A stretch of DNA of 51,703 nt from Bacteroidota bacterium (lineage in GTDB: Bacteria; Bacteroidota; Bacteroidia; B-17B0; Aurantibacillaceae): the NCBI GenBank assembly GCA_018267475.1, contig JAFDYI010000016.1, positions 1 through 51,703 on the forward strand. The letters run 5' to 3'. This document shows positions 1 through 51,703 of this stretch, in pieces. Positions within the stretch are counted from its first letter, which is position 1, and the number at the start of each line of letters is the position of its first letter. The notes under the pieces are model-generated. The model worked only from the letters and a program-made list of their open reading frames with translations. It ran no database searches and was not told the origin of the DNA. Made by a program: the position numbers and the translations under genes.

Positions 1-1
1 G

Positions 2-691
2 ACTTTGGGCAACGGAAGTACCAGTACCGCTACTAACCCTAATATATGCTACAACAAAGCGGGCGTTTATCCTATAAGTCTTACGGTTACTACCTCCAAA
101 GGCTGTGTGTCGGATACGACTATCCCGAACATGATAACGGCATATAACCACCCAAAAGCTAATTTCTATTACTCGCCTACCGATTCTATTACCGTGCTTA
201 ACCCTATTGTGCAGTTTACCGATGCCTCTTATGCGCCGGGAAGCAGCATCGCTTCTGTTTTATGGACTACCTTTGGCGATGGCAGCGACTCTACCAGCAC
301 GCTTCCTATCGTATCGCATACTTATGGAGATACGGGCACCTACTGCCCGGTGTTGGTGGTAACCAATGCCTTTGGTTGCAAAGATTCTACCAGCAAATGT
401 TTGGTGGTAAAACCTTATTTTACCTTGTATATTCCCAATGCGTTTACGCCGAACGGCGATAACCACGACGAAATTTTTAATGTGGTGGGCGATTACATCT
501 CTGCCTTTGACATGACTATTTTTGACCGATGGGGCAACCAAATTTTTCATACTACTAATGTAAATGCCGGATGGAATGGCATGAAAGGAAACACGCCCCT
601 GCAAACCGATGTGTATGTCTATATCATCAACGCCGTAGATATGACTTCCAAACCTTATACCTACAAGGGCACGGTAACCTTACTGAGGTAA
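2..691 (+). CDS. PKD-domain surface protein with T9SS type B (gliding-motility-associated) C-terminal domain, 5' end cut off
   Basis: The reading frame is open from the left window edge, so only the last 229 residues are seen. They contain at least one PKD-like Ig fold (the TFGDGS motif and 'SHTYGDTGTYCPVLVV') followed by a type B sorting domain: 'YIPNAFTPNGDNHDEIFNV', 'FDRWGNQIFHT', 'GWNG' and a terminal 'YKGTVTLLR'. In this family (CHU_C / TIGR04131) the C-terminal domain routes the protein through the type IX secretion system to the cell surface. The T9SS core genes are in this same window at 34.5-40.7 kb. The full gene is probably much longer; its function (adhesin or enzyme) cannot be told from the tail. 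Confidence 0.9.
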   Translation, partial: TLGNGSTSTATNPNICYNKAGVYPISLTVTTSKGCVSDTTIPNMITAYNHPKANFYYSPTDSITVLNPIVQFTDASYAPGSSIASVLWTTFGDGSDSTSTLPIVSHTYGDTGTYCPVLVVTNAFGCKDSTSKCLVVKPYFTLYIPNAFTPNGDNHDEIFNVVGDYISAFDMTIFDRWGNQIFHTTNVNAGWNGMKGNTPLQTDVYVYIINAVDMTSKPYTYKGTVTLLR

Positions 692-851
692 TGTGAAAGA
701 TAAAAATATAGACACCATTATTGTTTTTTACCGTGATATTATTTTTTTAAACCGCATAAAAATGCGTTCCAATAGATTGATGTTTTTGGTGATGGAATTG
801 CCACCTTTTAGTGGACATTTTTTTACTCACACTCATACATCCTGTTTTTTT
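692..851. other. Non-coding junction between core gene and AT-rich island
   Basis: No credible gene. It holds a short hairpin (CGCAT / ATGCG arms at 753-757 and 762-766) and, around 797-816, the sequence TGCCACCTTTTAGTGGACA with CCAC/GTGG arms, which looks like a transposon-end type inverted motif. On the minus strand it directly follows the abrupt end of the truncated ATP-grasp gene. Read in all three minus frames it does not continue that protein, so this is likely a recombination or deletion junction. Confidence 0.45.
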
Positions 852-1223
852 TTAAAAAACATCATTGGGTTTGTTAATTGATTTTTTAGATATAGAATTC
901 ACAAAGTGGAAATTTAGATTGACCGACTCTGATGATAATTGTCGTTCGATTTCATTTTTAAGTTTAATATCATTTAAAGCGAATTGTGTTTTTGTCATTT
1001 TAATAAACCCTCTTCGATACCAAATGGCTTTGAATTCGTTTAAATTATAATTTTTATTTTTAACTCTTATTTTTACATTGTGCAAGGTGTTGCTTATGGA
1101 AACGTTTAAGTATTCAACAAAATCATCTTCATTAATTCGTAAAATTTTTTTGTTATAAAATAAAAGCCAATTAATTACCTCATTAGTAGTAACGTCGCTT
1201 GAATTAGAGATTATCAAAATCAT
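852..1223 (-). CDS. Truncated ATP-grasp peptide maturase fragment (grasp-with-spasm, GwsG-like; probable pseudogene)
   Basis: The 123 residues match what I know of the N-terminal pre-ATP-grasp part of GwsG-type maturases: the 'MILIISNSSDVTTNEVINWL' start, a 'WYRRG' motif near residue 68, and a terminal 'SINKPNDVF' where family members continue into the ATP-grasp domain. Full-length members are about 300 residues or more; here the ATP-binding and catalytic domain is missing and the frame runs into a homopolymer and stops. The start lies 4 bases after the stop of the DUF6624-like fragment, so it was the last gene of a minus-strand operon headed by the precursor peptide at 2300-2497. Family name is from memory of motifs, not a search. 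As it stands it cannot be an active ligase. Confidence 0.6.
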   Translation of the reverse strand: MILIISNSSDVTTNEVINWLLFYNKKILRINEDDFVEYLNVSISNTLHNVKIRVKNKNYNLNEFKAIWYRRGFIKMTKTQFALNDIKLKNEIERQLSSESVNLNFHFVNSISKKSINKPNDVF

Positions 1224-1227
1224 ATTA

Positions 1228-1689
1228 TCATTGTATTTTATAGCGTTTTTTTCTTTCTGATAATTCTTCGTTATCCTTAACAGGAACTTTATCTAAAAAT
1301 CCATAATATTGGTAACCAAAATGCATATTTGAATATACATCATAAGCGTATAAAAAACTATAGCTTATTTTACCATCAAAATATGCTTTTTCCAAATATG
1401 GAAATATTAAGCCCCAAGCTTTTAAAAAATTTTCTTTAGTTTTTAAATTATGTAATAGTATTAGCTGAATTTTTTGATAAATATCTGTGGTATATTCGAA
1501 TCCATTAGGTAGCCCACCGTTTTCTTTACTCAAATCAACAATTTCTTCTAAATGCCTGAAATCTTCTTGAGCAATCATTGTTGAAAATAGCTTTGATTGC
1601 AAACAAGATGTATCTGTTGAGAACGCATCAAAAGATGAAAGTAATTGGTCTTTGTCATAAAGGTTATCAATAATTTTTATAGTCTCCAT
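1228..1689 (-). CDS. DUF6624-like protein, C-terminal half of a frameshifted gene
   Basis: 153 residues starting METIKIIDNLYDKDQ. The conserved-looking elements 'LPNGF', 'ILLHNLKTKENF', 'EKAYFDGKISYSFLYAYD' and 'GYQYYGFL...VPVKDNEEL' resemble DUF6624-type Bacteroidota proteins, which often sit near peptide-maturation genes. This piece overlaps the upstream fragment (1677-2144) by 13 bases in another frame. Adding one base to the A7 run (plus-strand T7 at 1700-1706) joins the two as '...YPIWLKKNISKMETIKIID...', so this was almost certainly one gene. The ATG here is an internal methionine of the original protein. Function unknown; translation from this internal start would lack a signal peptide. 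Confidence 0.6.
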   Translation of the reverse strand: METIKIIDNLYDKDQLLSSFDAFSTDTSCLQSKLFSTMIAQEDFRHLEEIVDLSKENGGLPNGFEYTTDIYQKIQLILLHNLKTKENFLKAWGLIFPYLEKAYFDGKISYSFLYAYDVYSNMHFGYQYYGFLDKVPVKDNEELSERKKRYKIQ

Positions 1690-2144
1690 TTTGCTAATAT
1701 TTTTTTAAGCCAGATTGGATAATAACTTTTAAAAGTTTTTTTATACCATTCACTTAATTCTCCCGAGGCCAGTATAGAATAAAAATTACAATTATTTGTA
1801 TTAACTTGTTGAATAGAAAAACCATTTTTTTCTATCAAAATTTTTATTTGTTCTTTTAAAAAAACATAATCTTTATTGTCAAATGAAAATCTTAAAAAAT
1901 ATATTTTTTTAATGGGTTCAACGACATATTTTGTATCTAAAGAAATAAATAAATCTTTTGCTTTTTTATAATTAGTTTTAGCAATATCAAAAATACTGTC
2001 GCATTTATTATATGTAGTATTCTGACCAAATAAAAAAAAAGATTTAAAAAAAAACAGATAAAGTATAATTTTTTTTATTGTCGAATACAGAGGTTGTCTC
2101 AATTCTGTTTGATTTTCTTGTACGTTGATTTTTAAATAATACAT
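1677..2144 (-). CDS. Secreted DUF6624-like protein, N-terminal half of a frameshifted gene
   Basis: 155 residues. A signal peptide-like stretch (KKIILYLFFFKSFFLFGQ, residues 24-41) is followed by a helical region ('CDSIFDIAKTNYKKAKDLFISLDTKYVVEPIKKIYFLRF') and ends out of frame after 'YYPIWLKK'. The remainder of the protein continues in the +1 frame at 1228-1689. The 22 residues before the signal peptide are atypical for an n-region. The codon before KKII is ATA, where an ATG start would be expected, so the native start may also have been lost by a point mutation. Lies downstream of the GG-leader peptide with a hairpin in between. Partner or accessory protein of the RiPP cassette by context only. 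Confidence 0.55.
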   Translation of the reverse strand: MYYLKINVQENQTELRQPLYSTIKKIILYLFFFKSFFLFGQNTTYNKCDSIFDIAKTNYKKAKDLFISLDTKYVVEPIKKIYFLRFSFDNKDYVFLKEQIKILIEKNGFSIQQVNTNNCNFYSILASGELSEWYKKTFKSYYPIWLKKILAKWRL

Positions 2145-2242
2145 AATAATTAAAACGAAAATAATTATAAAGTAATACCATAATGCAATATATAATTTTG
2201 AATATTTGATGAAATCTACATCAATTTTTAATAATTACATCT

Positions 2243-2273
2243 AAGCGGGTATATTGTCGCTATATACCCACTT
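2243..2273 (-). promoter_or_regulatory. Perfect-stem hairpin between RiPP precursor and downstream genes
   Basis: Arms GGGTATAT (2247-2254) and ATATACCC (2262-2269) pair perfectly over a 7-base loop, and an outer AAG/CTT adds three pairs across one mismatch. It lies about 27 bases after the precursor stop codon on the minus strand. There is no U-run right after it on that strand, so an attenuator or RNA-stabilising hairpin that lets the peptide be made in excess over the maturation genes is more likely than a strong terminator. Confidence 0.5.
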
Positions 2274-2299
2274 TATGATATTGCTCAAAAAAGAAAATA

Positions 2300-2497
2300 T
2301 TAACCAGGGTATGGGCCACAATCCATAAGGGTATCTGTGCCTAAATCAGTACAATCGCGGACACCGCCCCTATTTGTTTCGTCGCAATCCCCTGTATCGC
2401 TAGAGTGAGGTACCCCCCCTTTTGTCTTAATCATTGAACTACTAAGGATTTCCTTTTCTTTGAAATTCTGAAATAATTTCGATTCGATTTTTTTCAT
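2300..2497 (-). CDS. GG-leader RiPP precursor peptide (grasp-with-spasm GwsA-like)
   Basis: 65 residues. The leader 'MKKIESKLFQNFKEKEI' followed by 'SSSMIKTKGG' is the typical Bacteroidota double-glycine leader of modified peptides. The core after GG (residues 29-65) has three cysteines (res. 38, 48, 60), many Asp and Thr residues ('GDCDETN', 'RDCTDLGTDT', 'MDCGPYPG') and few hydrophobics. Asp next to Thr suits ATP-grasp ester or amide crosslinking, by inference. The gene is intact although the maturase downstream is truncated and no SPASM-domain partner is seen. A TATTTTTG box lies about 110 bases upstream. The start is set by the conserved MKKI opening. Confidence 0.7.
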   Translation of the reverse strand: MKKIESKLFQNFKEKEILSSSMIKTKGGVPHSSDTGDCDETNRGGVRDCTDLGTDTLMDCGPYPG

Positions 2498-2604
2498 TTT
2501 ATTTATGTTTTATTTTTACTACTCGTAGCGTATGCAGGCTTTTCGTATCCGCCCGTGCGTAGGTGCTAAAATACCGGTTATTTTTAACACAAACAACACT
2601 GCGC

Positions 2605-2612
2605 CAAAAATA
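2605..2612 (-). promoter_or_regulatory. Candidate -7 box for the RiPP precursor gene
   Basis: Minus-strand TATTTTTG fits the Bacteroidota TAnnTTTG consensus and would give a leader of about 100 nt before the precursor ATG at 2497. No good TTTG -33 element is evident, so this is a moderate call. Confidence 0.4.
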
Positions 2613-2634
2613 GTTGGTCTTTATTTAGCCCCTT

Positions 2635-2674
2635 GTATGTAAATTACGCCGTAAGGTATGTAAATTACGGCGTA
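2635..2674. promoter_or_regulatory. Operator-like repeat: 14-bp direct repeat at 21-bp spacing, with 10-bp inverted repeat
   Basis: GTATGTAAATTACG occurs at 2635-2648 and again at 2656-2669, exactly 21 bp (two helical turns) apart. Overlapping these, TACGCCGTAA (2645-2654) is the reverse complement of TTACGGCGTA (2665-2674) with a 10-bp spacer. It lies in the divergent gap between the RiPP precursor (minus) and the broken XRE gene (plus), as expected for an autoregulated HTH repressor operator. No intact cognate regulator is left in the window. Confidence 0.6.
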
Positions 2675-2757
2675 TGGTACGCAAAAAATATATATAAATT
2701 AGAGTAATTGGGCTATTTTCAGTACTTTGGCAGGCGTATTTTTACACCGTATATGTT

Positions 2758-2938
2758 ATGATAGAGCACAGCAATATTCAATACGCCCAAAAGTTAAGAA
2801 GCCTAAGGCTTAGCCACAACCTAAAGCAAGAGCAAGCCGGCTTATGAAACCATGTAAGCGCAAAAAGAACAGATAGAGCTGCTAAAAAAGCAGCTGGAAA
2901 TGCAACAACATCATACAAAACCGGCTACAAAAAAGTAA
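2758..2938 (+). pseudogene. XRE-family HTH regulator remnant with internal deletion
   Basis: From ATG 2758 the frame reads MIEHSNIQYAQKLRSLRLSH then NLKQEQAGL and stops at 2845-2847. This is the start of an XRE/Cro helix-turn-helix domain (helix 1, then the 'KQEQAGL' entry into helix 2). In another frame 2858-2938 reads AQKEQIELLKKQLEMQQHH then TKPATKK and a stop, a typical coiled-coil C-terminal tail of such regulators. The recognition helix and the middle of the gene are missing. Both pieces were too short to be listed as genes, and together they mark a deleted regulator next to its likely operator at 2635-2674. Confidence 0.65.
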
Positions 2939-2969
2939 AAAAAGTACGATAACGCTGCCCTGAAGTAAT

Positions 2970-3539
2970 ATGAAAAAAGTAAAGCTATGCTTGTTGTTTT
3001 TTTTGTGTAGTATTTTTTGCTTAGGGCAAGAAAAAATGCCTATTCGCTTGTTTTACAAAAGCAGCGATATAAACACCCCTAAGCAAGATACCCTAAACAT
3101 TAAGTGGGTTCGCCCTACATTTTTTGGTCGTTCTATAAAAGTAAAACTAAAAAATAAAACGAAAATAACGTTTAAAGCGGATACAATATGGGGGTATCAA
3201 AATGAGGAAGGAAGAATATACCGCCAATGGTGGGGAGGTTTTATGAAAGTATGCCAGTGCGACAGCTTATGTATTTATATGGATACCCCGAAAAAAAAAT
3301 CAACTATTCATGATGCTTACTATCTGAGCAAAGGAGTTGACGGGGCTATTTTTCCTTTAAGTTGGAGGTACTTGAAAAAAGAATTTGAAGATAACGACTG
3401 TTTTTTGCAAGGAATGAAAAAAAAAACAAAGTGGAACTGCTATTACTTGGAATTTGATAAAAAAAATAATTCATACAAAATTATTGAAATTTTTAATGAT
3501 TGCCTAAGCGATGTGCCTTACGACGACGACCACAATTAA
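2970..3539 (+). CDS. Secreted protein of unknown function
   Basis: 189 residues beginning with a clear signal peptide (MKKVKLCLLFFLCSIFCLGQ, res. 1-20). The mature part is polar and Lys/Asp-rich, with a 'CQCDSLC' cluster near residue 93, two more cysteines further on, and 'YRQWWGGF' before it. No family is recognised. It is the last gene of the AT-rich island, 31 bases after the XRE remnant, and its base composition resembles the island more than lspA downstream. No membrane segments other than the signal peptide; likely periplasmic or surface exposed. Confidence 0.7.
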   Translation: MKKVKLCLLFFLCSIFCLGQEKMPIRLFYKSSDINTPKQDTLNIKWVRPTFFGRSIKVKLKNKTKITFKADTIWGYQNEEGRIYRQWWGGFMKVCQCDSLCIYMDTPKKKSTIHDAYYLSKGVDGAIFPLSWRYLKKEFEDNDCFLQGMKKKTKWNCYYLEFDKKNNSYKIIEIFNDCLSDVPYDDDHN

Positions 3540-3590
3540 CGGTGTTTCTTTTTGAAAAAAAGTGCTTTCTATTTTCTTCAAATAAAAAAG

Positions 3591-3598
3591 TATCTTTG
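3591..3598 (+). promoter_or_regulatory. -7 promoter box of lspA (near-leaderless)
   Basis: TATCTTTG matches the Bacteroidota -7 consensus TAnnTTTG exactly. Only six bases separate it from the lspA ATG at 3605, so transcription should begin at or within a base or two of the start codon. This also rules out the longer upstream reading frame as the true start. Confidence 0.7.
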
Positions 3599-3604
3599 CC
3601 GCCC

Positions 3605-4255
3605 ATGAGCGTAAGGCTAAAAATAGTATTAGGTATTGTATTCGGAATTTTGCTGATAGACCAATGCTTAAAGATATACATTAAAACTCATTTTATACTA
3701 GGCGAAGAGCATGTTATCTTCCCCTGGTTTCGCATTCATTTTACCGAAAACCCGGGCATGGCTTTTGGTATGGAATTTGGCGGTTTTTGGGGTAAACTGG
3801 CGCTGAGTTTGTTTCGCATAGGAGCCGCCGGATTTGGCATTTATTATTTACGAAAAATCATTCTTCAAAAAATGCACTTGGGCTACATCGCCGCCATATC
3901 TTTTGTTTTTGCCGGAGCTGTTGGCAACATATTAGACAGCCTTTTTTACGGGCTTATGTTTAACGAAAGCTTTATGGAACCCGCCCATTTTTTTCCTGTA
4001 GAGGGCGGCTACGCCGGTTTTTTACACGGCAAAGTAGTGGATATGCTTTATTTTCCTTTGGTAGAAGGATACTTTCCCAAATGGGTTCCTATATGGGGAG
4101 GCGAAGAATTTGCCTTTTTCAGGCCGGTGTTTAATTTGGCAGATGCCTCTATCTCCTTAGGCGTCATCCTTATTTTATTATTTCAGAAAAAATTTTTTGG
4201 CGAAGAAAAAACAATGGATATTTCCTCTACCCATCAAAACTCCGATGCCGCATAA
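3605..4255 (+). CDS. lspA: Lipoprotein signal peptidase (signal peptidase II)
   Basis: 216 residues, inner membrane, cleaves prolipoprotein signal peptides after lipidation of the +1 cysteine. Four hydrophobic segments are visible, with 'FTENPGMAFG' (res. 47-56), 'GNILDSLFYG' (107-116), the catalytic Asp motifs 'KVVDML' (D146) and 'FNLADASI' (D180). The stretch between the two catalytic aspartates (about 34 residues) is longer than in E. coli (about 18), as is usual in Bacteroidota. The frame is open further upstream, but the ATG at 3605 gives a proper N-terminus (MSVRLKIVLG) and sits right behind a consensus promoter. Several lipoproteins in this window would be its substrates. Confidence 0.95.
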   Translation: MSVRLKIVLGIVFGILLIDQCLKIYIKTHFILGEEHVIFPWFRIHFTENPGMAFGMEFGGFWGKLALSLFRIGAAGFGIYYLRKIILQKMHLGYIAAISFVFAGAVGNILDSLFYGLMFNESFMEPAHFFPVEGGYAGFLHGKVVDMLYFPLVEGYFPKWVPIWGGEEFAFFRPVFNLADASISLGVILILLFQKKFFGEEKTMDISSTHQNSDAA

Positions 4256-4287
4256 AAACACGCATTGCGAGTTAAAAATTATTATGG

Positions 4288-4295
4288 TATTTTCG
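4288..4295 (+). promoter_or_regulatory. Candidate -7 box of purK
   Basis: TATTTTCG differs by one base from TAnnTTTG and lies 10 bases before the purK ATG at 4306, giving a very short leader. Confidence 0.45.
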
Positions 4296-4305
4296 CGTTT
4301 TATTT

Positions 4306-5445
4306 ATGTTTAATCCTTCGCAAAAAAAAATCGGGATACTGGGTGGCGGTCAGCTGGGGCGCATGCTCATACAAAGCGGAATTGATTTTAATTTATCCAT
4401 TCATGTATTAGATCCAGACAAACAAGCGCCTTGCAAGCATATAGCCAAAGAGTTTACACAGGGTAGCCTTACTGATTTTGACGCCGTATATTCTTTCGGT
4501 AAAAAGTTAGACATCATCACTATAGAAATAGAAAACGTGCATACAGGGGCGCTAAAAAAATTAGAACAAGAAGGAAAAGAAGTATATCCGCAGCCTCATA
4601 TCATAGAAACGATACAAGATAAAGGGTTGCAAAAATTATTTTTTCAACGCAACAACATACCCACACCCGATTTTTTTCTGATAGAAAACAAAGAGCAAAT
4701 ACACAAGTATCAAGATTTTTTTCCTTTTTTTCAAAAACTACGCAAAGGCGGATACGATGGTAAAGGCGTAACCAAACTATCAGATGCTCAACACCTTGAA
4801 CAGGCTTTTGACGCTCCCTCTGTTTTAGAGCGCTTGGTTGATTTTAAAACAGAACTATCGGTAGTAGTATCTCGAAATAAAAAAGGGGAAGTAAAAACAT
4901 TTCCGGCGGTGGCTTGTGCCTTTAACCCCGAAGCAAACCTAGTAGAATTTTTATTTGCACCGGCACCAATACCCAAAAAAGTAGAACAAAAAGCGCAACA
5001 ATTGGCTATAGAAATTGCGGAAAAATTAGGCATCATAGGTATTTTAGCGGTGGAACTGTTCGTAACAAAAAACAACGAAGTACTGGTAAACGAATTAGCG
5101 CCCCGCCCACATAACAGCGGGCACCATAGCATAGAAGCCAATAACACGTCGCAATTTGAACAACATTTGCGCGCCATATTAAATTTACCCTTGGGCGATA
5201 CCGCTCTTACAAGTCCGGCGGTAATGATAAACCTGCTGGGCGAAAAAGGATATGAAGGCAAAGCTGTTTACCAAGGCATTGAAGAAGTAATGAAACTAAG
5301 CGGCACCCACATTCACCTATACGGAAAAGAAACAACCAAGCCTTTTAGAAAGATGGGGCACGTTACCCTTACAGCCACCAGTTTGCAAGAAGCAGAAGAT
5401 AAAGCTAGAAAAGTAAAAGCTGCTTTAAAAGTAATAAGCGAATAG
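4306..5445 (+). CDS. purK: 5-(carboxyamino)imidazole ribonucleotide synthase
   Basis: 379 residues, the usual PurK length. It makes N5-CAIR from AIR, bicarbonate and ATP in purine synthesis, in the cytoplasm. The N-terminal Rossmann-like loop 'ILGGGQLGRM' (res. 11-20), the ATP-grasp glycine loop 'RKGGYDGKGV' (146-155) and the metal/ATP-binding 'NELAPRPHNSGHH' (262-274) are all intact. A single gene with its own promoter-like box; purE is not in the window. A hairpin overlaps the stop codon. Confidence 0.95.
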   Translation: MFNPSQKKIGILGGGQLGRMLIQSGIDFNLSIHVLDPDKQAPCKHIAKEFTQGSLTDFDAVYSFGKKLDIITIEIENVHTGALKKLEQEGKEVYPQPHIIETIQDKGLQKLFFQRNNIPTPDFFLIENKEQIHKYQDFFPFFQKLRKGGYDGKGVTKLSDAQHLEQAFDAPSVLERLVDFKTELSVVVSRNKKGEVKTFPAVACAFNPEANLVEFLFAPAPIPKKVEQKAQQLAIEIAEKLGIIGILAVELFVTKNNEVLVNELAPRPHNSGHHSIEANNTSQFEQHLRAILNLPLGDTALTSPAVMINLLGEKGYEGKAVYQGIEEVMKLSGTHIHLYGKETTKPFRKMGHVTLTATSLQEAEDKARKVKAALKVISE

Positions 5446-5467
5446 CCCGCTTGCGCAAGGCGCGCTA
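5443..5467 (+). terminator. Hairpin overlapping purK stop codon, possible terminator
   Basis: TAGCCCGCTT and AGGCGCGCTA pair over a 5-base loop with one mismatch and one G-T pair. A T-rich run (5491-5499) follows some 23 bases later, so it is not a textbook rho-independent terminator but probably ends or stabilises the purK transcript. Confidence 0.4.
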
Positions 5468-5562
5468 CTTCAAGCAGGGTGTTTTACAAATTTTTTTTTA
5501 AAATATATTTTTGTTTTATCTTGCACCAAATTTATATTTCATCAACCTAAAAAAACAAAAGA

Positions 5563-5940
5563 ATGAGTTTTTCTTCAGAATTTAAAGAGTTTGCCATGAA
5601 AGGCAACGTTATAGACATGGCTGTGGGTGTGGTTATTGGAGCCGCCTTCGGAAAAATCGTTTCCTCTTTGGTGGACGACGTTATTACGCCCTTAATTTTA
5701 ACCCCCGCCCTGCAAGCCGCCAAACTTTCAAACGTAGCCGAGCTAAAATGGGGTGCTGTAAAGTACGGCAGTTTCTTATCTACCATTATTAGCTTTATCA
5801 TGATTGCTTTGGTTCTTTTTTTAATGATAAAAGGAATCAACTCTATGAAAAAGAAAGACGAAGCAGCGCCTGCAGCGCCTGCCGAGCCCTCTTCTACCGA
5901 TAAATTATTGACAGAAATTCGCGATGCGTTAAAAAAATAA
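5563..5940 (+). CDS. mscL: Large-conductance mechanosensitive channel
   Basis: 125 residues, typical MscL length. It forms a homopentameric inner-membrane channel that opens under hypo-osmotic membrane tension. The N-terminal amphipathic helix 'MSFSSEFKEFAMKGNVIDMA' runs into TM1 'VGVVIGAAFGKIVSSLV', the periplasmic loop contains 'LKWGAVKYGSFL', TM2 is 'STIISFIMIALVLFLMI', and the charged C-terminal helix bundle follows an Ala/Pro-rich linker (res. 100-110). The leader just before the ATG is A-rich with no Shine-Dalgarno. The next gene begins 19 bases downstream, so the two may be co-transcribed. Confidence 0.96.
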   Translation: MSFSSEFKEFAMKGNVIDMAVGVVIGAAFGKIVSSLVDDVITPLILTPALQAAKLSNVAELKWGAVKYGSFLSTIISFIMIALVLFLMIKGINSMKKKDEAAPAAPAEPSSTDKLLTEIRDALKK

Positions 5941-5959
5941 TTTTTCATTTTTCGTAACC

Positions 5960-6850
5960 ATGACTCCTCCGTTTTTAAAGTCGGGCGACCAAATAGCTAT
6001 CATAGCCACCGCACGGAAAATTTCGGGACAAGAGCTTTTTTTTTCTATAAAAAAACTTACAGAATGGGGTTTGCAACCCGTATTGGGAAAAAACATTTAT
6101 GCTCAAGAACATCAGTTTGCAGGGAGCGACGCACAACGTGCTGAAGATTTGCAATGGGCGCTTAATGACAGCAGCATCAAAGCCGTTCTTATAGCACGTG
6201 GTGGCTATGGAACCCTGCGCGTTGTAGATAGGGTAGATTTTTCTGCACTAAAAAAAACGCCCAAGTGGATTATTGGCTATAGCGATGTTACTGTTTTACA
6301 CTCACACATTCATACACACACAAAGGTAGAAACGCTGCACGCCACCATGCCCATCAATTTTGAGAAAGATAAAGAGAGTGTATTATCTCTAAAAAAAAGC
6401 TTGTTTGGAGAAAAAATAGAGTACTCATTTCCTGCGTATATGCATAACAAAAAAGGAGAGGCAAAAGGCCTTTTAGTAGGGGGTAACCTCTCCCTTTTGT
6501 ACGCCCTTTCAGGTACGGATAGCGACATAAATACCGATGAGAAAATTTTATTTATAGAAGATATAGACGAATACTTATACCACATAGACCGCATGATGCT
6601 TCAACTAAAGCGCAGCGGGAAATTAAAAAACCTAAAAGCCTTAGTGGTGGGCGGTTTTACAGACATGAAAGACAATACCATTGCTTTTGGGAAGACCGCA
6701 GAAGAAATTATTACAGATGCGGTAAAAGAGTATCAATACCCGGTTTGTTTTCATTTCCCGGCAGGGCACACCCCGGTTAATATGGCTTTGTATTTAGGTA
6801 AAGAAGCTACCATAAAAGTACATGCAGATAGCTGTTCCTTGCATTTTTAA
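5960..6850 (+). CDS. Muramoyltetrapeptide carboxypeptidase (LD-carboxypeptidase, S66 family)
   Basis: 296 residues, LdcA/MccF fold. S66 enzymes remove the terminal D-Ala from tetrapeptide stems of recycled or nascent peptidoglycan. The nucleophile serine lies in 'IIGYSDVTVLH' (about res. 103-113), preceded by 'IARGGYGTLRVVD'; the catalytic Glu is in 'LFIEDIDEYLYHIDR' and the His in 'FPAGHTPVN' near the C-terminus. No signal peptide, so cytoplasmic peptidoglycan recycling is likely. MccF-type immunity is an alternative within the same family, but there is no microcin context here. Confidence 0.9.
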   Translation: MTPPFLKSGDQIAIIATARKISGQELFFSIKKLTEWGLQPVLGKNIYAQEHQFAGSDAQRAEDLQWALNDSSIKAVLIARGGYGTLRVVDRVDFSALKKTPKWIIGYSDVTVLHSHIHTHTKVETLHATMPINFEKDKESVLSLKKSLFGEKIEYSFPAYMHNKKGEAKGLLVGGNLSLLYALSGTDSDINTDEKILFIEDIDEYLYHIDRMMLQLKRSGKLKNLKALVVGGFTDMKDNTIAFGKTAEEIITDAVKEYQYPVCFHFPAGHTPVNMALYLGKEATIKVHADSCSLHF

Positions 6851-6917
6851 ATAACTTCCTTAACAGAAAGAGGACTAAGCCTCCCCTAATCTTCACTTTA
6901 TCAACGCAATTTTTTCG

Positions 6918-6925
6918 TATTTTCG
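6918..6925 (+). promoter_or_regulatory. Candidate -7 box of the DUF5686 gene
   Basis: TATTTTCG is one base off TAnnTTTG, 23 bases before the GTG at 6949. A GGAGA at 6941-6945 just before the GTG is a rare visible Shine-Dalgarno and supports the GTG start. Confidence 0.45.
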
Positions 6926-6948
6926 TCGTTTATTTTTATTGGAGATAC

Positions 6949-9573
6949 GTGCGTTTTTTTGAAAAAAAACATATTTTAATTTGTACCCGCCAATCGCTTA
7001 TTGATACGGGCTTTATTTCTTTTTTAAAATTTTTGTGCCTGTGTGTTTTTTTATGGAACATACCGGCGCTCCACGCGCAGCAAAAAATTACCATTCACGG
7101 TTTAGTATCTGATGCCAAAACCAATGAAGCCCTCCCCTTTGTTGCAGTAAGCATAGATGGAAGCACACAAGCCGTCAATACCGATGAATTTGGGAAATAC
7201 ACCTTACTGTTGGATAGCGGCCTTGCCGCGGCTAAGCTAAAAGTGTTTTACGTAGGTTATAAGGCTGCGTACAAAGAGATACAAACAAATGCAAGCCTGG
7301 TTATTAACTTTAAACTGTATAGAGAAGAAAAAACGCTGGACGAGATAACTGTGCGCGGCAGAAAAAACAGATACCGAAACAAAAACAACCCTGCCGTAGA
7401 GCTGATACGCAAAGTAATTGATAACAAAGAAAAAAACCGCCCCGAAAATTATGATTACTACCAAGTAGAAAAATACGAAAAAGTGCAATTTGCCCTTAGT
7501 AATGTATCTGACGATTTCAAAAACAAAAAAGTTTTAAAAAACTTTCAATTCATGTTTGAAAACATGGATTCTACTAAGCTGAAGGGGGCCAAAGTGCTCC
7601 CTATTTATCTAAAAGAAACAGTAGCCGACGTGTATGAGCGTAGAAAACCAAAAGCCGAAAAAGAAATTATTAAAGCTACCAAATCCATAAAATTTGGCAC
7701 TTTATTTAATGGCGACGGCATATCTCAATATCTGGATAAACTATACCAACATGTAAACATATACGACAACAATATCTTTGTTTTAACCCAGCAGTTTTTA
7801 AGTCCGATAGCTCCTACCGCCCCTGTTTTTTATAAATTTTTTATTGTAGATACTACCGAAGTAAACGGTTCTAAACTCATTCAGTTAGGTTTTGTGCCGC
7901 GCAACCACACCGATATGCTTTTTCAAGGCAACATGTACATTACCTTAGAAGACAGTTCCTATGCTGTAAAAAAAATAGAGATGACGGTGAACAAAGACAT
8001 CAACCTGAATTTTGTAAAACAAATGGAAATTGAGCAAGAGTTTACGCGAGATATATCTAAAAAATATCCGGTTACAAAAGATGTCATTCGTAGTGATTTT
8101 GGCGCCAAAAGTTTTGATAAATCAATGGGTATTTACGGCGAAAGAACCACCACCTACCGGAATATACAAATTAACATACCACAAAAAGACAGCGTTTACA
8201 AAGGATATGGCTTTGAACAAAACGAAGACGCCAATAAAAAAAACGATGCTTACTGGGATACGATACGGCACGAAAAATTAAGTCAGACGGAACTAAAAAT
8301 TTACCAAAACGCCGACAGCATACAAAAAGTGCCCCTTTTTAAACAAGTAACTACCTGGATGACGCTGCTTCTTTTTGGTTACAAAAGTTTTGGCTTGGCA
8401 GAAATTGGCCCCGTTAATACTTTTTATAGTTTCAATCCGGTGGAAGGATTCAGGCTTCGTTTTGGGGGGCGCACCACTACCCTTTTTAGCAATCGTATGA
8501 TGTTGGAATCTTACGTTGCTTATGGATTTAAAGACCGTCGATGGAAAGGATATATAGGCGCTACCTACTCGCTTACCAAAAGAAACATCTTTCAGTTTCC
8601 GGTAAAATCATTAAAAGTAAGTTTTCAAAGAGATACCAAAATACCCGGGCAAGAATTGCAATTTGTAAACGAAGACAATGTATTGCTCTCCTTTAAAAGA
8701 GGTATTAACAACAAGTGGTTGTACAACCGTTATTTTAATCTTATTTTCTTAAATGAATTTAAAAACCACTTTTCTTATACCGTAGCCTATAAATACTGGC
8801 AGCAAGAGCCGGCAGGAGGCCTGCATTTTAATTGCATCAATTACAACGACAAAACAAGCAACATAAAAAACCTAACTACTTCCGAATTAAGCTTACAACT
8901 CAGATGGGCTCCGCGCGAACAATTTTACCAAGGCAAACAATACAGAACCCCTATCAACAATCAATTTCCAGTATTTACGTTTATATACACACAAGGCATC
9001 AAAGGTTTGTTTGGCAGCAGTTACAATTACGAAAATTTACGACTCAATATCTACAAGCGCTTTTACTTATCCCAATTAGGATACTCTGATGTAGTGTTTG
9101 ATGCTGGATACCTTGTGGGGCAAGTGCCCTACCCTTTGCTGGATATACATCACGCCAACCAAACCTACTCCTATCAGTTGCAATCGTACAACTTAATGAA
9201 TTTCTTAGAATTTGTGAGCGACCATTATGCCAGTATATTGATAGATCATCACTTCAATGGACTTCTATTCAACAAAATGCCTTTGTTTAAAAAACTAAAA
9301 TGGCGCGAAGTGGCCAGCTGCAAAATTTTATACGGGGGCGTTCGTAATGAAAACAACCCTGCACACAACAGCGATTTGTATCGCTTTCCTATAGAGCCAA
9401 ACGGAACCCCTATTACGTATGTATTCAATCAAGGCCCTTATGTAGAAGCCAGTGTGGGCATTGCTAACATCTTTAAATTTTTGCGTGTAGATGTAGTAAA
9501 ACGTTTTTCTTATTTAGATCATCCTAATGTATCCTCTTTTGGCATACGGGCTCGTGTAAGCTTTGAATTTTAG
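6949..9573 (+). CDS. DUF5686 / carboxypeptidase-regulatory-like domain outer-membrane protein
   Basis: 874 residues with a GTG start supported by GGAGA five bases upstream. A long n-region leads into a signal peptide ('FLKFLCLCVFLWNIPALHAQ', ending about res. 44), then a CarboxypepD_reg-like beta domain ('ITIHGLVSDAKTNEALPFVA', res. 47-125) with the 'TLDEITVRGRKNRYRNKNNP' junction, then the DUF5686 region and a C-terminal aromatic-rich beta-barrel ending in '...RARVSFEF', a typical outer-membrane C-terminus. DUF5686 proteins are common in Bacteroidota; their substrate is unknown. The layout resembles TonB-dependent receptors but without a plug domain. Followed after 10 bases by the DUF6973 gene. 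Confidence 0.85.
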   Translation: MRFFEKKHILICTRQSLIDTGFISFLKFLCLCVFLWNIPALHAQQKITIHGLVSDAKTNEALPFVAVSIDGSTQAVNTDEFGKYTLLLDSGLAAAKLKVFYVGYKAAYKEIQTNASLVINFKLYREEKTLDEITVRGRKNRYRNKNNPAVELIRKVIDNKEKNRPENYDYYQVEKYEKVQFALSNVSDDFKNKKVLKNFQFMFENMDSTKLKGAKVLPIYLKETVADVYERRKPKAEKEIIKATKSIKFGTLFNGDGISQYLDKLYQHVNIYDNNIFVLTQQFLSPIAPTAPVFYKFFIVDTTEVNGSKLIQLGFVPRNHTDMLFQGNMYITLEDSSYAVKKIEMTVNKDINLNFVKQMEIEQEFTRDISKKYPVTKDVIRSDFGAKSFDKSMGIYGERTTTYRNIQINIPQKDSVYKGYGFEQNEDANKKNDAYWDTIRHEKLSQTELKIYQNADSIQKVPLFKQVTTWMTLLLFGYKSFGLAEIGPVNTFYSFNPVEGFRLRFGGRTTTLFSNRMMLESYVAYGFKDRRWKGYIGATYSLTKRNIFQFPVKSLKVSFQRDTKIPGQELQFVNEDNVLLSFKRGINNKWLYNRYFNLIFLNEFKNHFSYTVAYKYWQQEPAGGLHFNCINYNDKTSNIKNLTTSELSLQLRWAPREQFYQGKQYRTPINNQFPVFTFIYTQGIKGLFGSSYNYENLRLNIYKRFYLSQLGYSDVVFDAGYLVGQVPYPLLDIHHANQTYSYQLQSYNLMNFLEFVSDHYASILIDHHFNGLLFNKMPLFKKLKWREVASCKILYGGVRNENNPAHNSDLYRFPIEPNGTPITYVFNQGPYVEASVGIANIFKFLRVDVVKRFSYLDHPNVSSFGIRARVSFEF

Positions 9574-9583
9574 AAAAACACCG

Positions 9584-10207
9584 ATGATTATTCGTTTTTT
9601 ATTTTTATCTTTTTTACTATCAGCACATTCTTTTTTTGCACAAACAAAAACATACGCATCGCTTAGCAAGTACGAGAAATGTTGGGCGTGGAAACACCCT
9701 TTTGCCTCTTTTAAAATAAAAAAACAGCAAGCCCAAATGTACGCTGTATATACAGAAGTAAAGCAGCAACACCTTTTAGATACATTTGAAAACGGAGGCA
9801 CCTTAGATGCCTTCAGGCATAGCTTTGCAATGGCCTATTTTAGTCGTTTTGTAAAAGTAAAAAAGTTACAAAAATTAGGTGTGGCGCATGAAAAAGCAAA
9901 CCATTGGCAATTTTTACACCACTTGCCTGATGAAGCAGGAGAGCTGCCCGACTCGCTTTCTTCGGTTATGGATTTAAAAAACAACGCGAAAGCCTTGTCG
10001 TTAGCAAATGAAGTAAAAAACATGTCGGTAGCCACTTTAAAACAAAAAATAATAAGCTTAATACAAGAAGGATTCTTTTTTATTATAAAACGAAACGAAC
10101 AAGGCTTGTATGTAACATGTCAAAATCAAATTATCGCCCCTAATGCTTTACTTCTTTGGAACTCGCCCAAGTGTTTGGTTGAAAGTCATTACAAACATAA
10201 AAAATAG
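9584..10207 (+). CDS. Secreted DUF6973-like protein
   Basis: 207 residues from the ATG at 9584, which yields a clean signal peptide (MIIRFLFLSFLLSAHSFFAQ); a TTG further upstream overlaps the previous gene and is less likely. The conserved block 'GGTLDAFRHSFAMAYFSR' followed by 'KLGVAHEKANHWQF' is the hallmark of DUF6973, whose His/Glu/Asn pattern suggests a metal site, though no activity is known to me. 'LPDEAGELPDSLSSVMDLKN' fits the family's 'DxxxN' tail. Probably co-transcribed with the DUF5686 gene and converges on the 10214-10582 gene. Confidence 0.7.
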   Translation: MIIRFLFLSFLLSAHSFFAQTKTYASLSKYEKCWAWKHPFASFKIKKQQAQMYAVYTEVKQQHLLDTFENGGTLDAFRHSFAMAYFSRFVKVKKLQKLGVAHEKANHWQFLHHLPDEAGELPDSLSSVMDLKNNAKALSLANEVKNMSVATLKQKIISLIQEGFFFIIKRNEQGLYVTCQNQIIAPNALLLWNSPKCLVESHYKHKK

Positions 10208-10213
10208 AACCGC

Positions 10214-10582
10214 TTACTTTAACCGCTTTAACCAAAAGCGTACTTCAAAAGCAGTAAAAATCAGGTAGTACATCATCGTGCCAATACCCAGTGGCATACG
10301 ACTTTCAGAAGGGGTAAAATACAAGCCTATCAGCAATAAAATTAAACAAGCAAACATTTTTAATCCCGTAAACATTAAAAAAGAATAGGTAAATTGGTTT
10401 TTGTTTTCAGACTTTAAAGCCTGTTCTAATTGCGCGTGAAGCACAAACGAAAATCCGGTAAAAAAAACAGCAAGGGCTATGGCATAGGCTATATGAACGC
10501 CTCCTTTAACTGCCCCAATACAAGAGCCAGCCAAAAGTACGATGCTAAGAAGCCATACTTGTGTTGAATACGAAAATTTCAT
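10214..10582 (-). CDS. Four-helix membrane protein of unknown function
   Basis: 122 residues almost entirely hydrophobic, with segments at about 7-25, 30-50, 68-88 and 95-115, short loops and a basic C-terminus ('RFWLKRLK'). Its ATG directly abuts the rseP stop codon, so it is translationally coupled to rseP and probably made at the same time. Size and topology recall AtpI-like small membrane proteins, but there are no ATP synthase genes nearby and no diagnostic motif, so no function is assigned. Confidence 0.75.
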   Translation of the reverse strand: MKFSYSTQVWLLSIVLLAGSCIGAVKGGVHIAYAIALAVFFTGFSFVLHAQLEQALKSENKNQFTYSFLMFTGLKMFACLILLLIGLYFTPSESRMPLGIGTMMYYLIFTAFEVRFWLKRLK

Positions 10583-11902
10583 TTATCGTAAAAAATCGGT
10601 ATTGGCGTATATCATTAAGCTAAGTATAATGAGTAAGCCTGCGTAATTTGCATAGTACAGCACTTTATCCGATACTTTTTTGCGTGTAATCATTTCTATT
10701 AAAATAAACATGATATACCCCCCGTCAAGCATGGGCACCGGCAAAAAGTTCATAAAGGCAAGTACCAAAGAAAGAAAGGCTGTACGTTTCCAAAAGTACT
10801 CCCAGTCCCAATCATCAGGCATGGTTTTATACATGGTGTAAAAGCCTCCCACCTGTTTATGTGCATCTTTTATGGTAAACACTACCACTAGTTGTTTGGC
10901 CTGCATCACGATGGTTTCGTAGGCATCAGTCATACCCTGTGTGAAACTTTGCGCTATGTTGTAATTTGTTTTTTCTGTTTGAATAAACTTTTTTTGTTCG
11001 GCAAAAAAGCCTAATGTTCCTTCTGCGCTTACAGCCGCCGAAAGGCGCAAGGTATCGTTATTTCTAAGTAAAGACAGTTCTACTTTTTTATCCGCTTGTT
11101 TTTTTATTTCCTGCTGAAACTCATCAAAAAAAATGGTGGATTGGGCATTGATGCTAAGAAGCCTGTCGCCATGTTGCAACCCTGCTTTTTCTGCGGGCGA
11201 GCCTTTTATTACCGAATCAATTTCGGTTGGTATGCGCACACCGATAAAGCTGCTGTGTTTTAAATCTTTTAGCAACAAGCCTATTTGGTCGGCGGTAATG
11301 GGTATGTTTACTTCCGAGCCGTTGCGCATTATTTGCACCGATTGGGCTCTATTCATTACCATTTCTAAGGCTACTCGGTTTAGCGATTCTATCGGTTTGT
11401 TATCTACACTTCGTATTTGATCTCCATTTTTAAAACCCATTTGCAAAGCCAAGCTATCGCAAGCAATGCCGTATTGCATCTTTTTAATAGGTAGGGTTTC
11501 TTTACCCCAGCAAAACAGTACGCCCCAGTAAATTAAAATACCCAAAAGCACATTCACTAAAATGCCGCCCATTAAAATAAGTAAACGCTGCCAGGCCGGC
11601 TTCGCTCTAAACTCCCAAGGTTCTGGCTCTTTTTCGGTTAGCGTTTTATCCATTTGTTCATCCACCATACCAGCAATACTTACATAACCTCCAAAAGGGA
11701 ACCAACCAATGCCGTATTCGGTATCGCCTATCTTCTTTTTAAAGAGGGCGAAATTCATAACGCCGGCAAGCGGAAACAGAAAATCAAAAAACAAATAAAA
11801 CTTATCTACTCTACATTTGAATTTTTTCGCAAAAAAGAAATGCCCAAATTCGTGAAGGGTAACTAAAATGGTGAGGCTTAAAAAAAGTTGTAACAGTTTC
11901 AT
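10583..11902 (-). CDS. rseP: RIP metalloprotease RseP (site-2 protease)
   Basis: 439 residues, inner-membrane zinc protease that cleaves anti-sigma factors and leftover signal peptides within the membrane. Visible: the zinc motif 'HEFGH' (res. 17-21) in TM1, the third metal ligand motif 'NFLPVPMLDGG' (res. 385-395, Asp393), and two periplasmic PDZ regions ('GFKNGDQIRSVDNKPI' about res. 157-172 and 'GSPAEKAGLQHGDRLLSINA' about res. 235-254). A perfect -7 box lies 20 bases upstream of the ATG. Downstream, stop and start codons abut with the small membrane protein gene. Confidence 0.95.
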   Translation of the reverse strand: MKLLQLFLSLTILVTLHEFGHFFFAKKFKCRVDKFYLFFDFLFPLAGVMNFALFKKKIGDTEYGIGWFPFGGYVSIAGMVDEQMDKTLTEKEPEPWEFRAKPAWQRLLILMGGILVNVLLGILIYWGVLFCWGKETLPIKKMQYGIACDSLALQMGFKNGDQIRSVDNKPIESLNRVALEMVMNRAQSVQIMRNGSEVNIPITADQIGLLLKDLKHSSFIGVRIPTEIDSVIKGSPAEKAGLQHGDRLLSINAQSTIFFDEFQQEIKKQADKKVELSLLRNNDTLRLSAAVSAEGTLGFFAEQKKFIQTEKTNYNIAQSFTQGMTDAYETIVMQAKQLVVVFTIKDAHKQVGGFYTMYKTMPDDWDWEYFWKRTAFLSLVLAFMNFLPVPMLDGGYIMFILIEMITRKKVSDKVLYYANYAGLLIILSLMIYANTDFLR

Positions 11903-11922
11903 CTTTCAATTAAAATAAGGTG

Positions 11923-11930
11923 CAAAGATA
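11923..11930 (-). promoter_or_regulatory. -7 promoter box of rseP
   Basis: Minus-strand TATCTTTG matches the TAnnTTTG consensus exactly, 20 bases before the rseP ATG. Confidence 0.65.
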
Positions 11931-11972
11931 GTAAAATAGCAGTAAGGTGTTTTTCTTTATACTGCGTGCCAA

Positions 11973-14411
11973 CTACTTTGCTTTTTTAATAGAAATGGGA
12001 ATGCTTAGCTTAAAACTGATGTTGCGCCCCATACTGTAAATACCGGTTCCGAAATACTTCAAGCGACTCATATTATTAAAATAAGCCACATCGGCTAAAT
12101 TGGTTCCTAAAACAGAAAAAGTAAACAACGTGTTTCCTTTTTTATTTTTAATATCAGCTCCTAAACCCGCGCTAAGCAAGGTATATCCGCCGGTGGGGGT
12201 TTCGGTGCCGTAAGCTGTAAAGGCTCTGTTTTGTGCGGCGTACCATTGCACATCAAATTTCAAATAGATGTTATGAAAAAAGGAAACATTTTTTTTAAAC
12301 TCGGCGCGCAATTCGGAATTAGTATGCACCGGCGGAATGTATGGCAAATATTTGGTACTGTCTGTAATAGCCACTCCGCCACCGCCCAAATTAAGTGCAT
12401 AGACTACGGACAGTGAATTTTCAAAATGCAACCAATCTATAGGGTGCGGGTGTATATCTATACGCGCTTCGCCTCCATACAGCTGTGCGTTTGTTTGTTG
12501 ATATTGAAATACGGGGTATTTATTCCCTGCCTGAGTTATGGTAGAATCGCCCCCGTGCTTGCTTTGCAGTTTTTGATTGAAAATATAATTAGATATATTG
12601 TTATTAAATAGTTCTATGCTGCTTGAAATATGGCTATCATCATAAAAAACGCCTATATCTTCTTGCAATGAAAATTCCGGCTTAAAAGCAGCATTTCCTA
12701 ATTGGTCGAAACCGGTGCCGGGGTGCACTCCATTGGCTGAAATTTCGGATATGTTGGGCGCGCGAAAGCCACGTGCTATATTCACTTTAAACAGTAATTT
12801 TTCAGACACATTATAGGTAGCGCCTAAGCTTCCGCTAAAGCCTGAAAAAATATGCTTGTACGTACCAAACTGCTTGGTAGTTCCGGCGGTATCGTTATTT
12901 AAAACAGCTTCATCAAAACCGGTTAAAGGGTTTGTGGTTACATAAGTAGCGCTGTTTTTAAAACTACGAGTGTCATAACGAGCACCTGCTGCTATATCCC
13001 ATTTTTTTATATTTTTTTTCACAAAAACAAAAGGGGCAAAATCAAATAATTTGTAATTGGGTATCACAAATTCAGTTGCTTGATTGGTGTTATTAGTTTG
13101 ATACATACCATTTATACCGCTTACTATTTCAAAGCCTTTTGCTTCGGGCAGGTAATACTTTACATCGTATGTTTCGGTATTTAATACAAGAAACAAACCG
13201 GGCACATTAGGTGCTTGCGGGTGCGCATACTCTCTTCTAATGCTTTGCTGATAGCCGATATTTACCGCTAATTTTCCTTGCCCTATAATAAAATTATTGC
13301 TTAAAAAAGCACGATAATGTTGTACGCGTTGGTGCAGCGTAGTTATTTTATACGAATTCAATTCGCTTGCCGGCACTACCGGCCTAAAGGTATCTGCTTC
13401 GGTAATTTGCTTCGTAAATTGATGGGTAAGGCTATCTCTGCTGCCGTCGGGTATTTCTTGTAAATTATCAAATGCGCTCAAGTTTAGATGCGAATAACCC
13501 CAGCGACGGTTTATACCCGCATGAACGTTAAAATCGGTTTCTTCAAAAGCGGTATTATACACCCTACCGTCTTTTTTATTTTGATAATCCATCGCATTTT
13601 TGTGCGAAGCACGTCCCCCCCAGGTAATGCCGTTTGAGTTTCCATCTATAAAAAAAGAGTTGGCAATAAGCCCATTGTTGGTTTGGTAATTTGATTGCAG
13701 CCCTCCTTTTATCACTCCCTGCGGAAGCGGATTAGCCGGCAGCATATTCACCACACCGGCCAAGGCATCGCTTCCGTATATCAAACTAGCAGGTCCTTTA
13801 ATAACTTCTACTCTATCAATTAAAAATTGGTCCATTTCTATACCGTGCTCATCGCCCCATTGCTGCCCTTCTTGACGCACGCCATCAAACAAAGTAAGAA
13901 TACGGTTGTAGCCCAAGCCTCTAATAAAAGGTTTGGAAATGTTGGGCCCCGTAGTAAGAGCACTTACCCCGGGCGTTTTAGAAATAATATCTATGGCATT
14001 GGTGGCGGTATTTTGCGAAATGTATTTATTATCTACTACCACAATAGGTATAGGGCTTCTTTTAATTTCAGTAGCTTTTGATACCCCCGTTACTACTACC
14101 TCGCTGGCTTCTAAAACAGAGGCTTCTAACAACACATCAAATGTACTTACCTTAGCTAAATCCACTTGCTGTACAAACGTTTTATAGCCTACCGCTTTTA
14201 TTTGAATAATGGTTTTTATTTTAGGCAAGTGTCCAATGCCGTAAGAGCCGTCGGCCTTTGCTGCCGTACCGTTTTTTAACTCCGGGAAATAAACAACCGC
14301 GCCGGGCAAAACTTCTTTGCTTTCTTTATCGCGTATATAACCCGACAAATAATTTTGTGCTTGTATTTTTATAGTCGCAAGCAAAACAACCAAAAACAAT
14401 ATCTTTTTCAT
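11973..14411 (-). CDS. TonB-dependent receptor with carboxypeptidase-regulatory-like N-terminus
   Basis: 812 residues: signal peptide (MKKILFLVVLLATIKIQAQ), a CarboxypepD_reg-like beta domain ('LSGYIRDKESKEVLPGAVVY', res. 22-100), a plug domain (about 110-225, with 'PFIRGLGYNRILTLFDGVRQ' and 'DRVEVIKGPASLIYGSDALA') and a 22-strand barrel ending 'NISFKLSIPISIKKAK'. The plug motif 'EGQQWGDEHGIEMDQF' is common in metal-type receptors (ZnuD-like and relatives). The substrate cannot be fixed from sequence; a transition metal is suggested by that motif and by the small His/Cys-rich protein encoded just upstream. Energised by a TonB-ExbB-ExbD system such as that at 28.4-30.4 kb. Confidence 0.9.
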   Translation of the reverse strand: MKKILFLVVLLATIKIQAQNYLSGYIRDKESKEVLPGAVVYFPELKNGTAAKADGSYGIGHLPKIKTIIQIKAVGYKTFVQQVDLAKVSTFDVLLEASVLEASEVVVTGVSKATEIKRSPIPIVVVDNKYISQNTATNAIDIISKTPGVSALTTGPNISKPFIRGLGYNRILTLFDGVRQEGQQWGDEHGIEMDQFLIDRVEVIKGPASLIYGSDALAGVVNMLPANPLPQGVIKGGLQSNYQTNNGLIANSFFIDGNSNGITWGGRASHKNAMDYQNKKDGRVYNTAFEETDFNVHAGINRRWGYSHLNLSAFDNLQEIPDGSRDSLTHQFTKQITEADTFRPVVPASELNSYKITTLHQRVQHYRAFLSNNFIIGQGKLAVNIGYQQSIRREYAHPQAPNVPGLFLVLNTETYDVKYYLPEAKGFEIVSGINGMYQTNNTNQATEFVIPNYKLFDFAPFVFVKKNIKKWDIAAGARYDTRSFKNSATYVTTNPLTGFDEAVLNNDTAGTTKQFGTYKHIFSGFSGSLGATYNVSEKLLFKVNIARGFRAPNISEISANGVHPGTGFDQLGNAAFKPEFSLQEDIGVFYDDSHISSSIELFNNNISNYIFNQKLQSKHGGDSTITQAGNKYPVFQYQQTNAQLYGGEARIDIHPHPIDWLHFENSLSVVYALNLGGGGVAITDSTKYLPYIPPVHTNSELRAEFKKNVSFFHNIYLKFDVQWYAAQNRAFTAYGTETPTGGYTLLSAGLGADIKNKKGNTLFTFSVLGTNLADVAYFNNMSRLKYFGTGIYSMGRNISFKLSIPISIKKAK

Positions 14412-14489
14412 ACTTTATTTAATTTTTAATAGAATAAAAACACCTTCTTTTAAAAAAAAGAATAGCGAACTTATTTTATACCAGAAAAA

Positions 14490-14831
14490 TTAAACTAAAG
14501 GGGGCGCCCGCGCCGAGATATTAGTATCTAAAAGATATTTTTTAGATAATACATTTAAAACTATTTGTACAGAAACTACTACCCGAAATATCTGCAGGCT
14601 GGGTTGCACAATAAGCACGTCATACAAAGGTGTTTGTGTTTTTAAAATAGCACAAGCCCTGTGTGTATTTTCAATATGGGTCCCTAAATCTTTATGATAA
14701 AAACGGCAATAATTAGCTTCTGTATCTGCATGATGAGAAAAAAAGTGATGCCACAAGGCAGGTGGGGCTGCCACAAAGCAAAACACCCATAACAAAAAAA
14801 TAGAAATTGGTTTCTTTAGCCTTTCTTGCAT
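14490..14831 (-). CDS. Small His/Cys-containing membrane-anchored protein upstream of TonB receptor
   Basis: 113 residues from the ATG at 14831 (an ATG six codons earlier is possible). One N-terminal hydrophobic segment ('ISIFLLWVFCFVAAPPALW') is followed by a metal-ligand rich stretch 'HHFFSHHADTEANYCRFYH', a second Cys and His region ('HIENTHRACAILKT'), another hydrophobic segment (res. 80-95) and a terminal 'ISARAPPLV'. Similar short proteins precede TonB-dependent receptors in Bacteroidota. The clustered His and Cys suggest metal sensing or binding. It reads in the same direction as the receptor with a 78-base gap, so co-transcription is plausible. Role inferred, not known. Confidence 0.65.
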   Translation of the reverse strand: MQERLKKPISIFLLWVFCFVAAPPALWHHFFSHHADTEANYCRFYHKDLGTHIENTHRACAILKTQTPLYDVLIVQPSLQIFRVVVSVQIVLNVLSKKYLLDTNISARAPPLV

Positions 14832-14919
14832 ACTACAAACATAAAACAAAAAATATACTTAACAAGCCGCTAAGCCAATTTTGTATTTATTTTAACATTT
14901 TATTAAAACTGTTTTTTCG

Positions 14920-14927
14920 TACCTTTG
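14920..14927 (+). promoter_or_regulatory. -7 promoter box of the lipoprotein-barrel-PKD operon
   Basis: TACCTTTG matches TAnnTTTG exactly, 15 bases before the ATG at 14943. The frame is open through this box via a TTG, but that TTG is inside the promoter and so is not the start. Confidence 0.65.
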
Positions 14928-14942
14928 GTAAGGTTTTTTTTA

Positions 14943-15335
14943 ATGAGAAAAAAGTTTTATATTTTACTTGTTTGCACACTTAGCTTTTTTGTAAGTTGTA
15001 AAAAAAACGACGAAGCAACCATACCCTACGGCACCACAAAAAATTACTCCAGCGTGCTGAATGGAACGCCTCCGGGAGCCAGTAATGTATTTTCTTTTAC
15101 AAAAATCATTATCTCTCCCAACCCGGTAAAAATAGGTATTGCCTCAAAAATAACGGCCGTAGCCACCGGAACTAATTTAAAGTTTGTATGGACTACCACG
15201 CACGGCGATTTATTTGGCGCCGGAAACGTTATTTATTACAGCGATTCCTGTATAGGAACCTACTCCATTACCTGTGTAGTTTCTGACGGGGCGCACAGTG
15301 TTACTATTACCGTGCCCATAACTATTTCCAACTAA
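14943..15335 (+). CDS. Small Ig/PKD-like lipoprotein
   Basis: 130 residues. Lipoprotein signal 'MRKKFYILLVCTLSFFVSC' with Cys19 as the lipidation site. The mature part is one beta-sandwich domain: 'IIISPNPVKIGIASKITAVA', 'LKFVWTTTHGDLFGAGNVIY', 'GTYSITCVVSDGAHSVTITV', which is the PKD/Ig pattern. No family-level function recognised. The next gene starts one base after its stop, so the three genes 14943-18143 form one operon; this lipoprotein may be the membrane-side partner of the barrel and PKD protein. Confidence 0.8.
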   Translation: MRKKFYILLVCTLSFFVSCKKNDEATIPYGTTKNYSSVLNGTPPGASNVFSFTKIIISPNPVKIGIASKITAVATGTNLKFVWTTTHGDLFGAGNVIYYSDSCIGTYSITCVVSDGAHSVTITVPITISN

Positions 15336-15336
15336 G

Positions 15337-16293
15337 ATGCGTTTTTTTGCCGTATTTGTTTTTATTTTTCTTTGTGTTGCAGATGCGTTTTCGCAATGTA
15401 CCTGCTCTAGCTGCATGGCGCCGGGTACTACTACTTTTGGTGTGTTAGAAAAGGGGGACTTAATGGCTTTTGGCTTTTTTAAACGCAACTATTCCGACAC
15501 CTATTTTGAAGGCGATAAACGCACTCATTTTAATTATTTAAGCAACGATTTTTCGGATTATAGCGGCATCAACGTTTCGTATGGGGTTACTAATAAATTT
15601 ACCGTGCAGGCAAGCTTAGGCTATTACATCAATAAAATAGAAAATTTTAATATCCCCATTATAGGGCAGCAACAACTATCTGCCAATGGACTTGCCGACG
15701 CCGAAATATACGCTAAGTACAATGTGTTTCAAGCAAAAAGCGGTGTTTTTTCGCTTACCCTTTCGGGCGGCGCTAAGCTACCCACCGGAAAATATAATAT
15801 GAGTGTAAACAATGTAGAGCTTACCCGCGATGTGCAACCCGGTGCCGGGGCATACTCGGGTGTATTGATGGCTTTTATGATGTTGAAACCTTTTAAGAAA
15901 AAACCCAACCTGTTTATTTTATTTAATACCCGCGTAGATTTTAACGGTGTAAACCCGCAGGGTTATCAATATGGCACGGGCAATACCAATACCCTTTCTA
16001 CCACTATAAAAATATACAAACAACTTTCGTTTATTGCTATGTTTAGAAACGAAAATCACGATTTTGATAAAGTAAACAACCTGCGCTTGTACTCCAGTTC
16101 TTCTATTGCTGTTTTTGCTACACCGGGTGTTTCTATCAACTTAGGGCATGATATTAGTTTTGCTTGCTATGCCGATTTACCTATGTATCAGTACTACCAC
16201 GGCATTCAATTAGCAGCTAAGTACGCGTACAGTTTTGCCATCAGCAAAATTTTTGAATTGCATAAACCTCATATTCCCGAAGAAGAAAAATGA
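15337..16293 (+). CDS. Outer-membrane beta-barrel protein (meta-pathway/transporter-like fold)
   Basis: 318 residues. A signal peptide (MRFFAVFVFIFLCVADAFSQ) is followed by a 'CTCSSCMAPG' cysteine cluster right at the mature N-terminus, then alternating beta strands ('GINVSYGVTNKFTVQASLGY', 'GVFSLTLSGGAKLPTGKYN', 'LFILFNTRVDFNGVNPQGYQ'). The 'SGGAKLPTGKY' element is typical of the Phenol_MetA_deg-type barrels. The three cysteines, two of them in a CxxC, directly after the cleavage site are unusual for a barrel and may bind a metal or cofactor. Its last four bases overlap the ATG of the next gene. Confidence 0.75.
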   Translation: MRFFAVFVFIFLCVADAFSQCTCSSCMAPGTTTFGVLEKGDLMAFGFFKRNYSDTYFEGDKRTHFNYLSNDFSDYSGINVSYGVTNKFTVQASLGYYINKIENFNIPIIGQQQLSANGLADAEIYAKYNVFQAKSGVFSLTLSGGAKLPTGKYNMSVNNVELTRDVQPGAGAYSGVLMAFMMLKPFKKKPNLFILFNTRVDFNGVNPQGYQYGTGNTNTLSTTIKIYKQLSFIAMFRNENHDFDKVNNLRLYSSSSIAVFATPGVSINLGHDISFACYADLPMYQYYHGIQLAAKYAYSFAISKIFELHKPHIPEEEK

Positions 16294-18143
16294 TTTTTTT
16301 AAAAAAAATAATTTGTGTCGTCGGGCTCTTGTTATGTGCAAGCTATTCTTTAGCACAAAACAAAAAAAACCACCCGCCATCGCCACAAAATTTACCTCCT
16401 TACGATTATTTTTCATGGCTTCACTCTTGCGCCGGAGATACTACTTGCTTCATAAACCAAAGCGTAAGAAGTTTTACATATACCTGGACGGTTATTGGCG
16501 ACTCCACCAACTTTTTGGGCGCCCATTTTCCTAAAAAGATATTTACAGCCAAAGACGATTCAATGGTATGCGTTTGCTTGCCCCCTTACGGCACTTATAC
16601 GGTTGCTTTTAATGCTTACGATAACCACTACGATTCCATTACTAAAATTATTACCATTGACACGATTACAAAAGCTAACTTTTCATACATCAACTGCACC
16701 AACAATTTATCTAATCACTCGCTCTGCGCCCATTCTTTTTATTGGAATTTTGGAGATGGGGGCAGTTCCAACAACCCCATTCCCAATCACCAATATGCGG
16801 ACACGGGCACCTATCAAATTACGCTGATTGCATACAACGGCGCCAAATCAGATACGATGAAGCAGAGCACCAAAATAGCCTGCACAGGCAACGCCTCTGC
16901 TGCGTATACCTACACCGTATCGCACGATACGGTATGGATGCATGCGCTGGATAGCCACATACCTAAAGCCGATTTTTTTTGGTCGTTTGGCGACGGCCAC
17001 TATGCCAGTGGGCGAGATACCTTTCATGTGTATAAAGACTCTACCGCTACATACGGAATAAACCTAAATGCCGTAAACCCCTGCGGCCCCACTTTTGGTA
17101 TAGCTGACAGCGTTTACATCATACAGCAGGCGCCTCCGCAAGCCAATTTTTCATTTCTAAAAACATGCTGGGGAGATACCACCTGCTTTATAAACCAAAG
17201 CACAGCAGGAAATACATACACCTGGACCGTAGTAAGCAGCAGCTCTTCGCTTACGCCTTTATACAGCACTACTAACACACAGTTTTGCTATGCTTTTCCG
17301 GCAACAGGTACGTACTCTGTAACACTAACTGCCAACAATCATTTTAGTGAAAACAGCATCACCAAAATAGTAAGCATTGGTACTATTCCTGTTGCTAATT
17401 TTAGTTTCACGCCTTGTAGCAACCTCTTTTCTAATAGCTCTTCTTGCGCTACTTCTTTTTATTGGAACTTTGGCGATGGAAGCCATTCTTCACAAAATTT
17501 TCCACAACATCAATACGCTGATACCGGGCATTATACCGTAAGCCTTACTGCCCACAATGGTATAGACTCTAATACCATAACTAAAATTATTTACGTAGCC
17601 ATAACTTCTGCGCCAACAGCCACTTTTACTTCTCTTATTTCTTTTGACACTTTACGCGTGCAAAGCACCTATACAAGTACGCCGGCTGCTGCCTATACAT
17701 GGAGTTTTGGTGACGGTACACACGCAACGGGAGTGGACACCCTGCATGTATATTATGATACCACGCAAACGTATATAGTAAAACTATCCATCAGCAATAT
17801 ATGCGGTACTGCCTTAGGAGTTGATACCATAAACATAATGTACTACAACAACCGTCCGCCGGCGGGTTTAGATTTTTCTAATTCTATTTTAAGCATTGTG
17901 CCAAACCCAGTAACTAACAATAGTTATATAGATGCTTTTTTTAACACGTATGATGATAATACCTACTTAGTTCAGATTTTTAATGATATCGGACAAAAAA
18001 CGTTTGAAGAAAATTTTGCTTTTCAAACAGGCATCAATGAGTTTAAAATTAGTACCGCCTCTATGCCAGCAGGCGTTTATATCATGGTTATGCAGGCAGG
18101 AAATTCCTATATTCGGCAAAAATTTTATATAATACCCAACTGA
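16290..18143 (+). CDS. PKD-repeat surface protein with T9SS type A sorting domain
   Basis: 617 residues: signal peptide (ends about res. 22), six Ig/PKD-like domains and a type A C-terminal sorting signal ('SIVPNPVTNNSYIDAFF' ... 'IFNDIGQKTFEENF' ... 'MPAGVYIMVMQAG', res. 535-617). 'WNFGDG' or 'WSFGDG' occurs four times. The domains form a three-domain unit repeated twice: 'GDTTCFINQS' then 'SFYWNFGDG' then 'WSFGDG', with the two halves offset by about 240 residues. It should leave the cell through T9SS and be anchored on the surface. Start overlaps the preceding barrel gene (ATGA), showing translational coupling. Adhesion or matrix role inferred from the domain type. Confidence 0.85.
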   Translation: MIFLKKIICVVGLLLCASYSLAQNKKNHPPSPQNLPPYDYFSWLHSCAGDTTCFINQSVRSFTYTWTVIGDSTNFLGAHFPKKIFTAKDDSMVCVCLPPYGTYTVAFNAYDNHYDSITKIITIDTITKANFSYINCTNNLSNHSLCAHSFYWNFGDGGSSNNPIPNHQYADTGTYQITLIAYNGAKSDTMKQSTKIACTGNASAAYTYTVSHDTVWMHALDSHIPKADFFWSFGDGHYASGRDTFHVYKDSTATYGINLNAVNPCGPTFGIADSVYIIQQAPPQANFSFLKTCWGDTTCFINQSTAGNTYTWTVVSSSSSLTPLYSTTNTQFCYAFPATGTYSVTLTANNHFSENSITKIVSIGTIPVANFSFTPCSNLFSNSSSCATSFYWNFGDGSHSSQNFPQHQYADTGHYTVSLTAHNGIDSNTITKIIYVAITSAPTATFTSLISFDTLRVQSTYTSTPAAAYTWSFGDGTHATGVDTLHVYYDTTQTYIVKLSISNICGTALGVDTINIMYYNNRPPAGLDFSNSILSIVPNPVTNNSYIDAFFNTYDDNTYLVQIFNDIGQKTFEENFAFQTGINEFKISTASMPAGVYIMVMQAGNSYIRQKFYIIPN

Positions 18144-18238
18144 AAAAAATGATTGCGGATTCTAAAAGACAGACTAATTTTTGTCTATTGTGTCTTTGAA
18201 ATAATCTATAAATACTACAGCAAAAAAAAAATCGTAAC

Positions 18239-19831
18239 TTAATCCACGTTATCGTGCAAGAAGGAATTATTTGATTTTATTTCTATTTTTTTATCGTCGC
18301 CCTCGCCCAAAGAGTAGCGCGATACGTTGCTCTCGGTTGAGTACTGGGTATTATCCAATTTAATATTTTGACGAGAAAAAGAAGGTTCTTTTTCTAACTC
18401 GGATAAACCCTCAGAAGATTTTAATTTTGCAAAATTAATTTCTTGTATTAGTTTTAAACGTTCTTGTACCATTTTAAGGCGGTCTGATGTTTTTAGTTTT
18501 TCAATATCTTCAGCGCTCATTTCTTCCGGGTACTGAACACTGCTAGGATTCTCTGTTTCATCGCTTAAATTTGATTTTACAATCATTGTTATTTCGCTCT
18601 CAGAATTATTTAGCTCCGCATCAAAAACAGTTTCTTCTTCTTCTTCAGCACGATCGCTTATAGAAAAAGAAGGCGAGTTTTCAACCGTTTCGGTTTCGCT
18701 TGCTTTATATACGATAAAAGGCTCTTCCTGTTTTGCTTCTTCTTCTTGTATCGCGTTTTCTATATCGGTTTGTACCGCAATAGGTGCAGCGGCTTCTATT
18801 GTTTCATGCTTTTCTTCTAGAACGGTTACTATTTTTTCAGGTTGTTTAGTTGGTTCAAAACCGCTGGGTTTATTGCTATCAAAGCCGGTTGCTACAATAG
18901 TTACCCCTACGTTGTCGCCCAATGACTGGTCGATGCCGTAGCCTGTAATAAGTTCGGCCGTATAGCCACTGGCTTCTTGTATAAAATCGGTTATTTCACC
19001 AAATTCATCCATTGAAATATCATCAGAGCCACTCATGATGTTTAAAAGTACGTGGCGAGCTCCGCGAATGTTGTTATCGTTTAATAAAGGAGAATTTAAA
19101 GCGCTTTCAACGGCGCGGATGGCGCGTCTTTCGCCCGAAGCCACAGCAGTACCCATAATGGCTACACCGCTGTCTTTCATCACTGTTTTTACATCGTTAA
19201 AATCCACATTGATATGAAGATTGATGCTTATAATTTCCGCGATGGATTTAGCGGCTCCGGTAAGCACGTTATCAGCATGAGCAAAGGCTTCGCCCATTTT
19301 TAAATTGCCGTACATTTCGCGTAACTTATCGTTGCAGATAACCAAAAGAGTATCCACGTGTTTTTTCATTTCCTCCAACCCTTGTTCGGCTTGTACTTTT
19401 CGTTTTTTTCCTTCAAATACAAAGGGCATCGTAACAATGCCTACCGATAAAATGCCCAGCTCGCGGGCTACTTGTGCAATGATAGGGGCTGCGCCGGTGC
19501 CTGTGCCGCCGCCCAAGCCGGCTGTAATAAACACCATTTGTGTACCATCGGATAGGTAACGACGTATATCATCAATGGTTTCTAAAGCCGAATTTTTTCC
19601 CATTTCGGGGATAGAGCCCGCGCCCAAGCCTTTGGTAAGGTTTGCTCCTAATTGGATTTTAATCGGAATGGGGCTTACCTCAAGGGCTTGCTTGTCGGTA
19701 TTACAAATAATGAAATCAACGCCTTTAATACCTAGTTTGTACATGTGGTTTACTGCGTTGCCACCGCCTCCGCCTACACCAATTACTTTAATGATGGAGC
19801 CGGTTTCTTGTTGTATTTCAAATTGCATCAT
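18239..19831 (-). CDS. ftsZ: Cell division protein FtsZ
   Basis: 530 residues. Tubulin-like GTPase that forms the cytokinetic ring. GTP-binding 'GVGGGGGNAVNHM' (res. 18-30), tubulin signature 'GGGTGTG' (107-113), T7 loop 'NVDFNDV' (208-214). After the core (to about res. 320) comes a long acidic, low-complexity linker (320-500, many Glu/Gln) and the Bacteroidota-type C-terminal peptide 'NNSFLHDNVD' that binds FtsA and other partners. The N-terminal MM gives two possible starts one codon apart. ftsA and ftsQ are not next to it; instead its neighbours are a SPOR-domain cluster on the same strand. Confidence 0.96.
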   Translation of the reverse strand: MMQFEIQQETGSIIKVIGVGGGGGNAVNHMYKLGIKGVDFIICNTDKQALEVSPIPIKIQLGANLTKGLGAGSIPEMGKNSALETIDDIRRYLSDGTQMVFITAGLGGGTGTGAAPIIAQVARELGILSVGIVTMPFVFEGKKRKVQAEQGLEEMKKHVDTLLVICNDKLREMYGNLKMGEAFAHADNVLTGAAKSIAEIISINLHINVDFNDVKTVMKDSGVAIMGTAVASGERRAIRAVESALNSPLLNDNNIRGARHVLLNIMSGSDDISMDEFGEITDFIQEASGYTAELITGYGIDQSLGDNVGVTIVATGFDSNKPSGFEPTKQPEKIVTVLEEKHETIEAAAPIAVQTDIENAIQEEEAKQEEPFIVYKASETETVENSPSFSISDRAEEEEETVFDAELNNSESEITMIVKSNLSDETENPSSVQYPEEMSAEDIEKLKTSDRLKMVQERLKLIQEINFAKLKSSEGLSELEKEPSFSRQNIKLDNTQYSTESNVSRYSLGEGDDKKIEIKSNNSFLHDNVD

Positions 19832-20065
19832 GGTTTTATACTTTAATTCCGCTAATTTCTATATATATAACACGGCTTTTACAGTACAAGTTATTAACTT
19901 TTTAACCACAGCTTGTTAATTCAAATCATATTGATATAGCGGAGGTAATTAATAAACCCTCTGATAATACAAGCGGTAACCATTCTTTTTTTTATTTTTT
20001 GCCCAAGTTATAACGAGTCTATAGTATATAAACTAAGCCGTTTAGTTACTTTGTTCATGCAAGCG

Positions 20066-22222
20066 CTAGGGCTTAATTAGTTCAAAGGCTTCTTGCAACG
20101 ATATGTTTTCTCCTTTAAAGAAAGCTACTACAAAGGCTCCGCTCAAGCCTTTTGCCACTAATTTATCTTTATACGCTTCAGCCTCTTTATATTTGCTAAA
20201 GTTTCCACTCACAATGCGTACCCTTCCGGTTATGGTAGGCTGGCGTTCTACCTCTTGCAAATCTTTCAACATATCGTCGTAAGAAGTGTCGCCGGCTTTT
20301 ACAAAGGCTACTTGCACTTTAAACTTCACTAAAGATTTATCAATAGCGCTTCCGGTATTGGCGCTTTCGTTCAAATTTTCATGGTAGTTTTTATCGGCAT
20401 AGGTGGCACCCGCTTTATCTAAAGGAACTCGTTTTCCGTTTTGATATGCGGCTATAAAAGCATCTTCATAACCCTCGTAAACCAATTCGGCTTTATGACC
20501 GGCCGCTTCGGCAATAGAACTAAACGAGCCCGACGCGTATTTATAATAACCATCTTCGGTTTTCATTTCTACTACTTTACCTGCATTTTTAAACACCGAA
20601 GGCGATAATTTATTTTTGTAAGCACCTAGCTGTATGCGATAAATTATTTTTCCGTTAGCGGTTGTGGTGTTTGCTGTGTTATCGGTTGGTGTATTGTTGT
20701 TTTCGCTGGGCATGCCACTGGCTTTTGCTGCGGTTATTTCTTTTGATAGTTCGTCTTCATTCATCGGTATATAGGTGTTGCCTCCTTGTAAAATACCTAC
20801 CCGTGCCGATTTTAATCCTTCTTTTCTATAATTATCTCTACGTGTTACGGCATCTTGCACATTTTTATACGAGCCTGAGGTATAAACCACCGTAGTATCG
20901 CCCATGGTGAGCGAATGTACATCTTCTATGCTGAGCAGATAAGCCATTTCATCAGAGGGGATTCCGTTTTTATAGCGAGCCAACTCTACGGTAAACATTT
21001 TTTTATTTTCGGCCTTAGCTAAAACCTCTTCCGGTGTTTTTTTGCTGGTTATATCCACTGTTTTAGCGCCTATGCCGGTGGAGTCGTAATACCGATCATA
21101 CCAATCTTGAAAGTCGGCATCGTTCATGGTTATTCCTTTTCCGTTTACCATTGCATCTTTGGCAGAAGCCGGTTCTTCATCTCTGTATTCGGGTATGTTA
21201 TCTTTATCATCATCTACCGGGCAACCGTTTTTATCTACCTTAGCACCGGCAGGTGTTCCGTGGCACAAATCATCAAAATCTTTTACCCCATCTCCGTCTT
21301 CATCGCCGTTATCAAGGGCCAAGAAATCTACGTTATCATAATGGCTTTTGGGTAAGGTGTCGCCTGCAAATTTAGGTTTGCGTTTGCTGTACAAATCATA
21401 ATGTGCTGAAGCTGTAAAGCCTAAAAATTTATCGTTTATAGTGCTGCCTACTCCGTCTATGTGGTTGGTAAATGCAAAGTGCATGGTGGCACCCATTCTA
21501 AAAGTTATGTGTTCGCCTGCTTTCATGGTAAACCCTAAGCCTACGGGTATAGCCCATGAGTTTTCGCTATAACGACCATAACCGTTTTGATTGAGCTGGC
21601 GTATGTCGGTATCGTACGTATAATCTCGGGTAAGCAGTTGAGCGTTTTGCGAGTTAGGAGATCCCTGCGCCATATTACGAATGGTGCCATCATTCCAGTA
21701 GTAGTATTTATTGCCGTGGGCATCGTACATATCTGTTTTTGAAAGGAACTCAAACCCTTCAAAACCGGTAAGAATATAGGGGCGTACTTTACATTTTGGG
21801 TTTTTTATAAAATTAGAGAAATCATACAGTAATTGTATTCCTCCCATGCGTATCTGCGATTCGAAGTTTTGATTTTGACTGGGAATATACGAGCGCTCGT
21901 TAGCCCCTAGTTTTCCAAAAAGCACATAAAAATTAAAATGCAAATAATTGGTGATGGGTTGCGACAAATTAAGCTCATAACCAAATCTGGATTGGGCAAG
22001 TGCCTGCAAGCGGTGCCCCGGCGCATAGATATTACCAAAATATGATAACGTGCCAACACCTATGCCAATAGTAGGTTTTAAGAAAGAGCCCAGCGCGGGA
22101 GGGTTATCGGTGCTATCTGTATTTTTATTTTTTTTATCCTTTTTAGATACAGCATCTTGCGCCGAGATGTTTAGCACCCCGCACACAAAAAATAATATCA
22201 AAAAAATAGTTTTTAAACGCAT
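20066..22222 (-). CDS. Beta-barrel protein with thrombospondin type 3 repeats and three SPOR-like domains
   Basis: 718 residues from the ATG at 22222, which gives a signal peptide (MRLKTIFLILFFVCGVLNIS); a longer frame would start inside the promoter box. Domain order: outer-membrane beta-barrel (about 40-290), TSP3 calcium-binding segment ('DEDGDGVKDFDDLCHG' and 'DDDKDNIPEYRDEEP', about 303-350), then three SPOR-like units: about 410-500 ('FTVELARYKNG'), about 525-610 ('IIYRIQLGAYKN') and about 640-718 ('VKFKVQVAFVKAG' ... 'GAFVVAFFKGENISLQEAFE'). SPOR domains bind glycan strands stripped of stem peptides at the division septum. In OmpA-type proteins an OmpA domain would sit in this place. 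Paralogue of 23712-25097. Confidence 0.8.
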   Translation of the reverse strand: MRLKTIFLILFFVCGVLNISAQDAVSKKDKKNKNTDSTDNPPALGSFLKPTIGIGVGTLSYFGNIYAPGHRLQALAQSRFGYELNLSQPITNYLHFNFYVLFGKLGANERSYIPSQNQNFESQIRMGGIQLLYDFSNFIKNPKCKVRPYILTGFEGFEFLSKTDMYDAHGNKYYYWNDGTIRNMAQGSPNSQNAQLLTRDYTYDTDIRQLNQNGYGRYSENSWAIPVGLGFTMKAGEHITFRMGATMHFAFTNHIDGVGSTINDKFLGFTASAHYDLYSKRKPKFAGDTLPKSHYDNVDFLALDNGDEDGDGVKDFDDLCHGTPAGAKVDKNGCPVDDDKDNIPEYRDEEPASAKDAMVNGKGITMNDADFQDWYDRYYDSTGIGAKTVDITSKKTPEEVLAKAENKKMFTVELARYKNGIPSDEMAYLLSIEDVHSLTMGDTTVVYTSGSYKNVQDAVTRRDNYRKEGLKSARVGILQGGNTYIPMNEDELSKEITAAKASGMPSENNNTPTDNTANTTTANGKIIYRIQLGAYKNKLSPSVFKNAGKVVEMKTEDGYYKYASGSFSSIAEAAGHKAELVYEGYEDAFIAAYQNGKRVPLDKAGATYADKNYHENLNESANTGSAIDKSLVKFKVQVAFVKAGDTSYDDMLKDLQEVERQPTITGRVRIVSGNFSKYKEAEAYKDKLVAKGLSGAFVVAFFKGENISLQEAFELIKP

Positions 22223-22249
22223 ACAAGTAACTTGTTTTCTCCTCCCCCT

Positions 22250-22257
22250 CAAATATA
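22250..22257 (-). promoter_or_regulatory. -7 promoter box of the TSP3-SPOR gene
   Basis: Minus-strand TATATTTG matches TAnnTTTG exactly, 27 bases before the ATG at 22222. It indicates a separate promoter for this gene although the upstream SPOR gene ends only about 60 bases away. Confidence 0.6.
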
Positions 22258-22284
22258 CAAGAATTTAAGTTATTAGGGAAAAAC

Positions 22285-23685
22285 TTATTTGTACCATTTT
22301 TGATTGCTTACCATCAAAGCTTCTTGTACGGTAATGCGTTTTCCGGAATTATATGCCGTTACAAATGCCCCTTCCACTCCTTTTCCTCTGGCTGTTTCGC
22401 GGCTGTCTCGTGCTACTTTGTACTCGCTATACTTCCCATATATGCACTTGGTAAAACCATCTATCATCTCGCTGCGCACCGTTTCTCTAATACCGTATTT
22501 TTGTTTTAAAGCGCCGGCACTTACTCCGTTTTTAAAAGCTCCTATTTGCACCGAGTAATGCAGATTTCCACTGGCGGGAGTGGTGGCTTGCGTGGTGGTT
22601 TCTTGTTGTGCCGCCGTTTCTTGTTTTGCCGGTGTTTCGGCTGCTGTTGAGGCAGAAGTTGTTTTTCCTTTTTTTGTCGTTCCTGATTTTTTTTCGGTAG
22701 TGGTTGCCGCTACCTCAGCAGGTGCTTTTTTGGTGGGGGTGGTAGTAAGCGATTCGGACTGTAAGGCTTGTTTTTTTGTTTGGTTATTTTCTATATAAGA
22801 AAAAGTACCGCCTTCTATTACAGAAGGGTTTTGAATGCCTCCATTAGCGTCAGGACTTAATTTGTAACTTACCATTACTTGCTCTGCCGAAGGAAGAGAT
22901 GCCCAAATAAATTTTACTACCCCATTTTCAAATGCGAAAGAAGATCCGGCGGCGCTTACTTCAGATGCTACAAAACCTTCGGGTACTTTTTCGGATAGTT
23001 TGGCAAAGCCGCTAATAGCTCCTTTTTGCAGGGTTAGTGTTATTTCAAAGTTATTAGCTGAGCCGGAAGCCGTTACTTGTCTTCTTACAGCTATGGAAGC
23101 ATCGGGTTCGGCGGGTTTAGAAAAAGAGGCCGCATCAGAGGCGGTGTCGGAGGTAGGAGCGGTAGTGTTGGCATTAGTTACAGGCGGCTGGCTGTTTTGT
23201 GCATTACTATTATCAGCTGGAGTCGTTTCTTGCGTGGCTACCGGGTCAGCGGCGGCAGCGGTTCCTCCCACATTAAGAGAAACGGCTGTTATTTCTACTT
23301 GTTGTTTGGCATTGTTTTCTATATATGAAAATTTTCCGGTTAGCTGATTGTTGCTGCCTATAGTATTTGGGGCTGTTACATTCATTTTTAGGGTAATGGC
23401 AGCATCGGCGGGTATTGATGTCCAAATTACTTTTACAATATTTCCTGATGTAGAAAAGTTTCCTCCTTTGCTATCGCCTTCGGTGGCGGTATAACCAGGA
23501 GGGAGTTCTAGTTGCAACTTGGCAAAGCCCGATACTTGCGCTTTGCTTATCGTTACTTCTATCGTAAAGGGTTGCCCTGCCGATATAGTTTCAGGAGTTT
23601 TTACGGTAGCTGTTACCGGGTCTCCAAAAATCAGGTTGTATAACACAAGTGCTAGTGTTTGGATAAGGGCTATGATGTATTTCAT
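22285..23685 (-). CDS. Double 'GFAKL'-domain protein with C-terminal SPOR domain
   Basis: 466 residues. An N-terminal hydrophobic segment (res. 1-20) is followed by two copies of a beta-rich domain that share 'SGFAKLQLELPPGYTA' / 'SGFAKLSEKVPEGFVA', 'VKVIWTSIPA' / 'VKFIWASLPS' and 'GKFSYIENNAKQ' / 'GTFSYIENNQTK' (about 25-145 and 195-310). The linkers are Ala/Thr/Pro/Glu-rich, as in wall- or periplasm-spanning proteins. A SPOR domain closes the protein ('LHYSVQIGAFKNG' ... 'GAFVTAYNSGKRITVQEAL', about 385-460). The repeated domain is not one I can name. Ends 62 bases before the TSP3-SPOR gene; begins 26 bases after the EF-hand/TSP3 barrel gene, so it sits between two paralogues. Confidence 0.8.
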   Translation of the reverse strand: MKYIIALIQTLALVLYNLIFGDPVTATVKTPETISAGQPFTIEVTISKAQVSGFAKLQLELPPGYTATEGDSKGGNFSTSGNIVKVIWTSIPADAAITLKMNVTAPNTIGSNNQLTGKFSYIENNAKQQVEITAVSLNVGGTAAAADPVATQETTPADNSNAQNSQPPVTNANTTAPTSDTASDAASFSKPAEPDASIAVRRQVTASGSANNFEITLTLQKGAISGFAKLSEKVPEGFVASEVSAAGSSFAFENGVVKFIWASLPSAEQVMVSYKLSPDANGGIQNPSVIEGGTFSYIENNQTKKQALQSESLTTTPTKKAPAEVAATTTEKKSGTTKKGKTTSASTAAETPAKQETAAQQETTTQATTPASGNLHYSVQIGAFKNGVSAGALKQKYGIRETVRSEMIDGFTKCIYGKYSEYKVARDSRETARGKGVEGAFVTAYNSGKRITVQEALMVSNQKWYK

Positions 23686-23711
23686 ATATAGATTAGATAG
23701 TAATTTATTTT

Positions 23712-25097
23712 TTATTGCTCAAAGAAGTAGTCAATTAGTTTGTTGATTTTTTCAACGGTAAAGTCGCTGTTGTCTCCTTCAAAAAAGGCATCGATGGTTT
23801 TGGTTATTTCATCTGCCGAAATAAATCCGTCGTTATTAATATCTGCCGAACGTAATTCTGTCGGTATTTTGCTGTTTCCTGCGGTGGTAGTGCCTCCGCT
23901 GTTTTTTAATGTTTTACGCGATTGTTCTTCTACTTTTTTCAAGTATTCTTTGCTCGGCATTACATTAAACTCTTTGCTGCGTGCCGGTGCTTGGTTTTCC
24001 CAATCTTTTTGGCGTTGTGCCATAGCTGCCTCATCAATAGTAACGCCGTAGCCATCTACTTTGTTTCCTTTAGCGGTATTGGGTTCTTTGTCTAAATAAT
24101 CGGGTACTCCATCGCCGTCGGCATCAAGCGGACATCCTTTTGCATCTACTTTTACGCCGGCAGGGGTTCCGTGGCACATATCTTTATCATCGGTTACACC
24201 ATCTTTATCGGCATCTAATTTATCGATGCTGGCAAAATCCACGTCTTTATACATGGCATCTGATTTGTCTTTTTCTGTTTTTCCAAACGTATAGCGAATG
24301 CCTGCGTGGGCGTTAATAAAAAATTCCATGCCTTGTCCGGAGTGGTCAATTTGATTTGACAAGCAGAAATTATAGCCTACGCCGATCATGCTGCTCATGT
24401 GTTTTCCAAAATTAAAATCAAGTCCTAACATAGCGGGTATAACTAAGCAGCCGCCGGAGCCTAGCTGTGTTTCGTAGGTATAATCTCTTTTGGTGGGGAT
24501 TAAGGTTTGAGTAGATATTCCGCCTACTGAGATGGTTTGGCTAGCCATAATAGAACCATCGGTTTGGTATTGGTATGGATTTCCATTTTTATCTTTTAAA
24601 TCGCTATAGGTATTATACATCATGTAACCTACTCCTACTTTAAAAAAAGGGGAAACGGTTGGATCGCCTTTCATTACTTTATCAAAATGCAAGGTAAGCA
24701 TTAGGTTAGCCTGTATGTTTTGTGATTGGAAATTGCCGTGATACATAGTAGTAACCCCATTAGATACCGTAGTTTGGTTATCGGTACCGGCTAATTTGCC
24801 GTACACACCCGACAACTCGGCTCCTAAAATTTTACCGAAGCGCTGCTCAATCGCTAAAAAGTAACACATACGGGCATCTAACAAGGGGTTTACCGAAGTA
24901 TGGCTGCCTATATAACCAAAAAACTTTTGCGCCCCCACCCCCAACATAATAGAAGGCAAGTGTTTTACTTTGGCATCACTTGTCGGGGTGCTTTTTTGAG
25001 TACTTTTTGAGGTACTTTTTTGAGCATTTGCTGTAAACGAAACCAACAGAACACAAGATGCTGTTAGTATTTTGTTAATAGTATTTTTTACATTCAT
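23712..25097 (-). CDS. Beta-barrel protein with thrombospondin type 3 repeats and EF-hand
   Basis: 461 residues from the ATG at 25097 (MNVKNTINKI...), which gives a signal peptide ending about res. 26 (FTANAQ). Ser/Thr/Lys-rich N-terminus, outer-membrane barrel (about 45-270), TSP3 repeats ('DADKDGVTDDKDMCHG', 'DADGDGVPDYLDKEP', about 285-335) and near the C-terminus one canonical EF-hand loop 'DINNDGFISADE' before a helical end. It shares with 20066-22222 the barrel, the 'RDYTYET/RDYTYDT' motif, the 'CHGTPAG.KVD..GCP' TSP3 block and the 'VDFxxID/VDFLALD' junction, so the two are paralogues whose C-termini diverged (EF-hand versus SPOR). Likely calcium-binding envelope protein. Confidence 0.8.
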   Translation of the reverse strand: MNVKNTINKILTASCVLLVSFTANAQKSTSKSTQKSTPTSDAKVKHLPSIMLGVGAQKFFGYIGSHTSVNPLLDARMCYFLAIEQRFGKILGAELSGVYGKLAGTDNQTTVSNGVTTMYHGNFQSQNIQANLMLTLHFDKVMKGDPTVSPFFKVGVGYMMYNTYSDLKDKNGNPYQYQTDGSIMASQTISVGGISTQTLIPTKRDYTYETQLGSGGCLVIPAMLGLDFNFGKHMSSMIGVGYNFCLSNQIDHSGQGMEFFINAHAGIRYTFGKTEKDKSDAMYKDVDFASIDKLDADKDGVTDDKDMCHGTPAGVKVDAKGCPLDADGDGVPDYLDKEPNTAKGNKVDGYGVTIDEAAMAQRQKDWENQAPARSKEFNVMPSKEYLKKVEEQSRKTLKNSGGTTTAGNSKIPTELRSADINNDGFISADEITKTIDAFFEGDNSDFTVEKINKLIDYFFEQ

Positions 25098-25215
25098 ACA
25101 ATAAAAATTTACGCCAAAGTAGGTACTATTTACGATATACACAAATTTATTGCAAAAAAAATACATCTAAAGCGCTTCGTTTGCTTTTTTTTAAACACGC
25201 TATTGTTAAAATCCA

Positions 25216-26091
25216 CTATATGGAAGCCCATACAAAACGAGGCATTTGAGCCATATCGCGGGCTAAACAAACCTTTTTAAAATTATTGACAACCAGTAAA
25301 TTATATACCTCCTGTGCGTGGTTGGTATGGCACTCAAAATATATTTTTCCGTTTTTAGCGAGTATATCAGGGGCTATTTTCGCTATTTTTCTATAAAATA
25401 AGAGCGGATCGCTGTCTTTAACAAACAGAGCCAGGGCTGGCTCGTGGTTTTTAACTCTTTTCTCTAAACCTTCTTTTTCAGAGTCTAACACATAAGGAGG
25501 GTTGCTTACCAGCAGGTCTATTTTTTGTTGATGTAGGTGCTTGGATATGACGCTTGCCGCCTCGCCGCTTAAAATGTCGGCTTTAAAAAAACAGACCTCC
25601 GCTTTATTTATCAGCGCATTTTGTTGTGCCACATGCAGGGCTTCATCACTTATATCTAGGGCATATACCCGTGCTTGCGCTTTATTTTTTTTTATAGAAA
25701 CGGGAATGCAACCGCTTCCGGTACCTATATCTAAAAAGGTATGAGCCTCTGCGTTTTTTAAAATAAGTTCTACCAGTTCTTCCGTTTCGGGGCGCGGAAT
25801 CAATACGCTGGGGTTTACTTGAAATTTTAATCGATAAAACTCAGCCTCGCCCAACACATACTGTATAGGCGTGTGTTTTTTTAATTGATAGCACATTTGC
25901 TCCAAAACAATTAAATCAGATTGATTGATGCGCTGGTGTACGTTTGCCGGTATTTGCGCAGCAGAAAGCTGAAGTTTCTTTTCAAAGATCCAACGCATAA
26001 TGGTAGTGAGTTCGCTTTCTGTATATAACTGGGCCAACTCCTTTTTAAAAAAATGCTGTACTGCCTGTAAGGTATTAGCCGCTATTTGCAT
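25216..26091 (-). CDS. prmC: Peptide chain release factor N5-glutamine methyltransferase
   Basis: 291 residues, standard length. Methylates the Gln of the GGQ loop of release factors RF1 and RF2 using SAM, which raises translation termination efficiency. SAM-binding 'FLDIGTGSGCIPVSIKK' (res. 119-135) and catalytic 'NPPY' (197-200) are intact; an N-terminal helical RF-binding domain precedes (res. 1-90, with 'TPIQYVLGEAEFY'). A TACTTTTG box ends only four bases before the ATG, so the mRNA is probably leaderless. Divergent from the glycosyltransferase gene. Confidence 0.95.
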   Translation of the reverse strand: MQIAANTLQAVQHFFKKELAQLYTESELTTIMRWIFEKKLQLSAAQIPANVHQRINQSDLIVLEQMCYQLKKHTPIQYVLGEAEFYRLKFQVNPSVLIPRPETEELVELILKNAEAHTFLDIGTGSGCIPVSIKKNKAQARVYALDISDEALHVAQQNALINKAEVCFFKADILSGEAASVISKHLHQQKIDLLVSNPPYVLDSEKEGLEKRVKNHEPALALFVKDSDPLLFYRKIAKIAPDILAKNGKIYFECHTNHAQEVYNLLVVNNFKKVCLARDMAQMPRFVWASI

Positions 26092-26095
26092 GAGG

Positions 26096-26103
26096 CAAAA
26101 GTA
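26096..26103 (-). promoter_or_regulatory. -7 promoter box of prmC (leaderless)
   Basis: Minus-strand TACTTTTG matches TAnnTTTG exactly and is followed by only CCTC before the ATG. Confidence 0.65.
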
Positions 26104-26120
26104 TTCAAAAATTATTTTAT

Positions 26121-26128
26121 TAGTTTTG
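26121..26128 (+). promoter_or_regulatory. -7 promoter box of the glycosyltransferase gene
   Basis: TAGTTTTG matches TAnnTTTG, 14 bases before the ATG at 26143. It lies 17 bases from the divergent prmC box, so both promoters share one short region. Confidence 0.55.
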
Positions 26129-26142
26129 AAACTTCTTTTTGT

Positions 26143-27558
26143 ATGGCCCTTTCTTTTATAAAAAAGTATATCCCATTTTTTTTATTAGCGCTTAATCTGT
26201 GCTTAGTACTTGTTGATTTTACAATACGCCCCATTTCAATAGACGAGCCTTTCTCAATATATCATGCGCAGTTTGATGTATCACAAATTATTCGTCATTT
26301 ATTAGATGGCAATAATCCTCCCTTATTTGAGATAATTCTTCATTTTTGGATTAAGTTGTTTGGCATTTCTCCTATATCGGTGCGTACATTGCCTGCCTTA
26401 TTTGCTTGCCTGTGCCCGGTAGCCTTATATTTTTTTGGAAAGAAAAACTTTTCGTTTGCAGTAGGACTTAGCAGCAGTTTACTACTTAGCTTTTCTGATT
26501 TAATGCTGTTTTATGCACACGATTGTCGCGTATATTCTTTGTTTGTGTTACTTACCATTGCCTCGTTTTATTATTTTATGGAACTGCTAAGAAATCCTAC
26601 GCTTATGCCGCGTATTTTGTTTGTAGCTTACTCCGTTTTATTGATATATGCTCACTATTTCGGACTTTTAGTTTTGTGTATTCAAGGCTTTCATATACTC
26701 CTACATCAAAGAAAACGCTTCCTCTTTTTTTTCTTACACTACCTTATTATCGGTATGTTATATGCGCCCTATATAATTATAGTATGCACGCGCTTGGTTG
26801 CTACTTCATCTGGTAGCAATTGGATTAAAGCCCCTACCAATCTTATAGATTTATATTATATGCTATGGGCATTTAGCAACGCGCCTGTTCCTACTGCTAT
26901 GGGTATTGCTGCTATTGGAGCCTTTTTAATAAAAGAAGTGCTAACAAAAAAAATGCTACCAGCAAAAACAAAGCTGGTATTAGCTTGGTTCTTTATTCCT
27001 TTTTTAGGAATGTTTACAGTTTCCTTTTTTATGCCTATGTACTTACCTCGCTACCTGCTGTTTTCTATACCCGCCTACTATCTTTCTATTTCTATTGGAG
27101 TTGAATCTCTTTTTGCTACAAGAGCATACCGACTTATTGCATTGCTTGCTATTCTATCAGCAGTTGGATTCTCGCACCACTTTCGCACAAAAAAAGACGA
27201 ATCTTTTCTTCTTTTTCTATCTGTTTTTAACAAAGCCAAACCCGACCAAACTCTTGTACTTGTAAATTGCGGCATAGAAGACGTACCACTAATTGCCTAT
27301 CATTACAATACCGCTTTTTTTTCTTTTATAAAAAGTGGAAAAGCCTACCATCAAACCGATAGTTTATTAAAAAACAATAATATATACGTAAATTACACAG
27401 CCATTAACGATTCTACCCGTTTTGACACACTGATTTACCTGGGCTACGTTCATAAAGCGCAAGACGACTTACCTCAGCTAAAAGAAAAATACCAGCTGCA
27501 AAAACAAACCGCTATAGGCTCTGATTTTACAGAAATTCTTTTTACAAAAAAGAAATAG
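26143..27558 (+). CDS. GT-C type membrane glycosyltransferase (GT39/ArnT-like)
   Basis: 471 residues from the ATG at 26143; the frame is open upstream but would overlap prmC and its promoter. About ten hydrophobic helices. The first periplasmic loop carries the GT-C acidic motif 'ISIDEPFSIYHA' (DE about res. 33-34), followed by 'NNPPLFEIILHFW', both typical of Dol-P-Man or ArnT-like transferases that use polyprenyl-phosphate sugars. A soluble periplasmic tail follows (res. 360-471). Acceptor unknown: lipid A, glycoprotein or polysaccharide are all possible. Confidence 0.85.
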   Translation: MALSFIKKYIPFFLLALNLCLVLVDFTIRPISIDEPFSIYHAQFDVSQIIRHLLDGNNPPLFEIILHFWIKLFGISPISVRTLPALFACLCPVALYFFGKKNFSFAVGLSSSLLLSFSDLMLFYAHDCRVYSLFVLLTIASFYYFMELLRNPTLMPRILFVAYSVLLIYAHYFGLLVLCIQGFHILLHQRKRFLFFFLHYLIIGMLYAPYIIIVCTRLVATSSGSNWIKAPTNLIDLYYMLWAFSNAPVPTAMGIAAIGAFLIKEVLTKKMLPAKTKLVLAWFFIPFLGMFTVSFFMPMYLPRYLLFSIPAYYLSISIGVESLFATRAYRLIALLAILSAVGFSHHFRTKKDESFLLFLSVFNKAKPDQTLVLVNCGIEDVPLIAYHYNTAFFSFIKSGKAYHQTDSLLKNNNIYVNYTAINDSTRFDTLIYLGYVHKAQDDLPQLKEKYQLQKQTAIGSDFTEILFTKKK

Positions 27559-27574
27559 TGTACTTTTATGCGCT

Positions 27575-28297
27575 ATGAGCACGCTTTTAAAAATAGACAC
27601 TTGCTTTTCGCCCTACTTATACCCCATATACGCCGACACCGAAAGCATTGTGGTGGTAATTGATGTGTTTAGAGCTACCTCGGCTATCTGTGTGGCCTTT
27701 GCGCACGGAGCTGAAAAAATAATTCCGGTAGCCACTCTTGAAGAAGCCTTGCAGTATCAAAAACAAGGTTTTTTGGCAGGAGCCGAAAGAGACGCTGTGA
27801 AAATAGAAGGCTTTGACTTTGGCAACTCTCCCTACGACTACATGAGCCCCCACATAAAAGGGAAAACCATTGCCCTTACCACCACCAACGGCACACAAGC
27901 CATAGAAGCTGCCCGCCACGCACATAAAGTGGTAATAGGCTCTTTTTTAAATATAGACGTGTTATGTCAATGGCTTGTAAATCAAAACAGAAATATCTTA
28001 CTTTTATGCTCGGGTTGGAAAAATAAATTCAATATAGAAGATTCGCTTTTTGCCGGAGCTGTAACCCATCAACTATTAAAAAGCAACCATTCGTACGCCT
28101 TGGGAGATGGCTGCTTAGCTATGAAGTACTTGTATGAAATAGGGAAAGAAAAACCCACTAAATTTTTTAACCATTCCACACACAAAGAACGCTTTGCTAA
28201 ACTTCACTTAAAAAAAGACATCCGCTACTGCCTTGTGCCTAACTCGGCACCCGTAGTTCCTATACTGAATGGCTCTTATTTGGTTAACGCCCTTTAA
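27575..28297 (+). CDS. comB: Probable 2-phosphosulfolactate phosphatase (ComB family)
   Basis: 240 residues. The ComB signature is seen in 'VVVIDVFRATSAICVAFAHG' (res. 26-45), 'FLAGAERDAVKIEGFDFGNS' and 'TTTNGTQAI'. In methanogens ComB removes the phosphate of 2-phospho-3-sulfolactate on the way to coenzyme M. Many bacteria carry it without coenzyme M, so sulfolactate as a solute or a precursor of sulfonated lipids are the alternatives; neither ComA nor ComC is in this window. It starts 16 bases after the glycosyltransferase stop and reads the same way. Confidence 0.85.
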   Translation: MSTLLKIDTCFSPYLYPIYADTESIVVVIDVFRATSAICVAFAHGAEKIIPVATLEEALQYQKQGFLAGAERDAVKIEGFDFGNSPYDYMSPHIKGKTIALTTTNGTQAIEAARHAHKVVIGSFLNIDVLCQWLVNQNRNILLLCSGWKNKFNIEDSLFAGAVTHQLLKSNHSYALGDGCLAMKYLYEIGKEKPTKFFNHSTHKERFAKLHLKKDIRYCLVPNSAPVVPILNGSYLVNAL

Positions 28298-28420
28298 AAA
28301 AAACAGTCCGAACGGCATTTATCCCTAAACAAACCCAACTAACAAACCCTTGTTAAAAAAACATTTTTATAGAAAACAAAAAGCAAAGCCATACCCGTAC
28401 CTTAGCTGAAAATATAAACT

Positions 28421-29158
28421 ATGCTTTTGCAAATAACCGCACCCACAGCCACTCAAACTATACAGGCAGTAGCTGCCGCTGTATCCGACACCGCACACCA
28501 GGTAGCAGCAACACCCACAGCCGCCGCGCTACCTCCCGAAAGTTTCAACCTGCTATCCATGGTAATGAAAGGGGGGCCTATGATGGTGCCTTTGGCTTTT
28601 TTATTAGTACTAAGCATTTACGTGCTTATTGAACGTCTGTTGGTAATAAGCAGAGCCTCCAAAGTAAACGAGGGTTTGCTAAGCGGCTTGCAAGGTTTAA
28701 TAAAACAAGGAAATTTATCTTCGGCAAAAGCCATGTGCCAAGGGCAAAACACCCCCGAGTCTTTTATGTTAGAAAAAGGCATCTCGCGCATTGGACAACC
28801 CACCGCCGAAATTAGAGAGGCTATGGCAGAAGCTGCCTCTGTACAATTTGCTATTTTAGAAAAACGATTAAACGTACTGAACATAACCGGCCGTATAGCG
28901 CCTATGTTTGGCTTTGTTGGAACCATTATTGGTGTAGTAAAGATATTTTATGACATAGCTCTTGCCGGAACCGTTGAAATAAGCGTAATATCTACCGGAT
29001 TGTACGAAAAAATGGTAAGCTCGGCCAGCGGTTTAGTAGTAGGGGTGTTAGCCTTTATTGCCTATCATTGGCTTAATAATAAAATAGATAAAATAGCGCA
29101 TCGTATGGAAGAAACAAAAATGAAGTTTTTTGACATTTTAAACGAGCCCAGCAACTAA
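28421..29158 (+). CDS. exbB: MotA/TolQ/ExbB proton channel protein
   Basis: 245 residues. It has a periplasmic Ala/Thr-rich N-terminus, TM1 ('MMVPLAFLLVLSIYVLIERL', about res. 47-66), a cytoplasmic domain, and the TolQ/ExbB core with TM2 ('IAPMFGFVGTIIGVVKIFY') and TM3 ('SSASGLVVGVLAFIAYHWL'). It is the pentameric stator of a proton-driven motor that energises TonB. First gene of a three-gene unit with exbD (29 bases later) and a TonB-like gene. Confidence 0.93.
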   Translation: MLLQITAPTATQTIQAVAAAVSDTAHQVAATPTAAALPPESFNLLSMVMKGGPMMVPLAFLLVLSIYVLIERLLVISRASKVNEGLLSGLQGLIKQGNLSSAKAMCQGQNTPESFMLEKGISRIGQPTAEIREAMAEAASVQFAILEKRLNVLNITGRIAPMFGFVGTIIGVVKIFYDIALAGTVEISVISTGLYEKMVSSASGLVVGVLAFIAYHWLNNKIDKIAHRMEETKMKFFDILNEPSN

Positions 29159-29187
29159 AATAAAAAGATACCCATAAAAAAACAAAA

Positions 29188-29601
29188 ATGAGAGGTTTGC
29201 GCCGCCAACATAGAGAAGCTGAAGTTTCTACCGATTCGTTGAACGATATTATGTTCTTCCTGCTTTTATTTTTCCTTATCTTATCTACTATGGTAAGTCC
29301 AAACTCTATTAAAGTAAACTTAGCCAGCTCCAACCCACGCCAAGATATTGCTAAAAACAACAAACCGGTACACCTAGCCGTTACCAGCGATAGAAAATAT
29401 TACGTGGATAATCACGAAGTTTCTATTACGGATATGGAGCGCGTAATTGCCGAAAAAATAAAAGGAAAAACAGACCCTGTATTGGTGATGCACCTTGATA
29501 AAGATTTATCCATACAAGATGAAGTAGATATTTTGCAAGTATGCGATCGTTTAAAATGCAAACCGGTGTTGGCTACTAAACCCACTAATGCTGCGCACTA
29601 A
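29188..29601 (+). CDS. exbD: Biopolymer transport protein ExbD
   Basis: 137 residues. One TM helix with the proton-carrying Asp at its start ('SLNDIMFFLLLFFLILSTMV', Asp19), a basic cytoplasmic N-terminus and a periplasmic peptidoglycan/TonB-facing domain ('VHLAVTSDRKYYVDNHEVS', 'PVLVMHLDKDLSIQDEVDIL'). Works as a dimer in the ExbB pentamer. Only one ExbD is present, while many Bacteroidota operons have two. Confidence 0.93.
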   Translation: MRGLRRQHREAEVSTDSLNDIMFFLLLFFLILSTMVSPNSIKVNLASSNPRQDIAKNNKPVHLAVTSDRKYYVDNHEVSITDMERVIAEKIKGKTDPVLVMHLDKDLSIQDEVDILQVCDRLKCKPVLATKPTNAAH

Positions 29602-29603
29602 GT

Positions 29604-30440
29604 ATGTTGGCTCAAGAACATAAAAAAGATAAAACCCTTGCCGCTATCCTCACCTTAATACTGGTAGGTATTTTATTTCTTTTTTTGTGGCTATACGTTA
29701 TTACTACACCCAATCCTCCTTTTCCTATGACGGCCGATGGAGGCGAAGAAATAAATTTTGGCATTTACAACGAAGGAACCGGTACCGTTGAAGGCCCTGC
29801 CATTGGCGATGCTACCAGCGTACAGGTAGAGCAAAAATCAACAGCTAAAACAGAAGCATCTCAAACAGAAGACCAATCTTTTGAAACCGGAGAAGCTGTT
29901 CTGGAAAAAAAAGACAACAACCCTAAAATAAAAAATAACACAACTATTATCACACCTCAAAAAACACAAGAAGAAATAGACAAAGAACAAGAAGAGGCTG
30001 CTGCCAAAAACCTGCTCAACTCGTATGCCAAAAATAAAAATAAAAAAGGCGGGGGCGATGGCAATTCGGGCAATGCAGGCAATGAAGGCTCGCCCGATGG
30101 CAACCCCGACACCCATGGCAAAGGAGGCTCCGGACACAACCCCGACTTTACCGGACACGGTAACGGACCCGGTGGCACCGGATATAGCCTGGCAGGAAGA
30201 AGGATTACGCAAGCCCCTCCTCCGGTAAGCGACGGAAAAGAAGAAGGCATCGTAGTGGTAAATATCACCGTAGATAAAAACGGAAACGTAATAGAGGCCG
30301 ACCCCAATGGGCGAGGAACCAACACCTCAAGCGGTACATTAAAATCAAAAGCGCGCTTGGCAGCTCTACAAGCTAAGTTCAGCCCCTCTGATAAATACGA
30401 CACTCAAAAAGGATCGATCGTTTTTAAATTTCAGTTTTAG
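29604..30440 (+). CDS. TonB-like energy transducer with Gly/Asn-rich linker
   Basis: 278 residues, starting two bases after the exbD stop. A single N-terminal TM helix ('AAILTLILVGILFLFLWLYV', about res. 13-32), an acidic and Gln/Lys-rich stretch with a coiled-coil like 'QEEIDKEQEEAAAKNLLNSY', then a Gly/Asn/Asp/His-rich segment (about res. 148-200), and a C-terminal domain ('GIVVVNITVDKNGNVIEADP' ... 'GSIVFKFQF') with the TonB-C beta pattern. Position and layout make it the TonB of this ExbBD. A Pro-rich spacer normally spans the periplasm; here a Gly-rich one replaces it. Confidence 0.85.
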   Translation: MLAQEHKKDKTLAAILTLILVGILFLFLWLYVITTPNPPFPMTADGGEEINFGIYNEGTGTVEGPAIGDATSVQVEQKSTAKTEASQTEDQSFETGEAVLEKKDNNPKIKNNTTIITPQKTQEEIDKEQEEAAAKNLLNSYAKNKNKKGGGDGNSGNAGNEGSPDGNPDTHGKGGSGHNPDFTGHGNGPGGTGYSLAGRRITQAPPPVSDGKEEGIVVVNITVDKNGNVIEADPNGRGTNTSSGTLKSKARLAALQAKFSPSDKYDTQKGSIVFKFQF

Positions 30441-30480
30441 CTTTAGTATAACGTTAATCGTTTTGTATCTTCGGCAAAAC

Positions 30481-31827
30481 TTACAACAATTCGTTGGCTA
30501 AATTGGCTAGTTCGCTGCGTTCGCCTCTTTGCAGGGTAATGTGCGCATACAGTTTATTATCTTTTACTTTATCAATCATGTAAGATAGGCCGTTGCTTTG
30601 TGCATCTAAATAAGGAGTATCTATTTGGTGTACATCTCCGGTAAAAACTATTTTAGTGTTTTCTCCGGCTCGGGTTACAATGGTTTTTACCTCGTGTGGA
30701 GTAAGGTTTTGTGCTTCATCTACAATAAAAAATACGTTGCTAAGACTACGGCCGCGTATGTACGCCAGCGGACAAACAACAATTTTTTCTTTGTCCACCA
30801 TTTCTTCAATCTGTTTGTACTCTTTATCTTTTTCACCAAACAAGCTTTTTATATATTTTAAATTATCCCACAAAGGTTCCATGTATGGGTTTAGCTTTGA
30901 CTTTATATCGCCTGGCAAGTAACCAATATCTTTATTACTAAGTGGTACAATGGGGCGCGCAATGTATATTTGGTGGAAGTTGCGGCGTTGCTCTAAGGCA
31001 CCTGCTATAGAAAGCAAGGTTTTTCCGGTACCTGCCACGCCCTGTATGGTTACTAATTTTATGTTCGGATTTAAAACAGCATCAATAGCAAAAGCCTGCT
31101 CTGCATTTTTAGGTACTACATTAAAAGCTACTGTTTTGTTTACTCTTCGCAGGGTTTTTGTTTCTTGTTCGTAGGCGGCAAGCACTGATTTTTGCCCGTT
31201 TTTTAAAACAAAAAAATGATTGGCCATAGGCGTATCCCGTTTGTGGGTAGAGGATACATCTACTTCGTTTTTTTGATACAGTGTTTCTATCGCATCAATG
31301 GGTGCTTTTTCAATAGTAGAAATGCCGGTGTAAAGCTCATCAACGTGTTTTATTTTTCCGGTTTCATAATCTTCGGCGGTAAGGTTTAGTGCTTTTGCCT
31401 TTAAGCGCAGGTTAATATCTTTGGTTATGAGCACTACCTTTTTTTCAGGATACTCAGCCGCCACTTTTAAGGCGCAGTTTAAAATTTTATGGTCGGCTTT
31501 ACGCTCGCCAAATACATATTCGGCATCTATGTTTTTAGCTTTTTGCGCAAATTCTATCTTAAAATTTCCATGTGTTTTTCCGTTTATGGGAGTCCACTCT
31601 TGCAAAGAATGATTGCCCGATAGCTTATCAATGTATCGAGAAAACTCACGTGCTGCAAAATTTTTGGTATCGTTTCCTTTTTTAAACTGGTCCAACTCCT
31701 CCAAAACGGTTATAGGTATTACCACATCGTGCTCTTGAAAATGCTTAATGGCCGTGTGGTCGTATATGATAACAGAAGTGTCTAATACGAAGATTTTTTT
31801 TGTTTTATTGATTGTTTTTTTTGCCAT
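30481..31827 (-). CDS. PIN-PhoH ATPase (YlaK-like)
   Basis: 448 residues. N-terminal PIN nuclease domain (res. 1-150) with acidic residues D16 ('FVLDTSVIIYD'), E43/E44 ('VLEELDQF'), D112 and D137 ('LITKDINLRL'). C-terminal PhoH RNA-helicase-like ATPase with Walker A 'GVAGTGKT' (263-270) and Walker B 'VFFIVDEAQN' (D370, E371). In known PIN-PhoH proteins the ATPase unwinds RNA and the PIN domain cuts it, often under starvation. Convergent with the TonB-like gene with a 40-base gap. Confidence 0.92.
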   Translation of the reverse strand: MAKKTINKTKKIFVLDTSVIIYDHTAIKHFQEHDVVIPITVLEELDQFKKGNDTKNFAAREFSRYIDKLSGNHSLQEWTPINGKTHGNFKIEFAQKAKNIDAEYVFGERKADHKILNCALKVAAEYPEKKVVLITKDINLRLKAKALNLTAEDYETGKIKHVDELYTGISTIEKAPIDAIETLYQKNEVDVSSTHKRDTPMANHFFVLKNGQKSVLAAYEQETKTLRRVNKTVAFNVVPKNAEQAFAIDAVLNPNIKLVTIQGVAGTGKTLLSIAGALEQRRNFHQIYIARPIVPLSNKDIGYLPGDIKSKLNPYMEPLWDNLKYIKSLFGEKDKEYKQIEEMVDKEKIVVCPLAYIRGRSLSNVFFIVDEAQNLTPHEVKTIVTRAGENTKIVFTGDVHQIDTPYLDAQSNGLSYMIDKVKDNKLYAHITLQRGERSELANLANELL

Positions 31828-31970
31828 AGCTTATTTTTTTTTAAAGCTATTTTTTATACTTGAAAGAGATAAATGAAATTTTTATTCTTTTCAACAAGAT
31901 GTTGTTAAAGCCTGTTTCCCCACCCGCTCTTTTTCAGTAAATAAGAAATAGGAAGCCTATTTTAACATTT

Positions 31971-32006
31971 TATTTTTGTTAATTTTACTTAAAATTATTA
32001 TTTTTG
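31971..32006 (+). promoter_or_regulatory. Tandem consensus promoter of the M43 protease
   Basis: Two identical TATTTTTG boxes lie at 31971-31978 and 31999-32006, 28 bases apart. The TTTG of the first (31975-31978) is also placed as a -33 element for the second, with a 20-base spacer, so the second is a full TTTG-N20-TAnnTTTG promoter. The ATG is 23 bases further, at 32030. Confidence 0.7.
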
Positions 32007-32029
32007 CCTACAACTAACACCCAAAACAC

Positions 32030-34213
32030 ATGAAAAATTATTTTAAACACAGTACAAAAGCCATAGCCTTGGCGGCTGTTTTATGCAGCTATGCGCCCAC
32101 TACAGGCTACGCCCAACAGCGCGTATGCGGCACGATGCAGTACGAACAATGGCTGCAACAGCAAAACCCAAAACGCGCCGAGCAGCGCCAAGAATTTGAG
32201 CAAGCCGTACAGCGTTTTATAGAGCGCCAAAAAACATTAAAAACCGAAAACAACAACAGCACGCAAGCCATCATTAAAATACCTTTAGTAGTACACGTCG
32301 TATTCCATAACGCCAGCGATAGTGTGAGCGATGCGCAGATATTTTCTCAAATAAACATTTTAAACAACGATTACACCCGAAAAAATGCCGACACCCTGAA
32401 CACCCCTACGGCTTTTAAATCGGTAGCAGGGGCTCCGATGATACAGTATTGCTGGGCACAACAAGATCCCAGTGGCAACCCAACCAACGGCATTGAAAGA
32501 AGAAAAAACACCGCTATAACTTCATGGGCTGCCGACAACAAGATAAAATCGTACGCCACCGGCGGTTTAAATGCTTGGGATCCCTCGCGCTACTTTAATA
32601 TATGGGTATGTAATTTAGGGGGTGGTTTATTGGGTTATGGGGAGTTTCCTAGCAGCACATTAAGCAATACCTACGGTTTTGTAGCCGGGGCTACCTGCTT
32701 CGGAAATATGGGCTTGGCTCAAGCTCCATACAATAAAGGACGCACCGCCACTCACGAAATAGGGCATTGTTTTAACTTATACCATATTTGGGGCGATGAC
32801 AACGGGGCCTGCACCGGAACCGATTATTGCAACGATACCCCAAACCAAGCCGGCGAAAATTACGGTTGCCCCTCTTACCCGCACACCGATGCCTGCTCGC
32901 CATCAGCACCCGGCGTTATGTTTATGAATTATATGGACTATACCGACGATGGCTGCATGAACATCTTTACAAAAGACCAATCTACTCGTATGCTGGCTAT
33001 TATAAACACCCCGCCATATAATAGTTTAACCACTTCTACTGCGTGTAATGCGGTAGCTCTTGCGGCAAACGATGCCGGCATCAGCAGCATACTAGCCCCA
33101 GCCGGAACATCTTGCGCCACCAACATCATTCCTAAAGTGGTATTAAAAAATTGGGGTACCAATACCATAAGCTCGTGTACCATAAAATACAAAGTAGATA
33201 ATAACGCCGTTCAAAGCTTTGCATGGACGGGCAATTTAGCCTCTTTAGCTTCTACAACCGTAACATTAGCCTCTACCGGTGTGAGCAACGGCAACCATGT
33301 GTTTACGGCATACACCAGCTTGCCTAATGGCAGCTCCGACCCCAACCATGGAAACGATACGGCTCGTGCTAATTTTAGCATTATTACCACCGGAAGTACC
33401 TTACCTCTGTTTGAAGGGTTTGAAGGAGCTAGCTTCCCCCCAAGCGGTTGGGCTATAAACAACCCTGACGGCTTAGATACATGGAAGCGAGCCACTAATG
33501 CCCACAAAACGGGTACAGCCTGTGCTGTAATGGATAATTACACCAACAGCCATGTAAAAGAAATAGATGATATCGTTACGCCCGGTTTAAGTTTTTCGGG
33601 GGTAAGCAGTCCGCAACTAAGTTTTCAGGTAGCCTATAAACTATACTCAAACCCGGGTTTAAACCCCAGCTATTCCGATACCTTGCAAGTACTCATTTCT
33701 ACCGATTGCGGGGCCACTTACACCAGTTTGTATAAAAAATATGGAAACAACCTCAGCAGCACAAGCCCTACTTGGGCTAACAGCGCCTTTACCCCTACCT
33801 CAACCCAGTGGCGATTAGAAACCATTCCTTTATCAAGCTACGCAGGGGTACCTAATGTGTTTATTAAATTCCGAAACATATCCGACTACGAAAATTTCTT
33901 ATACCTGGACGATATCAACATCCTAGATGCTTCTACCACAAATATTAACCTTAATACCGTATCAAACGGAGTAAGCATCTATCCAAACCCGAGCGCTAAC
34001 GGAAATTTTTCTATAGATATAAAACAAAGCGAAACAAGCATACAAAAAATAACAGCCTACGATTTGGTTGGGAAAAAAGTATTTGAATTAAACGAACATA
34101 TACCGTCCGGCATATACAACATGAATTTAAGCCATCTAAGCAGCGGTACCTATTTTATTCAAATTGTAAAAGAAGACAAAACTCTATTTGATAAAATAAT
34201 CATTAGTAAATAG
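32030..34213 (+). CDS. Secreted M43 (pappalysin-like) zinc metalloprotease with T9SS type A sorting domain
   Basis: 727 residues. It has a signal peptide (cleaved about res. 28, 'GYAQ') and a prodomain-like helical region (35-75). The M43 catalytic domain has 'HEIGHCFNLYHIWGDD' (H242, H246, H252 ligands, E243 base) and a Met-turn 'MNYMDYTDD' (about 299-307). Then come Ig-like and MAM/concanavalin-like beta domains (345-640) and a type A C-terminal sorting domain 'VSIYPNPSANGNFSIDIKQ' ... 'LSSGTYFIQIV' ... 'DKIIISK'. It should be exported by Sec, then T9SS, and act outside the cell on proteins. A strong terminator follows the stop. Confidence 0.93.
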   Translation: MKNYFKHSTKAIALAAVLCSYAPTTGYAQQRVCGTMQYEQWLQQQNPKRAEQRQEFEQAVQRFIERQKTLKTENNNSTQAIIKIPLVVHVVFHNASDSVSDAQIFSQINILNNDYTRKNADTLNTPTAFKSVAGAPMIQYCWAQQDPSGNPTNGIERRKNTAITSWAADNKIKSYATGGLNAWDPSRYFNIWVCNLGGGLLGYGEFPSSTLSNTYGFVAGATCFGNMGLAQAPYNKGRTATHEIGHCFNLYHIWGDDNGACTGTDYCNDTPNQAGENYGCPSYPHTDACSPSAPGVMFMNYMDYTDDGCMNIFTKDQSTRMLAIINTPPYNSLTTSTACNAVALAANDAGISSILAPAGTSCATNIIPKVVLKNWGTNTISSCTIKYKVDNNAVQSFAWTGNLASLASTTVTLASTGVSNGNHVFTAYTSLPNGSSDPNHGNDTARANFSIITTGSTLPLFEGFEGASFPPSGWAINNPDGLDTWKRATNAHKTGTACAVMDNYTNSHVKEIDDIVTPGLSFSGVSSPQLSFQVAYKLYSNPGLNPSYSDTLQVLISTDCGATYTSLYKKYGNNLSSTSPTWANSAFTPTSTQWRLETIPLSSYAGVPNVFIKFRNISDYENFLYLDDINILDASTTNINLNTVSNGVSIYPNPSANGNFSIDIKQSETSIQKITAYDLVGKKVFELNEHIPSGIYNMNLSHLSSGTYFIQIVKEDKTLFDKIIISK

Positions 34214-34243
34214 CCCGAACCAGTAGCCCAAACAACAACAACA

Positions 34244-34277
34244 AGAGGTTGCCTGCACAAGGCAGCCTCTTTTTTTG
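34244..34277 (+). terminator. Rho-independent terminator of the M43 protease
   Basis: AGAGGTTGCCT and AGGCAGCCTCT form an 11-pair stem (one G-T) over a 5-base loop GCACA, directly followed by seven T. Confidence 0.9.
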
Positions 34278-34443
34278 CCGTGCCTTGGCTAAAGTGTTAC
34301 CTTGCAAAAACGGTATAAGAAGGTAAAAAAAAGCGCAGCCATAAAGCCATATACATCTTATTGATACGGTTAAGGCTCTCAATATAGGTCTGCTATGTAC
34401 TGTTTCATCTATAAAAAAGCAAGGCGCTGCTCCCCTAAGATTA
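34278..34443. other. Non-coding spacer between two terminators
   Basis: About 165 bases between the M43 terminator and the gldN terminator. The minus-strand reading frame across it is hydrophobic by chance, crosses both hairpins and is not a gene. No tRNA fold or known RNA was recognised. Confidence 0.4.
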
Positions 34444-34478
34444 GAAAATAAAAAAGCCGCCTTTAAAGGCGGCTTTAA
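34444..34478 (-). terminator. Terminator of the gld/por operon (24-bp perfect palindrome)
   Basis: AAAGCCGCC TTTAAA GGCGGCTTT is fully self-complementary (34453-34476). On the minus strand it is followed by a T-rich tail (the plus-strand A run at 34444-34455), which makes it the terminator after gldN; it could also act for the plus strand. Confidence 0.85.
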
Positions 34479-34501
34479 AAATACTTTAAGAAACAGCGGG
34501 G

Positions 34502-35359
34502 CTAAAAATGCCACATATCGTGCTCGTACAAAAATATATCGTTTTTAATACGTTCGCTTTCAAGTAAGGCGTCTATGCCGTGGGCGTACTCAATAATACC
34601 TCTGTCGTACACATTGCTTTCTTTCGTAATGGTGCTGTTAAACATACGCTTCCAGAAAATATCGTCGTAAGTTCTGCGTTCTGCATCGTTTTTTACGTTA
34701 AATACTTCGTATTTTGCAAAGTAAGGGCGGCACTCTGGAAAATACACCCAATACTGATCTATCGGTAAGTTTTTATCTTCATCCCATGTAGTAATTCCTA
34801 AGCCCAGTATGCGAACTTCAAGTACTGATTTTTGGCGATCGAAAAACCAATCTTCTTTTACTTTTAAAGTTCTGAACGAACGATACATCCAAATAGAATC
34901 GGCAGCGGGCAACACCTTTACAAAGTGTTCGTTCCCTTGCTCATCAAATTGAGATTGCTCTACCGAATCGCCTTGTTTGCGTATTTTTACTTTTAAATCG
35001 TTTAAGGTTAATGGAGTTAAAAACTGCTCATCAGAAAAAGCGATAATTTCTCCGGTTAGGATATGTTTAGAAAGTACTTGCAAAAAAGACATGCGGCTTT
35101 TTCCTGAACTAAAATCTAAAGGATAGTACAAAGGCTGGTTTATTTTTTCGCGCATATCTATTTCGCGCCATATACGCTTAGTCCACTGCACATCCGATTC
35201 GCGCAAAGAGGTATAAGGAATAAAGCGTCGGTTTACCGAATTTTCTTTTTCGTAAATTCCATCTCTGTAAGCACCCGGTTGAAACACACCCGGTTGCTGC
35301 GCCCAGCCCGCTACCGACACCGTCAGTAATAAAGCCATTAGAAACAAACCCTTTTTCAT
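34502..35359 (-). CDS. gldN: T9SS ring component / gliding motility protein GldN (PorN)
   Basis: 285 residues, periplasmic. Signal peptide MKKGLFLMALLLTVSVAGWA, then the GldN pattern 'RRFIPYTSLRESDVQWTKR', 'WREIDMREKINQPLYYPL', 'WFFDRQKSVLEVRILGLG' and 'RMFNSTITKESNVYDRGI'. GldN works with the lipoprotein GldK in the periplasmic ring associated with the outer membrane and contacts GldM. Last gene of the operon, 52 bases after gldM, ended by a perfect palindromic terminator. Confidence 0.95.
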   Translation of the reverse strand: MKKGLFLMALLLTVSVAGWAQQPGVFQPGAYRDGIYEKENSVNRRFIPYTSLRESDVQWTKRIWREIDMREKINQPLYYPLDFSSGKSRMSFLQVLSKHILTGEIIAFSDEQFLTPLTLNDLKVKIRKQGDSVEQSQFDEQGNEHFVKVLPAADSIWMYRSFRTLKVKEDWFFDRQKSVLEVRILGLGITTWDEDKNLPIDQYWVYFPECRPYFAKYEVFNVKNDAERRTYDDIFWKRMFNSTITKESNVYDRGIIEYAHGIDALLESERIKNDIFLYEHDMWHF

Positions 35360-35411
35360 ATCTTCTATGTTTTAGTTAATACTAAGTTGCCTTGTATATT
35401 CTTAATTACGC

Positions 35412-37085
35412 TTATCCTTTTACTTTTATAGTAATACCGGGAACCCCTGTTTTTATAGATCCATCAGGAGCTTTTACTTTAATATTATCTATAAATATCT
35501 TGCTTCCTACACCTACTTGGTTTAAGATAGAGCGTGCGTCTGAACTCATATTGTTACCTTGGCAGCTGGTAAACTTCGTAGCTCCTTTTACTGATGCGGT
35601 TACGTCAAAAGAAAGTACCACAAAGTTTGCTTTAAAGTCAAAGCCGGGAGCGTTAGCACCCACCCCACCAATAACTGATATTTCTGATTTTTTCATATCT
35701 ACCGAGCCTGTTTTTCCGCCCACGTTAGCTACCGGAGGAGGTAGTGGTTTTACGCGGAATTTTACAGAACCTTGTGATTTTACAGAACCGTCTTTTTGTT
35801 TAGCCGATACGCTGATGGTACACTCGCCCGGAGAAGAAAATGAATACTCAAATTTACCGGGTCCTTTAGGTGTAGAGCGCACTCCGCCGCCTGAGGGAGA
35901 TACAATCATATCGGTAGGTGATACCCCTGCTGCCGAAACCGACACCGGGTTTGGTACCCCTACATAAAACACGTTCATTTGGTCGGCTGATACGGCTACC
36001 GCTTGTTGCGCCACCATATAGTTTTGTTCAAACGGATATAATTTAAACTCGCCGGTAGGTTGTTTTAAGCGTATCACACCGTTGTATTTTTGCTCGCCTT
36101 GTCCACCGGTACTTACTTCGTATTTACCCATACCATCGGCCAAAGGCACGTTAGTACCACCGGTTACGGTTCCTTTAATGGTATCGTAAGACGTTGGGTT
36201 TACAATTACTTGCATATTTTCTTCTTTAAAATCAGAAGAACCAGCTGATATAAAAATATCGGAGGTGTATTTTTGTCCGGATAAGATATAGCTTGAAGGG
36301 GCTACTACCTTAGCGGCTAGTTTATCAAATTTCACCATCATTTTTCCGGCTGCACCCGAGAAGTTGGACATAATTTCAGCGTCTAAGTTCTTTACGTCGG
36401 ATTGCATTTTGGTTAGGTTGGTAATAACGCCGGCTAAGGGTAAGTGGTAAAAGTTTAATACTTCCCAGCTAATAGGCGTTCCATCTTCAGTAGCTCCGTG
36501 CGTATCGGGGGTAAGCGAGTATTTTATTTTTTCTTTCATTTGTTCATACTCGTTAGGAAGAAACTGCGTTGCTTTGTTTTTTTGCATGTCATCTAACATT
36601 TTCAGCAGTTTATCACGTACGCCTTCCATTTTTCCACGCAATTCGGTGGCGGTAAACTCGCCGGTAGCGGGTTTTGTTTCGTCCGATCCTACCATTAGGT
36701 GGGTGGGAGCATCGTAGTTATCTTTTGCATCCACATAGCGCAAGTGCATCACGCTATCGGTACCGGCTTCAGCGGTATGGTGCATTACGTGTTGTTTTAG
36801 TGCTTCTATGTAGGTAAATAATTCATCGGTCATTTTATGTGCTTCTACTGCTTTGTTGTAGTAGGGCACCGCTTGTGGGGTAGATGCTTTCGCTTCTTCA
36901 AAAGCTTTCATCATACGTTGGGTGTTTTTACCAAAGTTTGCATTGGTAGTTTCCAATCCTTCGTTTACAATTACAAACGCGCTTAATATATCTTTAGATA
37001 CGTTCATTGCCAGAAGCGCCATCAGTACCAGGTACATCAAGCCTATCATCTTCTGCCTTGGGGTTTCTTTGCCTCCGCCTGCCAT
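35412..37085 (-). CDS. gldM: T9SS inner-membrane motor protein GldM (PorM)
   Basis: 557 residues. One N-terminal TM helix (about res. 13-33, 'MIGLMYLVLMALLAMNVS') after a basic 'GGGKETPRQK' start, then a long periplasmic part with four domains (helical D1, then D2-D4 beta domains; D4 ends with 'GVPGITIKVKG'). GldM dimers sit inside the GldL pentamer and carry proton-driven rotation across the periplasm to the GldKN ring. Starts 95 bases after gldL. Confidence 0.96.
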   Translation of the reverse strand: MAGGGKETPRQKMIGLMYLVLMALLAMNVSKDILSAFVIVNEGLETTNANFGKNTQRMMKAFEEAKASTPQAVPYYNKAVEAHKMTDELFTYIEALKQHVMHHTAEAGTDSVMHLRYVDAKDNYDAPTHLMVGSDETKPATGEFTATELRGKMEGVRDKLLKMLDDMQKNKATQFLPNEYEQMKEKIKYSLTPDTHGATEDGTPISWEVLNFYHLPLAGVITNLTKMQSDVKNLDAEIMSNFSGAAGKMMVKFDKLAAKVVAPSSYILSGQKYTSDIFISAGSSDFKEENMQVIVNPTSYDTIKGTVTGGTNVPLADGMGKYEVSTGGQGEQKYNGVIRLKQPTGEFKLYPFEQNYMVAQQAVAVSADQMNVFYVGVPNPVSVSAAGVSPTDMIVSPSGGGVRSTPKGPGKFEYSFSSPGECTISVSAKQKDGSVKSQGSVKFRVKPLPPPVANVGGKTGSVDMKKSEISVIGGVGANAPGFDFKANFVVLSFDVTASVKGATKFTSCQGNNMSSDARSILNQVGVGSKIFIDNIKVKAPDGSIKTGVPGITIKVKG

Positions 37086-37180
37086 TTTAAATTTTGTTTT
37101 TTATGGTTGTTTAAAAAAAATCTTATCTAAAAAAAGGAAAGAAAAAAATAAGTTTCTCTTTCCTTTTTATGTTTGGTTTC

Positions 37181-37987
37181 TTAGTGCTGTTTGTAGTTCA
37201 TAGCGCTTAACATATTGCCGTAAATTCCATTTAAGGCTGTTAAGTTGCTAGATAAAGCCGAAATTTCGGTTTTGTATTTGCGAGTATCTTCTACCGAATC
37301 GTTCAAGTTTTTCATTAGGTTTTCTAGTCCTTCGTAGAATTGAGAAGTCGCTTTTAAGTGCTCGTTGCTTCCTTGCAATTGCAATTCGTAAGAGGCGTTA
37401 AGAGCCGAAAGGTTTTTAGATACTTTGCTTAGCTGTTCGCCAAAAGAAGTACCGGTTTCGTTTGACAAGGATAAACCCATTAGTGATTCGGCTGCTTTGC
37501 TGTACGAATCAGACAAAGAGCTTACATTTTTTGCAGCTCCTTTTACGCTGTTTACATACTCGTTAGTGGCGGTATGTGCGTTTGAAATATCGGCAATTTT
37601 TGAGGCATTATCGCTCAAAGAACGCATGCTGTTACCTAAGCTTTCAATCAATTCGGGCCCTATTTTAGCTTGTTCCAACATGCTGTCTAGTTGTTGGGTT
37701 ACAGTAGCTCCTTCTAGTTTATCGTCTTCATCATCGGTGTGACCGCCCATGCCCGGGGTTAGTTCAGGATAAGCCAATGACCAATCGTAATCCTCATGTG
37801 GAATATCAAAAGCATACAACAAAAAGATAGCAGCCTCGGTTAATAGTCCCACAATCAACATCAGGGCAGCGCCCGGATAGTGCTGAATTTTAAATAAGGC
37901 GCCCACGATTACTACTGCGGATCCCACACACGCTGCGATATGCAGTGTTTTTTTATACCCTGTAATTTTTGGTAATTTGCTGCTCAT
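37181..37987 (-). CDS. gldL: T9SS inner-membrane motor protein GldL (PorL)
   Basis: 268 residues. Two TM helices at about 15-32 and 39-60 with the conserved 'ALFKIQHYPGAALMLIVGLL' turn and the in-membrane acid E51 in 'GLLTEAAIFLLYAF', the residue type implicated in proton flow in GldL. A long cytoplasmic helical C-terminus follows ('MSLSNETGTSFGEQLSKVSKNLSAL' region, coiled coil). Pentameric stator of the T9SS and gliding motor. Confidence 0.95.
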   Translation of the reverse strand: MSSKLPKITGYKKTLHIAACVGSAVVIVGALFKIQHYPGAALMLIVGLLTEAAIFLLYAFDIPHEDYDWSLAYPELTPGMGGHTDDEDDKLEGATVTQQLDSMLEQAKIGPELIESLGNSMRSLSDNASKIADISNAHTATNEYVNSVKGAAKNVSSLSDSYSKAAESLMGLSLSNETGTSFGEQLSKVSKNLSALNASYELQLQGSNEHLKATSQFYEGLENLMKNLNDSVEDTRKYKTEISALSSNLTALNGIYGNMLSAMNYKQH

Positions 37988-38063
37988 TTTTTGTTTGGTT
38001 TTTAAAGGTTAGTGATTTTTTGTTTGTGTTTTGGTTTATTGGTTTTTGTTGTTTATTCTTCTC

Positions 38064-39608
38064 TTAGAAGGAAGTATCGTCGCCTTTGGCACGACCTAAA
38101 TAGGTCATCACACAACGAAATCCTACATAGCATTTTGCGGTATCTTGATACTCGTATGTTCTCGTAGAGTTTTGCAGGTAGTAACCCACATCTTTCCAAG
38201 AGCCACCGCGTATTACTTTACGTTTTAATACGCTTTCTTCATTATCTTGTGCTTCGTATTCATAATCGGGGTTCATGTCGTGTTCAAAATCGTAAGCCGA
38301 CTCATCAAAAGCGTTTCTAGTCCACTCGGCAGCGTTGCCCGCCATGCAATACAAGCCCCAATCGTTCGGGTTATACGAGAAAATATGTACTGTATGGAAA
38401 CCACCATCTACTTCGTACGAACCACGCATCGGTTTAAAGTTGGCTAAGAAGCAACCGCGCGCGTTGCGGATATAAGGACCGCCCCAAGGGTATTGAGAAA
38501 GGTCGTTGCCGCCGCGGGCTGCATATTCCCACTCCGACTCGGTAGGCAAGCGGAAATCGTTTACGATAGATTGTCCGTTTCCTATCAAGAAATTATTAAG
38601 CAAGTTGGTACGCCACACACAAAAGGCACGTGCTTGTTTCCAAGTTACTCCTACTACAGGGTAGTTGTCGTAAGCAGGATGCCAGAAGTACATATTGGTC
38701 ATGGGTTCGTTAAAGGCGTAGGTATAATCATGTACCCAAGCCAAGGTATCAGGATATACGTTGATGATGTCTTTTACAATAAACACACTTCTATCCACTC
38801 CTTTGCGCTCTCTTATTTTGTATGCGCCGGGGGCTACCGATTCTTCGTTTTCGGTATCGTATCTACCCAGTGTTTTAGGTTCTGTTTCGGGGTCTTTTAC
38901 AGGCGAGGTCATCGTGCCTAATTTGTCGGTACCTCCGTCGTTTAAGGTTACACCGTTTATGTATTCTCCTTTTTTATATTCGTTTATTTGAATATCCGGT
39001 GATTTTTGTGGTAAAAAGCGGTTGTTTTTTGCTGCCGCCATACGAATGTTGATGCGGTAGTATTCGTAGTTTAATTTACGAGTATCTATTTCTTTACGAT
39101 TGTAAAAACGCTCAGCTTCTGACAGGTAAAGAGGTTGCAAATCTAAGCGATAATCATCGTCTTGCGAATCCCACTTAATTTTTTTATCCCAATTTAGGTA
39201 AAACTCTTTTAAGTTTTGGTCTTGGCGATACAGGGGGTTCATGCTTAACCATTCGTCTTGGGGTATTTGGTAGTCTTGTGCTTCGGCATTACCTCCGTTG
39301 GCTAACAGTACGCGGGCTAAAGAGTCGCGAACCCAATACACAAACTGACGATACTCGTTATTTGATATTTCGGTTTCATCAATATAAAAAGATTGGATAG
39401 ATACCACTTTTGATTTGGTAGTATGCGCTGCCCCTACCTCATCGTCGTTTGGGCCCATGTGGTAACTCCCTACGGGCATATAAAGCATTCCGTACGGGTC
39501 GGGTTGAAACCATTCTTCTCTACCCTTTACCCCTACCAGCTCGCCGCTGTAATTGTTGCAACCGGTAACTACCGCAACAAAAGAGGCTAATATCAACAGT
39601 TTTTTCAT
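38064..39608 (-). CDS. gldK: T9SS lipoprotein GldK (PorK), formylglycine-generating-enzyme fold
   Basis: 514 residues. Lipoprotein signal 'MKKLLILASFVAVVTGC' (Cys17). FGE-sulfatase type domain with 'YMPVGSYHMGPNDDEV', 'YIDETEISNNEYRQFVYWVR', 'YPVVGVTWKQARAFCVWRT', 'FRLPTESEWEYAARGG', 'AGNAAEWTRNAFDESAYDF' and 'VIRGGSWKDVGYYLQNSTR'. In GldK this fold is structural. It forms the outer-membrane-associated ring with GldN. A perfect -7 box lies upstream, so gldKLMN can be transcribed separately from the PorP-like gene. Confidence 0.96.
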   Translation of the reverse strand: MKKLLILASFVAVVTGCNNYSGELVGVKGREEWFQPDPYGMLYMPVGSYHMGPNDDEVGAAHTTKSKVVSIQSFYIDETEISNNEYRQFVYWVRDSLARVLLANGGNAEAQDYQIPQDEWLSMNPLYRQDQNLKEFYLNWDKKIKWDSQDDDYRLDLQPLYLSEAERFYNRKEIDTRKLNYEYYRINIRMAAAKNNRFLPQKSPDIQINEYKKGEYINGVTLNDGGTDKLGTMTSPVKDPETEPKTLGRYDTENEESVAPGAYKIRERKGVDRSVFIVKDIINVYPDTLAWVHDYTYAFNEPMTNMYFWHPAYDNYPVVGVTWKQARAFCVWRTNLLNNFLIGNGQSIVNDFRLPTESEWEYAARGGNDLSQYPWGGPYIRNARGCFLANFKPMRGSYEVDGGFHTVHIFSYNPNDWGLYCMAGNAAEWTRNAFDESAYDFEHDMNPDYEYEAQDNEESVLKRKVIRGGSWKDVGYYLQNSTRTYEYQDTAKCYVGFRCVMTYLGRAKGDDTSF

Positions 39609-39641
39609 ATTCTTCGTTTTAGTTTTTCACCCGTCTGCGCG

Positions 39642-39649
39642 CAAATATA
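39642..39649 (-). promoter_or_regulatory. -7 promoter box of gldKLMN
   Basis: Minus-strand TATATTTG matches TAnnTTTG exactly, 33 bases before the gldK ATG, in the 128-base gap after the PorP-like gene. Confidence 0.6.
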
Positions 39650-39736
39650 TATATTTTTGAAACAGATGGTAAGTTGCTTAAACGCATTTTTTTTAAAAAG
39701 GTTTCAATTTTTTTAAATTCTGTACTTTTTTAACAA

Positions 39737-40738
39737 TTATTCTGCGAAATAACGGGTATTCCAGTGGCTTTGTTTTTTCGATTTATCTTTGGGTTTCATG
39801 CAGTATCCCAAAGAAATCTCGTGCGTACCGGAGCTGTAGCCTTTTATTTTAGAAGTGGTGATATCATACGAGTATGAAATGCGTAAACCAAAAGGCGCTT
39901 TGTACACCAACATAGGCGCTATGGCATCTTGCAAGCGGTAGCTAAGCCCTAAGCCTATCATTTTTCTGTACATATAAGTAAGGTTTACATCTAATTGAGT
40001 AGAAGCCGCATCGGTTTTTACCAAGATGTTGGGTTGCAGTTGGTCTTCGCCGTTACGTAGGTTAAAGGTATAACCCGCCATAATATAATAGTGGCGTGCC
40101 ACTCCATAAGTTAATTTATAGCCGGGGTTAGATCCGCTGCTGTTACCGGTAGCTCCATTCAAATCGGGAGCGCTTAAGTGCGTGCTGGAAATACCGATAT
40201 ATAATTTATTAGGTATGGTATAATACAAACCGCCGCCTAAATCAAAGGCCGCTTTATTTAAGTTGGGTGAGTTGGTACCTTGCCCGGTAGTATTATTATA
40301 TGGGTTGTTAGGAATGGTAGGGTCGTTTAGCGTTTGTGGCGCTATGTAATTCCCATTTAGTTTAGATTGGAAAAGACCTAAATCCAAACCAACGGATAAA
40401 ATACCGGTAGCCCCGATATGTATGTGGTAGGCGCCGGCCAAGCGAGCCGATATGTTGTTTTGAAACCCTATTTTATCATAAATAACCGTGGCTCCTAAGC
40501 CAAAGTTACCAATAGGCATATTAAAACCAAAATATCCGGTAGAGGGCGCACCCGGAAAACTAACCCACTGTTGGCGGTATAAACCATCAAAACAAATGCT
40601 ACCGCTGGTACCTACATAAGCAGGGTTGTAAGCTTGTTTGCAATTCATAAATTGCGTAAACTGCGGATCTTGTTGCGCCAGCGAAACACTTGTTGTTCCT
40701 AATGCGGCAGCTACTAAAAGCGTAGATATTTTTTTCAT
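39737..40738 (-). CDS. porP: Type IX secretion membrane protein, PorP/SprF family
   Basis: 333 residues. Signal peptide (MKKISTLLVAAALGTTSVSL, then AQ), the family opening 'QDPQFTQFMNCKQAYNPAYVG', 'CFDGLYRQQWVSFPGAPSTG' and a barrel ending in 'HEISLGYCMKPKDKSKK'. PorP/SprF proteins are outer-membrane barrels that help T9SS and often anchor type B cargo such as the protein at the left window edge. Location directly upstream of gldK matches porPKLMN order. Its extra C-terminal tail ('SHWNTRYFAE') is typical. Confidence 0.93.
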   Translation of the reverse strand: MKKISTLLVAAALGTTSVSLAQQDPQFTQFMNCKQAYNPAYVGTSGSICFDGLYRQQWVSFPGAPSTGYFGFNMPIGNFGLGATVIYDKIGFQNNISARLAGAYHIHIGATGILSVGLDLGLFQSKLNGNYIAPQTLNDPTIPNNPYNNTTGQGTNSPNLNKAAFDLGGGLYYTIPNKLYIGISSTHLSAPDLNGATGNSSGSNPGYKLTYGVARHYYIMAGYTFNLRNGEDQLQPNILVKTDAASTQLDVNLTYMYRKMIGLGLSYRLQDAIAPMLVYKAPFGLRISYSYDITTSKIKGYSSGTHEISLGYCMKPKDKSKKQSHWNTRYFAE

Positions 40739-40792
40739 ATTTTTTGTTTTAAAAAAGGTATTTAATAACTATTCATTTCTAACAATAGGGTA

Positions 40793-40823
40793 CGAAAGTA
40801 TAAAAAAAATAATACAAAACAAA
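40793..40823 (-). promoter_or_regulatory. Promoter of the PorP-like gene
   Basis: Minus-strand TACTTTCG (40800-40793) is one base off TAnnTTTG and lies 19 bases after a TTTG -33 element (40823-40820). The leader to the ATG at 40738 is about 50 nt. Confidence 0.55.
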
Positions 40824-40874
40824 ATTTTCTTCTTTTTTTAATTTTTTGTTAAAAACTATTTTAATTACTTTTTT

Positions 40875-41855
40875 CTACTTTTTAAAAAGATATTCGGCAA
40901 TTTGTATGGCATTGGTGGCGGCTCCTTTACGCAAATTATCGGCTACAATCCACATGTTTAGGGTTTTAGCCTGCGATTCGTCGCGGCGTATGCGCCCTAC
41001 AAACACATCGTCTTTTCCTTCCGAGTGCAGGGGCATCGGGTATATTTGCCGGGCAATATCGTCTTTTAGTATCACGCCGGGTGCTTGTTGCAAGGTGTTT
41101 TTAATATCTTCTATGGTAAAATCTCGTTCAAACTCTACGTTTACAGCCTCGCTGTGCCCCCCCATTACCGGAATGCGCACCGTAGTGGCGGTAATACCGA
41201 TGCTGTCATCGCCCATAATTTTTTTTGTTTCGTGTACCATTTTCATTTCTTCTTTGGTATAGGCATTATCCAAAAAAACATCTATTTGGGGTATTACATT
41301 CATATCAATAGGGTATTTATAGGCCATATCGCCCGTGGCTTTTTGGCGCTCGTTCATCAGTTGGGTTACGGCTTTTACACCGGTGCCGGTAACGCTTTGG
41401 TAGGTAGAAACTACCACTCTTTTTATTTTGTATTTTTGGTGCAAAGGGTTTAGCGCTACTACCATTTGTATGGTGGAGCAGTTGGGGTTGGCAATAATTT
41501 TATCTTGCGGGGTAAGTACCTGAGCGTTTACCTCGGGTACTATTAGTTTTTTAGTATTATCCATACGCCAGGCCGACGAATTATCAATAACCGTAGTGCC
41601 TGCCGCTGCAAACTGCGGTGCCAATTCTAACGAGGCTGCACTACCTGCCGAAAACAAAGCCACGTCGGGCTTTTTTTGCAAGGCTTCTTTATCCGAAATA
41701 ATTTTATAGCTCTTGCCTTTAAAAAGTACTTCTTTTCCTATTGATTTTTCGGAAGCTACCAACAGCAGTTCCGTTACCGGGAAACAACGCTCTTCCAATA
41801 CTTTTAACATCATGCGGCCTACCAAACCGGTGGCTCCTACTACGGCTACTTTCAT
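40875..41855 (-). CDS. asd: Aspartate-semialdehyde dehydrogenase
   Basis: 326 residues. Converts aspartyl phosphate to aspartate semialdehyde with NADPH, feeding lysine, threonine, methionine and diaminopimelate. NADP-binding 'VAVVGATGLVGRMMLKVL' (res. 3-20), catalytic Cys126 in 'IANPNCSTIQ', substrate and catalytic His234 in 'MGGHSEAVNV', and 'STYQSVTGTGVKAV' (150-163) all intact. Monocistronic between the PorP-like gene and a divergent lipoprotein gene. Confidence 0.96.
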   Translation of the reverse strand: MKVAVVGATGLVGRMMLKVLEERCFPVTELLLVASEKSIGKEVLFKGKSYKIISDKEALQKKPDVALFSAGSAASLELAPQFAAAGTTVIDNSSAWRMDNTKKLIVPEVNAQVLTPQDKIIANPNCSTIQMVVALNPLHQKYKIKRVVVSTYQSVTGTGVKAVTQLMNERQKATGDMAYKYPIDMNVIPQIDVFLDNAYTKEEMKMVHETKKIMGDDSIGITATTVRIPVMGGHSEAVNVEFERDFTIEDIKNTLQQAPGVILKDDIARQIYPMPLHSEGKDDVFVGRIRRDESQAKTLNMWIVADNLRKGAATNAIQIAEYLFKK

Positions 41856-41996
41856 ACTATTTATTTTTTACTCTGTTGTGGTTTTATTTTATGTTTTTTA
41901 ACGCTATATTTTGAATTTATAGTTCCTGTTTGCCTACAAATTTCAAATATTAGTCCACAAATGTATTTTTTTTATTGTTATATTCCTTTTTTATGC

Positions 41997-42004
41997 TACC
42001 TTCG
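41997..42004 (+). promoter_or_regulatory. Candidate -7 box of the 42038 lipoprotein gene
   Basis: TACCTTCG is one base off TAnnTTTG; an ATTG 19 bases upstream could be the -33 element. The ATG follows 33 bases later. Confidence 0.45.
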
Positions 42005-42037
42005 CATACCCTTTTTAAAATTTAAAAACAAAAAAAC

Positions 42038-43006
42038 ATGACCACAAAAACAAAAATCAGTCTTTTAGCAGGCGCGCTTGCAATAACCACTTCGGTTGTT
42101 CTAGTGTCTTGCGCAAAAAAAACGACACCTGCCCCGGCTCCTACCTATAGCGGCTCAGGCGCTGCTGACAACAACACCGGTAACACGGTTTCTAAAGACC
42201 TAAACAACATAGGTTCTGAAGCTATTGATAACCAAAACCACCAACTAAGCACCTACCGCCTATACCCCGGCGCAGCGGGCGGCGGCTTGCTAAGCCCTAT
42301 GAGCGGCACCGTAACGGTAAACGTAGATTCACTTTCGTACAAACACCTTACCGTTACCTTTAATGGTTACGTGGGTTATGACGGGCGTACCCGCAGCGGC
42401 ACTATACGCTACGATTGGAGCGCTTCTACCGGAGGAGCTCAATATTTTAAAGATGCAGGCTTTGATGTAAAAATTACAGCCCCATTAAACGATTATTATG
42501 TGGATAACAACCACATCATCATCAACCAAAAAGAAGTAAAAAACATTGGCCCCGATGGCAATGGCAATTACAACTGGACTGATGTATGTAACGCAAACAT
42601 AGTAAAACCCAACAACGGAGGTACCATACTATGGAGCAGCAACGGAAACATGATTTTGGTAAACACCAACGCCATTACTTATGATGGCCAAAGTGTTCCC
42701 GGCGTATATGGTGCTATGCCCGGCGGCTTTATTGACTGGACCAGAGCTATTATTGGCTTTACCGGCACAGTAAACGGTACTACCTCGGCCGGCGATACCT
42801 ATACCGCTACCATTACTACCCGCGTAGATTTTAATATGAACTGCGTACCTATTGCTATATATCCATACTTCCACCCTCCGGTGGCAGGCGTTTGGAACTA
42901 TGTACAAGGTGGCGTTACCTACGTAGTTAACTTTGGTACCGGCACTTGCGATACTACCTTTACCGTTACTGTGGGTAGCTGGAGCGCTACTTATACGTAC
43001 ATGTAA
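42038..43006 (+). CDS. Bacteroidota lipoprotein of unknown function
   Basis: 322 residues. Lipoprotein signal with the lipobox 'VLVSC' (Cys25), then a low-complexity linker 'AKKTTPAPAPTYSGSG' and a beta-rich domain: 'SGTVTVNVDSLSYKHLTVTF', 'RSGTIRYDWSAS', 'FKDAGFDVKITAPLNDYYVD', 'RVDFNMNCVPIAIYPYFHPP', 'TCDTTFTVTVGSWSATYTYM'. The 'R.G.I' strand and internal repeat-like pattern resemble secreted Bacteroidota lipoproteins with a hydrophobic ligand or carbohydrate-like fold, but I do not recognise a named family. Own promoter-like box and strong terminator, so monocistronic. Confidence 0.8.
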   Translation: MTTKTKISLLAGALAITTSVVLVSCAKKTTPAPAPTYSGSGAADNNTGNTVSKDLNNIGSEAIDNQNHQLSTYRLYPGAAGGGLLSPMSGTVTVNVDSLSYKHLTVTFNGYVGYDGRTRSGTIRYDWSASTGGAQYFKDAGFDVKITAPLNDYYVDNNHIIINQKEVKNIGPDGNGNYNWTDVCNANIVKPNNGGTILWSSNGNMILVNTNAITYDGQSVPGVYGAMPGGFIDWTRAIIGFTGTVNGTTSAGDTYTATITTRVDFNMNCVPIAIYPYFHPPVAGVWNYVQGGVTYVVNFGTGTCDTTFTVTVGSWSATYTYM

Positions 43007-43032
43007 ACCGAAAAAGGATGCATAAAAAAAAG

Positions 43033-43063
43033 AGGCTGTCTCAAAACGAGGCGGCCTTTTTTT
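43033..43063 (+). terminator. Rho-independent terminator after the 42038 lipoprotein gene
   Basis: AGGCTGTCTC (43033-43042) and GAGGCGGCCT (43048-43057) pair with two G-U pairs over loop AAAAC, directly followed by a seven-T run. Confidence 0.85.
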
Positions 43064-43090
43064 ATGAGATATTATTACAAACAAATGCTG

Positions 43091-43098
43091 TACTTTTG
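43091..43098 (+). promoter_or_regulatory. -7 promoter box of the RsmI-like gene
   Basis: TACTTTTG matches TAnnTTTG exactly, 25 bases before the ATG at 43124. Confidence 0.6.
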
Positions 43099-43123
43099 CA
43101 ACCACTAATTTTTCTCTAAAAGC

Positions 43124-43822
43124 ATGACTACCTTATATCTTATGCCTACCCCCTTGTGCAACGAGCATTTGCTGGCTACTACCGTGCCTTACAACATCGC
43201 TATTCTTAACAGCAGCACCTGCTTTGTAGTAGAAGAGCTAAAAACGGCGCGGCGTTATTTAAAAGCCATTGACAAATCGTTTAATATAGACGAAAAAACA
43301 TTTTTAGAACTAAACGAGCATACCAAAGAAAACGAGGTACAACAGCTTTTTAAAAGCCTAGCCCAGCACCAACAAGTAATCGTAATGAGCGAAGCAGGCT
43401 GCCCCGGCATAGCCGACCCCGGCGCCGCCTTAGTGCGGCTGGCACACGCACACCATTACAAAGTAGTACCCCTTATTGGACCCTCCTCTATCATTATGGC
43501 GGTAATGGCTTCGGGCTTAAACGGACAAAACTTTGCCTTTAATGGCTATCTGCCCAAAGAAGGGCCGGCACGTACACAAAAAATAAAAACACTAGAAAGA
43601 CTGGCGGCGCAACAATCGCAATGGGTAATAGAAACCCCTTATAGAAACGTCAACCTGTTGGAAGAACTGCTCAATACCCTTAACGGAAATACCCAAGTAT
43701 GTATTGCCGCGCACATCAGTTCCGATTCGGAGTTTATAAAAACCAAAACAGCCGCCGAGTGGAAAACAAAAAACGCCCCACCCATACATAAAATACCCTG
43801 CGTGTTTGGTATTGGTGTGTAA
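43124..43822 (+). CDS. RsmI-like SAM-dependent methyltransferase (tetrapyrrole methylase fold)
   Basis: 232 residues. 'YLMPTPLCN' at the N-terminus, 'VVEELKTARRYLKAID', the SAM/product loop 'SEAGCPGIADPGAALVRLAH' (res. 89-108), 'VPLIGPSSIIMAVMASGLNG' and 'FNGYLPKEGPARTQKIKTLE' follow the RsmI/TP-methylase plan. E. coli RsmI 2'-O-methylates C1402 of 16S rRNA and is about 285 residues; this is the shorter Bacteroidota variant without the C-terminal extension, so the exact target is uncertain. Converges on the envC-like gene with six bases between stops. Confidence 0.85.
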   Translation: MTTLYLMPTPLCNEHLLATTVPYNIAILNSSTCFVVEELKTARRYLKAIDKSFNIDEKTFLELNEHTKENEVQQLFKSLAQHQQVIVMSEAGCPGIADPGAALVRLAHAHHYKVVPLIGPSSIIMAVMASGLNGQNFAFNGYLPKEGPARTQKIKTLERLAAQQSQWVIETPYRNVNLLEELLNTLNGNTQVCIAAHISSDSEFIKTKTAAEWKTKNAPPIHKIPCVFGIGV

Positions 43823-43828
43823 CGTTTT

Positions 43829-45178
43829 TTATTTATACAGCCACTCTTCGGGATTCAGTATTTTTTGCCCTTTCCATAGCTGGAAATTCAATACGTTCCT
43901 ATTTTCATCGTCATTAAAAGAAATAGAACCGATGCTTTGTTTTAAAGAAAGTTTATCGCCCGTTTTTACCGACACCTCTTCTAAGTTGGAGTACACGCTG
44001 AGATAGTCGCCATGCCTTACAATTACAATTTTTCCTAAGCTAGGGATGCTGGTAACGCCCGTAACCACCCCATCAAACACACAACGAGCCGTTTGCCCTT
44101 TAGCCACCGATATTTCTACTCCGTTATTATTTATCATAAAACCTTTTCGCATAGGATCTTCTTGTTCGCCAAAGCCCAAGGTAATAATGCCTTTGGCCAC
44201 GGGCCAGGTTAGGCGCCCTTTATTAGCCGAAAAGTCGGAAGATAGCTGCTCGGTTTCTTTGGTTTCGGCCACTTCAGCCATATCAGCTTTAGCTTCTGTT
44301 TTTGCTTCTTCGGCGGTTGCTTTTTTTCCGGTATTTTTTCGTTCTCTTGCCTTAGCGGCACGCTCTTTTTTTCGTTCAGCCAAAGCCAAGGCTTTTTTAT
44401 GTTCTTCTTCTTGCTGACGTTTTATTTCTTCTTGAATTAGTTTTTTTATGGCCGAGTTTAAAGTTTCTATTTCATTTTTCTTTTTGTTCAACTCTGTTTT
44501 TAAACTTTTTTCGGTTTCCTGCAATGAATTGAGTGTATTTTCATGTTCGGTTTTTTCTTGAGCTAAGTTTACTTTTTCTTGTTCTTCCGAGCCCAACAAT
44601 TTTCTTTTTTCTTCTTTTTTATCATTTAACTCGTTGTTTTTTTGTGTGATTTCGTTTTGCGTGCTTACAATTTCCTCTGCTTTTTTCTTGCGATAGTGGG
44701 CTATTTGCTGAGTGTATTTGTATTGCCGGTAGGCCATGTTAAAGCTATCGGCGGCAAATAAAAACATAAGTTTGCTATAAGCATCGCTGTTGCGGTAATC
44801 AAAATAAATCATGGTGGCATAATCTTTTTTTAATTTATCCAGGGTAGTATTTAAGGTTTTTAAATTATTTTGATTATCCGTAATTTGTTTATTCAGCAAA
44901 CGTATTTCGCTATTTATGGTGCTTATCAATTCTTCGCGCACACTTATTTTTTTGTTTAAAATAGCCACCTGATTCATGGATAGTTTTTTGTTATTTTTTG
45001 TTTCATGTAATAAATCGTTGATGGTTCCAATTTCTTCGCGCAATTTTTTCTTTTTATTTTCCAAATCTTTTTTTCCTCCTCGCTGTTGAGAAAACCCTTG
45101 CGGCGCTTGAAGCAAAAACATCAAAGCCAAAAAAAAGAAAAAGCTTTTTTTATTTTTGTTTAAACTGAATAGGATCAT
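43829..45178 (-). CDS. envC: EnvC-like murein hydrolase activator with degenerate LytM domain
   Basis: 449 residues from the ATG at 45178, which overlaps the upstream gene by 29 bases and gives a signal peptide (about res. 5-30, ending FSQ). A long coiled coil (res. 35-260, with 'ENKKKKLREEIGTINDLLHE') is followed by a Glu/Ala/Lys-rich linker and a C-terminal LytM/M23 fold (about 325-449). The zinc ligands are gone: the usual H-x-G-[IV]-D is 'NNNGVEI' and the usual H-L-H-F is 'VLNF'. As in EnvC this implies no protease activity and a role in activating N-acetylmuramoyl-L-alanine amidases during daughter-cell separation. Confidence 0.88.
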   Translation of the reverse strand: MILFSLNKNKKSFFFFLALMFLLQAPQGFSQQRGGKKDLENKKKKLREEIGTINDLLHETKNNKKLSMNQVAILNKKISVREELISTINSEIRLLNKQITDNQNNLKTLNTTLDKLKKDYATMIYFDYRNSDAYSKLMFLFAADSFNMAYRQYKYTQQIAHYRKKKAEEIVSTQNEITQKNNELNDKKEEKRKLLGSEEQEKVNLAQEKTEHENTLNSLQETEKSLKTELNKKKNEIETLNSAIKKLIQEEIKRQQEEEHKKALALAERKKERAAKARERKNTGKKATAEEAKTEAKADMAEVAETKETEQLSSDFSANKGRLTWPVAKGIITLGFGEQEDPMRKGFMINNNGVEISVAKGQTARCVFDGVVTGVTSIPSLGKIVIVRHGDYLSVYSNLEEVSVKTGDKLSLKQSIGSISFNDDENRNVLNFQLWKGQKILNPEEWLYK

Positions 45179-46031
45179 AACTTTTAGGAATTTTAAACGG
45201 AAAACTTTGCACCTCATTAAGCGTAATGCGGCTGTATGTTATTTCGGCTTTAATGCTTTTTTCTGCTGTAATGTTGTATTGCAAGGTGTAGGGCGCGGTA
45301 TATTTATCTATCGCCTTAAAATCGCTATACGAGGCCTTAAATTTTCTTTTTGTTTTTACATCATCAAACTCTAAGGCAATAATTTTAAACGTTTCGTTAT
45401 CCAACCATATTGTTTGATACGAATCGTCCGGTGTTTCATCGCCACTGGCTATTTTTTTTAGCCTGCGTTTGCGTATGGTGCTTAAAAAGTATTGACAATT
45501 ATCTTTATCGCGCCCGGGTTTTAGTTTTTCGTCGTCGTCATAAAAAGTAGCGCTGTTTCCAAATAAAAGGGCTTGTATTACATCATAATCCAAATCGGTA
45601 TGCAGCGTTTGGTTGATATAAGAAAAATCGCCTTTAAAGTATTTTTTTTCGGTTAAGCCCAGCGTAAACTTTACGCTATCTTTGGTAATGAGCACGCGTG
45701 CGGCATCAATTCCTAATTTGGATATAGAAAGCCATATAGCGCTATCTTTTCGGCAGCGCACCGATACGGTAAAGGTATTATCATCGTCGTCAAGCACCAG
45801 GTGGCAGCTAAATTTAGCTGAAGCATATACAAAGTCCAACTCGCTTTCATACATACGACGGCTCAAATCTTTCCCTGTTTTAAACATCATTTTGCAGCGC
45901 TCGTTGCTGGTATCGGCAACCGCAACGGGAGCGCTTGGCTTGACTATGTTTTTTTTGCTTTTGCAAGAAAACGAAAAAAGTATCAGGCAAAAAACGAAAC
46001 TTATTTTTATACTATAATTAACGGCAGGCAT
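45150..46031 (-). CDS. DUF4292 lipoprotein
   Basis: 293 residues. Lipoprotein signal 'FCLILFSFSC' (Cys23), then the DUF4292 pattern: 'FVYASAKFSCHLVLDDDDN', 'FTVSVRCRKDSAIWLSISKL', 'GIDAARVLITKDSVKFTLGL', 'YDVIQALLFGN', and a late 'ITLNEVQSFPFKIPKSYDPI'. The fold of this family is LolA/LolB-like, so a role in lipid or lipoprotein handling at the outer membrane is possible but unproven. Its ATG shares one base with the stop of the TPR gene (TAATG) and its end overlaps envC, showing tight translational coupling. Confidence 0.88.
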   Translation of the reverse strand: MPAVNYSIKISFVFCLILFSFSCKSKKNIVKPSAPVAVADTSNERCKMMFKTGKDLSRRMYESELDFVYASAKFSCHLVLDDDDNTFTVSVRCRKDSAIWLSISKLGIDAARVLITKDSVKFTLGLTEKKYFKGDFSYINQTLHTDLDYDVIQALLFGNSATFYDDDEKLKPGRDKDNCQYFLSTIRKRRLKKIASGDETPDDSYQTIWLDNETFKIIALEFDDVKTKRKFKASYSDFKAIDKYTAPYTLQYNITAEKSIKAEITYSRITLNEVQSFPFKIPKSYDPIQFKQK

Positions 46032-47809
46032 TATTTTTCTTTTTCGTACTCCTCTGTAGCACTAATTTTTTTATCCAACAAATCTGATTTAGCTCCCAGT
46101 TCTTTTGCTTTTTTCCAGTAATCCAAAGCTCCTTCCGAATCGCGTAACTGATATAATACATCGCCGTAATGCTCTACAATAACAGGGCGGTTGGTGCCTC
46201 CATTTTCAAAGGCTTTTTCTAAGTACTGTTTAGCTTCTTCGTATTTTTTTTCTTGATATAAAATCCACCCATAGGTATCTAAGTAATTTACATTGTTAGG
46301 TGTTAGTTCCAAAGAGCGTTTCGACATTTTTTCGGCTTTTTCTAAATGTTCTTTTCGCAACGAAAGATAATAGGCGTAGTTGTTTAAAGCGCCGGCATTG
46401 TCGGGATCTAAGGCTAAGGCATGATCAAACTCTTCATCTGATTTCTCATACTCTTTTAGCGTGTTATATACCTCGCCTAAGTTTAAGGCAAACTCTACCG
46501 ACAAAGGCAGATTTTCGGTGTCATACACAAATTGTTTTCCTGCTTTTAACGCTTGTTCCGCTTTTTGATATTGTTTAAGCTGCATGTAAGCTATGCCGTT
46601 AAGATAGTATGGAACCGGTTGCTCAGGAAACAGCTCTATCGCTTGGTTGCTGTATTTTAGCAGACTGTCATAAGCGCGTAGGTTGGTTTGACATATCAAT
46701 AGTTGGTTCCAGGCAGCGTACTTGCTGTTATCATACAGCAGTACTTTTTTTAATTCCACTCCTGCCTCATTATACTTATGGTCGCGAAACAAAAAATCGG
46801 CATAGATGCTGTGCGCCTTGGGGTTATCCGGATATTGTTTTATTAAAGATCGACACAGCTCATACGCTTGTTGCAGTAATTTTTTACCGCTTTCCGATGT
46901 TGTTTCTTGGTTATCGGTAACGCTGTAATACGATAATAAAATTTTTACTTTATTATCAATATCCAAATCGTCGCTTTCAAAAGCTTTCCGCAATTCTAAA
47001 TAAAAATTTTCGTCTTGTCGCTGTTGCCTGTAATAATCGGCCATGGCTAAGTGTACGTAAGGGTTTAGCGAGTCGGCTTTTAATACATTTTTATAGGTTT
47101 CTAATGCTTTTTGCGGCTGCCCTTGCTGTTGATACAAGTCGGCTAGCATGGTATAGTAGCGCGACTCATTTGGATTTTTACCGATAAGATATTTTAACTC
47201 TTTTTCGGCTTCGCTCCATTTTTTTTGCTGGCTGTATATTTTTATTTTTTGCATGGCCACCTCTTCATCAAAACCCATCACTTGTTGCATCTTGCTATAT
47301 ACTTGAACGGCTTTATTAAAATCTTTGGCGTAGATATACTCGCCGGCAAGCCCTTGGTAATAATCGCGCTTGTAGGGATATTGTTTTACCAATAATTCAT
47401 AACGGGCGGCAGCTTCACCGTATAAGCGTTTGTTATGCAGGCACTCTATGTACAAAAGGTTATACCATTCATTTTTAGTATCGGAAAGGGCGGCTGCTTT
47501 AGCGTGCTTTAAAGCTTGCTCGTGGTTGCCTGTATAGCGATACATTTGTGCTATTTCATAATTAGATGGGGCATCGTTTGGATTTATTTTCAGGCACTCG
47601 CTGAGCAAATTCATAGCAATATCGGTATTGCCTTTTATTTTTTCTTTACACGCGTCGTAAAAAAGCGAATGTAGCTTAAACTCGCTATCCGTTCTTGTGT
47701 GCGTGGTGTTTGTTTGGGCAGGGGTTGTCGTGCTTTTTTTAGTTGCACAACTCACCAACAAGCAACAAAAGGCAGTACAACAAAAAAGTATGTATTTGTT
47801 TTTCAGCAC
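46031..47809 (-). CDS. Tetratricopeptide-repeat lipoprotein
   Basis: 592 residues. Lipoprotein signal 'FCCLLVSC' (Cys21), then at least a dozen TPR motifs from about res. 45 to 585, for example 'NAPSNYEIAQMYRYTGNHEQ', 'YYTMLADLYQQQGQPQKAL', 'YYLNGIAYMQLKQYQKAEQA' and 'YLDTYGWILYQEKKYEEAKQ'. A protein-protein scaffold, probably anchored in the outer membrane facing the periplasm. It starts two bases after the nucleotidyltransferase stop and is coupled to DUF4292. The order nucleotidyltransferase, TPR, DUF4292, EnvC recurs in Bacteroidota to my knowledge. Confidence 0.9.
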   Translation of the reverse strand: MLKNKYILFCCTAFCCLLVSCATKKSTTTPAQTNTTHTRTDSEFKLHSLFYDACKEKIKGNTDIAMNLLSECLKINPNDAPSNYEIAQMYRYTGNHEQALKHAKAAALSDTKNEWYNLLYIECLHNKRLYGEAAARYELLVKQYPYKRDYYQGLAGEYIYAKDFNKAVQVYSKMQQVMGFDEEVAMQKIKIYSQQKKWSEAEKELKYLIGKNPNESRYYTMLADLYQQQGQPQKALETYKNVLKADSLNPYVHLAMADYYRQQRQDENFYLELRKAFESDDLDIDNKVKILLSYYSVTDNQETTSESGKKLLQQAYELCRSLIKQYPDNPKAHSIYADFLFRDHKYNEAGVELKKVLLYDNSKYAAWNQLLICQTNLRAYDSLLKYSNQAIELFPEQPVPYYLNGIAYMQLKQYQKAEQALKAGKQFVYDTENLPLSVEFALNLGEVYNTLKEYEKSDEEFDHALALDPDNAGALNNYAYYLSLRKEHLEKAEKMSKRSLELTPNNVNYLDTYGWILYQEKKYEEAKQYLEKAFENGGTNRPVIVEHYGDVLYQLRDSEGALDYWKKAKELGAKSDLLDKKISATEEYEKEK

Positions 47810-47811
47810 TT

Positions 47812-48819
47812 TTATTTTAGTATAGAGTAATCCCCTAAATTGATATCTTGTTCTTTGCCTTGCACCTGTGCGTAATTGCCTATCATAGCATTGGCTACCA
47901 AAGCAGATTGTATGCTGCTATGCTGTTGTATGATGCTGTTTTTTACTACCGAGTGTTGTATGTGGCTATGCGCCCCTACCGATACGTGAGGCCCCACAAC
48001 CGAATTTACGATATGTGCATGTTCTCCTATAAAGCAAGGCTCTATAATAGTTGCGTTTTCTATCTTAGCTGATGCGGCACGCAAAAAAGCCTTTCCTTTA
48101 TCAAATTCTAAAACACGCTGATTGGTATAAACGGTAGCTTCTTTATTTCCGCAGTCAAGCCACTCGCTTACCTTTCCCGGAATAAATTTAGTGCCTTTGT
48201 TTTTCATGTTTTCCAAAGCATTCGTTAGTTGAAACTCGCCTTTATCTTTGATGTTGTTATCCAAAAGGTACTGGATTTCATTTTTTAAGTAGGCTCCGTC
48301 TTTAAAATAATAAATACCGATGATGGCTAAATCCGACACAAACTCTTGGGGTTTTTCTACAAAATCGGTGATAAAGCCTTCTTTATTTAATTTTACTACC
48401 CCAAACTGGCGCGGGTCGTCAATACGTTGTACCCATATAGCGCCATCGTTTTGGGTATCCATCACAAAATCCGCTTTAAAAAGGGTGTCGGCAAAGGCCA
48501 CTACGGTTTTTCCGCTTAAGGCCGGCTGCGCACACATCACCGCATGGGCCGTACCCAAGGCTTCTTCTTGATAATAAATGGCGCCTTTGGCCCCTTGCGA
48601 AGCCGCAATAGCCAAGAGGTTTTTTTCGGTTTCTTGGCCAAAAAAAGGCGAGATAACAAAAGCTATTTCGTTCACTTTTTCTCCGCACACTTTTGTAATG
48701 TCTTCTACAAGCCTTTGCACAATGGGCTTTCCGCCCACGGGCAACAAGGGTTTAGGTACTGTTAAGGTGTGAGGGCGCATGCGTTTGCCCATACCCGCCA
48801 TAGGAATAATAATGTTCAT
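47812..48819 (-). CDS. Sugar-phosphate nucleotidyltransferase with left-handed beta-helix tail
   Basis: 335 residues. N-terminal nucleotidyltransferase: 'IPMAGMGKRMRPHTLTVPKP' (res. 5-24) is the NTP-binding signature G-x-G-x-R-x-x-P-x-T-x-x-x-PK, 'EEALGTAHAV' and 'FADTLFKADF' give the nucleotide/Mg site, and 'WLDCGNKEA' the sugar site. The C-terminal part (about 245-330) has hexapeptide repeats ('IENATIIEPCFIGEHAHIV'). It makes an NDP-sugar, likely dTDP- or UDP-glucose type; the exact sugar is not decidable. First gene of the four-gene operon. Confidence 0.9.
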   Translation of the reverse strand: MNIIIPMAGMGKRMRPHTLTVPKPLLPVGGKPIVQRLVEDITKVCGEKVNEIAFVISPFFGQETEKNLLAIAASQGAKGAIYYQEEALGTAHAVMCAQPALSGKTVVAFADTLFKADFVMDTQNDGAIWVQRIDDPRQFGVVKLNKEGFITDFVEKPQEFVSDLAIIGIYYFKDGAYLKNEIQYLLDNNIKDKGEFQLTNALENMKNKGTKFIPGKVSEWLDCGNKEATVYTNQRVLEFDKGKAFLRAASAKIENATIIEPCFIGEHAHIVNSVVGPHVSVGAHSHIQHSVVKNSIIQQHSSIQSALVANAMIGNYAQVQGKEQDINLGDYSILK

Positions 48820-48843
48820 AGTTTCTGTTAAAAAGTCAAGGAA

Positions 48844-48872
48844 CGAATATAGTAATTACCCTTTACATCAAA
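48844..48872 (-). promoter_or_regulatory. Promoter of the nucleotidyltransferase-TPR-DUF4292-envC operon
   Basis: Minus-strand TATATTCG (48851-48844) is one base off TAnnTTTG, with a TTTG (48872-48869) 17 bases upstream as -33 element. The ATG at 48819 follows after about 24 bases. Confidence 0.55.
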
Positions 48873-48947
48873 AGGCTTTATTTTATTTTAGTATCAACAA
48901 GCCCCCATTTGTATCTTTTTTTGAAATACGGCATGCCGTTATTTTTT

Positions 48948-48955
48948 TACTTTTG
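48948..48955 (+). promoter_or_regulatory. -7 promoter box of the DUF2130 gene (leaderless)
   Basis: TACTTTTG matches TAnnTTTG exactly and only TGCT separates it from the ATG at 48960. It sets the start, as the frame is open further upstream. Confidence 0.65.
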
Positions 48956-48959
48956 TGCT

Positions 48960-50213
48960 ATGTCAAACCATCAAATAAAATGCCCCAAATGCGCTCACTC
49001 TTTTCATGTAGAAGAAGTTCTATCCAGCGATATAGAAGCCCGCGTGCGCAGCAGATACGCCGAAGAATACAACAAAGAACGAGTAGCTTTAGAACAAGCA
49101 AAAAAAGATTTTGAAGAGAAACGACAGAGAGAAAACGAGCTTTTTGAAGAAAAACGCCAAAAAGAAAACGAACTTTTTAAAAAGAAATTAGATGAAAAAT
49201 TAGCGGAGGAAAAGGCCAAGCAGTTAAAAGAACTTCAAAAGAAAGTAGAAGAAGAAACCACCCAAAAAATGACTTTTATAGAAAATGAAAGCAAAGAAAA
49301 AGACAAAAAGTTAAAAAACCTCCAAGAAAAAGAGATTGAATTTTTGCGTGAAAAAAACAAGCTGCAAAACGATTTTGATGGGTTAAAAACACAACTTGAA
49401 AAAAATTTTCTTGAAAAACAACAAGAAGTGATTTCTCTGGCAAAAAAACAAGAAAAGGAGCAAAGCGAACTACAAATAAAAGAGCTTCAAAAACAACTTG
49501 ATGACCAAAAAAAACTAACCGAAGAAATGAAGCGAAAGCAAGATCAAGGATCTATGCAATTACAAGGCGAAGTACAAGAATTAGCATTAGAAGCCGCACT
49601 AAAAGAATCTTTTCCTTTTGATGAAATTGCAGAAGTTGGAAAAGGCATTCGGGGCGCTGACTGCATACAAACCGTACGAACTAATTTTGGCAAACCCTGC
49701 GGAAAAATTATTTACGAAAGCAAACGTACCCAAGCATTTTCTAACGATTGGATTGAAAAATTAAAAGCCGATATGCGTGCACAAAATGCCGACATAGCTG
49801 TTATTGTTACCCAAACCATGCCAAAAGACATGCCTCAGTTTGGCGAAAAAAACGGAATTTGGGTTTGCACCTACCACGAAGTAAAAGCATTGGCCTCTGT
49901 ACTAAGAAACTCCATTTTAAAAGTGGCGCAGATTACCCAAGCACAAGAAAACAAAGGCGACAAAATGCAATTACTCTACGACTACCTAACAGGAAATGAA
50001 TTTAACGAGCAATGGAAAGCCATACGCGAAGGCTTTTTAATAATGAAACAATCCATAGATACCGAACGCCAAGCCATGGGAAAACTTTGGAAGGCAAGAG
50101 AAAAACAGTTGGAAAAAATTTTACTGAGCACCTCCCACATATCCGGGTCGGTAGAGGGAATTGCAGGTACTATTGACCTGAAATTATTGAACGACAACAC
50201 ACATGAATCGTAA
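48960..50213 (+). CDS. DUF2130 coiled-coil protein with nuclease-like C-terminal domain
   Basis: 417 residues from the ATG at 48960. N-terminal zinc-ribbon half 'IKCPKCAHSF' (res. 6-15), a very long charged coiled coil (20-210, Glu/Lys/Gln rich), and the DUF2130 domain (about 212-400). That domain contains 'GADCIQTV' (D234), then 'KIIYESKRTQ' (E253-x-K255) and 'ADIAVIVTQ', the spacing seen in PD-(D/E)XK nuclease-like folds. Members occur widely with no firm function; a DNA-associated role is possible. Overlaps the next gene by 11 bases. Confidence 0.85.
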   Translation: MSNHQIKCPKCAHSFHVEEVLSSDIEARVRSRYAEEYNKERVALEQAKKDFEEKRQRENELFEEKRQKENELFKKKLDEKLAEEKAKQLKELQKKVEEETTQKMTFIENESKEKDKKLKNLQEKEIEFLREKNKLQNDFDGLKTQLEKNFLEKQQEVISLAKKQEKEQSELQIKELQKQLDDQKKLTEEMKRKQDQGSMQLQGEVQELALEAALKESFPFDEIAEVGKGIRGADCIQTVRTNFGKPCGKIIYESKRTQAFSNDWIEKLKADMRAQNADIAVIVTQTMPKDMPQFGEKNGIWVCTYHEVKALASVLRNSILKVAQITQAQENKGDKMQLLYDYLTGNEFNEQWKAIREGFLIMKQSIDTERQAMGKLWKAREKQLEKILLSTSHISGSVEGIAGTIDLKLLNDNTHES

Positions 50214-51510
50214 AAAAATGCCGACTGTAAAAAATATCTTTTATGTAATGGCAACCGCTGCTATCATACTTTGCGCCTGCAACAGCAACAACCCAAGATA
50301 TAGAGATAGAGAACAAGAACAAAAAAACACCTACAGCCCTGCCAACAATACCTTGCAGGCTCGCCTATTTCTATTTCACTCCGATAGCGCCTACTCACAA
50401 TTATATTATCAAATAAATACCAGCGAATTGCTCTACAAAAAATCAGACACAGCCAATCTATATACCGCGCAAATGAAACTATTTTGCAAGTATGTACCAT
50501 ACGCCGACTCAAAAAGTTTTTTTGATACAGTCAGTTTTTTCATTACGGATAAAACAACCGGCGAGCCTCAAGCCAAAATACTATCGGGTTACGTGCCAAT
50601 ACGCACCACCGTAGCGCACTCTTTTTACATAGAAGCAACCGTGAGCGATGTCAACGGCACAAAATACCAAACCCACTTTATCACCTGCAACAAATCAAGT
50701 GTTTATACCCAGCAAAATTTTTTATTTAGCAGCCCTTCCAATCAAATTTTTTTTTCTAATAAAATAGAAACAGGAAATAAAGTTACCGCATACAACGCCC
50801 GCAGCTCGTTCAACAAAGTGCGCGTTGATTTTTTTTCAAATGATTACTCCCTCCCTCCTCCTCCTTTTAGCGAGCGCAGCGTAGCCCCCTACCCCTCCAT
50901 ACCCGATAGCACTTTTTACGAGGAAGCCTCCTACCACCATTCTTTTGGGATACCTGTAAGCAAAAGGGGCGTTTACTATATTCGCTTGGATAGCGTGCAA
51001 GACCAAGGCTGCGTGCTTATGGGAGTAGAAAAAAATTTTCCTAAAGTACTATCGCACGAGCAGATGATTGCCTCTACCCGCTTTATTATGAGCAGAGAAG
51101 AGTATCAGCAAATGGTGGCTACCCCCGATAAGCAAACGGCTATAGATAACTTTTGGCTTTCTTTGGCGGGTAATGAAGACCGCGCCCGCGAGCTGATTAA
51201 ACGATATTACAACCGCGTACAAGATGCTAACGCCTTCTTTACCTCGCACATAGAAGGTTGGAAAACCGATATGGGCATGATTTACTTAGTTTTTGGCCCG
51301 CCAAATAAAACCTACAAAACCCAACAAATGGAAACCTGGGTATATGGTACAGAAGGCACCCCCAACTCCGCTACCTTTAGATTTGAAAAAATAAACAATC
51401 CGTTTTCTGAAAATAATTTTAGATTAGCAAGAAACGTAAATTATAAAGATGTATGGACTATTGCCGTTACTCAATGGCGCGAAGGACATGTGTATTTAGA
51501 TACAAAGTAA
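50203..51510 (+). CDS. GWxTD-domain lipoprotein
   Basis: 435 residues. Lipoprotein-like signal ('FYVMATAAIILCAC', Cys26); the alternative ATG at 50218 would keep it. The middle is beta-rich. The C-terminal third carries the GWxTD domain: 'FIMSREEYQQM', 'AIDNFWLSLAGNEDRARELI', 'YYNRVQDANAFFTSHIEGWK' followed by TDMGMIYLVFGPPNKTY, and a terminal 'IAVTQWREGHVYLD'. This domain is found in secreted and membrane proteins of Bacteroidota and related phyla without known function. Translationally coupled to DUF2130 (11-base overlap). Confidence 0.88.
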   Translation: MNRKKMPTVKNIFYVMATAAIILCACNSNNPRYRDREQEQKNTYSPANNTLQARLFLFHSDSAYSQLYYQINTSELLYKKSDTANLYTAQMKLFCKYVPYADSKSFFDTVSFFITDKTTGEPQAKILSGYVPIRTTVAHSFYIEATVSDVNGTKYQTHFITCNKSSVYTQQNFLFSSPSNQIFFSNKIETGNKVTAYNARSSFNKVRVDFFSNDYSLPPPPFSERSVAPYPSIPDSTFYEEASYHHSFGIPVSKRGVYYIRLDSVQDQGCVLMGVEKNFPKVLSHEQMIASTRFIMSREEYQQMVATPDKQTAIDNFWLSLAGNEDRARELIKRYYNRVQDANAFFTSHIEGWKTDMGMIYLVFGPPNKTYKTQQMETWVYGTEGTPNSATFRFEKINNPFSENNFRLARNVNYKDVWTIAVTQWREGHVYLDTK

Positions 51511-51703
51511 TGTAATGAGTCAAACTATTTTACGCGAGCGTGTGCTCTTGCCTGTTATTCATTTCTTTTCGGGTGCTTGGTCGTACCTTTCTTTGGATTG
51601 AATATACTCGGTAAGGGTTCACGCCTTGTTTTTTTTACCCTGTGCAGCGAGTCTTATGCGCAGTAGGCTGGAAAGGAGGTTTTTTCTCTCATACTTTTTT
51701 CTA
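51511..51703. other. Right-edge sequence without a confirmed gene
   Basis: From the ATG at 51515 a 28-codon frame (MSQTILRERVLLPVIHFFSG...) opens four bases after the GWxTD stop and ends at 51601. It could be the start of a broken or frameshifted gene, but nothing recognisable follows. A GGAAAGGAGG at 51670-51679 looks like a Shine-Dalgarno or chance purine run near the window end. Confidence 0.3.

Follow-up and report, generated by a model that had tools for sequence, protein, structure and literature searches.

We conclude that a 65-codon open reading frame (ORF) in the window, i.e. the whole 51,703-nt stretch of DNA analysed here, very probably encodes the precursor of a grasp-with-spasm graspetide operon that no longer functions, the precursor gene itself having stayed open (Table 1). 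The window represents the entire contig C7 of a 2.76 Mb, 99%-complete genome; it begins inside the neighbouring T9SS gene, whose T9SS type B sorting domain is one of the signs that the gene families match a Bacteroidota genome.

Table 1. Features of the probably decayed operon and its surroundings in the window.
Feature	Position	Strand	Basis
Precursor peptide gene, 65 aa (predicted)	2300..2497	(-), reading 2497->2300	ORF list and profile of 12 relatives
Leader, 28 aa, C-terminal KGG	2497-2414	(-)	ORF list
Core, 37 aa, three Cys	2413-2303	(-)	ORF list
12-bp RNA hairpin, directly after the precursor	2243..2273	(-)	MFE -19.6 kcal/mol, z -4.1
Exported DUF6624-like protein, N-terminal part, now a separate frame	1677..2144	(-)	tblastn with L056 residues 8-136, 33% identity
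DUF6624-like protein, C-terminal part, other frame	1228..1689	(-)	tblastn with L056 residues 173-283, 43% identity
gwsG remnant, first ~120 of ~320 codons, pre-ATP-grasp domain only	852..1223	(-)	TIGR04192, E 3.4e-14
Dispersed short repeat GGAATTGCCACCTTTTAGTGGACATTTTT, beside the gwsG breakpoint	793..824	(+)	6 copies in the genome, ≤3 mismatches
Likely XRE-type regulator relic, internal deletion, divergent from the precursor	2758..2938	(+)	Conceptual translation; motif read by eye

The encoded peptide consists of a leader starting with MKK (MKKIESKLFQNFKEKEILSSSMIKTKGG) and a core (VPHSSDTGDCDETNRGGVRDCTDLGTDTLMDCGPYPG), and the ORF, the 37 residues after the GG, the three Cys and all motifs quoted in the first-pass annotation are present on the minus strand. 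Its proposal that this is the GG-leader precursor of an ATP-grasp, i.e. graspetide, system is supported by the adjacent gwsG fragment and by a profile of 12 relatives. From 80 further ligase loci and a family-level search we gathered 73 precursors upstream of ligases, an initial alignment of 13 ligases having been too diverse for scanning. With the leave-one-out profile of 12 precursors, all of which adjoin intact maturases in other genomes and from which the window sequence was left out, the window precursor scored 28.1 bits, as compared to 8.7 bits for the best of 1000 shuffles, and ranked first among the 387 six-frame ORFs of at least 30 aa in the window, no other ORF coming near. As the 12 members were picked partly for their likeness to the window precursor, we also report the unselected set of all 73 precursors, which gave 24.4 bits (best shuffle 10.4 bits). 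The signal of a leader-only profile was weak (7.1 bits; best shuffle 5.8 bits), that of the full-length profile being decisive, and in a single-sequence phmmer search against the precursor set the top match was weak, being equalled by 1-2 of 300 shuffles, whereas the sum of the five best matches was clear (0 of 600 shuffles).

A single-sequence search revealed no homologue of the precursor in the 86 other genomes of the family, the family-level and order-level searches covering the identical 87 genomes. Pfam and NCBIfam yielded no match for the precursor or for the DUF6624-like pieces, so that their identity rests on the operon relatives. Likewise, the curated precursor families TIGR04149, TIGR04194 and PF14406 did not match the window precursor at E-values up to 1, and the tested precursors from four intact operons also fell below the cut-offs of these families. 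Judged from the sequence comparisons, the window ORF is a genuine graspetide precursor rather than a chance ORF. Its core contains 19% Asp, 13.5% Thr and 8% Cys, corresponding to the 90th, 63rd and 89th percentile among the 73 family cores, i.e. the content of these residues is typical to high for grasp-with-spasm systems and unexceptional. Cores rich in Asp, Thr and Cys are the norm among the roughly 70 collected precursors, in line with the high content of these residues described as normal for the branch 5 family (PMC8939145, Makarova et al. 2022).

The standard order of grasp-with-spasm operons in Bacteroidetes is precursor, hairpin, exported DUF6624-like protein, GwsG, GwsS and C39 exporter. 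The family-level search yielded full ligases in a congener (G062) as well as in other genera. G062 encodes the complete set: a precursor with a GG leader, an exported protein of 306 aa, GwsG, the SPASM maturase GwsS and a C39-ABC exporter. The SPASM gene lies downstream in 62 of the 62 relatives with enough flanking sequence and the C39-ABC exporter in 32 of these 62, so the C39 peptidase/ABC exporter is frequent, but not universal, in these operons. In many intact operons the gap between precursor and gwsG spans 930-1160 bp and is occupied by one protein of ~300 aa, and in the window 1077 bp holding one protein of this type separate the end of the precursor from the start of gwsG, which is located downstream on the same strand. 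An exported DUF6624-type protein between precursor and ligase was also seen in the intact operons L046, L048, L049, L079 and others; it could serve as a partner protein or in immunity or maturation. In several genomes of the family (L022, L030, L031 and L036), tandem proteins of ~265 aa (MAAETQYTANTG...) are encoded just upstream of gwsG and the GG precursor is different or unrecognisable.

The window operon is broken at several points. The gwsG remnant matches only positions 1-119 of the 318 positions of TIGR04192 with 52.9 bits, the cut-off being 230 bits, and thus does not qualify as a full-length ligase; conserved columns beyond K127 are absent and the ATP-grasp catalytic domain is deleted, in agreement with the earlier statement, which calls the local maturase dead. 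The DUF6624-like gene has been broken into two frames, which join at an A7 run (T run at 1700-1706 of the plus strand), whereas its counterpart in the Flavobacteriales MAG locus L056 is a single frame of 286 aa. A comparison of the C-terminal part with DUF6624-bearing operon proteins by hhalign (Prob 94, E 1e-7) indicates that it is a divergent relative of these proteins. Profile searches of the 99%-complete genome detected no other TIGR04192 ligase, no match to the SPASM maturase GwsS (TIGR04193) at E-values up to 1, no Peptidase_C39 (PF03412) exporter and no second precursor, the window gene being the sole match to the precursor profile. The genome-wide search for further GG-leader precursors and maturases that the first-pass annotation had recommended was therefore negative; its views of the peptide and of the dead maturase hold, but processing by an enzyme encoded elsewhere in the genome is not borne out. 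Nor do the homologues lack maturases throughout, an observation it had named as speaking against its reading, since the precursors of the relatives adjoin intact ones. Decayed gwsG genes also occur elsewhere in the family, with many stops in L036 (G021) and as a C-terminal piece only in L037 (contig C47 of G073).

The surroundings of the operon show further traces of change. The sequence upstream of the precursor is likely the relic of a divergent XRE-type regulator, and in L049 and L050 an intact XRE gene is found at the matching position. The G+C content of gwsG and the DUF6624-like gene is 24-25%, compared to 40% in the rest of the window and ~30% in the operons of intact relatives, which suggests that they are of foreign origin. 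The GGAATTGCCACCTTTTAGTGGACATTTTT repeat has five further copies in the genome, which are intergenic, occur in both orientations and have the look of a hairpin followed by a T-run; no copy was found in six congeners, as was the case for a reversed control. The idea that the repeat is the end of an IS element was rejected as no transposase was recognised next to the copies, and a search for an ancestral or empty site via lspA in the congeners gave none because the neighbours differ there. The hairpin after the precursor has comparable counterparts in five of six relatives (z -2.7 to -6.3) and, as in these, is probably a leaky terminator or an mRNA stabiliser; its position would fit the usual leaky terminator that separates the precursor from the enzymes. 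The canonical Bacteroidetes promoter TTTG-N17-20-TANNTTTG has no copy at the operon and occurs in the window about as often as chance predicts.

By analogy with the family, the leader (MKK...KGG) would recruit GwsG in an intact operon, and GwsG would condense side chains of core Asp/Glu residues with those of Thr/Ser (or Lys), yielding lactone or lactam rings. Further modification, plausibly at Cys, would be the task of GwsS, the SPASM radical-SAM partner, which may introduce thioether or other bonds; the C39 peptidase-ABC exporter would cleave after the GG and export the product. Leader binding by the ATP-grasp enzyme, the joining of Asp/Glu with Thr/Ser/Lys, SPASM action at Cys and C39 cleavage after GG are all based on the family literature (PMC8939145; PMC13097080). 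The earlier suggestions that Asp and Thr are crosslinked by an ATP-grasp enzyme and that the Cys residues are substrates of a partner enzyme are thus supported as predictions. Here, gwsG appears to have lost everything past about codon 120, gwsS and any exporter seem to be gone as well, the DUF6624-like gene is apparently frameshifted and the regulator is an apparent relic. The window peptide would at most be made unmodified, all steps past translation being without a recognisable enzyme in the organism.

Decay is not free of counter-evidence, as the precursor is intact and the downstream hairpin is kept; decay may hence be recent, or the peptide may retain a use. In the latter case it might be modified in trans, the enzyme being supplied by neighbouring strains or encoded, undetected, elsewhere in this genome. 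We regard this as very improbable: although one SPASM-like radical-SAM protein (340 aa) is encoded in the genome, its match is below the cut-off (22.7 vs 27 bits) and its gene adjoins those for an acyltransferase and lipid/membrane proteins. We rejected a rescue by this protein, the only SPASM-like one, as it is judged unrelated from its gene neighbours. Moreover, no GwsG, GwsS or C39 exporter was found in the 99%-complete genome, and a gene of 65 codons can stay open by chance without selection. Equally slim is the chance that the living strain harbours an intact operon and that the assembly introduced the truncation and the frameshift. The assembly comprises 37 contigs, the sequence left of the window start is unseen, the frameshift sits at a homopolymer run, at which the sequence may be in error, and a short repeat with copies elsewhere in the genome adjoins the break. 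A misjoin at this repeat nevertheless fails as an explanation because the similarity to gwsG stops at ~865, some 40 bp short of the repeat; furthermore, the missing parts of gwsG and gwsS are nowhere else in the assembly and the adjacent regulator also looks damaged. Slightly less credible still is a purposeful retention of the precursor without maturases, the peptide being, for example, secreted unmodified or used by the maturases of neighbouring cells. Decay of the operon, our preferred reading, implies that the short precursor can outlast the enzymes of a graspetide cluster, and therefore genome-mining hits of a precursor alone should be checked for living maturases.

The locus is most likely an ordinary leftover, i.e. 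a decayed member of an already described kind of RiPP cluster. The branch 5 graspetides of Bacteroidetes are characterized by a GG motif, an MKKL leader, Thr/Ser plus Asp/Glu and Cys (PMC8939145, Makarova et al. 2022), and the window locus shares with these grasp-with-spasm systems (TIGR04192 GwsG and TIGR04193 SPASM) the MKK/GG leader, the Thr/Ser-Asp/Glu-Cys core, the gene order precursor, ~300-aa exported protein and gwsG, and a GwsG N-terminus matching TIGR04192, but its gwsG is truncated and gwsS and the exporter are absent. DUF6624 has been reported in graspetide groups 18, 20, 23 and 42 and SPASM in group 14 (Carter et al. 2026, PMC13097080); as in those groups, a DUF6624-type protein is encoded with a graspetide synthetase at the window locus, whereas the window form is divergent, belongs to a SPASM-type operon and is broken. 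On sequence grounds, the closest intact relatives of the window operon are in the Flavobacteriales MAG Jr-16oct17-234 (L056), which has the closest DUF6624-like protein and whose precursor resembles that of the window in its leader (SKLF...SSMIKGG) and in the DCTD motif of its core, but is followed by an intact GwsG, a SPASM maturase and a C39-ABC exporter.
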